Shown here: in pieces, positions 1-38,967 of the stretch | Layout of the letters: every line of letters starts with the position of its first letter | Position numbering within the stretch: position 1 is the stretch's first letter | Virus record (IMG/VR): IMGVR_UViG_3300045996_001092 | Span: 1-38,967 of that record | DNA length: 38,967 bases | Source: a virus | Reading direction: 5' to 3' (one strand) | The notes under the pieces: model-generated | Told to the model about the DNA's origin: nothing | Seen by the model: the letters and a program-made list of their open reading frames with translations, nothing else | Database searches by the model: none | Position numbers and translations under genes: made by a program

Positions 1-30
1 AACCGGGTGGAAAAAAATGCAGCGATGGAC

Positions 31-399
31 CTACAGCAGATCAGCGCTACCGAAACGAACGACGCCGCCCGGATTGACCTGGTGCGAGTGCTTAGCCACA
101 TCCGGGAGGAAGGACAGGCCAGCGATGGGAGGAAGGGCCGTGCTGACCTTTTGCAGGTCGCTCCATGCCTTGTCGGCTTCCTCGGAGAGCTGCTGCTGGA
201 AGTAGTCGGTGCGGGGGGCGGCGGCTTCAAGCCAGCCAAGGCATTCCGCTTCGTGCTCGGTCAACGGTTCGCAGCAAGCGAAGCAAGGCGGCGAGATACA
301 GCAGCGGCAACCACCGCGATGCTCCACAAGTCGCGCGAACATGTCACTGTCGTTGGCGAGAGCTTCGCTAAGCGCTTCCAACTGCTTGGTCTGTTCCAT
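31..399 (-). CDS. Cysteine-rich phage protein of unknown function
   Basis: A 122-residue protein I do not recognise. Its middle (about residues 30-53) is unusually rich in cysteine (motifs CRCC, PCFACC and a later EAEC), which suggests a small metal-binding knuckle; the rest looks helical and acidic, with no signal peptide or membrane segment. An AAGGAACC ribosome-binding site sits a few bases before the ATG at 399. It is the third gene of the leftward operon that starts with the Cro-like gene, after an 88-base gap. In a circular genome it would be followed by the genes at the right end of the window. Function unknown; the reading as a real gene rests on the ribosome site, the operon position and the lack of a competing frame. 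Confidence 0.7.
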   Translation of the reverse strand: MEQTKQLEALSEALANDSDMFARLVEHRGGCRCCISPPCFACCEPLTEHEAECLGWLEAAAPRTDYFQQQLSEEADKAWSDLQKVSTALPPIAGLSFLPDVAKHSHQVNPGGVVRFGSADLL

Positions 400-486
400 G
401 ATGGGTTCCTTGGTGGGTTAGGCGGGGGATGCAGGTGCCGTGCTGGCGAGTGCGCTATGGGGTACTGGGCGGCGTGTGAGAGGCGG

Positions 487-1347
487 TCAGGCGGCACGCC
501 GGTACGTTGTGCCGTTGCTGCGGATCGCGTAGCCGTTGGCCTCGATGAACGCCTGACGGGCCGCCACGGCTTCTTCTTCCGACGCGAACATGCCGACGAT
601 GTTCTTGCCGACCTTGGCCTTGAAGGGGCGCGACAGGCCGGGGTACAGGTTGAATACGCCAGGATTCGCCTTGGTCTTGCCGCTCCACTTCTTGACGGCT
701 TCGGCGCTGTTCTCGGTGGCAAGCTGAATGTGGACGTTGCCCACCTCGTAGCCGCCAGAGTCCTTGATGCGGGACATGACGTATTTGCCCTTGCCGCGCC
801 CGCGCTGCTCAAACTTCCCGCTCTCCTGCCAGATGTCGATCCACTGAGCGAAGGACAGATGCCACTCAATGCCGCGATTACGGGCGGCGTTGGCTTGGCT
901 ACGGTAGGCCGCGACAGCGCCACACTTGCGCCATTCGTTCATGGCCTCGACGGGCAGCCCGTAGGCGGCGAGGCTGCGAGCGTTGCGCTGAACGTCGCGG
1001 GCGGTCTGCTTGGCCTCAGTCGTTTTGTGCTGTCCGCCCTGATCCCAAGTGACGCCATGCTTGCGCAGCAATTGCCGGACGCGCTCGCGGGTGATCTGGA
1101 AAACGTCGCCGATCTTCTGGAGGGTGAGCCCTTGGCGGTACATGGACGCCATGCGCTCGATGCTGGCGATGTCCCTGCGGGCGCAGCCGTTGTCCTTGCG
1201 CCCATCCGCGACCGTGATCCCGTTGCGCTTGGCCCAGCGGTGAATCGTGGGGCGGGTCACGCCAAGAGAGGCGGCAATCTCCGACATGCTTTTGCCCTCG
1301 CTCGCGAGGGTGAAGGCTTGGGGGAGGATGAAGGCGCGGCGGCTCAT
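487..1347 (-). CDS. Double HTH protein with AP2-like C-terminus
   Basis: A 286-residue DNA-binding protein. The start at 1347 is chosen because ATGA overlaps the stop of the Cro-like gene; a longer frame upstream is the shadow of that gene. Two helix-turn-helix units are visible: residues about 15-40 (MSEIAASLGVTRPTIHRWAK) and about 62-86, where LQKIGDVFQITRERVRQLL is almost a textbook sigma-70 region 4.2 helix pair. The middle (YVMSRIKDSGGYEVGNVHI) resembles the part of phage HNH-type proteins that follows the nuclease core, but no HNH cysteines or histidine pair are seen. The end (VFNLYPGLSRPFKAKVG, then a FASEEEAVAARQAF helix) has an AP2/integrase-type DNA-binding look. Likely a regulator or degenerate homing-nuclease relative; the target is unknown. 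Confidence 0.8.
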   Translation of the reverse strand: MSRRAFILPQAFTLASEGKSMSEIAASLGVTRPTIHRWAKRNGITVADGRKDNGCARRDIASIERMASMYRQGLTLQKIGDVFQITRERVRQLLRKHGVTWDQGGQHKTTEAKQTARDVQRNARSLAAYGLPVEAMNEWRKCGAVAAYRSQANAARNRGIEWHLSFAQWIDIWQESGKFEQRGRGKGKYVMSRIKDSGGYEVGNVHIQLATENSAEAVKKWSGKTKANPGVFNLYPGLSRPFKAKVGKNIVGMFASEEEAVAARQAFIEANGYAIRSNGTTYRRAA

Positions 1348-1553
1348 TGGGCGACCGCCTTCTTGGCGAGCTGCCGCTTGGCCTTGGTGGAAAGCTCCGC
1401 GAGCTTCTGCCCGATGGAGTACCGGGGATTCGGGTTCTTCCCGGTGCCAATTTCGCAGATGGTGGACTGCGAGCAGTTGCACAGTTCCGCAAGCCGGGCT
1501 TGGCTGTAGCCCGCCTCTTTGAGCAACGCCATGGTTTCAACCCAATTCATCAT
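1344..1553 (-). CDS. Cro-like small HTH repressor
   Basis: A 69-residue protein made of little more than one helix-turn-helix: YSQARLAELCNCSQSTICEI at residues 15-34, with the Q/S recognition-helix pattern of XRE/Cro proteins. It starts at a double ATG (1548-1553) and is divergent from the CI-like gene, with only 73 bases between the two starts, filled with palindromic operators. That position and size match lambda Cro, the early repressor that competes with CI. The basic tail (TKAKRQLAKKAVAQ) could add non-specific DNA contacts. The Cro role is inferred from layout; binding to the operators has to be assumed. Confidence 0.75.
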   Translation of the reverse strand: MMNWVETMALLKEAGYSQARLAELCNCSQSTICEIGTGKNPNPRYSIGQKLAELSTKAKRQLAKKAVAQ

Positions 1554-1563
1554 GCCCCGAGTG

Positions 1564-1619
1564 TATCGGAGCGCCGATATTTGCGCTATCGGTTATCCGA
1601 CAGACGGTACCGCTACCGT
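1564..1619. promoter_or_regulatory. Operator cluster between cro-like and cI-like genes
   Basis: Three 16-bp sites with 6-4-6 symmetry lie in the 73-base divergent gap. 1564-1579 is TATCGG-AGCG-CCGATA (perfect arms), 1587-1602 is TATCGG-TTAT-CCGACA (one arm mismatch), and 1604-1619 is ACGGTA-CCGC-TACCGT (perfect arms but a different half-site). A further half-site plus spacer, TATCGGTTAT, runs from 1619 into the cI-like start codon. Start-to-start spacing is 23 and 17 bases. The number and spacing recall lambda operator regions. CI and/or Cro binding is inferred. Confidence 0.75.
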
Positions 1620-1626
1620 ATCGGTT

Positions 1627-2055
1627 ATGGCTTCCAAGCGTGAACGAACCGAATACGGAGAGCGCCTTTTCCAGGCGCGCACCAAGGCGAAGCTCACGCA
1701 GCCGCAGTTAGCGAAGGCTGCGGGGATGGCTCAGAGCACCCTGGCGGAACTGGAGTACATCGGCAGCGGGTCTTCCTTCACGGCGCAGATAGCCAACGCC
1801 TGCGGCGTCCGGGCAGAATGGCTCGCCAATGGGGAGGGGCCGATGGTGGATCAGCCTTTGGAACTGCGGCCCGAAGTCATCGCTGCGGCGAAGCAAATCA
1901 ACGACCTGACCGACAAGCAGCGCGCTTGGGTCTTGTCAACGCTTGTCCATGTGTTGGAAGTCGCCCACGAGACTTTCACGGTGAATACTTCTGCGCTAGA
2001 TCAAACGGATGAGGAACCGAACCGTCCTACGACGCCGTTACAGAAAAGCGCTTAA
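1627..2055 (+). CDS. CI-like prophage repressor without peptidase domain
   Basis: A 142-residue XRE-family protein, the probable lysogeny repressor. The HTH covers about residues 8-62: GERLFQARTKAKLTQPQLAK, then AGMAQSTLAELE as recognition helix, followed by NACGVRAEWLANGEGPM, the usual end of this phage repressor domain. The C-terminal 75 residues are a short helical region (QINDLTDKQRAWVLSTLVHV) and a polar tail. There is no S24/LexA-like serine-lysine peptidase, so RecA-stimulated self-cleavage is not expected. The ATG at 1627 is preferred because upstream codons run through the operators; no Shine-Dalgarno sequence precedes it, so it may be leaderless like lambda cI from PRM. Two further rightward genes follow before a terminator. 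Confidence 0.85.
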   Translation: MASKRERTEYGERLFQARTKAKLTQPQLAKAAGMAQSTLAELEYIGSGSSFTAQIANACGVRAEWLANGEGPMVDQPLELRPEVIAAAKQINDLTDKQRAWVLSTLVHVLEVAHETFTVNTSALDQTDEEPNRPTTPLQKSA

Positions 2056-2141
2056 GTGGTTGATTTTTATCAGTTTGTTCCTGGTCAGTGGTTGCTACTT
2101 GATTGCCTCCGGAGCACATTCGATGCTCAACAGGAGGTTGC

Positions 2142-2399
2142 ATGAAATTGGTGCATTTGGGAGAGGTTCGCGATCTGCTGGCGCAATGGGAGCGGGTCCG
2201 CGACTCGGTGAGAGGCGGCAAGACGCGAGGATTCGCCATTGCGCTCCAAGACGAGGATGGCCGAGAGGTCATCTATACAGGCGGGACGTACAAGGCAGAT
2301 CCCGCCTCCGCCATGAAGTCAACGCTACGGCTTTCGGCAGCGCTGGTTGACGCGAACGACCCGCCGCCGCAAGCACTGTCAGAACGCAGGTTCAAGTAG
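2142..2399 (+). CDS. Small phage protein downstream of repressor
   Basis: An 85-residue protein with a strong CAGGAGG ribosome site just before the ATG at 2142; the upstream in-frame ATG at 2103 lacks one. The N-terminus (HLGEVRDLLAQWERVRDSVR) is helical and the centre (GFAIALQDEDGREVIYTGG) looks like two beta strands. There is no signal or membrane segment. I do not recognise a function. It lies between the repressor and a secreted protein and in front of the only terminator of this cassette, so it may be expressed in the lysogen together with the repressor. Confidence 0.7.
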   Translation: MKLVHLGEVRDLLAQWERVRDSVRGGKTRGFAIALQDEDGREVIYTGGTYKADPASAMKSTLRLSAALVDANDPPPQALSERRFK

Positions 2400-2439
2400 T
2401 ACCGCGCCCGTGCGGATCGCGGGTTCTACTGGAGAGAGC

Positions 2440-2721
2440 ATGCATAAACTCGCAGTCATCATCCTGGCGGGCGCGGTGTCACCCGCGTTCGCCCAGACCT
2501 ACGTCGCGCCGCATGTCCGCAAGGACGGCACCTACGTGCAGGGCCACACCCGCACCAAGCCGAACAACACCGTAGACGACAACTACGGCACCAAGGGGAA
2601 TTACAACCCCTACACCGGTCAGAGCGGCACCCAGCCCCGCTCCTATGAGCAACCCATGCCTGCGCCCTCCTACGGGCAGCAATGCGGGTACACATCGAAC
2701 GGGCGCTACGTCTGTCGATAG
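2440..2721 (+). CDS. Small secreted protein in immunity cassette
   Basis: A 93-residue protein with a clear Sec signal peptide: short basic start (MHK), hydrophobic LAVIILAGAVSPAFA and an AXA-type cleavage site (AFA/Q) near residue 18. The mature part is polar, rich in Tyr, Gly, Asn, Pro and Thr (YVQGHTRTKPNNTVDDNYG), with the form of many small periplasmic proteins of proteobacteria, and ends with a two-cysteine stretch (CGYTSNGRYVCR) that could form a disulfide. The start at 2440 is fixed by GGAGAGAG eight bases upstream. It sits in the repressor cassette and so may be made by the lysogen and alter the host envelope; this is inference. Confidence 0.75.
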   Translation: MHKLAVIILAGAVSPAFAQTYVAPHVRKDGTYVQGHTRTKPNNTVDDNYGTKGNYNPYTGQSGTQPRSYEQPMPAPSYGQQCGYTSNGRYVCR

Positions 2722-2741
2722 ACCGGCCCAGCTCCTGACCG

Positions 2742-2762
2742 ACCCGCTTCGGCGGGTTTTTT
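2742..2762 (+). terminator. Rho-independent terminator of repressor cassette
   Basis: ACCCGC-TTCG-GCGGGT stem with a UUCG tetraloop followed by TTTTTT, 20 bases after the stop of the secreted protein gene. A second hairpin, GCGGG-TTTTT-CCCGC at 2770-2784, follows at once and may back it up. The pair separates the repressor cassette from the early promoter region. Confidence 0.85.
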
Positions 2763-2792
2763 GTTCTCTGCGGGTTTTTCCCGCCGACCGTT

Positions 2793-2863
2793 TATCGGAT
2801 GGTTGCCGATATTTATCGGAATACCGTTGCGACCTCTTGCGCGCCTCTATCGGTTGGCCGATA
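2793..2863. promoter_or_regulatory. Second operator cluster before rightward early operon
   Basis: The TATCGG/CCGATA hexamer of the first cluster recurs here: TATCGG at 2793-2798, CCGATA at 2806-2811, TATCGG at 2814-2819, and a perfect 6-4-6 site TATCGG-TTGG-CCGATA at 2848-2863. TATCGG-AATA-CCGTTG at 2814-2829 is a half-conserved 6-4-6 site. Together with 1564-1619 these sites bracket the repressor cassette, as OL and OR bracket the lambda immunity region. Confidence 0.75.
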
Positions 2864-2865
2864 CT
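2837..2865 (+). promoter_or_regulatory. Candidate rightward early promoter
   Basis: TTGCGC (2837-2842) and GATACT (2860-2865) are 17 bases apart, the optimal sigma-70 spacing; they match the consensus at 3 and 4 of 6 positions. The perfect operator 2848-2863 lies in the spacer and covers four bases of the -10 box, so a bound repressor would block polymerase. Start of transcription would fall near 2872, just at the leader hairpin. Predicted by eye only. Confidence 0.5.
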
Positions 2866-2868
2866 CCA

Positions 2869-2890
2869 ATCACGCCGTCGCAAACACGGC
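2869..2890 (+). repeat. Leader direct repeat, copy 1
   Basis: A 22-base stretch repeated without mismatch at 3219-3240. It contains GCCGT-CGCAAAC-ACGGC, a 5-bp stem (6 bp in this copy) with a seven-base loop, ending 17 bases before the start codon of the next gene and just before its ribosome site. It probably forms in the mRNA leader. Confidence 0.85.
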
Positions 2891-2907
2891 GCTAACAGGA
2901 GAAGCAG

Positions 2908-3174
2908 ATGCAAGCGCAATCGTTCACCCTCGGTCAACTGCCCGTCACGATCACGCAACCCGAGTGGGCCGCTCAGCGCGGTCGCTTTGTCGCAGGCGTG
3001 GTCATCGGCAGCAATCGCTACAGCGCAGAGGGCAAGACGCCCGAGCGTGCCGCCCGCTGGCTGCGGGTGAAGAACGCTGGTCTGTTCGCCTACAGCGATG
3101 CCTGCCTGACGATGTGCTTTGCCGACGCTGCCAAAGCCCGCCGCGCAGCCATTCGCGCCGCCCTCGCCCACTAG
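2908..3174 (+). CDS. First gene of rightward early operon, unknown
   Basis: An 88-residue basic protein. ATG at 2908 follows AGGAGAAGCAG. The sequence alternates strands and helices (QLPVTITQPEWAAQRGRFVA; later KTPERAARWLRVKNAG and AKARRAAIRAALAH at the end). It has no recognisable domain, signal or membrane segment. As the first gene behind the repressed promoter it would be among the earliest products after induction, a place where phages often keep host-takeover or antirepressor proteins; the role here is unknown. Confidence 0.65.
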   Translation: MQAQSFTLGQLPVTITQPEWAAQRGRFVAGVVIGSNRYSAEGKTPERAARWLRVKNAGLFAYSDACLTMCFADAAKARRAAIRAALAH

Positions 3175-3218
3175 CCCCCAGCCTGAAGCATCGCGTGCGG
3201 TGCTTTGGATTGATGACT

Positions 3219-3240
3219 ATCACGCCGTCGCAAACACGGC
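3219..3240 (+). repeat. Leader direct repeat, copy 2
   Basis: Exact second copy of the 22 bases at 2869-2890, 350 bases downstream and again directly before a ribosome site and start codon (ATG 3254). The same GCCGT...ACGGC hairpin can form. The sequences on either side are unrelated, so the identity is confined to the hairpin. Confidence 0.85.
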
Positions 3241-3253
3241 AGAAGGAGCGCAG

Positions 3254-3502
3254 ATGCGAGATGACTCACAAAACGATGGCGGCCCGGCGTTCCATGAAGT
3301 GCCCGCCGACTGCAACGGCTACGAAGGCCGTCCCGGCATGACGCTGCGCGACTACTTCGCGGCGAAGGCGATGGAGGCATTCGCTGCCGGCGCTCAGAAC
3401 ATGGGCGACATGGATAGGGCCGAAGTGCGCCGCCAGTTCGACCTGGTTGGCGACTTCGCTTACCTGATGGCGGACTCGATGCTCAAGGCGAGGTCCGCAT
3501 GA
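3254..3502 (+). CDS. Conserved small phage protein (GMTLRDYFAAKAM family)
   Basis: An 82-residue protein carrying GMTLRDYFAAKAMEAF in its centre and YLMADSMLKAR at the end. This pairing is very common in small phage and prophage proteins of unknown function; here I rely on recall of the family. AAGGAGCGCAG precedes the ATG at 3254; the longer frame upstream has no such site. The stop overlaps the next start as ATGA. Confidence 0.8.
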   Translation: MRDDSQNDGGPAFHEVPADCNGYEGRPGMTLRDYFAAKAMEAFAAGAQNMGDMDRAEVRRQFDLVGDFAYLMADSMLKARSA

Positions 3503-3762
3503 CCCGCACCTTCACCACCACCCTTGACTTAGCGCTGCTTGATGGCGCGAGCGGGCATCTGGAGATCGAAGTCGAGTTTGAGCACACCCGCGAAAGCGGC
3601 GATGGCTTCCACGAACAGCACCACCCCGCCGATGTCGAACTGCTGCGCGTTACGGCTGATCCGGTGTTCGGCCCCGAAGTAGACCTTCTCCCCCTGTTTG
3701 GAAAGCGCATCAAAGAGAGCCTTTGCCAGATGGCTTTGGAGAGCTTGGAGGAGACGGTATGA
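3499..3762 (+). CDS. Hypothetical early protein
   Basis: An 87-residue acidic protein. The first part (TRTFTTTLDLALLDG, then LEIEVEFEHTRESGDG) reads like beta strands and the end (GKRIKESLCQMALESLEETV) like an amphipathic helix. It is joined to both neighbours by ATGA overlaps, so translation is probably coupled. No domain recognised. Confidence 0.65.
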   Translation: MTRTFTTTLDLALLDGASGHLEIEVEFEHTRESGDGFHEQHHPADVELLRVTADPVFGPEVDLLPLFGKRIKESLCQMALESLEETV

Positions 3763-4016
3763 GCAAGCACACGCCGGGCAGCATCGCCGCCCTCGCGGAG
3801 GAGGCTCGCATGATGCCGTGGGAGCAATCCACCACGGACGTGCCGTTCAGCGCCCGGTACGCATTCCAGCAGGCGATCACAGCTGACCACTACATGGAAC
3901 TGCTGGAGGCGCTGCGTGACCTCGCCGACGCTGGTGAGGAGGCGTGGGGTGGCGAGCGCCCGTGCGTTAGTTGGGCTCGCACTGTCATCGCCAAAGCAAC
4001 CGGAGAGTCCGCATGA
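3759..4016 (+). CDS. Hypothetical early protein
   Basis: An 85-residue mostly helical protein (SIAALAEEARMMPWEQSTTD; HYMELLEALRDLADAGEEAW). The start at 3759 overlaps the preceding stop as ATGA; an in-frame ATG at 3723 lies inside the previous gene. The pattern HYMELLEALRDLADAGEEAW and a closing RTVIAKATGE is typical of small phage proteins whose function is not known. Confidence 0.65.
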   Translation: MSKHTPGSIAALAEEARMMPWEQSTTDVPFSARYAFQQAITADHYMELLEALRDLADAGEEAWGGERPCVSWARTVIAKATGESA

Positions 4017-4264
4017 CCGCCACGCTGACCCGCTCCGAGAACCGCCAGCGCATCGACCTCCTGGAAGCGCGGGAGAGCGTTCTTAGGGCGATTGATGACG
4101 TTTCCTTCGTCGAGTGGGAGCCGGGAGACCGCGACGAGATGAACCTTGCTGTGACCGACCGGAACGGCGCGCAGCTTTCCATCACTTTCGTTAACGCGCT
4201 GCCGCAAGAAGTCGTCCTTGCTGGCTTGCAGGCGATGCGCAAAGCACTGGAGGAGAAGCTGTGA
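4013..4264 (+). CDS. Hypothetical early protein
   Basis: An 83-residue protein starting with ATGA overlap at 4013. An N-terminal helix (RQRIDLLEARESVLRAIDDV) is followed by two likely strands (EMNLAVTDRNGAQLSITFVN) and a last helix (EVVLAGLQAMRKALEEKL). No family recognised. It is part of the coupled series of small genes, with GTGA joining it to the next one. Confidence 0.65.
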   Translation: MTATLTRSENRQRIDLLEARESVLRAIDDVSFVEWEPGDRDEMNLAVTDRNGAQLSITFVNALPQEVVLAGLQAMRKALEEKL

Positions 4265-4878
4265 ATCAAGACCATTTGGCCGCGCCCTCTGATGGCGGCA
4301 AGAAGTCCCCGCAAAGCGTAATGATGTCGGCCTACGCGCTCTGTCCGACCGACATGAGCCACCCTGCCCGCATGGCTTGGATGGCTGACTACTTCCTGAG
4401 GAAGTACGACGCCCGCCCCGTGGCCGCGCCCTCTGATGGGGAGCGGGAAGCGCGTCCGTTGTTCGATCCGAACTCTCCCCGCGAAGGATACGTGTCCGAT
4501 GCGGAATGGGCTGCGCGGCGAGCCGCAAAGACGGACACCTGCGAGCAGCGCCTGCGCGATGTGTTGGCCGTGGTTCAGGAATATCTGCCGCCCGATGGGC
4601 TCGACGCCGAAGAGGCAATGAGCCGTATCACCGCGCTGGTAGACCCTATGCCTGCCGCTTCTGCCGCCCGTAGCGCTGAAATCCAGCAGCTCAGAGAGGA
4701 CGCGGAACGGTATCGCTGGCTGCGCAGTCATGGCCGATGCGATGGCAAGCACCCACAAGGCGTGGACATTGGCGACCGCCTCAAGTCGCAGGTTTCGTTC
4801 CGCTACTGGATCGAACCCAACGCCCTTGACGCCGCGATTGACAAGGACCGTTTTGCCTTCAAGGAGTCGAAGCAATGA
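4261..4878 (+). CDS. Phage protein with ERYRWLRS/ALDAAID end
   Basis: A 205-residue protein with a GTG start at 4261 that overlaps the previous stop. The C-terminal third (EIQQLREDAERYRWLRSHG, then EPNALDAAIDK) is a module seen at the end of many otherwise unrelated phage proteins; its role is unknown. The N-terminal part is low in recognisable structure and repeats AAPSDG (residues 7-12 and again near 56-61). There is no membrane segment. The patchwork look suggests modular assembly. Confidence 0.7.
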   Translation: MNQDHLAAPSDGGKKSPQSVMMSAYALCPTDMSHPARMAWMADYFLRKYDARPVAAPSDGEREARPLFDPNSPREGYVSDAEWAARRAAKTDTCEQRLRDVLAVVQEYLPPDGLDAEEAMSRITALVDPMPAASAARSAEIQQLREDAERYRWLRSHGRCDGKHPQGVDIGDRLKSQVSFRYWIEPNALDAAIDKDRFAFKESKQ

Positions 4879-5033
4879 CTCCCCACGAATACCGTCAGGG
4901 CAGGGAGTCGGAAGCATGCCGCCAAGCAACGATTGCCGCTTATCTCGGACTGTGGGATGCCATCAGGGGCGGCAAGTACCCGCTGCTGTTTCTGGTGGTG
5001 TGGACGGGCTTCTGCGCTTTGGTGGTCGCATGA
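4875..5033 (+). CDS. Membrane micro-protein, 52 aa
   Basis: ATG at 4875 overlaps the preceding stop (ATGA). The protein has a polar N-terminal half (TPHEYRQGRESEACRQATIA) and a C-terminal hydrophobic helix (YPLLFLVVWTGFCALVVA) that would span the inner membrane once. It opens a run of five consecutive very small genes. Function unknown. Confidence 0.65.
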   Translation: MTPHEYRQGRESEACRQATIAAYLGLWDAIRGGKYPLLFLVVWTGFCALVVA

Positions 5034-5182
5034 TGGCCGTCCTTGGCCTCATCGCAGGCAACTTCATCTACCAGCTACTGCTGGACACGCCCAACTACAT
5101 GGTAGCGGCTGAGCGCAGCTTCTTCATGGTCGGAGCGGTTGCGGTCTACGTCGCCCTCCAGAAGTTTGGAGGCCGCGCATGA
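5030..5182 (+). CDS. Membrane micro-protein, 50 aa
   Basis: Starts at a double ATG overlapping the previous stop (ATGATG at 5030). Two hydrophobic stretches, MAVLGLIAGNFIYQLLL and SFFMVGAVAVYVALQKF, are separated by a polar loop (DTPNYMVAAER), giving a likely two-helix hairpin in the inner membrane. Its form resembles small phage membrane proteins of unknown role. Confidence 0.65.
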   Translation: MMAVLGLIAGNFIYQLLLDTPNYMVAAERSFFMVGAVAVYVALQKFGGRA

Positions 5183-5334
5183 TGCGCGCCGCCGTCCGAG
5201 TCTTGCGGCTTCTGCCAGCCCGTATCGAGCTGGAGTACCTGCGCGCCGCTCAGCGCCAGATCCACCCCTTGCACCCCGATGTGGCGTTCATCGCCCTGCG
5301 CATCAACGAACTGGAGGACATCTTTCATGGGTAA
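5179..5334 (+). CDS. Micro-protein, 51 aa, soluble
   Basis: Again joined by ATGATG at 5179 to the previous stop. The product is basic at the start (RAAVRVLRLLPARIELEYLR) and acidic at the end (RINELEDIFHG), mostly helical, with no membrane segment. No family recognised. It overlaps the next small gene by eight bases. Confidence 0.55.
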   Translation: MMRAAVRVLRLLPARIELEYLRAAQRQIHPLHPDVAFIALRINELEDIFHG

Positions 5335-5428
5335 CACCAGCTTGTTCGGACTCTACCGGCACTACCGCACCGTCTCGCGCTACCCGCGCCTGCGTGCGCT
5401 GCGTCGTGCTCTGTGGGCGTGGCTGTGA
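5327..5428 (+). CDS. Arginine-rich micro-protein, 33 aa
   Basis: A 33-residue frame beginning inside the end of the previous gene. It has about eight arginines (YRHYRTVSRYPRLRALRRAL) and a tryptophan-rich end (WAWL). Its stop TGA shares its last base with the next ATG (5428). It may be a peptide or merely a frame that couples translation; weakly supported. Confidence 0.4.
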   Translation: MGNTSLFGLYRHYRTVSRYPRLRALRRALWAWL

Positions 5429-5550
5429 TGGACAACACACCCGATTACGGCTTTCGTGCCTATGTCATCGGAGCCTGCCTCATTGCTCTGATCATCTTTT
5501 CCGTGTGGGCCTATCACACATGGCCTCTTGCCTTTGACCTGGCGAGGTGA
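5428..5550 (+). CDS. Membrane micro-protein, 40 aa
   Basis: Starts at 5428 in TGATG overlap. One long hydrophobic stretch (YVIGACLIALIIFSVWAYHT) crosses the membrane, with short polar ends. It is the last of the small-gene run before the recombination genes. Function unknown. Confidence 0.6.
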   Translation: MDNTPDYGFRAYVIGACLIALIIFSVWAYHTWPLAFDLAR

Positions 5551-5553
5551 GGA

Positions 5554-5757
5554 ATGTCCGAGTGGCAACGAGCGCAGCAATGGTTAGAGGAACAGGAACA
5601 ACAGGAGAGCCAATATGAGTGTCTATCAAAAACTGAACGATGCGCGGGAGAAGTTTCACGCGCTCAAGCTGACCAAGACCGGCGAAAACAAGTTCGCAGG
5701 CTACAAGTACTTCGAGCTGGGGGACTTTCTGATTCCGGCCCTACAAGTTTTCCGTGA
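5554..5757 (+). CDS. Possible small gene overlapping the erf start
   Basis: AGGTGAGG at 5546-5553 is a good ribosome site for ATG 5554. The first 20 residues (MSEWQRAQQWLEEQEQQESQ) form a strongly helical, glutamine-rich stretch. After residue 20 the frame overlaps the erf gene and looks like its shadow. It may be a real 67-residue protein or an upstream frame that feeds ribosomes to erf. Confidence 0.35.
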   Translation: MSEWQRAQQWLEEQEQQESQYECLSKTERCAGEVSRAQADQDRRKQVRRLQVLRAGGLSDSGPTSFP

Positions 5758-6283
5758 GGTTGGCTTGTGCGCCTACGTGTCCTTCGACAAGGACATCGCC
5801 ACCATGACCATCGTGGATCTGGAGTCGAACACCAACATGGAGATCACCTCCCCGATGGGTTCGGCAGCGCTCAAGGGGTGCCACGAAGTGCAGAACATCG
5901 GCGCGGTGGAGACGTACCAGCGGCGGTATCTGTGGGTTGCTGCGCTGGAGATTGTCGAGCACGACGCACTGGACGCGACTACCGGCAAGGACAACGACCT
6001 GACTAAGGCCGGGTCTGTTCGTCACGCCGTCCGCGATGGCATCGGCGAAGACCTGCCGGACGACTGGAAGAACTACCTGACGGAACTTGCGGCGGAAGTG
6101 GCCGAGATGGTCAGTACCGGCAACGCCGTCCAAGGGGCCCAGCGCATCGCCAAAGACAAGCTGGACGCCGACCAGCGCACCTACTTGGAAAACAAGATGG
6201 ATTCCAAGACCCGCTCTGCCATCAAGAAGGCGGAAGCGGAGATTCGCAACACGTTCAACAGCAAGGAAAAGGCGACGGCATGA
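5615..6283 (+). CDS. erf: Erf-family single-strand annealing protein
   Basis: A 222-residue ERF-superfamily recombinase. The N-terminal two thirds carry the family signature: YQKLNDAREKFHALKLTKTG, then KYFELGDFLIPALQVF, and after it GCHEVQNIGAVETYQRRYLW, the conserved Q-x-x-G-A-x-x-T-Y-x-R-R-Y motif at about residues 92-108. Such proteins coat single strands and anneal homologous ones, here probably to circularise or repair phage DNA. The C-terminal part is charged and helical (KNKMDSKTRSAIKKAE region). A good AGGAG site precedes ATG 5615. The SSB-like gene follows with an ATGA overlap, a pairing often seen for annealases and their single-strand binding partners. Confidence 0.92.
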   Translation: MSVYQKLNDAREKFHALKLTKTGENKFAGYKYFELGDFLIPALQVFREVGLCAYVSFDKDIATMTIVDLESNTNMEITSPMGSAALKGCHEVQNIGAVETYQRRYLWVAALEIVEHDALDATTGKDNDLTKAGSVRHAVRDGIGEDLPDDWKNYLTELAAEVAEMVSTGNAVQGAQRIAKDKLDADQRTYLENKMDSKTRSAIKKAEAEIRNTFNSKEKATA

Positions 6284-6597
6284 GCTACCAGCAACGAGAC
6301 AACAGTGGCGCACTGTTCAAGAACGACAAGGGCGACAACCCGAGCCGCCCTGACTATCGCGGGGATGTGATGGTGGACGGGCAGCAGTACGAGGTCGCCG
6401 CCTGGATTAAAGAGGGCAACAAGGGGAAGTTCATGTCCCTTTCGCTGAAGCCGAAGGAAGACCAACAGCGCCAGGCACCGCCGCAGCGTCAAGCGCCCAC
6501 GCGGCAGGCACCGAGCCGCAGCCAATCCGCAGCGCCGGACATGGATGACGTGCCGTTCAGTAACCCCCTTGCTGGCCGCGCCTGGCTGGCGATGTAG
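6280..6597 (+). CDS. DUF736-like protein with SSB-type acidic tip
   Basis: A 105-residue protein coupled to erf by ATGA. Residues 8-56 (SGALFKNDKGDNPSRPDYRG, then QYEVAAWIKEG and KGKFMSLSLKPKE) match the pattern of DUF736-type proteins, small beta-barrel-like phage and plasmid proteins. A Gln/Pro/Arg-rich linker (about residues 60-86) leads to DMDDVPF, which closely resembles the acidic tip of bacterial SSB (DDIPF), the part that binds repair proteins. Here 11 residues follow the motif. A role in binding single strands or recruiting partners next to Erf is inferred. Confidence 0.75.
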   Translation: MSYQQRDNSGALFKNDKGDNPSRPDYRGDVMVDGQQYEVAAWIKEGNKGKFMSLSLKPKEDQQRQAPPQRQAPTRQAPSRSQSAAPDMDDVPFSNPLAGRAWLAM

Positions 6598-6599
6598 CA

Positions 6600-6755
6600 A
6601 TGAGGCCCGTCCCTCCCTCTCGCGTTACCACGCTCAAAGGCAAAGAGGAGCGAGTAGAGGTGACGGGCCACCCCTTTGGAGAACTGATGAATTCCTCTCC
6701 CAACTCAGAGAGCGGGGGCAAGGACTGCGCCTGCGTGATGGAGGAAAAGCAATGA
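6600..6755 (+). CDS. Hypothetical small protein, 51 aa
   Basis: ATG at 6600 two bases after the previous stop; the stop overlaps the next start (ATGA at 6752). The protein contains TLKGKEERVEVTGHPFGELM and a closing GGKDCACVMEEKQ with a CAC motif. No known family. Its frame is kept open through tight coupling on both sides, which supports it as a gene. Confidence 0.55.
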   Translation: MRPVPPSRVTTLKGKEERVEVTGHPFGELMNSSPNSESGGKDCACVMEEKQ

Positions 6756-7081
6756 CCGGAGCGCAAGACCCCCTTTACGAGCAGGCCGTTGCCATCGTGC
6801 GCGAGCACAAGCGCGGCAGCATCAGCCTCGTCCAACGCCACCTTCAAATTGGCTACAACCGCGCGTATCACATGATCGACGCGATGGTGGGGACGGTCCT
6901 GACAGACATGCCGCCCATCGGTAAAGTCATACCCGCAGAGCGCCCGCTGTGCGCCGTGCGCGGCCTCATTCGCCCCGGGGCCATGTGCGGCAGCGTCATC
7001 GTCGGCGGTGAGCTGTGCGGCTTCAAAGGCAAGTGCGAACACCAGCGTGCCGCCTGCGTGACGGAGGTGAGCCGTGGCTAA
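6752..7081 (+). CDS. Stand-alone FtsK-gamma-like winged helix plus Cys cluster
   Basis: A 109-residue protein. Residues 5-46 (DPLYEQAVAIVREHKRGSIS, then LVQRHLQIGYNRAYHMIDAM) match the FtsK gamma domain, the winged helix that reads KOPS sequences and touches XerD in bacterial chromosome dimer resolution. There is no motor domain. The second half has four cysteines and a histidine in the order RPLCAVRGLIRPGAMCGS, ELCGFKGKCEHQ, which could hold a zinc ion. In the early operon, close to the integrase, it could be a DNA-binding regulator or could act on host Xer or FtsK processes; both ideas are inference. Confidence 0.8.
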   Translation: MTGAQDPLYEQAVAIVREHKRGSISLVQRHLQIGYNRAYHMIDAMVGTVLTDMPPIGKVIPAERPLCAVRGLIRPGAMCGSVIVGGELCGFKGKCEHQRAACVTEVSRG

Positions 7082-7340
7082 TCGCATCACCGTGACGGAG
7101 CGCGAGCCCGACCCCGGCCAGAAATGGAAGTGCGGCGACGAGTTCCTGCCGTTTCATCCCCAGGCGTCTCATGTGCCGCCCGATTACCGCGACGGCTGGA
7201 ATCGGTGCTACTGGATGGCCGTGCGCTGTCCCTGCGGTGGATCTAGAAAAGAGTTGTGGGGGCGGCCCTGCCGTTTCTGCACAGACGCCGCTTCCCTTCC
7301 AGTCACCCATGAAGCACAGAAGGAGACGCCACATGGCTGA
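7074..7340 (+). CDS. Hypothetical protein with cysteine pairs
   Basis: An 88-residue protein starting at GTG 7074 inside the end of the previous gene. It has single and paired cysteines (KWKCGDEF, RCYWMAVRCPCGG, RPCRFCTD) that could make one zinc site. Aromatic content is high (DYRDGWNRCYWMAV). No family recognised. GTG rather than ATG is chosen because it is the only start that keeps the tight operon spacing. Confidence 0.6.
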   Translation: MANRITVTEREPDPGQKWKCGDEFLPFHPQASHVPPDYRDGWNRCYWMAVRCPCGGSRKELWGRPCRFCTDAASLPVTHEAQKETPHG

Positions 7341-7587
7341 CGCAACCGAAGCCTTGCGGCTGTTGGACCAGTTGCGCGAGGAGGAATGGAAGTCGGGCCT
7401 GCATCGCACCGCGTCGAAGGCGGAACAGGCGAATGCGACGGCGGCGCTTCTGCGCACAGAAATCGAACGCCTCGCCACCTCTCCCGCTTCCCCATCGCAA
7501 CCCATGACGCCGGAGCACGCACAGCAGGCTTTCGCGCATGTGGGATGCACCGCTGGCGTGAAGGTGGAGGGCAGCGCCCATGCCTGA
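7333..7587 (+). CDS. Hypothetical helical protein
   Basis: An 84-residue protein; AAGGAGACGCCAC precedes ATG 7333. The first two thirds form one long charged helix or coiled coil (TEALRLLDQLREEEWKSGLH, then ANATAALLRTEIERL). The end is Ser/Pro-rich and then short. It overlaps both neighbours by eight bases. Function unknown. Confidence 0.6.
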   Translation: MADATEALRLLDQLREEEWKSGLHRTASKAEQANATAALLRTEIERLATSPASPSQPMTPEHAQQAFAHVGCTAGVKVEGSAHA

Positions 7588-8089
7588 GCGCATTCAACTA
7601 TCCCGCGCGAAGGGCTGGCGGATGCCTCCTAACACCGTGAAGGTGGACCGCACGACCCGCTACGGCAACGACTTCATCATGGCCCACGAAGGCACGCGGG
7701 CCGATGCTGTCGCCAGCTTCCGCGCAAAGGCCATCGCCCAGCACGAAGCCTCCCCCGAGTGGTACGCGCCGCTACGCGGCAAGAACCTTGCCTGCTGGTG
7801 CCCGCTCGACAAGGCATGCCACGCCGACGTGCTGCTGGAACTGGCAAACGCGCCTGCTGGCGTGATGGTGGATCCCGAAGTGTTCCCTGAAGGTTCTGGC
7901 CCGTTCACCGTGGAGCGCCTGCTGGAGCTGGTCCGCACTCTGCCGCCGCGCTCGATGCGAAAGGAGCGCAACGCCTACCTGGTGGAAATCGAACTCATCG
8001 CGGCGACTCTCCGTGATGGCGTGTCAGGCGCCGGCCATCAGACGAAAAGCGCGCACACCCCGATGTCCGTTCCTAACTCTCAGGGGTAG
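7580..8089 (+). CDS. DUF4326 protein
   Basis: A 169-residue protein with a DUF4326 domain over residues 1-90: RIQLSRAKGWRMPPNTVKVD, then TRYGNDF and APLRGKNLACWCPLDKACHA with the invariant C-W-C...C-H-A pattern. The domain is common in phages and some plasmids; its biochemical role is not established, although the Cys-His set suggests a catalytic or metal site. The C-terminal 75 residues look separate (FTVERLLELVRTLPPRSMRK). It starts inside the end of the previous gene. Confidence 0.85.
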   Translation: MPERIQLSRAKGWRMPPNTVKVDRTTRYGNDFIMAHEGTRADAVASFRAKAIAQHEASPEWYAPLRGKNLACWCPLDKACHADVLLELANAPAGVMVDPEVFPEGSGPFTVERLLELVRTLPPRSMRKERNAYLVEIELIAATLRDGVSGAGHQTKSAHTPMSVPNSQG

Positions 8090-8102
8090 AGGAGTGAGTG
8101 AC

Positions 8103-8558
8103 ATGAAGCGAATCGGAAGACCTCGCCTCGACGGCCAGCCTCAGGGCCGCAGGGACGGGCAGCTCCAGGCTGACGTTCTCGCGTTGTTGCTGGAGTCCAT
8201 CCCCAAGAGCGAGACGCTGCGCTGGCGTGACCGCGTTGCCCAGACGTTTGTGGGCTCCCCTGAGCTTGAGAGCTTGGATGACGACTTCTGGGATTGTCTG
8301 CGCGGCGTGCCGTGCATCCCTGACGCCTACGTGCTCAACAAGGATGAGCAGCGAATCGACTTCTTTGAGGTGGAACTGACCTCCCTGATGTCGGACACCA
8401 AGCTCCAGGCGTATGGCCGCTTCATGGCCGAACTGGACTACTACGGCCTGAACTTCTCGTTGTTCACGGTCAATCAGCACGGGCACATCAACGAGGTTGA
8501 TCTACGGCCCCACTACGTTGCCTGGCTCAAGGCGGGGATGGAGACGCAAGCAGCATGA
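8103..8558 (+). CDS. Possible PD-(D/E)XK-fold phage protein
   Basis: A 151-residue protein. ATG 8103 is nine bases after GAGGAG; a GTG at 8094 is too close to it. The middle has CIPDAYVLNKDEQRIDFFEV, then ELTSLMSDTKLQAYGRF, an order of PD, a FEVE strand and a helix with K-x-x-x-Y that resembles restriction-endonuclease-like folds, though the usual lysine of E-x-K is replaced (E-V-E). The start (GRPRLDGQPQGRRDGQLQ) is basic. Catalytic activity is doubtful; the fold assignment is tentative. It is coupled by ATGA to the excisionase-like gene. Confidence 0.6.
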   Translation: MKRIGRPRLDGQPQGRRDGQLQADVLALLLESIPKSETLRWRDRVAQTFVGSPELESLDDDFWDCLRGVPCIPDAYVLNKDEQRIDFFEVELTSLMSDTKLQAYGRFMAELDYYGLNFSLFTVNQHGHINEVDLRPHYVAWLKAGMETQAA

Positions 8559-8764
8559 ACGACTTGATGACCCTGGCCGACATTGCCGAGATGAACCATT
8601 GCGGGATGCGCCATGCCCGTGATGTGCTGGTCAAGCTGCCGGGATTCCCCGACGAGGCCCCGACTTCCACCCCCCGGAATCGGCTTTGGTTACGCTCGGA
8701 AGTGCGGGCCTTCATCCACAGGAAACCCGCACGAATCCCGCAAAACCGGATGCAGGCCGCATGA
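8555..8764 (+). CDS. Probable excisionase-like MerR/AlpA-type protein
   Basis: A 69-residue protein with the form of small winged-helix excisionases: MTLADIAEMNHCGMRHARDV at the start, a loop (KLPGFPDEAPTSTPRNRLWL) and a strand-turn ending RSEVRAFIHRK. Such proteins bend DNA next to the att site and steer the integrase to excision. It lies directly before the integrase gene and overlaps its longer start option (ATGA at 8761), which is the usual xis-int layout. Confidence 0.7.
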   Translation: MNDLMTLADIAEMNHCGMRHARDVLVKLPGFPDEAPTSTPRNRLWLRSEVRAFIHRKPARIPQNRMQAA

Positions 8765-8905
8765 AACCTAGAGGCTTGTCCCGTGATGCGGGCCTAATGT
8801 GTGGAAATGCAAGGAAACAGCGTCCGGCTGTCGCCTGTAGCGTCCGAATGGGGCGGATGAGCTTTACGATAGCTCCCCGCACCAATCCCGCACAGGAATC
8901 CCGCA
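8723..8905 (+). repeat. Repeated AATCCCGCA boxes upstream of integrase
   Basis: AATCCCGCA occurs at 8734-8742, 8884-8892 and 8897-8905, with the variant AAACCCGCA at 8723-8731; inverted TGCGGGAT lies at 8600-8607. The boxes come in pairs spaced 11 and 13 bases start to start, about one helical turn. They may be arm-type sites for Int or Xis, or control int expression. The first pair lies in the excisionase-like gene, the second pair just before the integrase GTG. Confidence 0.5.
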
Positions 8906-8907
8906 CA

Positions 8908-9852
8908 GTGGCCTACATCCGCAAGTACCGTGACGGCTGGAGAGCCGAGGTCCAGAAAAACGGCATGCGCTCATCGTTCGTTGCGCCGACTAAGCGCGAG
9001 GTCCAGGCATGGGCGCTGAAGAAGGAGGCCGAGCTTGACAGCCTCAAGGGCTCCAAGGGCTTGACCGTCGAGCAAGCGGCCATCAAGTATGTCGCCACCC
9101 GCAGCAAAGAGAAAGCGCCGGGCGCGGCACTGTGGGAGGAACGCCGCTTTGCGGAGTTTGCCGATTGGGTTGGCGGTGACACCCCCATAGCGCAGATCGA
9201 CAGCCGCCGCATTGGGGAGTGGCGAGACTTCCGGCTCCAGACGGTCAGCGGGTCTACCGTCATCAGGGATGCGAACCTGTTTAGGAACCTGTTTCAGGTG
9301 GCCGTGGACGAGTGGAAGGTGATTCGGGAAAACCCGTTCAAAGGGGTCAAGATGCCTGCCCACAACCCGGCGCGGCATCAGGTGTGGCCGTGGCAGCTTA
9401 TCAAGCGTGTCCTGAGGGCTCAGAACCGCAATGACCGCGAGGTGCAGACCATCCGCGCCTTCCACATCGCCCTGCACACCGGGATGCGCCTGAACGAGAT
9501 TTTGGCTGCGAAGGTGGTTGGCAAGGTGGCGGTGCTGGAGCGGGACAAGAGCAGCGGCAAGGCGTCACCTCCGGTCAAGGTGCCGTTGGCCCGCAAGGGT
9601 GCCGCGCTGTTCGCCAGGTATCAGCCCTTCACGATCAACGCCGACAACGCAAGCGCGACGTTCTCTGACCTGACCGACGAACTGCTGATTGACGGGCTGA
9701 CGTTCCATGACACCCGCGCAAGCGCCCTTACCTGGCTGTCCAGGCGGATGGATGTGATGACGCTGGCCCGTATCAGTCGTCACAAGAACATGAAGATCCT
9801 GATGGACACGTACTACCGCGAGACAGCCGAGCAGATCGCAGCTCGCCTTTGA
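8908..9852 (+). CDS. int: Tyrosine-type site-specific integrase
   Basis: A 314-residue phage integrase. The N-terminal part starts as VAYIRKYRDGWRAEVQKNG, an arm-DNA-binding beta sheet; a SAM-like core-binding domain follows, then the catalytic domain. Visible active-site residues are Arg in HTGMRLNEI (about 197), the lysine region ERDKSSGKAS, His267 and Arg270 in FHDTRASAL, His292 in SRHKN and the Tyr nucleophile in DTYYRET (302/303). GTG 8908 is chosen for the AGGAA site nine bases upstream and because most relatives start there; an in-frame ATG at 8761 overlapping the excisionase stop would add 49 poorly structured residues. It recombines attP with the host attB; the att core was not identified but should be nearby. 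Confidence 0.92.
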   Translation: MAYIRKYRDGWRAEVQKNGMRSSFVAPTKREVQAWALKKEAELDSLKGSKGLTVEQAAIKYVATRSKEKAPGAALWEERRFAEFADWVGGDTPIAQIDSRRIGEWRDFRLQTVSGSTVIRDANLFRNLFQVAVDEWKVIRENPFKGVKMPAHNPARHQVWPWQLIKRVLRAQNRNDREVQTIRAFHIALHTGMRLNEILAAKVVGKVAVLERDKSSGKASPPVKVPLARKGAALFARYQPFTINADNASATFSDLTDELLIDGLTFHDTRASALTWLSRRMDVMTLARISRHKNMKILMDTYYRETAEQIAARL

Positions 9853-9871
9853 AACCACTTAGGGGGATGGA

Positions 9872-10216
9872 ATGAGCGACAGAGAGCTACTAGAGGCAGC
9901 GGCAAAGGCTGCGGGGATTCATTGGGACCCGGCAGCAGAGGCTTGGTACTTTCCGCCCGCCACGTTCCGCAAGGACTGGAACCCGCTCACTGATGACGGC
10001 GATGCGCTGCGGCTGGCGGTGAAGCTGGGGATTGACATTGACTTCGACTTCGACCTGGCGACCGACAAGCCGGAGCTGGTCGAGGCGTACCGCAAGACGC
10101 CCAGCGGGGAGCATTACTGCCCGGACGAGCCTTACGAGCCGGACCCCTACGCTGCCACCCGCCGCTGCATTGTCCGTGCTGCCGCCGCCATCAAAGGAGA
10201 ACAGAGTGAACGATAA
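9872..10216 (+). CDS. Conserved phage protein (LLEAAAKAAG family)
   Basis: A 114-residue protein preceded by AGGGGGATGGA. The pattern RELLEAAAKAAGIHWDPAAE, then WNPLTDDGDALRLAVKLGI and a closing ATRRCIVRAAAAI is a very common phage protein of unknown function, usually among small accessory genes. It is acidic in the middle (DIDFDFDLATDKPE). It lies beyond the integrase but in the same direction. Confidence 0.8.
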   Translation: MSDRELLEAAAKAAGIHWDPAAEAWYFPPATFRKDWNPLTDDGDALRLAVKLGIDIDFDFDLATDKPELVEAYRKTPSGEHYCPDEPYEPDPYAATRRCIVRAAAAIKGEQSER

Positions 10217-10547
10217 CCTCCCCCCCTTCCCCGTCCTCCCCCTCACCCCCGAGGAGAGGATTCTTTGGATTGATTGGGGGGAGAGAGTGGCAGCAGCAGC
10301 GCACCGATGGTTGCCGATTGAGACAGCTCCCAAGGACGGCAAGAGCGTCCTCCTTGCTGAAGGCGATTACGTGGATTTTGGCTTTTGGCATGATGGCTCG
10401 GAGTGCTACGGCCATCGCGGCGAAGCTGGCTGGTTCTCGGAGGACGACCGCCACAACCTGCTCATCGCCCGCAACATCCATCCGACGCATTGGCAACCGT
10501 TGCCAGAACCGCCCATCCGCAAAGGCAACCAACAGGAGGGGAAATGA
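10206..10547 (+). CDS. DUF551 protein
   Basis: A 113-residue protein from GTG 10206, with GGAGAACA just upstream. The DUF551 signature is clear: HRWLPIETAPKDGKSVLLAE at about residues 33-52 and IHPTHWQPLPEPPI near the end. DUF551 proteins are frequent in phages; no function is established. It is the last gene before the rightward terminator. Confidence 0.85.
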   Translation: MNDNLPPFPVLPLTPEERILWIDWGERVAAAAHRWLPIETAPKDGKSVLLAEGDYVDFGFWHDGSECYGHRGEAGWFSEDDRHNLLIARNIHPTHWQPLPEPPIRKGNQQEGK

Positions 10548-10631
10548 GCTGCTGACTAGACTTTGAGAGTGATTTGCATAAGTTCTCCAGAGTGACACAA
10601 TCCCCCCGGCCCTATCCTCCCAAGGGCCTTT

Positions 10632-10656
10632 CGGGCTCGCGCAAGTGAGCCCTTTT
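10632..10656 (+). terminator. Terminator of the rightward early operon
   Basis: GGGCTC (10633-10638), an eight-base loop, GAGCCC (10647-10652), then TTTTCTTT. It lies between the last rightward gene and the convergent leftward genes. No equivalent T-run exists for leftward transcripts. The 85 bases before it hold no gene; because they are next to int they are the natural place for attP, but no core could be identified. Confidence 0.8.
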
Positions 10657-10658
10657 CT

Positions 10659-10802
10659 TTAGCGGGCCTGCATCCAGACGCCAGCTTGTGCGAGTGCGTA
10701 CCCGGCGAACATGAGCGCAACCCCGCTGCCGCCTTTCATGTACTGATCGACGGCAATCCAGATGTAGGCGACGCCAATGGCAGCAATCAGGGTGTGGCTC
10801 AC
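10659..10802 (-). CDS. Small two-helix membrane protein
   Basis: A 47-residue protein from GTG 10802, overlapping the stop of the HNH gene (GTGA). Two hydrophobic segments (TLIAAIGVAYIWIAVDQYM and GVALMFAGYALAQAGVWM) are joined by KGGSG. It is the last gene of the leftward late operon. The size would suit a holin-like or accessory lysis membrane protein, but nothing in the sequence decides this. Confidence 0.65.
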   Translation of the reverse strand: MSHTLIAAIGVAYIWIAVDQYMKGGSGVALMFAGYALAQAGVWMQAR

Positions 10803-11515
10803 AGTAGCAGTCCTAGGGATTGGGCGAACTCGATAGGGTCGCGGGCGTTCTTGCGGATGTTGCAGGTCGGGCAGGCGATGCAAAGGTTCGTGGTGACGTG
10901 CAGCCCGCCACGGGCCAGCGGCTGGATGTGGTCAATGTGGAAATCGTCCTTACACTTCTTGCCGCACCAATGGCAGACCTTCTTTTGCGCATCCACCCAC
11001 TGGCGGATCTTGCGTGAGCTATCGCCGGCCCTTACTTGCGCGCGACGTTTAGCCACATAGGTAAATCGGATCATGCGGACGGCTAGAGCGTTTTTTGCCC
11101 GCCATTCGAGCTTGATTGCCTTTAGGTGTTCTTCGTTTGCGGCCCGATATGCTCTGTCGTACTCCCGCTTCCCGTCTTTGTTCTTGGCGGCCAACTCATC
11201 CCGCCTGGCGATGAACTCGGGCGAGTCCTTGACGCGCTCGTAGTAGGCACGCTTCCTTTCGGCGATCTTCTCCGGGTACTTCGCCCGCGATTTGGCGTTG
11301 CTCGCTAGAACGCGCTCTTTGTTGTTTTCGTAGTAGTCGCGCTGCCTCTGCCGAGCTGCTGCCGGGTCACTGGCGTATCGCTTTCGCTTCGCCTCTCGGG
11401 CACAAGCTCGGCATCGGGATTGCAGCCCGTCTGATGCTCTGGCGTCTGCCGAGTAGTCGTCGCGGGGGAGTTCTAGCTTGCAAGTCGTGCAGCGCTTTAG
11501 AATAGCCGGAGCCAT
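10799..11515 (-). CDS. HNH endonuclease with N-terminal zinc knuckle
   Basis: A 238-residue protein. Residues about 7-40 hold two CxxC pairs (RCTTCKLELPRDDY and RCRACAR). A long, very basic helical linker follows (AKRKRYASDPAAARQRQRDY type). The C-terminal HNH core is CHWCGKKCKDDFHIDHIQPL, then GGLHVTTNLCIACPTCNIRK, with the DH pair, Asn and two Cys pairs intact. The start at 11515 follows GAGAGG. Free-standing HNH genes like this are often mobile, though HNH proteins also help terminases; its place at the far end of the late operon, away from terminase, favours a homing-type or accessory gene. Confidence 0.85.
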   Translation of the reverse strand: MAPAILKRCTTCKLELPRDDYSADARASDGLQSRCRACAREAKRKRYASDPAAARQRQRDYYENNKERVLASNAKSRAKYPEKIAERKRAYYERVKDSPEFIARRDELAAKNKDGKREYDRAYRAANEEHLKAIKLEWRAKNALAVRMIRFTYVAKRRAQVRAGDSSRKIRQWVDAQKKVCHWCGKKCKDDFHIDHIQPLARGGLHVTTNLCIACPTCNIRKNARDPIEFAQSLGLLL

Positions 11516-11592
11516 TGCTGAACCTCTCAAACAGGTTAGGTGGTGGTCAGGCTCTGCACGGTGTTGACGCACTGTGTAGGGCCGCTTGCATT

Positions 11593-12750
11593 TTACCTCA
11601 GCATGTCGCTGCTAATGGTTAACCTGCTCACTTCTCCGAAAGAAGAATGGTAGGTGATCACCTTCGCATCACGCCCCGACAACCAGCCTCCGCGAGCCGC
11701 GTATGCGTCGGGCGCTGCCAGCGTGCGATGCTGCTCCACCACCATCAAGTTGTTCTCCTTCACGTCGATGCTGTGAAGGTGCCCCATGTGGGCATAGGCG
11801 TACGTGGTGCGCCCGAACACCTCCCGGAACTGCGCCGCGAACACCTGAGAGACGTTCGCCACCTTGCGCTTGTGCCCGTGGTGGAAGAAAAGCGCCACCT
11901 TCCCGAACTCGAATGCGTTGTACGGGGATGGCGAGCGGTCAACGGTGATGCGCGGTTCGTTCTCATAGAGAACGGAGATCCACTCCCGCAGCCAGATTTG
12001 CGAGACCGGGTCATGGTTCGCATCCGCCATGATGATGTGCAGCTTCGCGTGTTTCGCCAGCAGCATGTCGATGATCTGCCGCAGAAGTCGGATGACCGTC
12101 CGCACCACCTTGTAGAACCGCGTGTCTACGTCCAGCACATGCTTGGAGGCTGGAGTCAGGGGCTCCAGGCCGTCCGCGTGCAGGAGGTCGGAGAGCTGCG
12201 CGAACACCGCCGTCTCGGAATCAGGAGCCTGCGCGATGGCCTGCGCAAACCACGCAAGCAGCGTCTTTTCCGCAATCTTCAAATCCCAATCCGCGCCCGT
12301 TTCCTCGCTGTGCGACAGCATCGACAGGTGGTAGTCGGTGATGACGTAGCAGTTGCACAGGTTGGAACTCAGCTCTCGCCGTGGCGCAGGCATGGAGGCT
12401 AGGCGGGGAATCTCCTCCTTCATTGCCTCAATGGCGTCGCGCATGATCTGCTCGCGCCGCTCTTGGTCCGCGCTACTTTTGATCCACTGGCTAGACAGCT
12501 TGCCGTCAACATAGAGGCTGCTGACCCCGCGCACCTTGAAGCCATCGGGCACGGTCTTTGTTAGGTCGTGCTCAGGACTCCACCCCTTGAGCGCAGCCCG
12601 CTTCTTGAGCGCCTGCATGGCCCGACCCAAGACGCTGTGATTGACGCCGAGCGCCTTGGCAGCCTTGCGGATGGTGCCGTGCTTCTCGATGCCCTCGATG
12701 TACTCCAGTTCGCGGACGGTGGCGAAGCTGACTAGTTGGGCGTCCATCAT
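11593..12750 (-). CDS. HTH plus metallophosphoesterase fusion protein
   Basis: A 385-residue protein. Residues about 10-50 are a LysR/winged-type HTH (GTIRKAAKALGVNHSVLGRA). A calcineurin-like phosphoesterase follows with its metal motifs in order: VITDYHL (Asp139, His141), SDLLHADG (Asp188), MADANHDP (Asn245, His246, in place of the usual G-N-H), FHHGHKRK (about 290-296) and GHLHS (about 323-327). The set appears complete, so a two-metal phosphatase or nuclease is likely; substrate unknown. Related proteins occur in many proteobacterial phages near lysis genes. It overlaps the next upstream gene by four bases. Confidence 0.85.
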   Translation of the reverse strand: MMDAQLVSFATVRELEYIEGIEKHGTIRKAAKALGVNHSVLGRAMQALKKRAALKGWSPEHDLTKTVPDGFKVRGVSSLYVDGKLSSQWIKSSADQERREQIMRDAIEAMKEEIPRLASMPAPRRELSSNLCNCYVITDYHLSMLSHSEETGADWDLKIAEKTLLAWFAQAIAQAPDSETAVFAQLSDLLHADGLEPLTPASKHVLDVDTRFYKVVRTVIRLLRQIIDMLLAKHAKLHIIMADANHDPVSQIWLREWISVLYENEPRITVDRSPSPYNAFEFGKVALFFHHGHKRKVANVSQVFAAQFREVFGRTTYAYAHMGHLHSIDVKENNLMVVEQHRTLAAPDAYAARGGWLSGRDAKVITYHSSFGEVSRLTISSDMLR

Positions 12751-13013
12751 TTTCCGAACTGCGTCAAGAATTGGTGCAGCAGATTGCCCATCGCGTCCAC
12801 TTCCTCTTCCGAGTGTTCATCCTTGCCGCGTGTGTAGAAGATGGCATGGACAAGCTCATGGCAGAACGTCGCAGCCTTCACCTGTGCGGACAGGTCTTTG
12901 CGTAGCCGGATGGTTGCCGTCTCGTTGCAGCAGTGGCCCATCTCGGAGATAGCGGCGGTTTCCTCCACCGTCCAGCGTGTGCCAGCGAGGGCGAATGACT
13001 TGGGAATCCGCAT
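12747..13013 (-). CDS. Minimal HExxH zinc metallopeptidase-like protein
   Basis: An 88-residue protein with the zincin motif HELVH (about residues 52-56) in TFCHELVHAIFYTRG and a downstream acidic helix (DEHSEEEVDAMGNLLHQFL) that could supply the third ligand (EEEVDAMG). It starts FALAGTRWTVEETAAI, a strand found in similar small phage peptidases. There is no signal peptide, so it acts in the cytoplasm if active. Substrate is unknown; the next gene upstream encodes an exported protein and shares a TGATG junction. Confidence 0.75.
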   Translation of the reverse strand: MRIPKSFALAGTRWTVEETAAISEMGHCCNETATIRLRKDLSAQVKAATFCHELVHAIFYTRGKDEHSEEEVDAMGNLLHQFLTQFGK

Positions 13014-13294
13014 CAGGCATCCGGCCCGGTCTGCTGGAAGTTATGCAGCGGGATCAGCCCTTCATCGCCGTCTTGATAAGTCAGGTGGATCAGCCCATTC
13101 ATCGGACGCCAGCAGGCGAAGTACGGCTTGCCGTCAATGAAAGCGGATGCGGCTTTGCGCTCTGCCTTGTCAGGAGAATCAACCCGCGTACAAGGCTCCT
13201 TGGACAGGCGAACCCAATCCTTGCCGTTGGACGCGACTTGAGCAGACGCAGCGAAGCTAGCCGCGACCAGGGCGGCAATGAACGGGACGCGCAT
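13013..13294 (-). CDS. Small exported protein near lysis genes
   Basis: A 93-residue protein with a signal peptide (MRVPFIAALVAASFAASAQ, cleavage likely after ASA, near residue 18). The mature part has two cysteines (EPCTRVD and YFACWRP) that could pair in the periplasm, and ends with LIHLTYQDGDEGLIPLHNF. GAGGAGGGGAATC precedes the ATG. I do not recognise the family. Expressed late beside the spanins, it may act on the envelope; this is inference. Confidence 0.7.
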   Translation of the reverse strand: MRVPFIAALVAASFAASAQVASNGKDWVRLSKEPCTRVDSPDKAERKAASAFIDGKPYFACWRPMNGLIHLTYQDGDEGLIPLHNFQQTGPDA

Positions 13295-13347
13295 GATTCC
13301 CCTCCTCGGGGTTTGGGAAGAAACCTAGAACGGGTAGCGGCCTACCC

Positions 13348-13791
13348 TTATTGGGGCCAAGAGCCCTGATAGGTCAGGGAGTCGGAAGCGTGGCCCGCAG
13401 CCTCTGCTCCCAAAGCTCGATATTCCGCAACACACGACTCAAATACGGCTCGGTAGGCTGAGACTGTTGCGGTGGCGGCAGCGAGGGATTGCGCGGCGTT
13501 TCGCTCGGTGGCGTCGAGGGTGTTGCGCATCCCTGCAATAGCGCGATCAGCACTAGCAGCGCGATTACGATCATCAACCGCACGGGCAGCAGCATGTCGG
13601 CCAGCTTCGTCCGCACGGCTTTGCCTAGCTTGCTCCAGACGCCTTGCCTCGGAATTTGCAGCGGCTGTCGCGGCTTGCCATTCCAGATGAACGACTCGTT
13701 TTCCATCGCTGCGACCTTTCATGTAGAGGATCGGGACGAGCGCGAGCATCCCCACGGCAACCCATAGACGCCAGTTCAGCAGAGCGAACAT
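13348..13791 (-). CDS. Rz: Rz-like inner-membrane spanin
   Basis: A 147-residue i-spanin. An N-terminal membrane anchor (LWVAVGMLALVPILYMKG) is followed by a long alanine- and arginine-rich periplasmic coiled coil (EARRLEQARQSRADEAGRHA onward). Start at 13791 overlaps the endolysin stop (TGATG), the usual order endolysin-Rz. A reading frame for an outer-membrane spanin lies inside it. The complex of both fuses inner and outer membranes in the last step of lysis. Confidence 0.85.
   Translation of the reverse strand: MFALLNWRLWVAVGMLALVPILYMKGRSDGKRVVHLEWQAATAAANSEARRLEQARQSRADEAGRHAAARAVDDRNRAASADRAIAGMRNTLDATERNAAQSLAAATATVSAYRAVFESCVAEYRALGAEAAGHASDSLTYQGSWPQ
13374..13595 (-). CDS. Rz1: Rz1-like outer-membrane lipoprotein spanin, embedded
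   Basis: A 73-residue lipoprotein read in another frame entirely within Rz. A hydrophobic segment (LMIVIALLVLIALLQGC) ends in a lipobox-like LLQGC, followed by the proline-rich stretch typical of o-spanins (ATPSTPPSETPRNPSLPPPQ). Starts at 13595 or 13574 are both possible; neither has a strong ribosome site. The full in-frame region extends upstream to 13706 but the signal-like part fixes the mature protein. Embedded Rz1 is the classic lambda arrangement. Confidence 0.8.
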   Translation of the reverse strand: MLLPVRLMIVIALLVLIALLQGCATPSTPPSETPRNPSLPPPQQSQPTEPYLSRVLRNIELWEQRLRATLPTP

Positions 13792-14294
13792 CAGGCGAAC
13801 ACCTGCGCCCGCGCCTGCTCATGGAAGGCATCCCAGGTAGAGCGATGCGGCTTGCCCGGTCGCCATGACCTTGTGTAGCAATCCCACGCCTCGTCGTGGC
13901 TTGCGTCCACGCCTGGCAAAGGCTTGGAGTCGGCCCACAGCAGCAGGCGTGCAAACGCAGCCGCCAGCACATCGTCAAACTCCAGCCGCGCATGGATCAT
14001 CGAGCTATCGAACGGCACGCCCTGCGCCTTGCAGACCGCCTCGGCCAGATCCCGCGTGTGACGGTGCGAGCAGACACCGACAACCCCGCCTCCGCGCTCA
14101 AACTGCCAGAAGCCGCGAGCCGGACCCTTGGCATAGGGGTTGCCCGTCACCTTCTGGAATCGGTACTGGAAGCGGCTTTCCTGTAGGCCGATGGCGAGCA
14201 TCATCACCCGGGCGGCATCGCTGTCCATCTTGGCGGGCAGCAGCTTGAAGGCCGGATTGATGGCCGTGTGGATGATCGAATCAAGCAGGATCAC
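13791..14294 (-). CDS. Lysozyme/transglycosylase-like endolysin
   Basis: A 167-residue protein from GTG 14294, eight bases after CAGGAGG. It has the lysozyme-like pattern MLAIGLQESRFQYRFQKVTG with catalytic Glu39 in QESRF, then GPARGFWQFERGGGVVGV, where GFWQFE matches the family G-x-x-Q motif. It cleaves peptidoglycan at lysis. No signal sequence is present, so release depends on the holin next door (14281-14499), whose end it overlaps. The start IHTAINPAFKLLP is usual for this phage endolysin group. Confidence 0.85.
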   Translation of the reverse strand: MILLDSIIHTAINPAFKLLPAKMDSDAARVMMLAIGLQESRFQYRFQKVTGNPYAKGPARGFWQFERGGGVVGVCSHRHTRDLAEAVCKAQGVPFDSSMIHARLEFDDVLAAAFARLLLWADSKPLPGVDASHDEAWDCYTRSWRPGKPHRSTWDAFHEQARAQVFA

Positions 14295-14499
14295 GGCTCT
14301 TTTCCTCCTGCTTGACCAGCCGCCCCGCAATCCCCAGCACCAGCAGCGTCACCGTCACCACCGTAACCAGCTTGGGCGGCATACCCGCTTTCAGGTCGTC
14401 AGGGGCAAACTCCCATGCGCCTTGAATAGCAACAGCCCATGCCATCGCCTGCACGCTGAACCAGCGCCAGGCACGCTTTGCATCGTCAACTAGCTTCAC
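14281..14499 (-). CDS. Holin
   Basis: A 72-residue protein from GTG 14499 (GGAGGAGCC upstream, overlapping the previous stop as GTGA). VKLVDDAKRAWRWFSVQAMA begins a pattern shared by small phage holins: one hydrophobic segment around SVQAMAWAVAIQGAWEF and a second around LVTVVTVTLLVLGIAGRLV, with a charged end KQEEKSRD. It would form the inner-membrane lesion that lets the endolysin out. The longer frame to 14523 lacks a ribosome site. Confidence 0.8.
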   Translation of the reverse strand: MKLVDDAKRAWRWFSVQAMAWAVAIQGAWEFAPDDLKAGMPPKLVTVVTVTLLVLGIAGRLVKQEEKSRDPA

Positions 14500-14774
14500 T
14501 TTTGGCTCCTCCAAGTGGCCCACGCGGCCCCGATAGATGCAATCACCGTCAGCGGCTTGGCGAACTTCGCAAGGAAGTCCATCACCTTCATCGCCCCTTT
14601 CCAGCTATTCAGGATGTCCACCAGCTCCCGCGTGCTTGTGTCAACCCGCTTGGTCGCTTCGGTGTTCTCGTGCAGTTGCTGCTCAAACGCCTCCATGCGT
14701 TGTTCGAGCTGGTCCGAACGCAGGACAAGGGTTTGCCGCCACAGGTCGGCGTCTTGGGATTCTTCAGGGGTCAT
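14496..14774 (-). CDS. Coiled-coil protein with C-terminal membrane anchor
   Basis: A 92-residue protein. Residues 10-60 are a coiled coil (RSDQLEQRMEAFEQQLHENT, then DTSTRELVDILNSWKG) and the end is a single membrane helix (PLTVIASIGAAWATW). The form is like XhlA-type and other holin-associated phage proteins. The start at 14774 has GAGAGGACC upstream. It leads the lysis cassette, coupled to the holin. An anti-holin or holin partner role is inferred. Confidence 0.7.
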   Translation of the reverse strand: MTPEESQDADLWRQTLVLRSDQLEQRMEAFEQQLHENTEATKRVDTSTRELVDILNSWKGAMKVMDFLAKFAKPLTVIASIGAAWATWRSQK

Positions 14775-14836
14775 GGGGCGCGGTCCTCTCAGTCGCGACA
14801 AGGGATGAAAAGCCGCGTACATCTGTGCGGGGCAGG

Positions 14837-14864
14837 AAAAGCAAAAACCCGCACTACGCGGGTT
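14837..14864 (-). terminator. Leftward terminator before the lysis cassette
   Basis: AACCCGC (14846-14852), five-base loop, GCGGGTT (14858-14864), a perfect 7-bp stem. Read leftward it is followed by TTTTTGCTTTT. It would end transcripts arriving from the ejection-protein genes or antisense to the lipoprotein gene, and so set the lysis cassette apart. On the other strand the same hairpin lies just upstream of the lipoprotein gene. Confidence 0.7.
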
Positions 14865-14869
14865 CGGGC

Positions 14870-14875
14870 TATATT
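14870..14875 (+). promoter_or_regulatory. Possible -10 box of the lipoprotein gene
   Basis: TATATT (5 of 6 to consensus) seven bases before ATG 14882. No convincing -35 is visible, since the upstream bases are the hairpin. If used, transcription would begin at or next to the start codon, giving a leaderless mRNA, consistent with the lack of a ribosome site. Confidence 0.4.
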
Positions 14876-14881
14876 TGTGGC

Positions 14882-15541
14882 ATGAAACTACTTACGACTA
14901 CCGCGCTCTGCCTGCTCACAGCCTGCGGCGGCGGTGGCGGCGGTGAATCTCTCGCGCAACCTGCTGCCGCCTCTTGCATCTCAGGCCGTGCGGTGGTCGT
15001 TGAACTGTTCGGCGACTCAACGAACATCACAAAGGATGAAGTCGGCAACATCAACGGGCCTGGCACCAACCTTCAGGCTTACATGGATGCCACCTTCGGC
15101 CCCGGCCAGGTGGTCGTTCGGTCCAAAGCCATCGGCGGCACCACTTCACAGAACCTGATCGACGGACAGGACCGCCTGAACACTCCCTGGCCGACCAGCA
15201 AGAGCGGTGATGTGGTCCTGGTCAATCACGGCATCAACGACTTCTTTGCCTCGACTCCACTTGACGCTTACCGGGCGAACCTCGCCGCCTTTGTGAAGGC
15301 TGGAGCCATCCTCCAGACTCCGCTTCCCACCTACACCCACACCGAGTACCCGCGAGTCATGCGCGAGGTTGCCCAAGCCACAGGAGCCGACTTGATCGAC
15401 CTGAACGCCTGGATGTCGCAGCAGGATTGGCGGGCTTGGACGCCTGACCAACTCCACCCCACACAGGACGGCTGGAAGGCCATCGTTTCGGGCTTCTTCG
15501 GGCCGGAGGTAGCCAAGCGGGTTCGGGCGGTCAAGTGCTGA
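14882..15541 (+). CDS. SGNH/GDSL-type hydrolase lipoprotein (moron)
   Basis: A 219-residue lipoprotein opposite in direction to the late genes around it. The lipobox is LLTACGG with Cys15 (MKLLTTTALCLLTACGGGGG), so it should be lipid-anchored and, with no Asp after the Cys, moved to the outer membrane. SGNH blocks are in order: VVVELFGDSTN (Ser in GDS, block I), SKAIGGTTSQN (Gly, block II), LVNHGINDFF (Asn in GxND, block III), DQLHPTQDGW (Asp and His, block V). The likely reaction is ester hydrolysis, such as deacetylation of a surface sugar; substrate unknown. It may alter the lysogen's surface. Direction, own signals and flanking hairpin mark it as an inserted gene. Confidence 0.85.
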   Translation: MKLLTTTALCLLTACGGGGGGESLAQPAAASCISGRAVVVELFGDSTNITKDEVGNINGPGTNLQAYMDATFGPGQVVVRSKAIGGTTSQNLIDGQDRLNTPWPTSKSGDVVLVNHGINDFFASTPLDAYRANLAAFVKAGAILQTPLPTYTHTEYPRVMREVAQATGADLIDLNAWMSQQDWRAWTPDQLHPTQDGWKAIVSGFFGPEVAKRVRAVKC

Positions 15542-15584
15542 CCAAAGGACCGCTTCTTTGAGCGGTTCGGGTTAGGATGGCGGG

Positions 15585-15707
15585 ATGGACTACATCGAGT
15601 TCAAACTGTGGAAGGCGTTGGCAATCGTTGCCTTGGCCTTCCTCGCCGGTCTGTTCGGGTTCATTGGCCCGAAAGCAGGGGCAAAGCGCGGTAAGCGCCG
15701 CTGGTAA
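15585..15707 (+). CDS. Small membrane protein, 40 aa
   Basis: Reads rightward behind the lipoprotein gene, with AGGATGGCGGG before ATG 15585. One membrane helix (ALAIVALAFLAGLFGFI) is flanked by acidic/aromatic MDYIEFKLWK and a basic tail (KAGAKRGKRRW), so N-out or N-in is decided by the positive end staying inside. It overlaps the 3' end of the convergent ejection-protein gene by 47 bases. Function unknown; it may form a two-gene cassette with the lipoprotein. Confidence 0.6.
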   Translation: MDYIEFKLWKALAIVALAFLAGLFGFIGPKAGAKRGKRRW

Positions 15708-17349
15708 GCAGCCCTAGCGAGTCGTCCGCCGCGTTCGGCACGTTGAGCAAGCCCCGCTGCATCGGGCGCGAGAACATGATGGAGCGTGCGAGAGGCGGGG
15801 CGGCATACGGGATGCCCGCAGCCAGCAGCCCAAGCGGCCCAGCGCCCACACCACCCACCGCCCCAAGCCCCATCGAGGCGACAGACCGCAAGTTGTGCGC
15901 ATCCGGGCTGCCGATGCGCTCCGGCAGCTTTGCAACGGTCGGGAAGGCCGATCCAAAGCGCCCGACTTGCTCCAGTCCACCGGACAGCGGCTTACCCTTC
16001 TTGAACAACTTGCCCAGCACGGTCGCATCAATGGAGCCGGTCGCCTCGTTCAGGGCACGCTCAACCGTGTAGGTCTGCGCAATGCGCTTGCGAGCATCAC
16101 GCAGGGCAGGCAAGAGGTCCGTAGCGCCGCGAGATTCCGCGTACTTCTCCAGCGTGTTCTCGATGCTGGTAGCCAGCGCATCCGCCTGCTTCGCTTTCGC
16201 CAGGTGTTCCGGGTTTGCGGAGGCGTTGTACGACTTGAACCAAGTTTGCGAGTCGTTCCGCGCCTGCTTCAAATCCTCAATGAGTTGCCCCGGCTTGATG
16301 GCTTCCACGGCCTTGGTGTTCATCACGCTCGACCCGCGTTGCGCCGGAGCCGGGGGAAGGTCGGCCAGCGCCTTGTAAGCCTTGCCAGCGTCCTTGCGGA
16401 TGCCCTCAAGCGTTTGCCGATTCAGGGGTGCATCGTCAGCCAAGCCGAGTGCCTGCTTGACCAGTTCACGCGAGCGTTCGGCGTTCTGCACGGAGGCGAG
16501 TTGCTGCGTAGCCATCTTGCCGGAGGTGGTTTCCAGCGTGCGATTCATCCACGTAGGATTCACCGTGGCCGGAGGGATGACATACCCCGCCTGGATGGCT
16601 TCCCGTGCGCTTGCGGCAGCTTCCGGGGTAACGGCGCTAATGTTTCCGCCCGTGGCGTTGCGGATAGCCGAGCCCGCACGCCCAGCAAGAGCCGTAGCCC
16701 CCGGAAGTGCGCCACCGATCAGCGCGCCGCCGCCTGCATCGGTCGGGTTCACCAGCCCCGCCGAAGCGCCTCCCACCGCAGCCCCGGTGCCCAGCCGTGC
16801 AGCAGTACCCGCACCCGTCCCGGCCAGCTCGCCGACACGGAAGCCGCCCGTTTTCAATCCGGTCGCAACTCCATTCAGGATCGGCTCAATGCCGGACCCG
16901 AAGCGGCTAGCCGCCAGCGCCTGCACAGGCTTGGCGAGCACCCCGCCCATACCAGCAGTCCCTGCAATCTCGCCACCCAGTTTGCCAACGCTGTAAGCGC
17001 CAGATTCGGTGTCCGCGCCGAGTTCACGCAAGCCGCCATCCATGGCCGCCCGCCGCTGACGGTTCGACTCCAGAGAGAGCCCCTTACCGGCCATCGCATC
17101 CTTCGCCATGTCGAAAGGCGCGAGGATGGTAGCGCCGATGCTGCCAGCGCCGCGCACTCCACCGGCCAGCAAGTCACCAGCGGAGCCCATAAGCGTCTTA
17201 GGCTTGGTCGGCGCAGTCGGCTCGATCCCCTTTGGCTGCTGGCCGTAGTTCTTCTGCGCGTAGGCAAGAATTTCAGCCTGCGTTGCACCGTCAGGAGCCG
17301 TCACCTCAAAGGTGCGGCCATCCGGCGATTGCACTTCATAGACAGGCAT
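15661..17349 (-). CDS. Large virion protein, probable DNA-ejection protein
   Basis: A 562-residue protein. Start at 17349 (MPVYEVQSPDGRTFEVTAPD) is at a TAATG junction with the upstream gene. This N-terminal beta motif and GATQAEILAYAQKNYG are typical of phage virion proteins. A glycine/alanine-rich hydrophobic middle (about residues 50-230, e.g. GIGAT..., GGALIGGALPGATALAG) could enter membranes; a helical region follows and a second Gly-rich hydrophobic part lies near the end (LGAVGGVGAGPLGLLAAGIP). Last in a trio of large genes after the adaptor and tail genes, it fits an internal protein ejected with the DNA of podoviruses. Function is inferred. Confidence 0.75.
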   Translation of the reverse strand: MPVYEVQSPDGRTFEVTAPDGATQAEILAYAQKNYGQQPKGIEPTAPTKPKTLMGSAGDLLAGGVRGAGSIGATILAPFDMAKDAMAGKGLSLESNRQRRAAMDGGLRELGADTESGAYSVGKLGGEIAGTAGMGGVLAKPVQALAASRFGSGIEPILNGVATGLKTGGFRVGELAGTGAGTAARLGTGAAVGGASAGLVNPTDAGGGALIGGALPGATALAGRAGSAIRNATGGNISAVTPEAAASAREAIQAGYVIPPATVNPTWMNRTLETTSGKMATQQLASVQNAERSRELVKQALGLADDAPLNRQTLEGIRKDAGKAYKALADLPPAPAQRGSSVMNTKAVEAIKPGQLIEDLKQARNDSQTWFKSYNASANPEHLAKAKQADALATSIENTLEKYAESRGATDLLPALRDARKRIAQTYTVERALNEATGSIDATVLGKLFKKGKPLSGGLEQVGRFGSAFPTVAKLPERIGSPDAHNLRSVASMGLGAVGGVGAGPLGLLAAGIPYAAPPLARSIMFSRPMQRGLLNVPNAADDSLGLLTSGAYRALPLLSGQ

Positions 17350-18707
17350 TAACGCTTCTCCCGAATCTGCCAACCACCCGACGCGCCACCAGCGCCACCC
17401 TTGCGAGACTGCTCGACGGTGTTGCGCCAGTTCGTGTAGTGCTTCTCGATCTTGTCCAACGCCGTACCGAGCTGCGCAGCGCCTTGCAGTTGATCAAGGG
17501 ATGCCACAGTGGCTTGCAGGGATGCCAGTTCCTGCACCGCCACCTGACCGAGTGCGCCGCCCGTAGGCGATTGGTCGCGCATCTGCTGGAGTCGGTCAAA
17601 GCCAAGGTTCGCCTTGATGGTCTGGAGCTTCGCCGACAGGTTACGGCCTTCCGTAGCAGGGACAAACTGCGTCAGCCCGCCAACACCGGCAGTGTTCCAG
17701 CCAACCAGCTTCTTGGCGTCCCTCACCTCACCGAGCACGCTGTCAGCCTGTGCAACCGCCGTTTCCTGCCGCGCTGCGGCCTTCGCGCCAAGCTCGCCCG
17801 ACTTGATATCCGCAGGACCGCCAGGGATAGCCTCTTGCGAGCCATCCGGCTTCCACCTGTAGTCCTTCGAAGGTTTGCCAAACTGCTTGACCAACGCGAC
17901 TTGAGACGGCCCGCCAGCGTCAGCAATCATGTTGCCCTGCTCAAGCGCAAAACGCTGCTGGTCAAGTCCCAGCCGGGCGTTACCCTGCGCAACCGAAGCC
18001 CACCCGCGCCCGGAAGCGTCCCGCTCTGCCGGAGACATATTCACGGGGAACGATGCGCCAGGAGTCGGCTTGGCAAAGCTGATGCGGTCGCCCTGATTGA
18101 CCTGCACCGGAGCCGTGTAGCCAGCGAATCCAGCAACCTCTTGGCCGAAGTCGTCCACAAGGGCAATGCGCTTGCCGCCCTTGCCATCGTCCACTTCCAT
18201 CTGGCGGGTTGCCTTCGGTCGGCCAACGTTCGACAGCCCGGCATAGGCGCTGATCTGCTCGGGAGTCATGCCAAGGCGCAAAGCCTCCTGCACGTTGAAC
18301 CCGCTCGGGGCCTGCTGCATCGGCGTGACGCCCATCGGCTGCGAGAACATCGGCTGACCGCCCTGCATCTGCGGGGCAGGCGCGCCACCCGTCATGCCAG
18401 GCGATTGAAACAGGCCCGGGATGGCTTGACGCAGGCGGGTAGCCTGCTCCATCGCGTCCTGCTCGCGCTTGGCCTTGATGCGGCGTTCCTCGGCCTGCGC
18501 CTTGGTCTCGTCAACCTGCGCACCGAGCAGCCCCAGCTTGGCCTGCATGTACTGCTCCTCCATAGCGCGGCTCTTGGCCCCCGCCATGTGTTGCATCGCA
18601 GCCTGAGCGCCGCCCGCAAAGTTGCGGTTCATCAAGCCTGCACCAAGCAAGCCGAGAGCCTGCGTTTGATCCGGCGAGCCAAAGAACGAGTCGAGTAGTC
18701 CAGCCAT
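17349..18707 (-). CDS. Large virion protein, probable ejection protein
   Basis: A 452-residue protein from ATG 18707 (AAGGGGAAC upstream). It starts MAGLLDSFFGSPDQTQALGL, followed by a glutamine/methionine-rich helical region (residues 30-90), a Pro/Gln/Met-rich linker (GGAPAPQMQGGQPMFSQPMG) and a long helical C-terminus (LQTIKANLGFDRLQQMRDQS) with the phrase PTGGALGQVAVQELASLQAT seen in structural proteins of podovirus-like phages. Position between two other large genes supports an ejection-core role. Confidence 0.7.
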   Translation of the reverse strand: MAGLLDSFFGSPDQTQALGLLGAGLMNRNFAGGAQAAMQHMAGAKSRAMEEQYMQAKLGLLGAQVDETKAQAEERRIKAKREQDAMEQATRLRQAIPGLFQSPGMTGGAPAPQMQGGQPMFSQPMGVTPMQQAPSGFNVQEALRLGMTPEQISAYAGLSNVGRPKATRQMEVDDGKGGKRIALVDDFGQEVAGFAGYTAPVQVNQGDRISFAKPTPGASFPVNMSPAERDASGRGWASVAQGNARLGLDQQRFALEQGNMIADAGGPSQVALVKQFGKPSKDYRWKPDGSQEAIPGGPADIKSGELGAKAAARQETAVAQADSVLGEVRDAKKLVGWNTAGVGGLTQFVPATEGRNLSAKLQTIKANLGFDRLQQMRDQSPTGGALGQVAVQELASLQATVASLDQLQGAAQLGTALDKIEKHYTNWRNTVEQSRKGGAGGASGGWQIREKR

Positions 18708-18717
18708 CGTGTTCCCC

Positions 18718-20313
18718 TTACCACCAACCCATAGTCCGGCCCATCGATGCACCCGTCAGCAGACCGCCGACAGCCCCCTGCCATCCGCCCTTTTGGTCAG
18801 GCGTGCTGTTCGTGGTCGAGCCGAAGCCCGTAAACGGCTGGTAGGTCTGCGCTGCGTTCTGGAGCGGCGACCATTGCGTTTTGAAGCCTTGGTCAAGCAG
18901 ACCAGCGCCCACGCCGACTTGCGCGAGGTCTTGTCCGCGCTGGTTGGCGTAGAACGACTGATCCTGTCCGTACTGCTGGAGAGCGCGGTTTTGGTCGTTG
19001 CTGTACTGCGTGCCGAACAGGTTGGACAGGTTGCCCGACAGGTAGTCCGCTGCCTTGCCTGCTGCCGTGCCCTGAGCGACCCCTTGACGAGTGCTCCCGA
19101 AACCACCAGCGCCCACCTGTGCGCCTTGGATCGCCAGGTTGTTCTGAGCAAGCATCTCCTGCGTCCTGCGCTGGATGTCGTCAGCCATGCCGGACAGGTA
19201 GGGGTTGGTCGCGGTCGTCGGCGCATTGAGCTGCACCTTGCCGAAGCCGTTGCCAGCCACCGGCGCTCCGGTCATCGAGCGACCCTGATTGATCATGTCG
19301 GAGCCGTACTGCTGCGCCATCGGCATCTGCTCGCCCATCGTTCCCTGCACGCGGGGAGCGAGGTCGCCATAGAACAGGGCGTCCATGCGCGGGTCCATCG
19401 AACGAGTCGAGGACTGCGAGGTGCCGGGCGTGCCTTGCGCACCAGCGAGCCCGCCGAGCAGGGTTGAAGCGCCACCGAGTAGCGAGCCATTGCTGACGCC
19501 CGGGATGAGCGATTTACCTGCACCCGCTGCGCCGCCACCACCGCCACCGGCAGCAGAGGCAGCACCGCCACCAGCCGCGCCTACGCCGTTCGCCAGGTAC
19601 GGGGAGAACTGCTTTTGAAACGAACTCGCCAACTGCTCTTGCGTCATCGGACCCATGATCGAGGACGGCGACAGGTACTGCCCGAACTGCGATGCGAACG
19701 AGTCACCAAGGGCGCTCTCCGTCATCGGCCCCATCAGTTCAGGAGCGCCGCCCATCGTGCTCGTAAGTCCACCGATGCCGCCCGCCGCCGTAGCAGCGCC
19801 GCTAGCGCCACCCATCATCCCGGCAGCGGTCCCGGCTTCCGCGACGCCACCGAGCCCGCCGAGCGAGCCAAGCGCGGAGTTACCCAGCCCGAACCCACCA
19901 CCGCCAAGGCCCATCATCGTTGCACCGCCACCCGCAGCAAGTGCCGCGAGGATGACCAACTCCATCGGGTCTTGCGCGTAGGGGTCTTCCGGTCGGAAAG
20001 AGCTTTGGTAGGCACCGTCCATGCCGTATAGGTTCGCCATCGCGTTGGGGTTGGCGATGTTTTCCTTCTGGCTGCGAGCGTTGTTCTCCGAGACGTAGCC
20101 CTGCGCACCGTAGTTGGTGATGGAGCCGTCAGAGTTGGTCTGAATGCCGCTGACAGGGGCAACCGTGTAGTCACCGAAGGTATAGCCGCCGCCGTCCCAA
20201 CCGGACGCGCTGGGCTGCTGCTGGCGGATGTACTTCAGAAGCTCCGGGGGAAGCGAGTTGCCCGCCCCGAACGTCTGCGGCATCGCCCATTCCTGATTGA
20301 AGTTTCCTTCCAT
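18718..20313 (-). CDS. Gly/Ala-rich large virion protein
   Basis: A 531-residue protein. After a polar N-terminus (LPPELLKYIRQQQPSAS) comes a long low-complexity region of Gly, Ala, Met and Ser (about residues 120-300). The C-terminal third is helical and polar (AAGKAADYLSGNLSNLFGTQ; ALQQYGQDQSFYANQRGQDL). ATG 20313 has AGGGGGAC upstream; a second in-frame ATG ten codons on (MPQTFGAG) is possible. Low-complexity membrane-active parts and the gene order suggest an ejected internal protein. Confidence 0.7.
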   Translation of the reverse strand: MEGNFNQEWAMPQTFGAGNSLPPELLKYIRQQQPSASGWDGGGYTFGDYTVAPVSGIQTNSDGSITNYGAQGYVSENNARSQKENIANPNAMANLYGMDGAYQSSFRPEDPYAQDPMELVILAALAAGGGATMMGLGGGGFGLGNSALGSLGGLGGVAEAGTAAGMMGGASGAATAAGGIGGLTSTMGGAPELMGPMTESALGDSFASQFGQYLSPSSIMGPMTQEQLASSFQKQFSPYLANGVGAAGGGAASAAGGGGGGAAGAGKSLIPGVSNGSLLGGASTLLGGLAGAQGTPGTSQSSTRSMDPRMDALFYGDLAPRVQGTMGEQMPMAQQYGSDMINQGRSMTGAPVAGNGFGKVQLNAPTTATNPYLSGMADDIQRRTQEMLAQNNLAIQGAQVGAGGFGSTRQGVAQGTAAGKAADYLSGNLSNLFGTQYSNDQNRALQQYGQDQSFYANQRGQDLAQVGVGAGLLDQGFKTQWSPLQNAAQTYQPFTGFGSTTNSTPDQKGGWQGAVGGLLTGASMGRTMGWW

Positions 20314-20321
20314 GAGTCCCC

Positions 20322-20552
20322 CTAGATATTGGTGTAGCTGCCGGTGCTGGAGTCGTAGACGTAGACGCCACGCGGATTGCCGGGGCCGGTCACGTTCGCC
20401 GCAAAAAGGTAAAGGCCGTCCATAGGACGGTCAGGAAGCGCTGCCAAGAACTGGAGCGCTACCCGGTCATCCGGCGTGTTCGCGGCTCGCTCGATGTCAG
20501 CGGCGAGCCTGCGCAGTTCCTGCGGCTGGTTGCCTGCGCGAAAGCTCCTCAC
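20322..20552 (-). CDS. Small virion-region protein
   Basis: A 76-residue protein from GTG 20552 in GTGA overlap with the tail gene upstream. A helical start (PQELRRLAADIERAANTPDD) is followed by strands (DGLYLFAANVTGPGNPRGVY). The pattern recurs next to podovirus tail genes, but I cannot name its role. Confidence 0.65.
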   Translation of the reverse strand: MRSFRAGNQPQELRRLAADIERAANTPDDRVALQFLAALPDRPMDGLYLFAANVTGPGNPRGVYVYDSSTGSYTNI

Positions 20553-22294
20553 CGCAAGCCCCCCGGTGTCACATCCAGGTCAATCGAGCGAACCCGCGCA
20601 TTCGTCGCCACAGTCCCTGTGGTCAGCTTGATCGCCAGGAACCGGCCTTGAGTCGCCCGAGCGTTGGCGTAGTCGTTCGTGCCAATCGTGTACGTCACGC
20701 CTGTTTGGTAGGTCGCTGCGGTGTCGGCGAACTTGGACGACCCGTGCTCAATCGTCACGGTGTTTCCCGCAGTCGCATCAAGGTTCCAGCGTGACCGTTG
20801 CAGCGTCTTCATCCGGTCGCGGTCCTCAATGTCCATCCCCTCGCGGATGAGGGTTCCGGTCAGAGCCGAGCCGAACATGGACCCCGCACCGTTGACCGAG
20901 TAGTAAATGCCCGTCTTGGTGCTGTCGGTGGAGTGGTAGCCGAACATGCCGAGCGCGTTCTGATCCACACCGGGCCAGATGCCCGCAACCGCAAAAGTCA
21001 CGCCAGAGGCAGCAGTAGCGGTCCCGTTGAGGTCGAACTTGCCCCACGTATCGTCAATCCAGTTCCACACCAGCGCCTTGTCGCAGCCCGTGGTGGAGGT
21101 CGTCGGATAGCAGATCCACACCTCCGATTTCGCCGGGTTGACAGCGAGGAAACAAAGGGTCGTGTTGGCAGAGATTGAGCTGCGAAGATGCGCTTTGACG
21201 CGGTTGGACGCGATGCTCTTTGCCTCGCCACCCGAATGCACCAGCACATCAAAATCAGGCGTGAGGTACACATGCCCGAACGGGGTCGAGACAACGCAGT
21301 TTTGGGTAAGCAGCCCCGAGCTACCCGGCAGGCGGGTGAAGGACATGACGCTAGTGCTGCCCTCCAGGTACTGCATGGCATATCGGGCGTCCGTCATGTA
21401 GATGATGTTTGCGTCACCCAATGGCAGGCAGTCCATCGCGTTACCCACCGTCTCAGCGAGGAACACACCACCGGCAAGCGTCGTGTCAGATGGCGCAAAG
21501 GAGGTCGGCGGGGAGCCGGTGTCACTCACCGCGTGCGACCAGTTCACCGCCTGCCGCTGGGAGGACATCCCGAGGACAACAATGAAGTTCTTGAACGGAC
21601 GCGCAGCCACACAGGTGGCGTAGCCGTTCGCATCGGTGAAGCTCGGAACCCGGCGCAGGATGGAGGTGCTGCTAGACAGGTAGTAGAGGCCGTCCGTGGG
21701 ATGGTTGAACAGCACCAAGCCAGCGAAAGGACCGCCCGTGTAGCCGCTGCCGGAGGTGGAGGATGAAAAGTTGCTTGTGAGGTTGCCCGAGTAAGCTCCA
21801 TTCACAGTCGCGGGCGTCACGCCGGGAGCCGACAGAACCGGATAAGTGAACGTGGTCGGGCTTGTGACGGTGCAGTTCTGCGCCGCAGCGGTGTTGTACG
21901 TGGTCGGCACGAACCCATAGGCGTTGATCGGATTGCCCGTGGTCAATCCGTGCGGAGTCGCGGTCGTGATGGTGACGGTCGTACCAACAGCCGTTGCGCT
22001 GGTGACAACCGCCCCATCCGTATAGCGGGTGACTTCGCTCGTGGTCGTGGCGTTGCGCGTGTAAGCCTTGGTACCCGTGACGTACAGCGCAATGCGGTCG
22101 TCAAGCACGGCGGGCATACCCCACAGCGGGACGTTTGCGCCCGAGCTGTAATAGAGCCCCGCGCCTTCCCACATCTCGGCAAGTCCACCCGTAAAGCGGA
22201 AGTTGGAGCCGCCCGACCAAACGCCAGGCGCAAGCTCAGACGGCGGCGTGTCGAGGTTCAGCCCCTTGCCGCAGTCAGGGATGGTGTATTTCAT
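20549..22294 (-). CDS. Tail/stabilisation protein, beta-rich
   Basis: A 581-residue protein that begins MKYTIPDCGKGLNLDTPPSE with LAPGVWSGGSNFRFTGGLAE, a start typical of tail-hub or stabilisation proteins (P22 gp10 type) in short-tailed phages. The body is strand-rich with Thr/Gly/Asn repeats and tryptophans, fitting a beta-propeller-like fold; the end MDIEDRDRMKTLQRSRWNLD and VRSIDLDVTPGGLR fits the same group. It follows the adaptor gene with ATGA overlap. Assignment to the gp10-like group is from recall and order, not alignment. Confidence 0.75.
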   Translation of the reverse strand: MKYTIPDCGKGLNLDTPPSELAPGVWSGGSNFRFTGGLAEMWEGAGLYYSSGANVPLWGMPAVLDDRIALYVTGTKAYTRNATTTSEVTRYTDGAVVTSATAVGTTVTITTATPHGLTTGNPINAYGFVPTTYNTAAAQNCTVTSPTTFTYPVLSAPGVTPATVNGAYSGNLTSNFSSSTSGSGYTGGPFAGLVLFNHPTDGLYYLSSSTSILRRVPSFTDANGYATCVAARPFKNFIVVLGMSSQRQAVNWSHAVSDTGSPPTSFAPSDTTLAGGVFLAETVGNAMDCLPLGDANIIYMTDARYAMQYLEGSTSVMSFTRLPGSSGLLTQNCVVSTPFGHVYLTPDFDVLVHSGGEAKSIASNRVKAHLRSSISANTTLCFLAVNPAKSEVWICYPTTSTTGCDKALVWNWIDDTWGKFDLNGTATAASGVTFAVAGIWPGVDQNALGMFGYHSTDSTKTGIYYSVNGAGSMFGSALTGTLIREGMDIEDRDRMKTLQRSRWNLDATAGNTVTIEHGSSKFADTAATYQTGVTYTIGTNDYANARATQGRFLAIKLTTGTVATNARVRSIDLDVTPGGLR

Positions 22295-22887
22295 CGGGCG
22301 CGGATCTGCAAAGGACCGGCCCAGCGGCGAACACCGATGTACGAATCAATGCGCAGCTTCTCGGCGTTGAACAGCGTGCCGAACTTCTGGAGCTTGGTGT
22401 CATCCTCCGTCACGATGGCTACATGCTTGAGCGCCCCATACAGGTAAGCATTGGGAAAGCTCGCAAGAATGGCGTTGGATGCGACAGAACCCGACAGCGG
22501 GGTAAAGCGCAGGTGGCACATCGCAACAACCGTCCCACTCGCGCCTTCGTCCACGCGAATGGTCGAGCCGGAGAGCGTGTAATAGGTCGGAACACCGCCC
22601 GTGCTGTTGCGCAGCTCGTTGAAGCGGTCAGGGGCCATGAAATGCAGCGGCTGCTTGGTGCTGGCGTCCCAATAGGCGGCACGCATCCCAAGGAAGCCGG
22701 TCGGAAGCGGGCCCGAGCCGCTGGTGATCGTGATGGAGGAGTCAGCCTCAAACTCCACCAGCTTGCAGTCAATCTGCATCTCGGCCTCGGCCAAGGCGAT
22801 TGCATCGACAATCTGGTTCGTCAGGTCGGTGCGGTTCGCAAGGTCGGCAACCGCCGCCTTGAGTTCGGTGTACGTGGACAGGGCCAT
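22291..22887 (-). CDS. Head-tail adaptor protein
   Basis: A 198-residue protein. LSTYTELKAAVADLANRTDL, then VDAIALAEAEMQIDC is the start of the phage adaptor family that docks under the portal; the second part is strand-rich (TYYTLSGSTIRVDEGASG) with a closing helix (LQKFGTLFNAEKLRIDSYIG). It lies after the capsid gene and before the tail protein, the usual place of adaptors (P22 gp4- or SU10-like). AGGGTTGAT precedes ATG 22887. Confidence 0.8.
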   Translation of the reverse strand: MALSTYTELKAAVADLANRTDLTNQIVDAIALAEAEMQIDCKLVEFEADSSITITSGSGPLPTGFLGMRAAYWDASTKQPLHFMAPDRFNELRNSTGGVPTYYTLSGSTIRVDEGASGTVVAMCHLRFTPLSGSVASNAILASFPNAYLYGALKHVAIVTEDDTKLQKFGTLFNAEKLRIDSYIGVRRWAGPLQIRAR

Positions 22888-22888
22888 A

Positions 22889-23200
22889 TCAACCCTTCAG
22901 GTACGGCTCGTAATGAACGAGCAGCGGATTGGCCTGGAAGTAGGCGCGGATGAATTTCTTGCGCTCTTGCGGGTCGCGGATCAGGAGCACCTGTCCGTAG
23001 ACATCAGGGGGGAGCGTCCCCACGGTCATGCCTTCACCCCAACGCTTGCCCTCGTTCGCCTCACGGGCGAGTGCGGCCTGTTGCAGGTAGGGCTCCATGT
23101 CCACCGTCTTCTGGATAACGATGCTGTCATCCTCGAAGTGGGTGCGGGTCTTGATCCCCGTGGCTTTGGAGATACCCTCATCAATGGTCAGGATGGTCAT
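22889..23200 (-). CDS. Small virion-region protein after capsid gene
   Basis: A 103-residue protein. GISKATGIKTRTHFEDDSIV and the closing IRDPQERKKFIRAYFQANPL recall a small protein commonly coded after the capsid gene of podovirus-like phages. Function is unknown. It begins a new message segment just after the strong terminator at 23228-23262. Confidence 0.7.
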   Translation of the reverse strand: MTILTIDEGISKATGIKTRTHFEDDSIVIQKTVDMEPYLQQAALAREANEGKRWGEGMTVGTLPPDVYGQVLLIRDPQERKKFIRAYFQANPLLVHYEPYLKG

Positions 23201-23227
23201 GGGTTCCGGCGTCGTCTCGACGTTAGG

Positions 23228-23262
23228 AGAAAGAAAAAGGGCCTCCGGTTAGGGAGGCCCTT
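23228..23262 (-). terminator. Terminator directly after the capsid gene
   Basis: Leftward AAGGGCCTCC, six-base loop, GGAGGCCCTT, then TTTTTCTTTC: a perfect 10-bp GC-rich stem and T-run 17 bases past the capsid stop. It sits inside the late operon, so it should trim most messages after the capsid gene while some pass through. Confidence 0.9.
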
Positions 23263-23278
23263 GGTCAGCTACTGCTGA

Positions 23279-24247
23279 TTACGCCGTGAGGTCGGCGATC
23301 TTGAACTGCGCCGCTTCGCTGGTCGTGCGAACGCAGGCGTCCACCAGGACTTGCTCACGCTCGTTGTCGCCCGACTTGCCCAGCTTGGTCGATTGGAAGC
23401 CGCGCAGGTACACCGCATCGTTGTACTCGGGGTTCAGGCCGTAAACGACCGTCGCGCCGGACATGATGTAGTGCGGGACGATTTCCATCTCACCGAAGTC
23501 AGACATGTAGACATCCGCGCCGCCCACGATGCGACCCTGCTCCTTCTTGCCCACCTGGAAGCGGTTGACCGCAATGCCAGCGAAGCCGGAGAACGTCTGC
23601 TTGTGCGAAGCCGACATCACCACCATCGGGGGCACCTTGCCGCAGGCGTTGAACGTGCTCTGAGCAGCCGACTTCAGCAGCGTCTCGGTGAACGTCCGGT
23701 TCGTGCCAGCGGTAACGGCGGTCGTCGGAGCGCCGGAGGTGTGAGCAGCCGTCGCACCAGCGCCGTTGTGCAGCACGTTGGTGTAGATCAGCACGCCCAG
23801 GCCGCCCGACTTCGGAGCCGTCGCGGTCGCACCGGCCACAGCCGGGTTGGACGACAGAGCCATCGACTCCATGTCGCGTTGCAGTTCCTTGTACGCCTTG
23901 GCCTTGTTGTAGGCCATCGCGGACTTCATGCCAGCCTTCTTGACGATCTCGGCACGACCCGACACAACGATGGTGTCCTGGAAGATCTGGCAGTAGTTCG
24001 CCACGCGACCCGGAGCGGTCTTGGCCGAGCCAGTAGCGTCGTCACCGTCAAGGGCTGCGTTGTCCTTGTTGGCCGCACGCAGGGAGTCGCGCTGCCACTC
24101 ATGGTAGGTGTTCTCAGCAGTGGCGCGGCCCATGCTGGAGATCACCGGGGTCTCTTCGGGGGAGGTGTTCGTGATCTTGTCGATCAGGTCTTCACGAACG
24201 TTCGTACCCGCCGTGTAGCGGGTGTAGGTATTGGTCGGCAGAGCCAT
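23279..24247 (-). CDS. Major capsid protein, SU10/DUF5309-like
   Basis: A 322-residue protein. The start ALPTNTYTRYTAGTNVREDL, then ITNTSPEETPVISSMGR and the later RVANYCQIFQDTIVVSGRAE are hallmarks of the SU10-type (DUF5309) HK97-fold capsid family. The order scaffold-capsid, a good AGAGGAAAC site and a strong terminator right after the gene all fit the most abundant virion protein. It forms the icosahedral head shell around the scaffold. Confidence 0.88.
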   Translation of the reverse strand: MALPTNTYTRYTAGTNVREDLIDKITNTSPEETPVISSMGRATAENTYHEWQRDSLRAANKDNAALDGDDATGSAKTAPGRVANYCQIFQDTIVVSGRAEIVKKAGMKSAMAYNKAKAYKELQRDMESMALSSNPAVAGATATAPKSGGLGVLIYTNVLHNGAGATAAHTSGAPTTAVTAGTNRTFTETLLKSAAQSTFNACGKVPPMVVMSASHKQTFSGFAGIAVNRFQVGKKEQGRIVGGADVYMSDFGEMEIVPHYIMSGATVVYGLNPEYNDAVYLRGFQSTKLGKSGDNEREQVLVDACVRTTSEAAQFKIADLTA

Positions 24248-24282
24248 TTCTGTTTCCTCTGTGGTCGCTTCTCAGCGATGCA

Positions 24283-25236
24283 TCAACTATTTGCGATGTA
24301 AGCCGCAAGGTCGCTCAACTTGGCTTTCCCGGAGGAGAACCGCTTGTTGAGTTGTTCGGCCCGCTGCTCGTTCTTCGGCACGCCCTGGCGTTGCGGCAGC
24401 TTCGGCGCTTTGTCCGCCTTGGCCGTCACTTCCGCCTTCTTTTCCTTGAGCCCCTGGTAAGCCGCTGCATCACGCATCAGCAGGACCAAGGCAGGGTCGG
24501 TGATCGCGGAGAGACGGTCCTTGGGGATGCCGTACTTCGCGCTAACCTTGTCGTAAATCTGGACCAACTTGGGCTTGTCGATGCCCTGCTGCCCCAGCAC
24601 GCCCCATGCACGGGAAATCTCCCGCTGCGCCTCTTCCTGCTGCGCCTGCGTCATCTTCTCGCCCTCTTGGCGCTGGCTCTGTTCAAGCCATGCCACATAG
24701 GCGTTGATGTTGTCGGCTCGCTGCTTCTCGACTGCCCACGTTGAGGGGTCTGTCTGCGCGAGCTGCGCAAGCTCCTGGGGACTCTTCAAGCCCGCGAGTT
24801 GCAAAGCGACAGTGCGTGCCACCTGTGCCTGCTGCATGAAGTGATTGCGGCCCTCTTCGAGCTTCGCCGCCACCGCCTGCGTTACTTCGCGTTCCTTGTT
24901 CGCCAGCTCCTGCGTCTTGCGGGTGTAGTCCGCGTGACGCTGATAGCCTGCGATGAGTTCCTTTTCGTCCACCTCAATAGCGGTGTCCGACCCGTCCTCA
25001 CCCTTGACCGGGACTTTGAATTTCAGGCCGCTTGTCTGCTCTTTGGGCTTCTCGGACTCTTCCTCTTCGGATTCGTCGTCAGCAGGTGCTTCCTCTTCCT
25101 CGCCTTCGGAGTTGCCCTCTTCGGATTCCTCGGGGGTTTGGCTCTCTTCCTCTAGGTCGGCCTCGGGGTTATCGACCAGGAATTGCGCCACATCGTCAAT
25201 GGAACCGGGGCCGTCGCCAGCTTGTCCGTTGGGCAT
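24283..25236 (-). CDS. Scaffolding protein
   Basis: A 317-residue acidic protein. Residues 25-70 are almost all Glu/Asp/Ser (SQTPEESEEGNSEGEEEEAP). A basic-acidic helical middle follows (YQRHADYTRKTQELANKERE) with YTRKTQ, a common phrase in phage scaffold proteins, and a basic end (QLNKRFSSGKAKLSDLAAYI). Size, charge, coiled-coil form and position between portal and capsid identify it as the internal scaffold that guides head assembly and then leaves. Confidence 0.82.
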   Translation of the reverse strand: MPNGQAGDGPGSIDDVAQFLVDNPEADLEEESQTPEESEEGNSEGEEEEAPADDESEEEESEKPKEQTSGLKFKVPVKGEDGSDTAIEVDEKELIAGYQRHADYTRKTQELANKEREVTQAVAAKLEEGRNHFMQQAQVARTVALQLAGLKSPQELAQLAQTDPSTWAVEKQRADNINAYVAWLEQSQRQEGEKMTQAQQEEAQREISRAWGVLGQQGIDKPKLVQIYDKVSAKYGIPKDRLSAITDPALVLLMRDAAAYQGLKEKKAEVTAKADKAPKLPQRQGVPKNEQRAEQLNKRFSSGKAKLSDLAAYIANS

Positions 25237-25324
25237 TGAGTTTCACTTTCAGTCTGAACCCTCCCCCACATCCACCGGGAAGGGTTAAGGCGCGTCTCTC
25301 GACGGAGGCCCGTAAGGTAGGTGG

Positions 25325-25627
25325 CTACCGGGAAAACGTGCGACGCAGAATGCTCTGCATCGGTGTCTCATTGCGAGCGTGATCAAGATCCAGGCTGCGA
25401 GCGGCGAACTTGCCCGCCTCAACGTATCCGGCCAGGATGCCCTCGAAGGTGTCCGCAAGCGTCATCAGTTGGTGCGTCAGGACAAGGCCCTCCTTATCGC
25501 GGACAGACACCTCGCGCCACTTGGCAACCACTGCACCGCGCAGGGCTTCCATCGCATCCTTGTAAGCCTGGCTCTCCAGGACTTGAGCCGCCTCAAGCCC
25601 CCGGTTGCTGATCTGCTGCTCGGTCAT
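25325..25627 (-). CDS. Small protein between portal and scaffold
   Basis: A 100-residue helical protein (QLMTLADTFEGILAGYVEAG; FAARSLDLDHARNETPMQSI). It starts within the last 35 bases of the portal gene in another frame, with CAGGACGCG upstream. No recognised domain; the coupling to portal suggests a role in head assembly. The 88 bases after it hold no gene. Confidence 0.7.
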   Translation of the reverse strand: MTEQQISNRGLEAAQVLESQAYKDAMEALRGAVVAKWREVSVRDKEGLVLTHQLMTLADTFEGILAGYVEAGKFAARSLDLDHARNETPMQSILRRTFSR

Positions 25628-27779
25628 TCGCGTCCTGTTTCTGTGCGGCGTTGAAGGCTGCGGCTTGAGCCTTGCCCTGCTGGTTGATCAGAGCTACCTG
25701 GATGCGCGTCTTGTTGTCCTCGTCCGTCTTGTAGCGGTCAAGCTCCAAGGCCATGCGCTCCAGTTCGTGCTTGTGCGCCGCGACCATCATTTCCCGCTCA
25801 CTATCGCGGGCGTCGTTGGCCGCTTGCAGTTCAAGCTGGCCCTTCGTCTCGATCAGCTTGGCCTGCGCTCGCAGTTCTTCGATTTCCTTCAGCCGCTGCG
25901 TCTCGGCTTGGAACTTCTGCGCATCAGCGGTGAGCTTGGCCTGCTCCAGAGCGAACTCGGGCGGCGGTCCAGGCTGAGGGCTGGGCTGCTCACCCGGGTC
26001 GGCGTAGAAGTCGCCAACGTTCTTGAACCCGGCGTTCTCCACGATCTTGCTCGCCGTGTTGTAGATGTGCTTCGGCTGAATCAGCAGCGACCCCATCGGA
26101 GAGGCTGCAATCATTCCTTGCTGGCTGAAGATGGCTTGCAGGAGTGCTGCCTGCTGCTGTTTGTCGCCCGTGCCGAGGCCGACATTGATCGTCATGTCGT
26201 AGCCGTCGCGCCATTCCTTTGGGTCGAACTGGACAAACTCGTTGCGCAGGCGAAAGGCCAGCGGCTCCATGTCACCCTCGGCCAGCAGCTTGAAGATGCC
26301 CTTGAAGATCGGCTTGACCAGCGTCTCAGCAAAGATGCGGGCAATCAGCTCAATCCGTGCAGCGGCGGCGTTGGCCGTCTGCATCACTTCGGCTGCGGTG
26401 CGGTCATGGCGCAGAGCGTTGCCGTCAATGCCTTGCATGGCGCGGGAGACACCCGTGCGCTGCTCGCGCATGTGGTCGATGTACTCCAGCATCGGGAACA
26501 TCTGACCACCCACCCAAGGGGTAACGTGCTCCTCAATGGCTCCAGCCACGCGCTGACGCAGAAGGCGGCCAGGAGCCGAGGTCAACAGATCATCGAGGTT
26601 CGCCATCGGCGAGCCCTGCGCATCCGTCAGCACCTTCGTGCGCGGATTGTTCGCCAGGACGGCGCTGTTGACCATCTGCCGGGTCAGTTCCGTCCGCAGC
26701 TTCTGAAGGTCGCTCACCGTCTCCGCAACACTCATCCCGTCCCAACGATGGGGGTTCAGGATGGGGCTAGAGGTGGCAAACGGGACTTCCTCGGCCTCCT
26801 CGTTCTTGAGAATCTTGTTCTTCAGGCGATAGACGCAGCGCCGCTCGGCCACGCCATCACCGTCATAGTCCACCAGGACATACTCGATGCGCAGGAAGCC
26901 TTCCGTTTGGCTCTCGTCGTCGCTGTCGATGCGGGAAGCCTGGTTCAGCGCCTCATGCTGACCGACACGGCTATCACGCAGGGACTTGTCGGCGCTGACG
27001 TTCGCAGCATCCGACTCCCCGAGGTCATCAGCCGTAACGTCCGTGTAGCCCATCTCATGCAGGTCAGAGAGGGTTACGCGCAGGTTGCGGGCGACGTAGG
27101 GACAATCGGAGAGCATCGGGCTCGTCCAATCCCGCTTGATCAGCAGCTCCTCGGGCGGGAACGCCTCGACCTTGACGGAAGTCTTTTCCTCGTAGTGGGC
27201 AATGCGGGCGTCATAGACCGTCTCCGTGACAGCCTGGCCCATTTCGTCCATGCCCTGAACCTGCGTCGGGGTCGCCGCCTCAATCTTGGCGTCCTTGCCC
27301 GCCTCGTCTAGAACGAGTTGCAGCATCTCGACGGACGCGCCATTGACCGGCGTAACCGTCTTGACGCGCTTGGTCTCCTTGCGCCACATCACAGCGCAGT
27401 TCTTGACCGTCAGAGCGTCCTTGAACGCCGTGTACAAGGTCAGGAAGCCGTCATTTTGCTTGTAGAAGACGTAATTGCAGGCGTCGGTGGCCTGCTCTGC
27501 GCCCTTCACATCCTCGGCGCGGGTCGGGTCGAACGAAACCGCCTTGTCGGTGCTGGTGAAGATTTTGAGCAGGGCCGGAAGAATCCACTCCACTGTGTCC
27601 TGAACGTCCGAGGTGACGATCTGCGACCAGCCGTCCTCTTCCGTGCCATAGGGCATGCGGAAGTATTCCTTCATGGAGGCTTCGCGTTCCTCCGCCAGCG
27701 GTCCCCAAGTGAAGGCGGCCGAGTCATCCTCCTGCGCTTGCAGGATGGAGAGCAGACGCAGGTCGTCCATCTTTGCCAT
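25593..27779 (-). CDS. Portal protein
   Basis: A 728-residue podovirus-type portal. The start (AQEDDSAAFTWGPLAEEREA, then YFRMPYGTEEDGWSQIVTSD, VQDTVEWILPALLKIFTSTD) is the family signature; MSVAETVSDLQKLRTELTRQ and the segment with TGVSRAMQGIDGNALR are further typical parts. After about residue 600 a Gln-rich coiled coil follows (FALEQAKLTADAQKFQAETQ), the barrel helix of this portal type. It forms the 12-fold ring at the head vertex through which DNA passes. Start is a TGATG junction with the small gene upstream. Confidence 0.9.
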   Translation of the reverse strand: MAKMDDLRLLSILQAQEDDSAAFTWGPLAEEREASMKEYFRMPYGTEEDGWSQIVTSDVQDTVEWILPALLKIFTSTDKAVSFDPTRAEDVKGAEQATDACNYVFYKQNDGFLTLYTAFKDALTVKNCAVMWRKETKRVKTVTPVNGASVEMLQLVLDEAGKDAKIEAATPTQVQGMDEMGQAVTETVYDARIAHYEEKTSVKVEAFPPEELLIKRDWTSPMLSDCPYVARNLRVTLSDLHEMGYTDVTADDLGESDAANVSADKSLRDSRVGQHEALNQASRIDSDDESQTEGFLRIEYVLVDYDGDGVAERRCVYRLKNKILKNEEAEEVPFATSSPILNPHRWDGMSVAETVSDLQKLRTELTRQMVNSAVLANNPRTKVLTDAQGSPMANLDDLLTSAPGRLLRQRVAGAIEEHVTPWVGGQMFPMLEYIDHMREQRTGVSRAMQGIDGNALRHDRTAAEVMQTANAAAARIELIARIFAETLVKPIFKGIFKLLAEGDMEPLAFRLRNEFVQFDPKEWRDGYDMTINVGLGTGDKQQQAALLQAIFSQQGMIAASPMGSLLIQPKHIYNTASKIVENAGFKNVGDFYADPGEQPSPQPGPPPEFALEQAKLTADAQKFQAETQRLKEIEELRAQAKLIETKGQLELQAANDARDSEREMMVAAHKHELERMALELDRYKTDEDNKTRIQVALINQQGKAQAAAFNAAQKQDANDRAADQQPGA

Positions 27780-27964
27780 CAGTCAGCTTTCTTGCGGCGC
27801 TTCTCACCAGCGACAACGGGCGGCACTTCCCCGCCTTCAAGCGGGGTAGGAAGGACGGCAGCAAACACCTGCGCCAGCGCCTCACACAGGCGCTGTTGCT
27901 CAGGATGGTTCACCCGGCTCATCGCGGTCAGGCGCAGAACGTGCATGATTTCGTCGGAGGTCAA
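27779..27964 (-). CDS. Small protein between terminase and portal
   Basis: A 61-residue protein from TTG 27964, which overlaps the terminase stop as TTGA with CAGGGTAAC upstream; an ATG six codons later is the other option. LTSDEIMHVLRLTAMSRVNH and RLCEALAQVFAAVLPTPL form two helices, with a basic tail (EKRRKKAD). No family known. Its placing matches small head-assembly helpers. Confidence 0.6.
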   Translation of the reverse strand: MTSDEIMHVLRLTAMSRVNHPEQQRLCEALAQVFAAVLPTPLEGGEVPPVVAGEKRRKKAD

Positions 27965-29268
27965 GCCGTTACCCTGTTTCTGTAGTTGATCTTCTGCGGC
28001 CCACCAGGCTGCGGAAGCTCGTAGACAACGCACATCAAGCCAAAGCTATCCGCTCCGTGGCTTGACCAATCATGGTCAGGTCCGAGCCCGATGTTTCGCT
28101 GCTCGTCCTTCTTTTCGTGATACCAGCCAAGCGCATCGCGCCCGCCTTCGGTCGTGGACTCGTTGAACCACATCGACGGAAAGAGCCTGCGCCCCGCTTC
28201 AATGCGAGCCTTCGCAGCGCCCTTGCCTTGGTTCGGAACCACCTCGACGCTGTACCCCGCCTGCTCTAGCGCACTGCGGTAGGAAACGTCATAAACCTTG
28301 TCCTGCGTGTCGCCGTCATGCGGCAACCACCATTGCGCCTTACCCGGCACATAGCCACGCTCACGGCACCAAGCAAGGTGCGATGCAAGCGGCTGGCCCA
28401 CAGCCTCGTAATAGTCCAGAACGCGAATCTCACGGCCAACGAACTGAGCCGCCCAAATAGTGAAGGCGTCGGCCTTCGCTCCGGTCCCGCCAATGTCCGC
28501 AAACAGGCGGATGGTCAACAGAGGATCTGCTGCGACCTTGCTGATTCGCCCTTGCGCCTTCGCTTCTGCCAGATACTTGGCGAAGTACGCACCTTCGATC
28601 ACCGAAACGTAGCCGCCTTCCCAAATGTGGTCGTACTGCTCCGGCTGCATCCGCAGGCAGTCAAGCCGCTCCTGCTCTAGTTCCGCCGTGAACCACGGGT
28701 TATCGCGCCAGTTCGCCTGCACGACGACAGCGCCGGTTGGCAGCTCAGGACCGCGCAGCATCACATCCACTGGATCGCCCTTCCTGCGGGGGTTCCAGCC
28801 AAACCACAGTTGCGAGCCAGCAGCCCGCATCGTCGGACGCAGGAGGTTGAGCGAGTGCTGCGTGGCGGTCTGTGCTTCTTCCCACCACGCCCGCTTGAAG
28901 CCCTCTAGCGACTTCACGCTATCCGCCGTGTAGTCGTTCATGCCCTTGAAGATCATCAGCCCGTCTTGCGGCGTCTCAATCACATCGCGGAACACCTTGA
29001 AGCCGTCAGCCTCTGTGATCCCTAGGGCGGACAGCTTCGACTCAATCAGCAGCTTGGATGACTGCGCCAAGTCCTTTTGCACCTCGCGGATGCAGACCGC
29101 CCGCAAACCTTCGCCCGACTCACCGGGTTCTGCCAGGCAATCCTCAATCAGCAGCTCTGCGAAGAAGTGCGACTTGCCCGACCCCCGCCCACCGTGCGCC
29201 GCCTTGTAGCGGGCAGGCTCCAGCAGCGGAGTAAACCTCTCCGCCGTCTTCAGCTTCAAGTCCCTCAC
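27961..29268 (-). CDS. terL: Terminase large subunit
   Basis: A 435-residue DNA-packaging motor. GTG 29268 overlaps the stop of the small subunit. Walker A is GGRGSGKS (residues 26-33), Walker B is in FKRAWWEEAQ (about 125-133). The nuclease domain has its three acidic points: Asp258 in RLFADIGGTGAKADAF, Asp318 in LPHDGD and Asp407 in DHDWSSHGADSFG. The layout is that of PBSX/P22-like TerL proteins. It cuts concatemers and drives DNA into the head through the portal. Confidence 0.93.
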   Translation of the reverse strand: MRDLKLKTAERFTPLLEPARYKAAHGGRGSGKSHFFAELLIEDCLAEPGESGEGLRAVCIREVQKDLAQSSKLLIESKLSALGITEADGFKVFRDVIETPQDGLMIFKGMNDYTADSVKSLEGFKRAWWEEAQTATQHSLNLLRPTMRAAGSQLWFGWNPRRKGDPVDVMLRGPELPTGAVVVQANWRDNPWFTAELEQERLDCLRMQPEQYDHIWEGGYVSVIEGAYFAKYLAEAKAQGRISKVAADPLLTIRLFADIGGTGAKADAFTIWAAQFVGREIRVLDYYEAVGQPLASHLAWCRERGYVPGKAQWWLPHDGDTQDKVYDVSYRSALEQAGYSVEVVPNQGKGAAKARIEAGRRLFPSMWFNESTTEGGRDALGWYHEKKDEQRNIGLGPDHDWSSHGADSFGLMCVVYELPQPGGPQKINYRNRVTA

Positions 29269-29693
29269 TGCGGACGGACAATCTCTCGGGTCACGCGGCC
29301 AATCTGAATATGGCCCGAATGCTCCTGCTCCACCTTGTCGCGCCACTCAGCGGGGCGGCGGTTCTTCATCCAGAAGATGCAGGCGGTCGTGTCAGGCGGG
29401 TAGTACTTGCGGATTGGCGTCTGCACAATCGCGCCCTGCACAACCCGGATGTCTACTTCCTCATGCTCGTATCCGTTCGCCCTGGCGTACAGGGATCGCT
29501 CGACACGCTCATCGGCTACTTCCTTGCCGACTTTTAGGGCCTGACAAAACGCCTCGTTCTCACCCTTCCAGCGGTACAGGGTGCGGACATCCACCTTAAA
29601 GAAGTCGGCCACTTCCATATCGGTGGCACCAAGCTTGCACAGCTTTTCTGCTTGAGGAATGAACTCCTCTTTGAACTTGCTTGGCCTTGCCAT
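29265..29693 (-). CDS. terS: Terminase small subunit
   Basis: A 142-residue protein. The N-terminal HTH is MARPSKFKEEFIPQAEKLCK, then LGATDMEVADFFKVDVRTLYR, a classic TerS DNA-binding part. The centre SLYARANGYEHEEVDIRV and the end DTTACIFWMKNRRPAEWRDK complete the family pattern. ATG 29693 has AAGGAAC upstream; four codons earlier another ATG (29705) is possible. It recognises the packaging site and regulates TerL. Confidence 0.92.
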   Translation of the reverse strand: MARPSKFKEEFIPQAEKLCKLGATDMEVADFFKVDVRTLYRWKGENEAFCQALKVGKEVADERVERSLYARANGYEHEEVDIRVVQGAIVQTPIRKYYPPDTTACIFWMKNRRPAEWRDKVEQEHSGHIQIGRVTREIVRPQ

Positions 29694-29732
29694 GTTCCTT
29701 GCCACTCCCCTGCGGGTTGGTGGCCCCTGTTG

Positions 29733-30020
29733 TTACGCGCCGAGGCCCGTAGTGATGTAGATGGTCCCCGAGCCTGCGGCCATGATTGCAGCCAGCCGGG
29801 TTGCGTTGTTCTTGGTAAAGCACTCCGTCTGCCCTGCGCCAATCGGGCGCATGGAGACCGTCGCCGTCTGTGCGGTCGTTCCCCAGCACACATGCACCAG
29901 GCCCGAAGTGCCGTTGTGGATGCGGACCTGGCTGTCCGTTGCGCTCATGGTCTGGAGTTCGGCGGAAGTGGTCGAGACGGCCAGGATGTGGTCGGCGTTC
30001 GGCTCAAAGACTTTGCTCAT
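29733..30020 (-). CDS. Small beta-rich virion-region protein
   Basis: A 95-residue protein rich in Thr, Ala and Gly (DHILAVSTTSAELQTMSATD; CWGTTAQTATVSMRPIGAGQ; GSGTIYITTGLGA). It looks like a small beta sandwich. It lies between the fiber-like gene and terminase; a head-decoration or fiber accessory role is possible but not shown. Confidence 0.65.
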   Translation of the reverse strand: MSKVFEPNADHILAVSTTSAELQTMSATDSQVRIHNGTSGLVHVCWGTTAQTATVSMRPIGAGQTECFTKNNATRLAAIMAAGSGTIYITTGLGA

Positions 30021-30036
30021 GGTGTTTCCTTGGGGA

Positions 30037-31437
30037 TCAGGTGACAGCGCCGAGGAAGGAAGCCGCCATTGGGAAGTAAGTCGCTCTGACGCTGTACTCT
30101 GCGGCGGCTGGAATTACCTCGTTGCTAAAGCGGGTCCAGTACGCTTTTGCAAGCGTGGAGCCGCGCTCTTGGAAGAACACCGCCCCGGCCTGCGGAGAGG
30201 CACCAACAGCGTCCTCGATGTCCTCGATCCTGTACGCCACCCCGAAGCCCGTAGAGGCGCGGTAGATTGCAACCTCATTGGGGAAGCCGGGAACAGCGGT
30301 GTCCACGGTGGAGGCTTGCGTCTGGATAACGTCCCGAAAGCCGTTGCTGTACTTGATGGTATCCATCAGGGTAATGTTCGCGGCGCACATCGGAGCAAAG
30401 TAGCCCACCGAGCACAAAGCGTCTCGGGTCATGTTGATGGTGTGATCCACCGTCAGGCCGTTACTGTCAAACGTGTGCGTCAGGGTTCCATCCCACAGCT
30501 TGAAGCTGCCCCCAGCGTCGAAGGTAGAGTAAGCCTCATAGGTCTGCGTCACCACCAGGGATTGAACGGGAACACGCGCACCAAAGCTGCTTGTGTTCGT
30601 TCCGAGGGACACTCCATCTGCAGTGATGGCGGATGTGATGTTCCGAGCAGCCCCTGAGCGTCCTTCGTGGGCTAGCACCCAATCTTCGGTGACTGCCTCG
30701 CCGTTCGGCTTGGAGCGGATGGCGCACTCATAGACCGAATCAAGCGTCATCACCTCAAAGGAGCCTGTTTGATTCAGGAGGGCCGCTTTGGTCGTCACCG
30801 TGCGTCCTGCGTACACCACAGAACCGGAGATCCGGTGATAGAGCCAGCCGCGAGCCGTACCAGCGCCCCCCGAGGGAACGTGCGCCGGATCATCGCCTTG
30901 GAACACCGCCGTACAGGTATGCGGCCCGTCCGTGAGCCCCGTAGCCACCAACTGGGTAGCCCCAGCTAGGTCCGTGGCCGGGTTGATCGTCGTGGCGCTC
31001 CAGGTGCTGATGTCTACGATCTGCTGGCTTGGCAGGCCTGAGTCAATGGTGAAGCGCCAAATGCCGCCTCGGTTATCGCGGAAAGACCTAAAAGAGAGCT
31101 GAGTGCCTACGAAATTCAGCGTGAAGCTGTCACCAACTGTCGTCGTGTAGACGTTTGGCTGACTGCCAGTTGTGTAGGTGCCGGTCAGAGCCGATGCCAG
31201 AACATCCGCGCTCGGGATAATCTCCCCACCCTTGCTGCCAAACAGGATGAACAGGTCGTCCGCGTCCTGCTGCATCCGAAACTCGTAGCCCTTGCCGTTG
31301 ATCTCGTACCCAACCCAAAAGCGATCAGTGTTGCCGTCGCCTCTGTAGTAGAGCCCTGCGACTTGGCTGGACGACTTCACAAGAGAGAAGAGGGAGCCGC
31401 CCCCTCCCGCCCTAAGTCTGCCGATGCCTCGTTGCAT
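30037..31437 (-). CDS. Tail fiber-like protein with sugar-binding-like module
   Basis: A 466-residue protein starting MQRGIGRLRAGGGGSLFSLV. About residues 75-200 (LTGTYTTGSQPNVYTTTVGD; GTQLSFRSFRDNRGGIWRFT; GLTDGPHTCTAVFQGDD) read like a carbohydrate-binding jelly roll of the kind found in phage fibers, and the rest is strand-rich too. It may bind a surface sugar of the host. It is the first late gene, upstream of terminase rather than behind the tail genes. AGGACACC precedes ATG 31437. No catalytic motif is seen. Confidence 0.65.
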   Translation of the reverse strand: MQRGIGRLRAGGGGSLFSLVKSSSQVAGLYYRGDGNTDRFWVGYEINGKGYEFRMQQDADDLFILFGSKGGEIIPSADVLASALTGTYTTGSQPNVYTTTVGDSFTLNFVGTQLSFRSFRDNRGGIWRFTIDSGLPSQQIVDISTWSATTINPATDLAGATQLVATGLTDGPHTCTAVFQGDDPAHVPSGGAGTARGWLYHRISGSVVYAGRTVTTKAALLNQTGSFEVMTLDSVYECAIRSKPNGEAVTEDWVLAHEGRSGAARNITSAITADGVSLGTNTSSFGARVPVQSLVVTQTYEAYSTFDAGGSFKLWDGTLTHTFDSNGLTVDHTINMTRDALCSVGYFAPMCAANITLMDTIKYSNGFRDVIQTQASTVDTAVPGFPNEVAIYRASTGFGVAYRIEDIEDAVGASPQAGAVFFQERGSTLAKAYWTRFSNEVIPAAAEYSVRATYFPMAASFLGAVT

Positions 31438-31449
31438 GGTGTCCTAAAT

Positions 31450-31478
31450 GAAAAAAGCCGCCCGGGTTAGGGGCGGCT
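31450..31478 (-). terminator. Leftward terminator before the first late gene
   Basis: Leftward AGCCGCCC, seven-base loop, GGGCGGCT, then TTTTTT. It lies only 12 bases before the fiber-like gene start, upstream of all late genes. Late transcripts must start below it or read through it. Confidence 0.88.
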
Positions 31479-31602
31479 GAAGATTGCCAGGAGGGCAACT
31501 GCTGAAGGTTTGGGGCGCTATCCGTAGGTGGTGCCGATGCTGCTAGCTAGATACGCGATCATGCTGCGCGAGCGTTGGCCCGGGAGTGTGTGGAGTGACC
31601 CC

Positions 31603-31680
31603 AAAGACAAAAGCCCCGCGAGTGCGAGGCTTGAAAAACTGCGGAGGCAATTCCGCACGCCCAATGTCGCAGTTTTTGTC
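31603..31680. terminator. Compound hairpin region of the late control segment
   Basis: Three nested structures: (a) AGCC-C-CGC-GAGT-GCG-A-GGCT (31612-31631), followed leftward by TTTTGTC; (b) AAAAACTGCG (31634-31643) with CGCAGTTTTT (31668-31677), a 10-bp stem with a 24-base loop that would work in either direction; (c) inside that loop TGCGGA (31640-31645) with TCCGCA (31652-31657), which competes with stem b. GACAAAA (31606-31612) and TTTTGTC (31674-31680) can close the whole block. Between this block and the terminator at 31450-31478 (31481-31600) I see no gene beyond a 14-codon frame. Confidence 0.7.
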
Positions 31681-31696
31681 TTACTCTGCAATACGC

Positions 31697-31939
31697 CTAT
31701 GTCTCACTTTTCCAGCGGTAGAACACCGGAGCGCCGCGAGATGCGGTAGGCGGGGTGAGCAAGACACTCCCGCTCGCCACAAGCGCCTCCAGTGCACGGA
31801 GAACCGCCTTGCGTGCTGCCCGGCGTTCCTTGAGGTCCAGCGTCCTCCCATTTGCCACGTAGCGCACGATCTGCACCATGCGGAAGTCACGGCCAGGATA
31901 GGCCCCCATGAGGTCGATGATTTCAGACGCGAACTTCAA
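31697..31939 (-). CDS. Small helical phage protein, HTH-like
   Basis: An 80-residue protein from TTG 31939; GGAGGAAG lies eight bases upstream, so the rare start is well supported. ASEIIDLMGAYPGRDFRMVQ, then IVRYVANG and AARKAVLRALEALVASGSVL suggest a winged-helix form, ending with PPTASRGAPVFYRWK as wing. It overlaps the regulator-like gene upstream. It is the last gene of the replication operon. Probably DNA-binding; target unknown. Confidence 0.7.
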   Translation of the reverse strand: MKFASEIIDLMGAYPGRDFRMVQIVRYVANGRTLDLKERRAARKAVLRALEALVASGSVLLTPPTASRGAPVFYRWKSET

Positions 31940-32315
31940 AGGCTTCCTCCACGCGGCGCACCGCAGATTGCAAAAGCAGGTCGTAGCTATCCACGGTCAG
32001 CCCCATGCGGCGGGCTGCTACGTGCTTGCCGTGATTCCGGCCCGATGTGTGCCGCCCGGGGTATTCCGCCTTGAGGACGGCTCGCTCCGGTCCGGCTAGG
32101 TCGTCGTAGACCACCTGCACCTTGCGGGCGTGGCGGTCGTTCGGGCGGATGTGCGGGGCTTCCGGCATGTCGTCCGGGTTCCAGTCAGGAGGGGCGCGGT
32201 ACTGGCTTTCCAGGCTTCCGCACTGAGTAGCGGGCAGAGGGTGCGGCCACTCTCCCGACCAGCACCAGCGGCTCCAATTCAACAGCTCCTCGTGGATGTG
32301 GTCAGGTATCGTCAT
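31923..32315 (-). CDS. Late-regulator-like phage protein
   Basis: A 130-residue protein. The start at 32315 overlaps the HNH stop (ATGA). The N-terminal part (MTIPDHIHEELLNWSRWCWS) and the body are like the antiterminator- or sigma-region-4-like regulators coded just before late genes: VYDDLAGPERAVLKAEYPGR, then ARRMGLTVDSYDLLLQSAVR and RVEEAFEV form a helical HTH-like end. By position it is where lambda-type phages keep the late activator Q. It has no clear zinc motif. Role inferred. Confidence 0.65.
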   Translation of the reverse strand: MTIPDHIHEELLNWSRWCWSGEWPHPLPATQCGSLESQYRAPPDWNPDDMPEAPHIRPNDRHARKVQVVYDDLAGPERAVLKAEYPGRHTSGRNHGKHVAARRMGLTVDSYDLLLQSAVRRVEEAFEVRV

Positions 32316-32842
32316 GCGCGTCCCGTGAAACCGGGGTGATATAGGCGCTTCGCAGCCACGTATGCCGCATGAGCCTCCTCTGCGGTGTCGAATCTGCCCA
32401 ATGGCACAGTTCGCCCATTGCACTGAATCTGAGCCAGAAAGCGACGCCCTTTGGGGGTAACACCTCTTAGACCTGCGGCCCCCACTTTCTTCTGACCGTT
32501 CTGCACGTTCAGTTGACGCGGCACATCGCGAAGATTGGCAAGCCGGTTGTCCGTGCGATTCCCGTTGATGTGGTCGATGTCGTTGTCAGGCCACTTTCCG
32601 TACACATAAAGCCAGGCCAAGCGATGCAGTCGGTACTTGACGCCTTTGATACCTGCTCGCAAATACCCCATTTCATCCAAGCCGCCGACCGGATCTCCAG
32701 CGAGAACCACGTTGTTGTAGCCGTTCGTGCGCCACGTAAACACGCCCGTTTCAGGGTCATAGGCTACGAGGGCTCGGAGCCTTTCAGCCGTCAGCTCCTC
32801 CTGGACGGCATCCGGTACTTGCCATGTCTCGTCCCGCTTCAT
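32312..32842 (-). CDS. HNH endonuclease with AP2-like domain
   Basis: A 176-residue homing-type nuclease. FTWRTNGYNNVVLAGDPVGG begins the NUMOD-like part; the HNH core is LHRLAWLYVYGKWPDNDIDH with INGNRTDNRLANLRDVPRQL (D-H pair, two Asn). The C-terminal segment GLRGVTPKGRRFLAQIQ, then TVPLGRFDTAEEAHAAY is an AP2 DNA-binding domain. Such genes are mobile in phages. The start at 32842 abuts the previous stop (TAATG). Confidence 0.9.
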   Translation of the reverse strand: MKRDETWQVPDAVQEELTAERLRALVAYDPETGVFTWRTNGYNNVVLAGDPVGGLDEMGYLRAGIKGVKYRLHRLAWLYVYGKWPDNDIDHINGNRTDNRLANLRDVPRQLNVQNGQKKVGAAGLRGVTPKGRRFLAQIQCNGRTVPLGRFDTAEEAHAAYVAAKRLYHPGFTGRA

Positions 32843-33018
32843 TACAGATCCACCTCGTTTTTCAGCGCCCACAGCATGGCCGCGTGCTCGGCGCGGGTCA
32901 GTTCGATCACAGAGCCGGGCGGCACCACGGTGTACAGCTTCGCGTTCAGGCTGATAAGGTCGTCGGTGGTAAACCCGCGCCACCAATCCCGCAGCCTCGT
33001 TCTGATGTCCCGCTTCAT
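32842..33018 (-). CDS. Small hypothetical protein, 58 aa
   Basis: ATG 33018 has AGAGGAAGGGCG upstream and the stop overlaps the next start (TAATG). The basic start is RDIRTRLRDWWRGF, followed by TVVPPGSVIELTRAEHAAML. No known family. The good ribosome site and coupling to the next gene support it. Confidence 0.6.
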   Translation of the reverse strand: MKRDIRTRLRDWWRGFTTDDLISLNAKLYTVVPPGSVIELTRAEHAAMLWALKNEVDL

Positions 33019-33059
33019 GTGTCGCCCTTCCTCTGTTTATTTGTTGGAGTGGAGCCGGT

Positions 33060-33617
33060 CTATTCCGCCGCAGGAACGTCCACGTATTCCCGCTTCGGCG
33101 TGTAGGGGAAGGTGATCGGAACGTGACTCTTGCCGTTCGTGTAGGTGCAGCCGTTGGGCTCACGGAAAATCCGCCCGTCGATGTCGTAGGCTTGCCCGTT
33201 GAAACGGTCGGGTTGCTTGAAAACGTGCCCGCAGCGCTTGTTCTGCATCATCCCGTCGCCGTGGTCGAACCACTCATCGTCCGCGCCGGTCAGCGGGCCG
33301 AGCGGCTGAAAGCGTGCCAACAGGGTGAAAGTGTCAACGCACCACGACGCGGAAAACCCGCTGTGACCCTGCGCCGAAAAGATCGCGAGCAGTTGCAACA
33401 GGGCGTCTGCCATCCAGCGGTCGGGGCTGTCCTTGGGCTCTGCAAGCGCGTGACGCAATTCCATGCGGGCGTGGCGGATGCTGTTCGTTTCGCCGACAAG
33501 GCGCACCGCCAAGCGAACCAACAAGCCAACGGCCCATTGCCGCAGCCGGTCAACCTGACTCCGTAGACTCCAGTGGAAGCGCGAAGCTGGCACCGCTGCA
33601 ATCATTCCTTCGTCCAT
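33060..33617 (-). CDS. Conserved phage protein of unknown function
   Basis: A 185-residue protein. The N-terminal half is helical (LRQWAVGLLVRLAVRLVGET; ARMELRHALAEPKDSPDRWM). The second half has a strongly conserved look: LLARFQPLGPLTGADDEWFD, then NGQAYDIDGRIFREPNGCTY and ITFPYTPKREYVDVPAAE, a common phage protein known to me only as a hypothetical. GAGAGAAC precedes ATG 33617. No metal motif other than a lone RCGHVFK. Confidence 0.75.
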   Translation of the reverse strand: MDEGMIAAVPASRFHWSLRSQVDRLRQWAVGLLVRLAVRLVGETNSIRHARMELRHALAEPKDSPDRWMADALLQLLAIFSAQGHSGFSASWCVDTFTLLARFQPLGPLTGADDEWFDHGDGMMQNKRCGHVFKQPDRFNGQAYDIDGRIFREPNGCTYTNGKSHVPITFPYTPKREYVDVPAAE

Positions 33618-33665
33618 GTTCTCTCCTATGTGCCAGGCAGGAAGGGAGCGCCTGGCGATCTCCGT

Positions 33666-34166
33666 TCAACCCATGAGCCCGGCAAACGGGTTGCCCTGCG
33701 TCTCTTTCCACCGCTTGTTTAGCTTGATGGCGGAAACAGTCGTGGGCGGGATGTTCAGTTCCCGGGCCAGCGCAGCCCCTGTCTTGTCGCTAGACCGGAT
33801 GTAGCGGGCAATGCTCATATCCCTCTCGGAGCGCTCCCGAGACTTCAGCCCTGCGATGTGCCGACGCATCTGCGTGTCTGCCCGCTTGGCGGTCCTGCGG
33901 GTTGCCTCGCCCCGGGTAATCAGCTCCAGGTGGTCAGGGTTCAGGCACAGGCGGTTGCCGCACTTCGCCGTGACGTACCGGCCCTTCGGGATCTCGCCCT
34001 TAGCCAGAGTCCACACCTCGCGGCGAGGCTGGACGGTCTGCGTCGAGCGCGTGTCGCCCTTGCGGATGGTCAGCTTTGGCCTGCCTCCGCTGTCTTGGGA
34101 TTGCGTCCACAGCATGCAGTCGCAGTCCTCGGCGCACCGTTCCATGAACCATTCCAGAGTACGCAC
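33666..34166 (-). CDS. HNH-like nuclease with C-terminal HTH
   Basis: A 166-residue protein from GTG 34166. Two cysteines in CAEDCDCMLW, then the zinc-His type nuclease core AKCGNRLCLNPDHLELITRG, as in phage HNH proteins (C-G-N-x-x-C-x-N-P-x-H). The end is a helix-turn-helix (TGAALARELNIPPTTVSAIK). Probable homing-type endonuclease. Its start overlaps the stop of the next upstream gene by one base. Confidence 0.8.
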   Translation of the reverse strand: MRTLEWFMERCAEDCDCMLWTQSQDSGGRPKLTIRKGDTRSTQTVQPRREVWTLAKGEIPKGRYVTAKCGNRLCLNPDHLELITRGEATRRTAKRADTQMRRHIAGLKSRERSERDMSIARYIRSSDKTGAALARELNIPPTTVSAIKLNKRWKETQGNPFAGLMG

Positions 34167-34390
34167 TACGCGGTCCTCCAGACTCGCCAGCCCTCACGGC
34201 TCTTAAGCACCGAGAACTTCATGCCCGGCATCCGGGTAGCCGTCCAGCGGGCATGTTGGGCTCGCTCTGCATCAGGGATAAGGAAGCTCTGGCCGACCTG
34301 CAAAGCCCTCATGGTCTGCCGCTCCTCAGATGCTGGGCGTCCCTTGCGCATCGTCATGGGTACGCCGTCCTCTATCGTGTATGTGCTCAT
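34166..34390 (-). CDS. Small conserved phage protein
   Basis: A 74-residue protein with the pattern MRALQVGQSFLIP, then WTATRMPGMKFSVLKSREGW and a closing VWRTA, a frequent accessory phage protein of unknown role. The N-terminus (TYTIEDGVPMTMRKGRPASE) is typical too. Joined by ATGA overlap to the Ref-like gene. Confidence 0.75.
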   Translation of the reverse strand: MSTYTIEDGVPMTMRKGRPASEERQTMRALQVGQSFLIPDAERAQHARWTATRMPGMKFSVLKSREGWRVWRTA

Positions 34391-34683
34391 GCTTGCTGTT
34401 TCTCCAGTTCCAAAAGTTCCAAGGCGTCGTTCAGCAGGTCTTGCTGGTCGAAACCGTGATATCGGGGGAACGCTTTCGTCCCAAGACCGTGAACACCAGT
34501 GGCTCCGGTGTGATGCTCCACGCATAGCGGGATGAGCGTCTTGTAGTCACCCTTGCCCCATCCTCCGGTGCGCAGGTGATGCAGTTGGACGGGGCCAGGC
34601 GCGTGAGGGCCGTGGATGCGTCGGCAAGCCATGCAGCCAAGTTCGGCCAATCGGTTCTTGTGCTCACGCTCGTCCTTGGTCAT
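34387..34683 (-). CDS. Ref-like RecA-dependent nuclease family protein
   Basis: A 98-residue protein with the compact HNH-type fold of the P1 Ref family: CMAC (Cys17, Cys20), VQLHHLRTGGWGKGDYKTLI (His35, His36), PLCVEHH (Cys54, His57, His58) and GVHGLGTKAFPRYHG. P1 Ref cuts DNA within RecA D-loops; the phage homologues probably help recombination. It lies directly after the NinB gene, a recombination mediator, which fits. Confidence 0.82.
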   Translation of the reverse strand: MTKDEREHKNRLAELGCMACRRIHGPHAPGPVQLHHLRTGGWGKGDYKTLIPLCVEHHTGATGVHGLGTKAFPRYHGFDQQDLLNDALELLELEKQQA

Positions 34684-35078
34684 GCCGCCTCCGCGTAAAC
34701 CTCGACCCCACGGTCAGCGGCGGTCGCGTGCAGAAACTCCAGCCATTCGGAGAACTGCGATTTGGAGAACTTGCTTGTCCGCTGCCCGAGCATCACGAAC
34801 CCGCCATCAAGGCCCGGCGCTACCCGGTTCTGCTCCTTGCGGAAGGCGGCGGTTAGCAAGTCTTTCCACTCGTCCGACGACAACCTCTCCATGCGACCAT
34901 TCACCGGCCACACAAGCTGATCACTAAACGCTTGCAGAATCGGCCACTGAGCCGCGTTTTGGTCTGTGCTGCGCTTGGGCTCGTCCACCGTCACTGCGTA
35001 CCCCGCAGGCGCGTCCTGTACCGCCCTGACAGCGTTTTGCCGGGCGAGGTCGTGATTGAGAATGAAGGTGCGCTTCAC
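34680..35078 (-). CDS. ninB: NinB/Orf-type recombination mediator
   Basis: A 132-residue NinB-family protein from GTG 35078 (GTGA overlap with the previous stop). Key parts: KRTFILNHDLARQNAVRAVQ, PKRSTDQNAAQWPILQAFSD and SSDEWKDLLTAAFRKEQNRV, with TSKFSKSQFSEWLEFLHATA at the end. Lambda NinB (Orf) helps load annealase on SSB-coated strands, replacing RecFOR. Erf in the rightward operon would be the partner here. Confidence 0.9.
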   Translation of the reverse strand: MKRTFILNHDLARQNAVRAVQDAPAGYAVTVDEPKRSTDQNAAQWPILQAFSDQLVWPVNGRMERLSSDEWKDLLTAAFRKEQNRVAPGLDGGFVMLGQRTSKFSKSQFSEWLEFLHATAADRGVEVYAEAA

Positions 35079-35443
35079 GGCCAGCACGCCCACTTCTCGC
35101 GGACATGAAAGACCGCCTGCTCCCAAGTCGCTTCCCGGTAGCCGCCGTCCACAGTCCGAATCAGCGCCTGCCACGGTTCACGCGAGCGGCGATAGAAGAC
35201 GATGGGCTCACCCGTGCCGTGCGCTTCGGCCTGACGGACTGCTTGCGCCCACCAAGTAGGCCGGGCTAACCGCTCCTGTCGCTTGATCTCCACCGTAAAG
35301 CCTTGCAACTCCAGGCAGTCAGCGCCGCCCTTGCGGGCTTGGTCTACGTTGCGCGTGACCAGCACGCCAAGCTCATCGGAGAGTAGCTTGCACAGCTCAC
35401 GCTCGCCCACCTGGCCCTTATTTCGGCTGCGTGCGCCGCTCAT
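35075..35443 (-). CDS. PD-(D/E)XK nuclease, possible junction resolvase
   Basis: A 122-residue protein. SRNKGQVGERELCKLLSDEL gives the helix Glu, ARKGGADCLELQGFTVEIKR gives the Asp and the E-x-K (GGAD...EIK), the full core of a PD-(D/E)XK nuclease. Size and helix-first order resemble Hjc-type Holliday resolvases and related phage endonucleases. WWAQAVRQAEAHG follows. Near NinB and Ref it likely works in recombination or in resolving replication junctions. Confidence 0.82.
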   Translation of the reverse strand: MSGARSRNKGQVGERELCKLLSDELGVLVTRNVDQARKGGADCLELQGFTVEIKRQERLARPTWWAQAVRQAEAHGTGEPIVFYRRSREPWQALIRTVDGGYREATWEQAVFHVREKWACWP

Positions 35444-35615
35444 TCCAGACCTTCCGCGCCGCCTGTATCTCCTCGCTTGCAGGAGAGAACCGGGGGCATG
35501 TGTGCTGCGGGGGTAGAAACTCCCACCGTGGGCCGAGCAGGCACAGCGCAAAGCCGTGCCGAGCCATCTGCCCGCTTTGCTTGGGGGACCATTGGGAGCA
35601 GAGGAGACAGGCCAT
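35418..35615 (-). CDS. Small cysteine-bearing protein
   Basis: A 65-residue protein; AAGGAGG lies 9-15 bases upstream of the ATG at 35615. It starts MACLLCSQWSPKQ with a CxxC, later GFALCLLGPR and HTCPRFSPASEEIQAARKVW. Four cysteines could bind a zinc ion. It overlaps the nuclease gene by 26 bases in another frame. No known function. Confidence 0.6.
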   Translation of the reverse strand: MACLLCSQWSPKQSGQMARHGFALCLLGPRWEFLPPQHTCPRFSPASEEIQAARKVWNERRTQPK

Positions 35616-36302
35616 TCATGCGGCCTCCTTAAACTTGAGCAAGGGCGACAAGTGCCGCGACTGCCACGCTTGGAACTTGTCCGTTGCCAGCGGCTGCAAT
35701 GCGGTCCATCCGATAGGCCAATCCATTAACCACTCCTGCGCTTCCGGGGTCACTTGACCAAATACCGTCCTCCAGGCCCTGCATGAAGGATGCTTTTGCA
35801 TGGAAGGAGCGCAGTAGTTCCCTTGGGTCGTCGGCGTATGCAAGTAGCCAATGCCGCTCCCGAATGTGGTCGCCACCCAGGTCTTTCGCGGCAAGGGAAA
35901 TCGCTCGGGTTTCGTAACCCATCTCGTCGAGGTCATCTGCTGCGCGGTCAATTGCGCGTCTTTGGACGTTCTCGGCAAAGACGTACCGGGGAGCGACATC
36001 TGCCACGATCCGTCTTTGCTCCGGCCAGAGATCGTCCGCAGTGTTTTTCCCCGCAGCCGCAGAGGAATAGGCTTGACAGGGAAACCCGCCAGATACGATG
36101 TCAACCACCCCTCGCCAGGGCTCTCCGTTGAAGGTGCGGATGTCGCTCCAGATGGGGAAGGGCTCAAGGATGCCGTCATCCTGACGCCGCTCAAGGATGC
36201 GGGCTGGATAGTCGCTCCATTCAATGGCGCAGACTGTTCGCCACCCAAGGAGCTTTGATGCGAGCAAGCCGCCCCCAGCGCCCGCGAAACACGCCAGTTC
36301 AT
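35616..36302 (-). CDS. Overprinted frame on the methyltransferase gene
   Basis: A 228-codon open frame, shifted against the methyltransferase, starting four bases after it and ending 13 bases beyond it. Its N-terminal two thirds are Ser/Pro/Arg-rich and may be just a high-GC shadow. Its end is not random: LHTPTTQGNYCAPSMQKHPS, then GQVTPEAQEWLMDWPIGWTA and LQPLATDKFQAWQSRH match a motif set (EWLMGWPIGWT) that I know from C-terminal parts of many phage proteins, often called methyltransferase. So this region may be coded in both frames. Start unknown; a shorter product from an internal start is likely if it is made. Confidence 0.45.
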   Translation of the reverse strand: MNWRVSRALGAACSHQSSLGGEQSAPLNGATIQPASLSGVRMTASLSPSPSGATSAPSTESPGEGWLTSYLAGFPVKPIPLRLRGKTLRTISGRSKDGSWQMSLPGTSLPRTSKDAQLTAQQMTSTRWVTKPERFPLPRKTWVATTFGSGIGYLHTPTTQGNYCAPSMQKHPSCRAWRTVFGQVTPEAQEWLMDWPIGWTALQPLATDKFQAWQSRHLSPLLKFKEAA

Positions 36303-36306
36303 TCAT
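35629..36306 (-). CDS. dcm: C5 cytosine DNA methyltransferase
   Basis: A compact 225-residue enzyme. Motif I is FAGAGGG (7-13), motif IV GGFPCQ with the nucleophile Cys77, motif VI ENV (112-114), motif VIII HIRERHW (148-153), and motif X GNGQVP (208-212). The target recognition region between VIII and X is only about 45 residues, much shorter than in host enzymes. It methylates cytosine in a short site, probably to guard phage DNA from host restriction. Start overlaps the stop of the gene upstream (ATGAATGA). A second open frame covers nearly the whole gene. Confidence 0.88.
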   Translation of the reverse strand: MNELACFAGAGGGLLASKLLGWRTVCAIEWSDYPARILERRQDDGILEPFPIWSDIRTFNGEPWRGVVDIVSGGFPCQAYSSAAAGKNTADDLWPEQRRIVADVAPRYVFAENVQRRAIDRAADDLDEMGYETRAISLAAKDLGGDHIRERHWLLAYADDPRELLRSFHAKASFMQGLEDGIWSSDPGSAGVVNGLAYRMDRIAAAGNGQVPSVAVAALVALAQV

Positions 36307-36463
36307 CCCTCATCTGCTTAACCGGCAGGCGCATTGCTGCAAACTCGCGCAGCCGCTCCTCCAATTTGCTGACCAACCACGCATTGCGGGCTGCTTCGTC
36401 TTCGGGGTAGTGCCTCTCGCTCAAGGCGCGAAGCGTCTCGATCTGCTGGTTGATGGGGGTCAT
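36299..36463 (-). CDS. Small helical protein, 54 aa
   Basis: Starts at ATG 36463, with CAGGAGCATCGC upstream and four bases into the previous gene's end; its stop overlaps the methyltransferase start. Two helices: NQQIETLRALSERHYPEDEA and LVSKLEERLREFAAMRL. No family recognised, but coupling on both sides and a good ribosome site support it. Confidence 0.6.
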   Translation of the reverse strand: MTPINQQIETLRALSERHYPEDEAARNAWLVSKLEERLREFAAMRLPVKQMRDE

Positions 36464-36627
36464 GCGATGCTCCTGATCTGCCGCTGAAACTCGGTCACGC
36501 TGCCGTAAGCAGCACGGCGCATGTAGTTGACGGCCCAGCGCACCGCATCGCGGCTATGCCTGCGGCCATCGGTCAGGATCTGGAAGGCGGCAGCGGCAAG
36601 CCGCTCCTCGATGTTGGGGGTGGTCAT
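36460..36627 (-). CDS. Small hypothetical protein, 55 aa
   Basis: ATG 36627 follows GAGGAGC. TTPNIEERLAAAAFQILTDG, then RRHSRDAVRWAVNYMRRAAY has the look of a winged-helix or small DNA-binding fold, with a basic surface. Function unknown. Joined by ATGA at both ends. Confidence 0.6.
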   Translation of the reverse strand: MTTPNIEERLAAAAFQILTDGRRHSRDAVRWAVNYMRRAAYGSVTEFQRQIRSIA

Positions 36628-36851
36628 GCTTGCTCCTCGGCACAACGGCGGATGGCCTCGGCCAGCTTGAGAGCAAACGCCTTGTTGATCGTCAGGCGGA
36701 CAGAGCCCCAGTACTCGACGTTCTCCGGCGTGGTCGTGCGGATCTCGACACAGCCCAAGCTATCGGCGTCAGGGCCAACTTCGATATAGGTTCCGCGGTC
36801 GTCGTCGTAGACGCGGCGGATGGTTTCCAGGCTCACGCGGTCGTCGTTCAT
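36624..36851 (-). CDS. Small conserved phage protein
   Basis: A 75-residue protein. LETIRRVYDDDRGTYIEVGP, then ENVEYWGSVRLTINKAFALK and a final helix LAEAIRRCAEEQA form a mix of strands and helix. I recall similar small phage proteins without a function. The start at 36851 overlaps the P-like stop (ATGA). Confidence 0.65.
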   Translation of the reverse strand: MNDDRVSLETIRRVYDDDRGTYIEVGPDADSLGCVEIRTTTPENVEYWGSVRLTINKAFALKLAEAIRRCAEEQA

Positions 36852-37408
36852 GCTGCAACCCTCCGGCAAAGCATCCGGTCCAGCCGCAGCAGTTCTGCGA
36901 CTTCATCGCCACCAGCACACGCAACGGCGTTGGCAATGGCGCGTTTGAGCGGGTTCAATCCGGCGTTCTCGGCTTCCTCCCGCTTGGCGAGCGCTTCCCG
37001 CGCCTTCTCCAAGGCTTCGTTGCGGCGCTTGTCGCGCAGCTCCTGGCTCATCTCCAGCATCGGAGCCGACACAGGCGGGCGGTACACCTCGCGGGGCTTG
37101 GCGGCAGCGCACAGGGCCACGAACTGCGGCAGGCTGGGGGGAAACTCCGGGTGCGCCGTCATGCACCGGCCAAGCGCCGTCTTAACGTGCCCAGCGTCGA
37201 ATTCCCGCAGACCATGCGCCCACACCTGGCGAGCGCTGACCACGCCGGAATCCTCTCCGCTCTCCGTCTGTTCGCCAGACGAGAACTTGGACAGGAACAG
37301 GTTGCCGTAAAAGCCGTGCATGACCTTGAACACGTTGTTCACGGCATCGGTCGGCAGGGCTTCGCGTTGCGGGCGGAATGCCGCGCTCGGGTCAATTGGT
37401 TTCAGCAT
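36848..37408 (-). CDS. P-like replication protein (helicase loader)
   Basis: A 186-residue protein. NNVFKVMHGFYGNLFLSKFS, then VSARQVWAHGLREFDAGHVK and PEFPPSLPQFVALCAAAKPR match the N-terminal half of lambda P-like proteins, which bring host DnaB to the origin-bound O protein. The C-terminal part is a basic coiled coil (LRDKRRNEALEKAREALAKR). It overlaps the O-like gene by 17 bases, the lambda O-P order. Confidence 0.8.
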   Translation of the reverse strand: MLKPIDPSAAFRPQREALPTDAVNNVFKVMHGFYGNLFLSKFSSGEQTESGEDSGVVSARQVWAHGLREFDAGHVKTALGRCMTAHPEFPPSLPQFVALCAAAKPREVYRPPVSAPMLEMSQELRDKRRNEALEKAREALAKREEAENAGLNPLKRAIANAVACAGGDEVAELLRLDRMLCRRVAA

Positions 37409-38129
37409 CGATGTAGTCCGGGGGTTGTTGCCCGAAAATCGTTCGGGCGGCGGCGGCGTACTTGCCGGGGGCGGGGGGGCGGGAGTTGTTCTTGGGCTTC
37501 CGGTCGGCGACGTAGATGGCCTTGAAGCCACGCCAGGAGTTTTCGGTGCTCTCCCGAATTGCCTGCTCCAGCGTGTAGCCAGCAATTCCCGCCTCGCGGA
37601 TAAACCCACGGATCGCCGTCACCGTGATCGGGGCTTTCTGTTTCGTGCGAAGCCGTTTGAAGTCGCGCAGCAACTCCGGGTCAAGTCCGGCCAGCAACTC
37701 ATCAACCTCTGAGGGTTCTTTGATGGTTTCTGATGGTTCTTGATGGTTAGTGTGACTCTGTGTCACGGGTCCCGTGACAGGCTGACACTGGTCCGGTGAC
37801 TCTGTGTCACGGGTGGGTGACACTGTGTCAGGGGTGACAGGCTGGCACTGGTGACTTTGTGTCACTGGTTCGGAGTGGTTTTCCGGGGTAATTAGGTAGC
37901 TCGTATGCCGCCCCTCAGTACGAATCGCGCGGATCACTTGGGCTGCTTCTAGTTCTTGGATCGCGCGGATAACGGAGCGGGAGGACAGGCAGGTACGTTG
38001 AGCGAGGGTGCTGATGGACGGCCAGCACTCCCCCGCATCGCTGGCGTGGTCGGCCAAGGCGATGAGCACCGACTTGGCTGTCGGCGGTACTTGCAGTGGC
38101 CAGCAAAGGGCCATGATTCGATTGCTCAA
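37392..38129 (-). CDS. O-like replication initiator
   Basis: A 245-residue protein. TTG 38129 is chosen because MSNRIMALCWPLQVPPTAKS is the usual start of this family; ATG 38114 is the alternative. Residues 15-75 are a winged helix (KSVLIALADHASDAGECWPS; RTCLSSRSVIRAIQELEAAQ). Residues about 85-136 are a Gln/Pro/Thr/Ser-rich linker whose DNA forms the iteron array. The C-terminal part (TVTAIRGFIREAGIAGYTLE; NSWRGFKAIYVADRK) is the domain that meets helicase loaders in such proteins. It should bind the iterons and open the origin. Confidence 0.85.
   Translation of the reverse strand: MSNRIMALCWPLQVPPTAKSVLIALADHASDAGECWPSISTLAQRTCLSSRSVIRAIQELEAAQVIRAIRTEGRHTSYLITPENHSEPVTQSHQCQPVTPDTVSPTRDTESPDQCQPVTGPVTQSHTNHQEPSETIKEPSEVDELLAGLDPELLRDFKRLRTKQKAPITVTAIRGFIREAGIAGYTLEQAIRESTENSWRGFKAIYVADRKPKNNSRPPAPGKYAAAARTIFGQQPPDYIDAETN
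37721..37750 (+). repeat. Three tandem 10-bp repeats beside the iterons
   Basis: TGATGGTTTC, TGATGGTTCT and TGATGGTTAG follow one another without a gap, two bases before the first iteron. The array has 57 percent AT in a 62 percent GC region, so it is a fitting DNA unwinding element. Confidence 0.8.
37752..37869. other. Iteron array, predicted phage replication origin
   Basis: Six 19-bp units start at 37752, 37774, 37796, 37817, 37834 and 37851. Units 1 and 3 are identical, GTGACTCTGTGTCACGGGT. Units 2 and 5 are GTGACAGGCTG(A/G)CACTGGT, unit 4 GTGACACTGTGTCAGGGGT, unit 6 GTGACTTTGTGTCACTGGT. Most have inverted arms GTGAC-N5-GTCAC. Spacing is 22, 22, 21, 17, 17. They lie inside the O-like gene, as the lambda origin does, next to an AT-richer tandem repeat. 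Initiator binding is inferred. Confidence 0.85.
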
Positions 38130-38142
38130 GTGAACTGCCTGA

Positions 38143-38592
38143 TTACCTCGCCACCACCAGGCGCATATCGCCAGGCTCAATCGGCGGGGTGTCCGGGAGG
38201 TTGAGTGCTTCGCCGTTATAGATCCACGTTTCCTCGTAGTCGTCGGGAAACTGAGGGGTGGGAGCGAAGTAGCGCCAGTCGCATTGAGTGAAGGCCAGAA
38301 CACCCTCGTAGTTCTCAAAAGCGTTCCACAGCCAATTCATATGGGCCGGGCCAAAGCAAAAGAACTCCCGGGAGTTACTGGCGCGGTAGTCGGCCATCTC
38401 CGAATGGAAACGTCGCTCGACTCGCTGGAAGTCGGCTACCTCGATGTAGAGCAACACCCGAAACGGGCGGGGCACCCCGGATGCGTTTGACAGCTCCCTG
38501 GCGCGAGCGTGGGGGGCGCGCTCCGTGCAGCCGATCTTGAAATGACAGGGCATCGCTTCATTGCCCAGCAGATAGACGAAGCCGTAATTCAT
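38143..38592 (-). CDS. GIY-YIG nuclease-family protein (T5orf172-like)
   Basis: A 149-residue protein. YGFVYLLGNEAMPCHFKIGC, then TERAPHARARELSNASGVPR and FRVLLYIEVADFQRVERRFH, SREFFCF are the order of motifs in T5orf172/MUG113-type GIY-YIG domains: first motif GFVYLL, then FKIG, the Arg helix, and the late acidic/His parts. The end (IYNGEALNLPDTPPIEPGDM) is separate. It is at the head of the replication operon; role may be DNA processing or mobility. Confidence 0.8.
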   Translation of the reverse strand: MNYGFVYLLGNEAMPCHFKIGCTERAPHARARELSNASGVPRPFRVLLYIEVADFQRVERRFHSEMADYRASNSREFFCFGPAHMNWLWNAFENYEGVLAFTQCDWRYFAPTPQFPDDYEETWIYNGEALNLPDTPPIEPGDMRLVVAR

Positions 38593-38891
38593 GCTTGCGT
38601 CCCCATGCTCTCCAGGAGCCCATGCAGCCGTCCGATGCGCTTGAAGTACCTGCGAGCCATCTGGACATCGCCGCGAGCCATAGCGGCCTGCATGAGGACG
38701 CAGGCGCGGTCGATGATCCCGGCGAGGATTTCAGGCGTCAGGGCGTCGTCGCGGTCTTGCAGGACTTCGCCTACGCCATGAGGAGGAGCTTTCTCGCAAC
38801 CCGTCGCGCTTGCAATGTCGCAAACTACTGAAAAGTTGGGAGAAGTCCGCTCGATGGAACGGACAGGAGTTGCGGTAGCTGCGTAGGGCAT
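38589..38891 (-). CDS. Hypothetical early protein
   Basis: A 100-residue protein; CAGGAGTAACC precedes ATG 38891. A flexible N-terminal half (ATATPVRSIERTSPNFSVVC) is followed by helices LTPEILAGIIDRACVLMQAA and MARGDVQMARRYFKRIGRLH. No family recognised. Its stop overlaps the GIY-YIG start (ATGA). It is the first complete gene of the replication operon in this window. Confidence 0.65.
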   Translation of the reverse strand: MPYAATATPVRSIERTSPNFSVVCDIASATGCEKAPPHGVGEVLQDRDDALTPEILAGIIDRACVLMQAAMARGDVQMARRYFKRIGRLHGLLESMGTQA

Positions 38892-38896
38892 TGCGG

Positions 38897-38967
38897 TTAC
38901 TCCTGATGGCTCTGCGCGACCTCGGTAGGCATGGATGCGGAGATCCAGAAGCCAGCCGCGTTCTTGC
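38897..38967 (-). CDS. Partial gene cut by the window edge
   Basis: An open leftward frame enters from the right edge and ends at TAA 38897-38899 after KNAAGFWISASMPTEVAQSH. The stop lies just before the ribosome site of the next gene, as in the rest of the operon. About 23 codons are visible, so no function can be given. Confidence 0.4.
   Translation of the reverse strand, partial: KNAAGFWISASMPTEVAQSHQE

Follow-up and report, generated by a model that had tools for sequence, protein, structure and literature searches.

M.EcoHK31I, which recognizes YGGCCR, and M.AquI, which recognizes CYCGRG, are the closest described parallels to the locus considered here; another two-subunit C5-methyltransferase, BsuMI of B. 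subtilis (YdiO/YdiP), is encoded by separate genes. Lee, Kam and Shaw are said to have described in 1995 that the small polypeptide of M.EcoHK31I is encoded within the large one in another reading frame, and to our knowledge an overlapping two-frame layout of a methyltransferase is known from one or two enzymes only. M.AquI and M.EcoHK31I each consist of two polypeptides. In M.EcoHK31I the large polypeptide contains motifs I-VIII, motif X and the predicted target-recognition domain, and the small one only motif IX (PMC3404938). The split of M.AquI follows the sequence order, with motifs I-VIII apart from IX-X.

The gene that we compare with these enzymes lies in a 38,967-nt stretch of viral DNA (IMG/VR record IMGVR_UViG_3300045996_001092, positions 1 to 38,967), referred to as the window. 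Its methyltransferase frame, alpha (225 codons, positions 35629-36306, minus strand), has motifs I-VIII and X without motif IX, as has the large polypeptide of M.EcoHK31I, and motif IX would reside on a second polypeptide, beta (228 codons, positions 35616-36302, minus strand), which is read in the +1 frame and was delineated by ORF reading, family matches and selection tests. That two long frames are open together at this place had been stated in an earlier reading made from the letters of the window (the sequence-only reading), and it is indeed the case. beta is nested in the large gene in another frame, as the small polypeptide of M.EcoHK31I reportedly is. The likeness in motif IX holds at the level of the pattern, with a weak score to the canonical motif IX, and by this division of motifs we place the window gene with the M.EcoHK31I kind. 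It differs from M.EcoHK31I in the start of beta 4 nt after that of alpha with a full-length overlap, in a motif IX that is superposed directly on motif X, and in being a phage gene in whose scanned neighbourhood no restriction enzyme was seen; moreover, the target-recognition domain of M.EcoHK31I is predicted on the large subunit, whereas neither frame of the window gene is well conserved in that region. M.AquI is likewise a C5-methyltransferase in two polypeptides, but its small subunit contains IX and X together, whereas motif X of the window gene belongs to the alpha frame. A different situation is encountered in the ShiLan element, where a mobile HNH endonuclease is inserted in an actinobacteriophage methylase, while the second frame of the window would be part of the methyltransferase itself. 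Our reading, to which we assign a probability of roughly 0.83, is that a single DNA cytosine-5 methyltransferase is encoded here in the form of two polypeptides in overlapping frames, with beta predicted to supply motif IX. What appears to be new is the breadth of the arrangement, in phages and several bacterial phyla, the shared start with full-length overlap, and a motif IX that is superposed on motif X.

alpha is a C5-methyltransferase lacking motif IX. It matches PHROG 363 (E 1e-47) and Pfam PF00145 (E 4e-19), the latter only over profile positions 6-165 of 324, while E. coli Dcm covers positions 1-320; with a match ending at position 165/324, alpha does not possess the complete motif set of a one-chain enzyme. 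The AdoMet-binding motif I (FAGAGGG, 36268-36288, from the translation and conserved columns) and the catalytic PCQ of motif IV (GGFPCQ with the catalytic Cys, 36073-36090, GGFPC being invariant) are present with their key positions conserved. They are accompanied, all on the minus strand, by motif VI (ENV, 35965-35973, with invariant E112 and N113), the motif VIII region (HIRERHWLLAYA, 35833-35868, with invariant R151 and W153) and motif X (GNGQVP, alpha residues 207-212, 35671-35688, with an identity of 0.91-0.94 in alpha vs 0.45-0.47 in beta). A structure model of alpha (pLDDT 72) matches the catalytic-domain fold of M.HaeIII and M.HhaI over about 170 residues. Motif IX is not in the alpha frame and was found in the +1 frame in nearly all loci surveyed.

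An open +1 frame (frame B) could in principle be no more than the passive shadow of a conserved alpha with biased codon use. The GC content is ~0.59, and even in shuffled sequences stops are far less frequent in the +1 frame than in the third one (frame C). In the window alone, frame B stayed open in 1.9% of 20,000 synonymous shuffles preserving alpha (P=0.019), and thus the single sequence is only suggestive. The pooled collection of 311 relatives includes loci selected through beta, and for this reason the main tests were restricted to loci found through alpha, 56 from an alpha search of viral contigs, 80 more from a profile search and 80 from bacterial genomes. N-terminal patterns alone were used in two of these three scans; the third, which gave the 56 viral loci, had one pattern over the motif. 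When the alpha protein was kept and synonymous codons were shuffled within each gene, the alpha-selected viral loci contained a single frame-B stop compared to 153.6 ± 7.3 expected (34 loci), and a second alpha-selected viral set none at all vs 274.5 ± 10.3 (63 loci). The close bacterial loci had 1 vs 94.6 (23 loci) and the distant bacterial loci 1 vs 51 (51 loci). Stops in the third frame of the same four sets numbered 520, 928, 320 and 396, at or above expectation except in the GC-rich distant set. When codons were instead drawn from the genes nearby, the picture was similar, with 2 frame-B stops vs 376 expected in 53 loci collected earlier, including 8 that had come from beta searches. The sequence-only reading had argued that a shifted frame riddled with stops in close relatives would speak against a second protein; the relatives are practically free of them.

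To control for shared ancestry, independent sequence pairs were taken and, within each, codon pairs were permuted among the columns that show the same pair of amino acids. Frame B gave z=20.0 for pairs 40-55% identical and z=26.7 for pairs 55-92% identical, with the signal peaking at alpha codons 181-210, while the corresponding values for frame C were 0.5 and -0.1. Constraint on both frames across relatives, which the sequence-only reading had suggested to measure, is thus clearly detectable. In E. coli dcm, which encodes a single-chain enzyme, the +1 frame contains 14 stops, and an open +1 frame is therefore not general to such genes. Dual coding with both frames under selection is strongly supported by these data. 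A shadow of alpha is scarcely conceivable when shuffles that preserve alpha and its codon use predict hundreds of stops and 0-2 are seen, when alpha changes its amino acids at positions where beta is fixed, and when dcm does not behave in this way. Chance and codon bias are ruled out as the source of the open frame by the two synonymous-shuffle nulls together with the permutation that keeps relatedness.

The two frames begin at a double start, ATGAATG (36300-36306, minus strand), with the alpha ATG at 36306-36304 and the beta ATG at 36302-36300, inside alpha, 4 nt after its ATG and in the +1 frame. A GAGGG at 36307-36311 (minus strand), directly adjoining the alpha ATG (0 nt) and 4 nt away from that of beta, is a possible shared ribosome-binding site; in relatives this site is usually 4-5 nt away from the alpha start, which places it 8-9 nt from the beta start. 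An ATG stands at +4 in 114 of 129 viral loci and in 22 of the 24 close bacterial ones, and Rhodobacterales have ATGCATG with the same start offset. The end of beta is close to the stop of alpha, in most cases no more than 20 nt away on either side. Over the first 157 codons, 135 distinct alpha-chosen loci contain 1 frame-B stop vs 436 expected from synonymous shuffles, which argues that beta is read from near the +4 ATG and not merely from an internal start or after a late frameshift. In distant pairs the sequence of these 157 codons of beta is mostly not conserved beyond expectation. A leader that is open yet unconserved fits ribosomes which traverse it from the +4 start to reach a functional C-terminus, and it counts against a start just before motif IX as well as against a late frameshift.

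These observations bear on the idea of programmed frameshifting, in which ribosomes would translate motifs I-VIII in the alpha frame, move to frame B for motif IX and return for motif X, yielding one canonical chain. The order of motifs along the DNA is canonical and the two frames jointly cover all of them, as this mechanism would predict. However, it would require two shifts, and it has no need for a frame B that is open across the whole catalytic part, the region with the 1 vs 436 stops. No obvious conserved slippery heptamer was seen by eye in the codon table of the aligned loci. We consider frameshifting very improbable and retain two polypeptides started 4 nt apart.

What beta might contribute is indicated by its C-terminus. 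The last 36 residues match PHROGs 26627 (E 7e-10) and 35493 (E 8e-9), in agreement with the earlier proposal that the shifted frame belongs to a conserved family and at odds with the outcome named there as counting against it, a C-terminus with no family match. A Pfam search of beta gave no match above the cut-off. The conserved core, LNPxxxEWLMGWPxGWT, has the spacing of motif IX of C5-methyltransferases, LxPx5LMG[FWY]P (RLTPRECARLMGFP); in the window it reads TPEAQEWLMDWPIGWT (beta residues 185-200, 35703-35750, minus strand), as judged by this pattern and by alignments with gp77 of mycobacteriophage Eagle and with canonical motif IX, and it coincides with the strongest selection signal of frame B. 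A hidden Markov comparison (hhalign) of the full beta profile with E. coli Dcm did not match motif IX, and a motif-only profile, made from 228 distinct beta cores, was therefore run on five single-frame C5-methyltransferases. Its best match lay exactly on motif IX in four of the five, with weak scores (best domain E 0.027, in a handful of proteins) and with three of the targets being close Dcm-type relatives. hhalign of the beta profile to Eagle gp77 aligned the motif segment alone (E 8.6e-5); gp77 contains FSEWMMGWEEGW, the same motif, followed downstream in the same frame by motif X. By its sequence pattern, beta thus carries a motif IX-like segment. With I-VIII and X in alpha and IX in beta, the full motif set would be present once across both polypeptides.

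The sequence-only reading had regarded WLMGWPIGWT as a separate module born by overprinting on motif X. In a broader form, beta would be an unrelated protein, for instance an anti-restriction or regulatory peptide, that arose de novo over the methyltransferase. Full-length dual coding is real, and beta indeed has no Pfam match, both of which such a protein would lead one to expect. Yet the beta core shows the motif IX pattern while alpha has no motif IX, it is placed where motif IX belongs relative to motif X, and in Eagle gp77 the same motif precedes motif X in frame. An independent protein is therefore very unlikely in our view. The pattern and the in-frame succession of IX and X in Eagle suggest a simpler reading, in which the module would be the enzyme's own motif IX placed in the other frame, and pattern and profile position leave a separate module unsupported. 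The structure of beta adds little. Its model is poor (mean pLDDT 51), with residues ~160-222 helical at fair confidence and residues 1-160 disordered; a fold search of the model against the PDB was without any match, as was a search of the beta profile against PDB sequences. The model is consistent with a leader followed by a small C-terminal element in need of a partner, but for the reasons just given we place little weight on it.

How constraint is shared between the frames could be followed along the gene in distant pairs. Up to codon 157 alpha is the better conserved frame; between codons 158 and 185 both are poorly conserved, beta being slightly the more conserved of the two. At codons 191-200 (EWLMGWPxGW) the identity of beta reaches 0.72 vs 0.43 for alpha, and the third bases of alpha codons are 83% identical here compared to 30-56% over most of the gene. 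At codons 207-212 (GNGQVP) the values are 0.91 for alpha and 0.45 for beta: alpha is fixed, while beta alternates between E/A/G/V, T/M, D/G/A/V and K/R. Individual columns show the same. At the Trp of GWT, 133 of 135 loci have Trp in beta; alpha has V, M or L at this position, always with xTG codons, and where it has valine the codon is GTG in 81 of 81 cases vs 33% gene-wide. The beta Met column is Met in 132 of 135 loci, with D, N, H or Y in alpha, whose codons all but once end in AT. Constraint is thus handed over from beta (motif IX) to alpha (motif X) within about 15 codons. The claim of overprinting holds in the sense that two proteins occupy one stretch and the shifted-frame motif shares its bases with motif X; the residue registration quoted with it was off by one codon, since alpha N194 lies opposite beta M193 of EWLMDWP.

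Assuming that both starts are used, the enzyme could work as follows. Ribosomes initiating at the first ATG would produce alpha, with the AdoMet-binding and catalytic domain (I-VIII) and a C-terminal motif X helix. Initiation 4 nt further on, at the second ATG and in the +1 frame, would give beta, the first ~160 residues of which would be a weakly constrained leader. Motif IX would lie in its C-terminal ~60 residues, which in longer relatives probably also include the target-recognition region. alpha and beta might then assemble, motif IX of beta completing the small domain as reported for M.EcoHK31I. The likely role would be methylation of phage DNA, e.g., against host restriction. Target recognition is perhaps supplied by beta. 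We tentatively put forward, at somewhat less than even odds, that the locus represents an overlooked large class of phage and prophage C5-methyltransferases with starts 4 nt apart, two subunits that share the entire length of the gene in two frames, catalysis and motif X in frame A, and target recognition and motif IX in frame B. If recognition does reside in frame B, DNA specificity would evolve in a hidden frame.

The supposition that the phage of the window is special in having kept both frames is not supported. Motif IX in the +1 frame, over or beside motif X in frame 0, was found in 295 of 311 loci, a pooled count that includes beta-selected loci, and likewise in the alpha-chosen loci. 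The layout occurs in phages of Pseudomonas, Klebsiella, Salmonella, Acinetobacter and Stenotrophomonas, and in genomes or prophages of Enterobacteriaceae, Pseudomonas, Nitrosomonas, Thiobacillus, Myxococcus, many Rhodobacterales, Verrucomicrobiota and Lentisphaeria. Same-strand overlaps of 225-350 codons that span almost the whole gene and are conserved in phages and several bacterial phyla are rare, and proof of them is difficult to obtain; here the sequence by itself suffices to prove dual coding, the hidden frame can be given a likely function, and the locus offers a clean natural case for studying how two frames share constraint.

Database records mostly annotate one of the two frames. It is alpha in phages Marin, PS-1 and S9-5; in phages Shamal (Pseudomonas) and phPA-G and in P. 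aeruginosa plasmids beta alone is annotated, as a hypothetical protein, and the catalytic subunit is thus missing there. With half of the enzyme omitted, predicted methylomes and cloned single-frame constructs may fail. Four PHROGs, 1008 (listed as DNA methyltransferase) and 26627, 35493 and 27243 (listed with unknown function), correspond in many of their members to the beta frame and can be re-described accordingly. One beta-like match, in Paenibacillus phage HB10c2, bears the annotation of a YdiP-like BsuMI subunit. The hypothetical protein annotated in Vibrio phage 1.291.O (L317:1142-1840) is the beta frame, and another open frame, unannotated, is presumably the catalytic alpha.

Several variant layouts were encountered. 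In Paenibacillus phage Genki both nested frames have been deposited as DNA cytosine methyltransferase (L147:1299-2354 and 1501-2205); motif IX (frame B) lies upstream of motif X (frame A) without being superposed, and beta starts ~200 nt inside alpha. A Lacticaseibacillus phage and a Bacteroides phage have related layouts with early frame-B stops. From these three phages the +4 start, and perhaps the superposition, would seem to be later refinements. The Eagle genes gp78/gp77 (L146:1221-2316) are split sequentially, with I-VIII in gp78 and IX and X in gp77 (+1 frame), and look like the M.AquI type; the gp77-like frame opens early enough for its start to overlap motif VIII of gp78. In Mycobacterium phage Llama the alpha frame is divided into two annotated ORFs, gp74/gp75, between motifs VI and VIII (L148:1432-2191), and the +1 frame retains WLMGFPPNWTD over motif X. 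The alpha frame of the E. coli PCP07014 prophage (L339:1201-1962) has an internal stop around codon 122 and is a pseudogene in RefSeq. At one further locus (L064:2501-2796) a deletion has brought the motif IX segment (...FPIWSDVVGGPLNPTWVEWLMGWPLGW) into frame with the N-terminus of alpha and joined the two; this is a natural remnant of a dual-coding gene.

The surroundings of the window gene are lambda-like: replication genes resembling O and P are located upstream, and RusA-like, NinB and HNH genes follow downstream. In the absence of a restriction enzyme among the scanned neighbours, an orphan methyltransferase with a protective function would be the likely role. The HNH endonuclease gene (33666-34166, minus strand; PHROG 1872, E 2e-19) lies near Ref-like nuclease, NinB and RusA-like genes and possibly encodes a homing-type endonuclease.

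Follow-up and report, generated by a model that had tools for sequence, protein, structure and literature searches.

Genes at the locus

The window analysed here, an IMG/VR virus record in its full length of 38,967 bp, carries near its right end and on the minus strand a gene for an O-like replication initiator (Table 1), which starts at TTG, as does its relative in contig L002 (a GTG at 38135 is also possible), and stops at 37392. By its matches to phrog_678, phrog_391 (E 2.3e-20), and HTH_36 and by its modelled winged helix, the product belongs to the PHROG "replication initiation O-like" / HTH_36 phage initiators. The next gene, encoding a P-like helicase loader, shares its first 17 nt with the end of the O-like gene; its start was placed by a homologue in contig L003. 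In the AlphaFold2 model of the initiator, the winged-helix domain (recognition helix at residues 49-61, pLDDT about 97) and a second helical domain are confident, and the linker that holds the repeats described below is of low confidence. Sequence and fold searches of solved structures with the initiator returned only generic winged-helix proteins (MarR, Fur, TubR, and CodY).

The Pfam family of lambda O (PF04492, Phage_rep_O) does not include the window protein, which matches HTH_36 instead. Lambda O itself matches PF04492 at 5.7e-36, pairwise BLASTP between the two proteins gave E 0.55, and a profile built from the family of the window initiator found no match in lambda O. Therefore the window protein can be said to work like lambda O, and it has not been demonstrated to belong to that family. 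Elsewhere in the window, at 35616-36306, a long alternative-frame ORF is overlapped by the gene for a C5-cytosine methyltransferase, which at only about 225 aa may be a short or eroded enzyme.

Table 1. Positions of the genes, iterons, and array units, and of relatives with a variant array unit
Feature	Position	Strand	Sequence or basis
O-like replication initiator gene	37392..38129	-	PHROG 678 O-like, E 1.7e-25; Pfam HTH_36, E 1.3e-14
P-like helicase loader gene	36848..37408	-	PHROG 109 P-like helicase loader, E 3.4e-7
Recognition helix of winged-helix domain	37944..37982	-	AlphaFold2 helix 49-61; covariation with iterons
Iteron-linked Arg codons	37977-37979 and 37965-37967	-	within recognition helix
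Iteron 1 (distal, 17-bp spaced)	37851..37865	-	GTGACACAAAGTCAC
Iteron 2 (17-bp spaced)	37834..37848	-	GTGCCAGCCTGTCAC
Iteron 3	37817..37831	-	CTGACACAGTGTCAC
Iteron 4	37796..37810	-	GTGACACAGAGTCAC
Iteron 5	37774..37788	-	GTGTCAGCCTGTCAC
Iteron 6 (adjoins array)	37752..37766	-	GTGACACAGAGTCAC
3-nt gap, last iteron to array	37749..37751	-	palindromy of upstream 15-mer peaks at gap 3 in 46 relatives
Array unit 1	37741..37748	-	AACCATCA (TGATGGTT on plus strand); 5' end 37748
Array unit 2	37731..37738	-	AACCATCA; 5' end 37738
Array unit 3	37721..37728	-	AACCATCA; 5' end 37728
Array unit 4, diverged, 11 bp from unit 3	37710..37717	-	AACCCTCA; 5' end 37717
Variant-unit gene, Pseudomonas PseuP_222	L333 1223-2119		
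Variant-unit gene, Salmonella SI8	L331 2007-2639		
Variant-unit gene, E. coli mEp044	L329 1382-2374		

Iterons and the AACC array in the window

Six 15-bp cores of the form GTGAC-N5-GTCAC, three of them perfect and three with one mismatch, lie within the O-like gene, about 260 nt downstream of its start; all other matches to this pattern in the 39-kb window have at least two mismatches. A preliminary description of the DNA had reported six such repeats within 118 bp, and all six were recovered over that same span, with spacings of 22, 22, 21, 17, and 17, that is, 17, 17, 21, 22, and 22 along the gene, followed by the array. Its repeat unit of 19 bp had to be reduced to the conserved 15-bp core. 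The two sub-types that it saw as alternating follow the order A-B-A-A'-B'-A, and a fixed alternation was rejected, as the copies in two relatives (L011 and L014) do not alternate.

The repeats that read TGATGGTT on the plus strand are (G)AACCRTCA units on the coding strand, 10-12 bp apart. The three tandem 10-bp copies noted earlier stand, and a fourth, diverged unit had been missed. It was also correctly noted that this array is AT-richer than its surroundings: its GC content is 43%, against 60% for the iterons and 62% for the whole record, which makes it only moderately AT-rich. Tandem Repeats Finder independently calls tandem repeats at both the iterons and the 10-bp array. Of the features expected of a lambda-type origin, the locus has several inverted-repeat iterons inside the initiator coding sequence, an AT-richer tract beyond the last iteron on the C-terminal side (its melting being inferred), and a P-type helicase loader encoded beside the initiator.

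The repeats are constrained at the DNA level. The spacings of the iterons are mostly not multiples of 3, the copies occupy all three codon phases, and equal DNA encodes VTQSH, QCQPV, and DTESP. When synonymous codons in the gene were permuted in 5000 trials, 0.73 cores arose on average and no trial exceeded 5, against the six observed. Since six iterons are found where the synonymous null predicts 0.73, and in all codon phases, the repeat has been selected as DNA.

Conservation of the layout in related phages

Over a hundred other phages were compared with the window. DNA and protein searches found distant relatives including Stenotrophomonas phage CUB19, Pseudomonas phages PotUPM1 and Itty13, and E. 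coli phages mEp010, which matches the window at the DNA level, and mEp044. An alignment-based scan added 80 further O-like genes, scans for iteron pairs and for the array gave at least 119 contigs each, and one scan of genome contigs yielded one distant relative only. For counting, 59 dereplicated O-like genes were picked by protein similarity, except L014, which entered via its iteron. Some candidates were discarded: the single iteron matches in L012 and L013 are isolated sites in unrelated ORFs and were taken as chance, and the array scan also picked up some simple repeats of the ACCGTAACCG type that have nothing to do with initiators.

The order observed in common along the gene is two intervals of ~17 bp, then three intervals of 21-23 bp, then 3-4 nt and three to five (G)AACCRTCA units. 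All short intervals precede all long ones in 30 of the 36 genes having both spacing classes, the six mixed-order genes carrying an extra long interval at the distal end, and the same order holds in 7/7 genes of the separately selected GTGAC set. The distance between iterons and array is regular too: palindromy of the upstream 15-mer is highest (3.8 of 5 arm pairs versus 1.35 at control positions) when the 15-mer ends 3 nt ahead of the first AACC, and no other gap from 0 to 15 exceeds 2.4 arm pairs (46 O-like genes with an AACC chain of at least three).

An array of at least three units is present in 46 of the 59 dereplicated genes, against 5.9 expected under synonymous-codon permutation; about one relative in five has no array of this size. 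The units fall into all frames (63, 67, and 38 by codon phase). Inside the array, 51 of 57 Ser codons (89%) are TCA, compared with 88 of 813 (11%) elsewhere in the same genes (P 5e-38), these genes having been chosen without regard to the array; the figures are 123/138 and 200/1732 in a wider dereplicated set, selected partly on the array pattern itself. The arrays average 44% GC in genes averaging 61%, and array-bearing genes sit in more GC-rich loci than genes without the array. The AACC array is kept beside differing iterons (GTGAC, CCGCA, GTCCG, GTGCA, CGGCA, and others) and occurs with three kinds of helicase partner, P-like in the window, IstB/DnaC-like in L002, and DnaB in L014. Thus its presence is linked to the initiator or to a host factor and not to one loader.

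Among the relatives the linker protein drifts and the DNA layout persists in different reading frames. This is the outcome that the preliminary description had named as the test of its proposal that one stretch serves as both protein and origin. The switch in spacing from 22 to 17 bp that it pointed out is conserved too, and its "two binding registers" are a fair description (two helical turns versus 1.6). The iteron sequence, which it had not recognized, is in fact common, occurring in many phages including mEp044.

Several loci depart from this layout. L003, from a related phage, is 92% identical to the window in DNA along the P gene and the final 30 codons of O, and 98% identical over 64 bp near 38.87 kb; the whole O-plus-origin segment (window 37392-38842, L003 3299-4093) is replaced by a different initiator gene, which has its own AACCC repeats in 11-bp steps and all three frames. 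L011 (688-785) and L014 (1891-2009) encode near-identical initiator proteins with five and six iteron copies, respectively, and are a natural copy-number variant of the same origin. In the initiator genes of PseuP_222, SI8, and mEp044 (Table 1) a variant unit, AACCNGTCA or AACCNATCA, replaces AACCRTCA, and the steps are longer or irregular. Initiator-type genes in L215, L234, L251, L271, L289, L297, L307, and L313 form a sub-class with a different, longer gap: between their TGCAA/TTGCA palindrome (GGGTGCAA..TTGCACCC) and the AACC array stands GCATAT or GCAAAT. Large arrays of the GTGAC-TTTCT-GTCAC type, with 22-23, 34, and 45-bp steps, are found in L023, L039, L049, L067, L072, L074, L075, L078, and L101; no winged-helix domain of the window initiator family was detected in their ORFs, which possibly represent another initiator class sharing the half-site.

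Correlation between the recognition helix and the iteron

Among initiators with less than 85% domain identity, the mutual information of residues with the iteron class peaks at one position, which falls in the AlphaFold2-modelled recognition helix. This position is Arg in 41 of 42 initiators with GTGAC iterons and in 2 of 48 with other iterons (P 5e-22); below 50% domain identity the counts are 24/25 and 1/10. The analysis used dereplicated sequences and no full tree model. The GTGAC set was for the most part picked on its DNA pattern only, and the domain profile comes mostly from proteins without that Arg, and therefore the result is not built in. As judged from this correlation, the iteron sequence tracks the winged-helix recognition helix, a different iteron going with a change of one amino acid. 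By analogy, the rule linking Arg to GTGAC is physically plausible: in CRP, an Arg at a similar place (SRETVGR) reads TGTGA half-sites.

Discussion

Our data indicate, with a probability that we put at about 0.82, that the locus is the origin from which a tailed phage replicates in theta mode and that it lies within the gene for its own initiator, a lambda-like origin of the HTH_36/PHROG O-like class. The lambda-type iteron origin proposed in the preliminary description is supported by the assignment to the PHROG O-like proteins, the P-like neighbor, and the relatives, the start of replication remaining an inference.

In the mechanism that we propose, O-like dimers would bind the six 15-bp pseudo-palindromic iterons via the winged-helix domain, the recognition helix SSRSVIRAI reading the GTGAC half-sites. 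The array-proximal iterons, 21-22 bp or about two helical turns apart, would place the dimers nearly on one face, and the distal ones, at 17 bp or about 1.6 turns, about half a turn off. The complex is predicted to strain the DNA and to open the (G)AACCRTCA array starting 3 nt past the last iteron; the exposed strand would be held, most likely by O itself, and the P-like loader from the overlapping next gene would then place the host DnaB. What the sequences show is the layout, its conservation, the constraint on the DNA, and the covariation of helix and iteron; in the absence of experimental data, the binding of O, its dimers, the unwinding role of the array, the loading of the helicase, and the start of replication at this place are inferred. 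The covariation of iterons with the helix lends only indirect support to dimer binding and replication start, and the GC skew has no sharp switch at 37.7 kb and provides no usable origin signal. The order of events, in which the iterons are bound, the tract is opened, and P brings DnaB, is that described for lambda (PMC5043065) and for Stx phages (PMC7466680). Plasmid Rep proteins and RctB are initiators known to bind repeats as single strands (PMC4081077, PMC10797057).

The most serious competing explanation accepts the iterons as an origin and takes the AACC array as a duplex binding site for a loader or host factor instead of an unwinding element. The array contains AACC and is not strongly AT-rich, and its 10-12-bp period, close to one helical turn, would suit a protein stacked on one face of the duplex. 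However, it is placed as the AT-rich unwinding tract of lambda is, directly past the last iteron, its helicase partners are of three kinds, and no DnaA box with one mismatch or fewer was found within 37.3-38.3 kb; we regard the duplex site as unlikely without setting it aside. Decidedly less probable is that the iterons are operators for initiator autoregulation, incompatibility, or copy control and not a replication start. Proteins with this winged-helix fold are mostly repressors, and iterons often serve both origin and operator or copy-control roles, which we counted in favor of operators. Yet these iterons lie mid-gene, in no promoter position, are tied at a fixed gap to the AT-richer array, and share the layout of lambdoid origins.

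Selection acting on the RNA or on the protein is rated lower still. Each GTGAC-N5-GTCAC repeat could fold as a 5-bp stem with a 5-nt loop, a small hairpin in the O mRNA for translational control, but no Rfam match was found anywhere in the window, and neither the helical-turn spacing nor the covariation with the DNA-recognition helix would follow, so that we consider hairpins very improbable. The repeats might also be a by-product of a Gln/Thr/Pro/Ser linker selected for its amino acids, and the linker is indeed of low complexity and modelled with the low confidence expected for disorder. This last explanation, already refuted by the synonymous-site tests, is the one we grant the least: the spacings ignore the reading frame, equal DNA yields three different peptides, iterons and array both exceed their synonymous nulls, and the Ser codon choice in the array is extreme.

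We tentatively extend the origin reading, at somewhat less than even odds, to a two-layer grammar shared by hundreds of phages. In its first layer the array would be a sequence-specific single-strand unwinding element, kept in fixed register beside interchangeable iterons and recognized by a conserved initiator surface. In the second, a helix code would set the iteron, with Arg specifying GTGAC, Lys a GAA-type iteron, Asn or Gly after Gln or His CCGCA, and so on.

Phage origins are rarely predictable from sequence. If our interpretation is correct, the layout locates origins in many uncultured phages and predicts the pairing of initiators with origins, and with it the competition among co-resident phages or satellites. 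It would also offer a tractable system for studying the transfer of an initiator from duplex iterons to the melted strand. Neither the AACC array nor the short-short-long spacing rule nor the helix rule was described in the open-licence literature searched, and a search with the array 8-mers gave unrelated matches only; we do not claim priority.

Comparison with known origins

Iterons inside an O-like gene are already known from lambda and from Stx phages, with repeats also noted in MD8. The lambda ori likewise lies inside the initiator gene, with inverted-repeat iterons in linker codons, an unwinding tract on the C-terminal side, and a P gene that overlaps and follows O (PMC5043065). In contrast to the six iterons of the window, it has four, spaced 20, 24, and 23, and a purine-rich AT tract without an AACC array; its PF04492 initiator has no detectable similarity to ours. 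The origins of Stx phages P27/933W share the number of six iterons within O, two of which are weakly bound yet needed for replication; they differ in that their iteron sequence and AT tract are of the lambda type, and the accessible part of the source describes no AACC array (PMC7466680). For Pseudomonas phage MD8, repeats were noted within the O-like gene beside a P-like gene, whereas the portion of that paper at hand describes no repeat sequence, spacing, array, or recognition rule (PMC8508860).

Iteron plasmids and V. cholerae ori2 are similar in having short repeats in the unwinding element, namely the RK2 13-mers and the RctB motif G/A-ATCA, which resembles the RTCA part of AACCRTCA; there the initiator binds the repeats as a single strand, which for the AACC array is only a proposal (PMC4081077, PMC10797057). 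Their initiators are unrelated, and the available sections of these papers do not describe the origins as lying inside the initiator gene. Gene O of mEp044 encodes an HTH_36 initiator, and its iterons, at steps of 22 and 23, share the core GTGACACAGAGTCAC exactly, with AACC following after 3 nt; it differs from the window in having three iterons only, and an AT-rich stretch in place of the regular AACC array.
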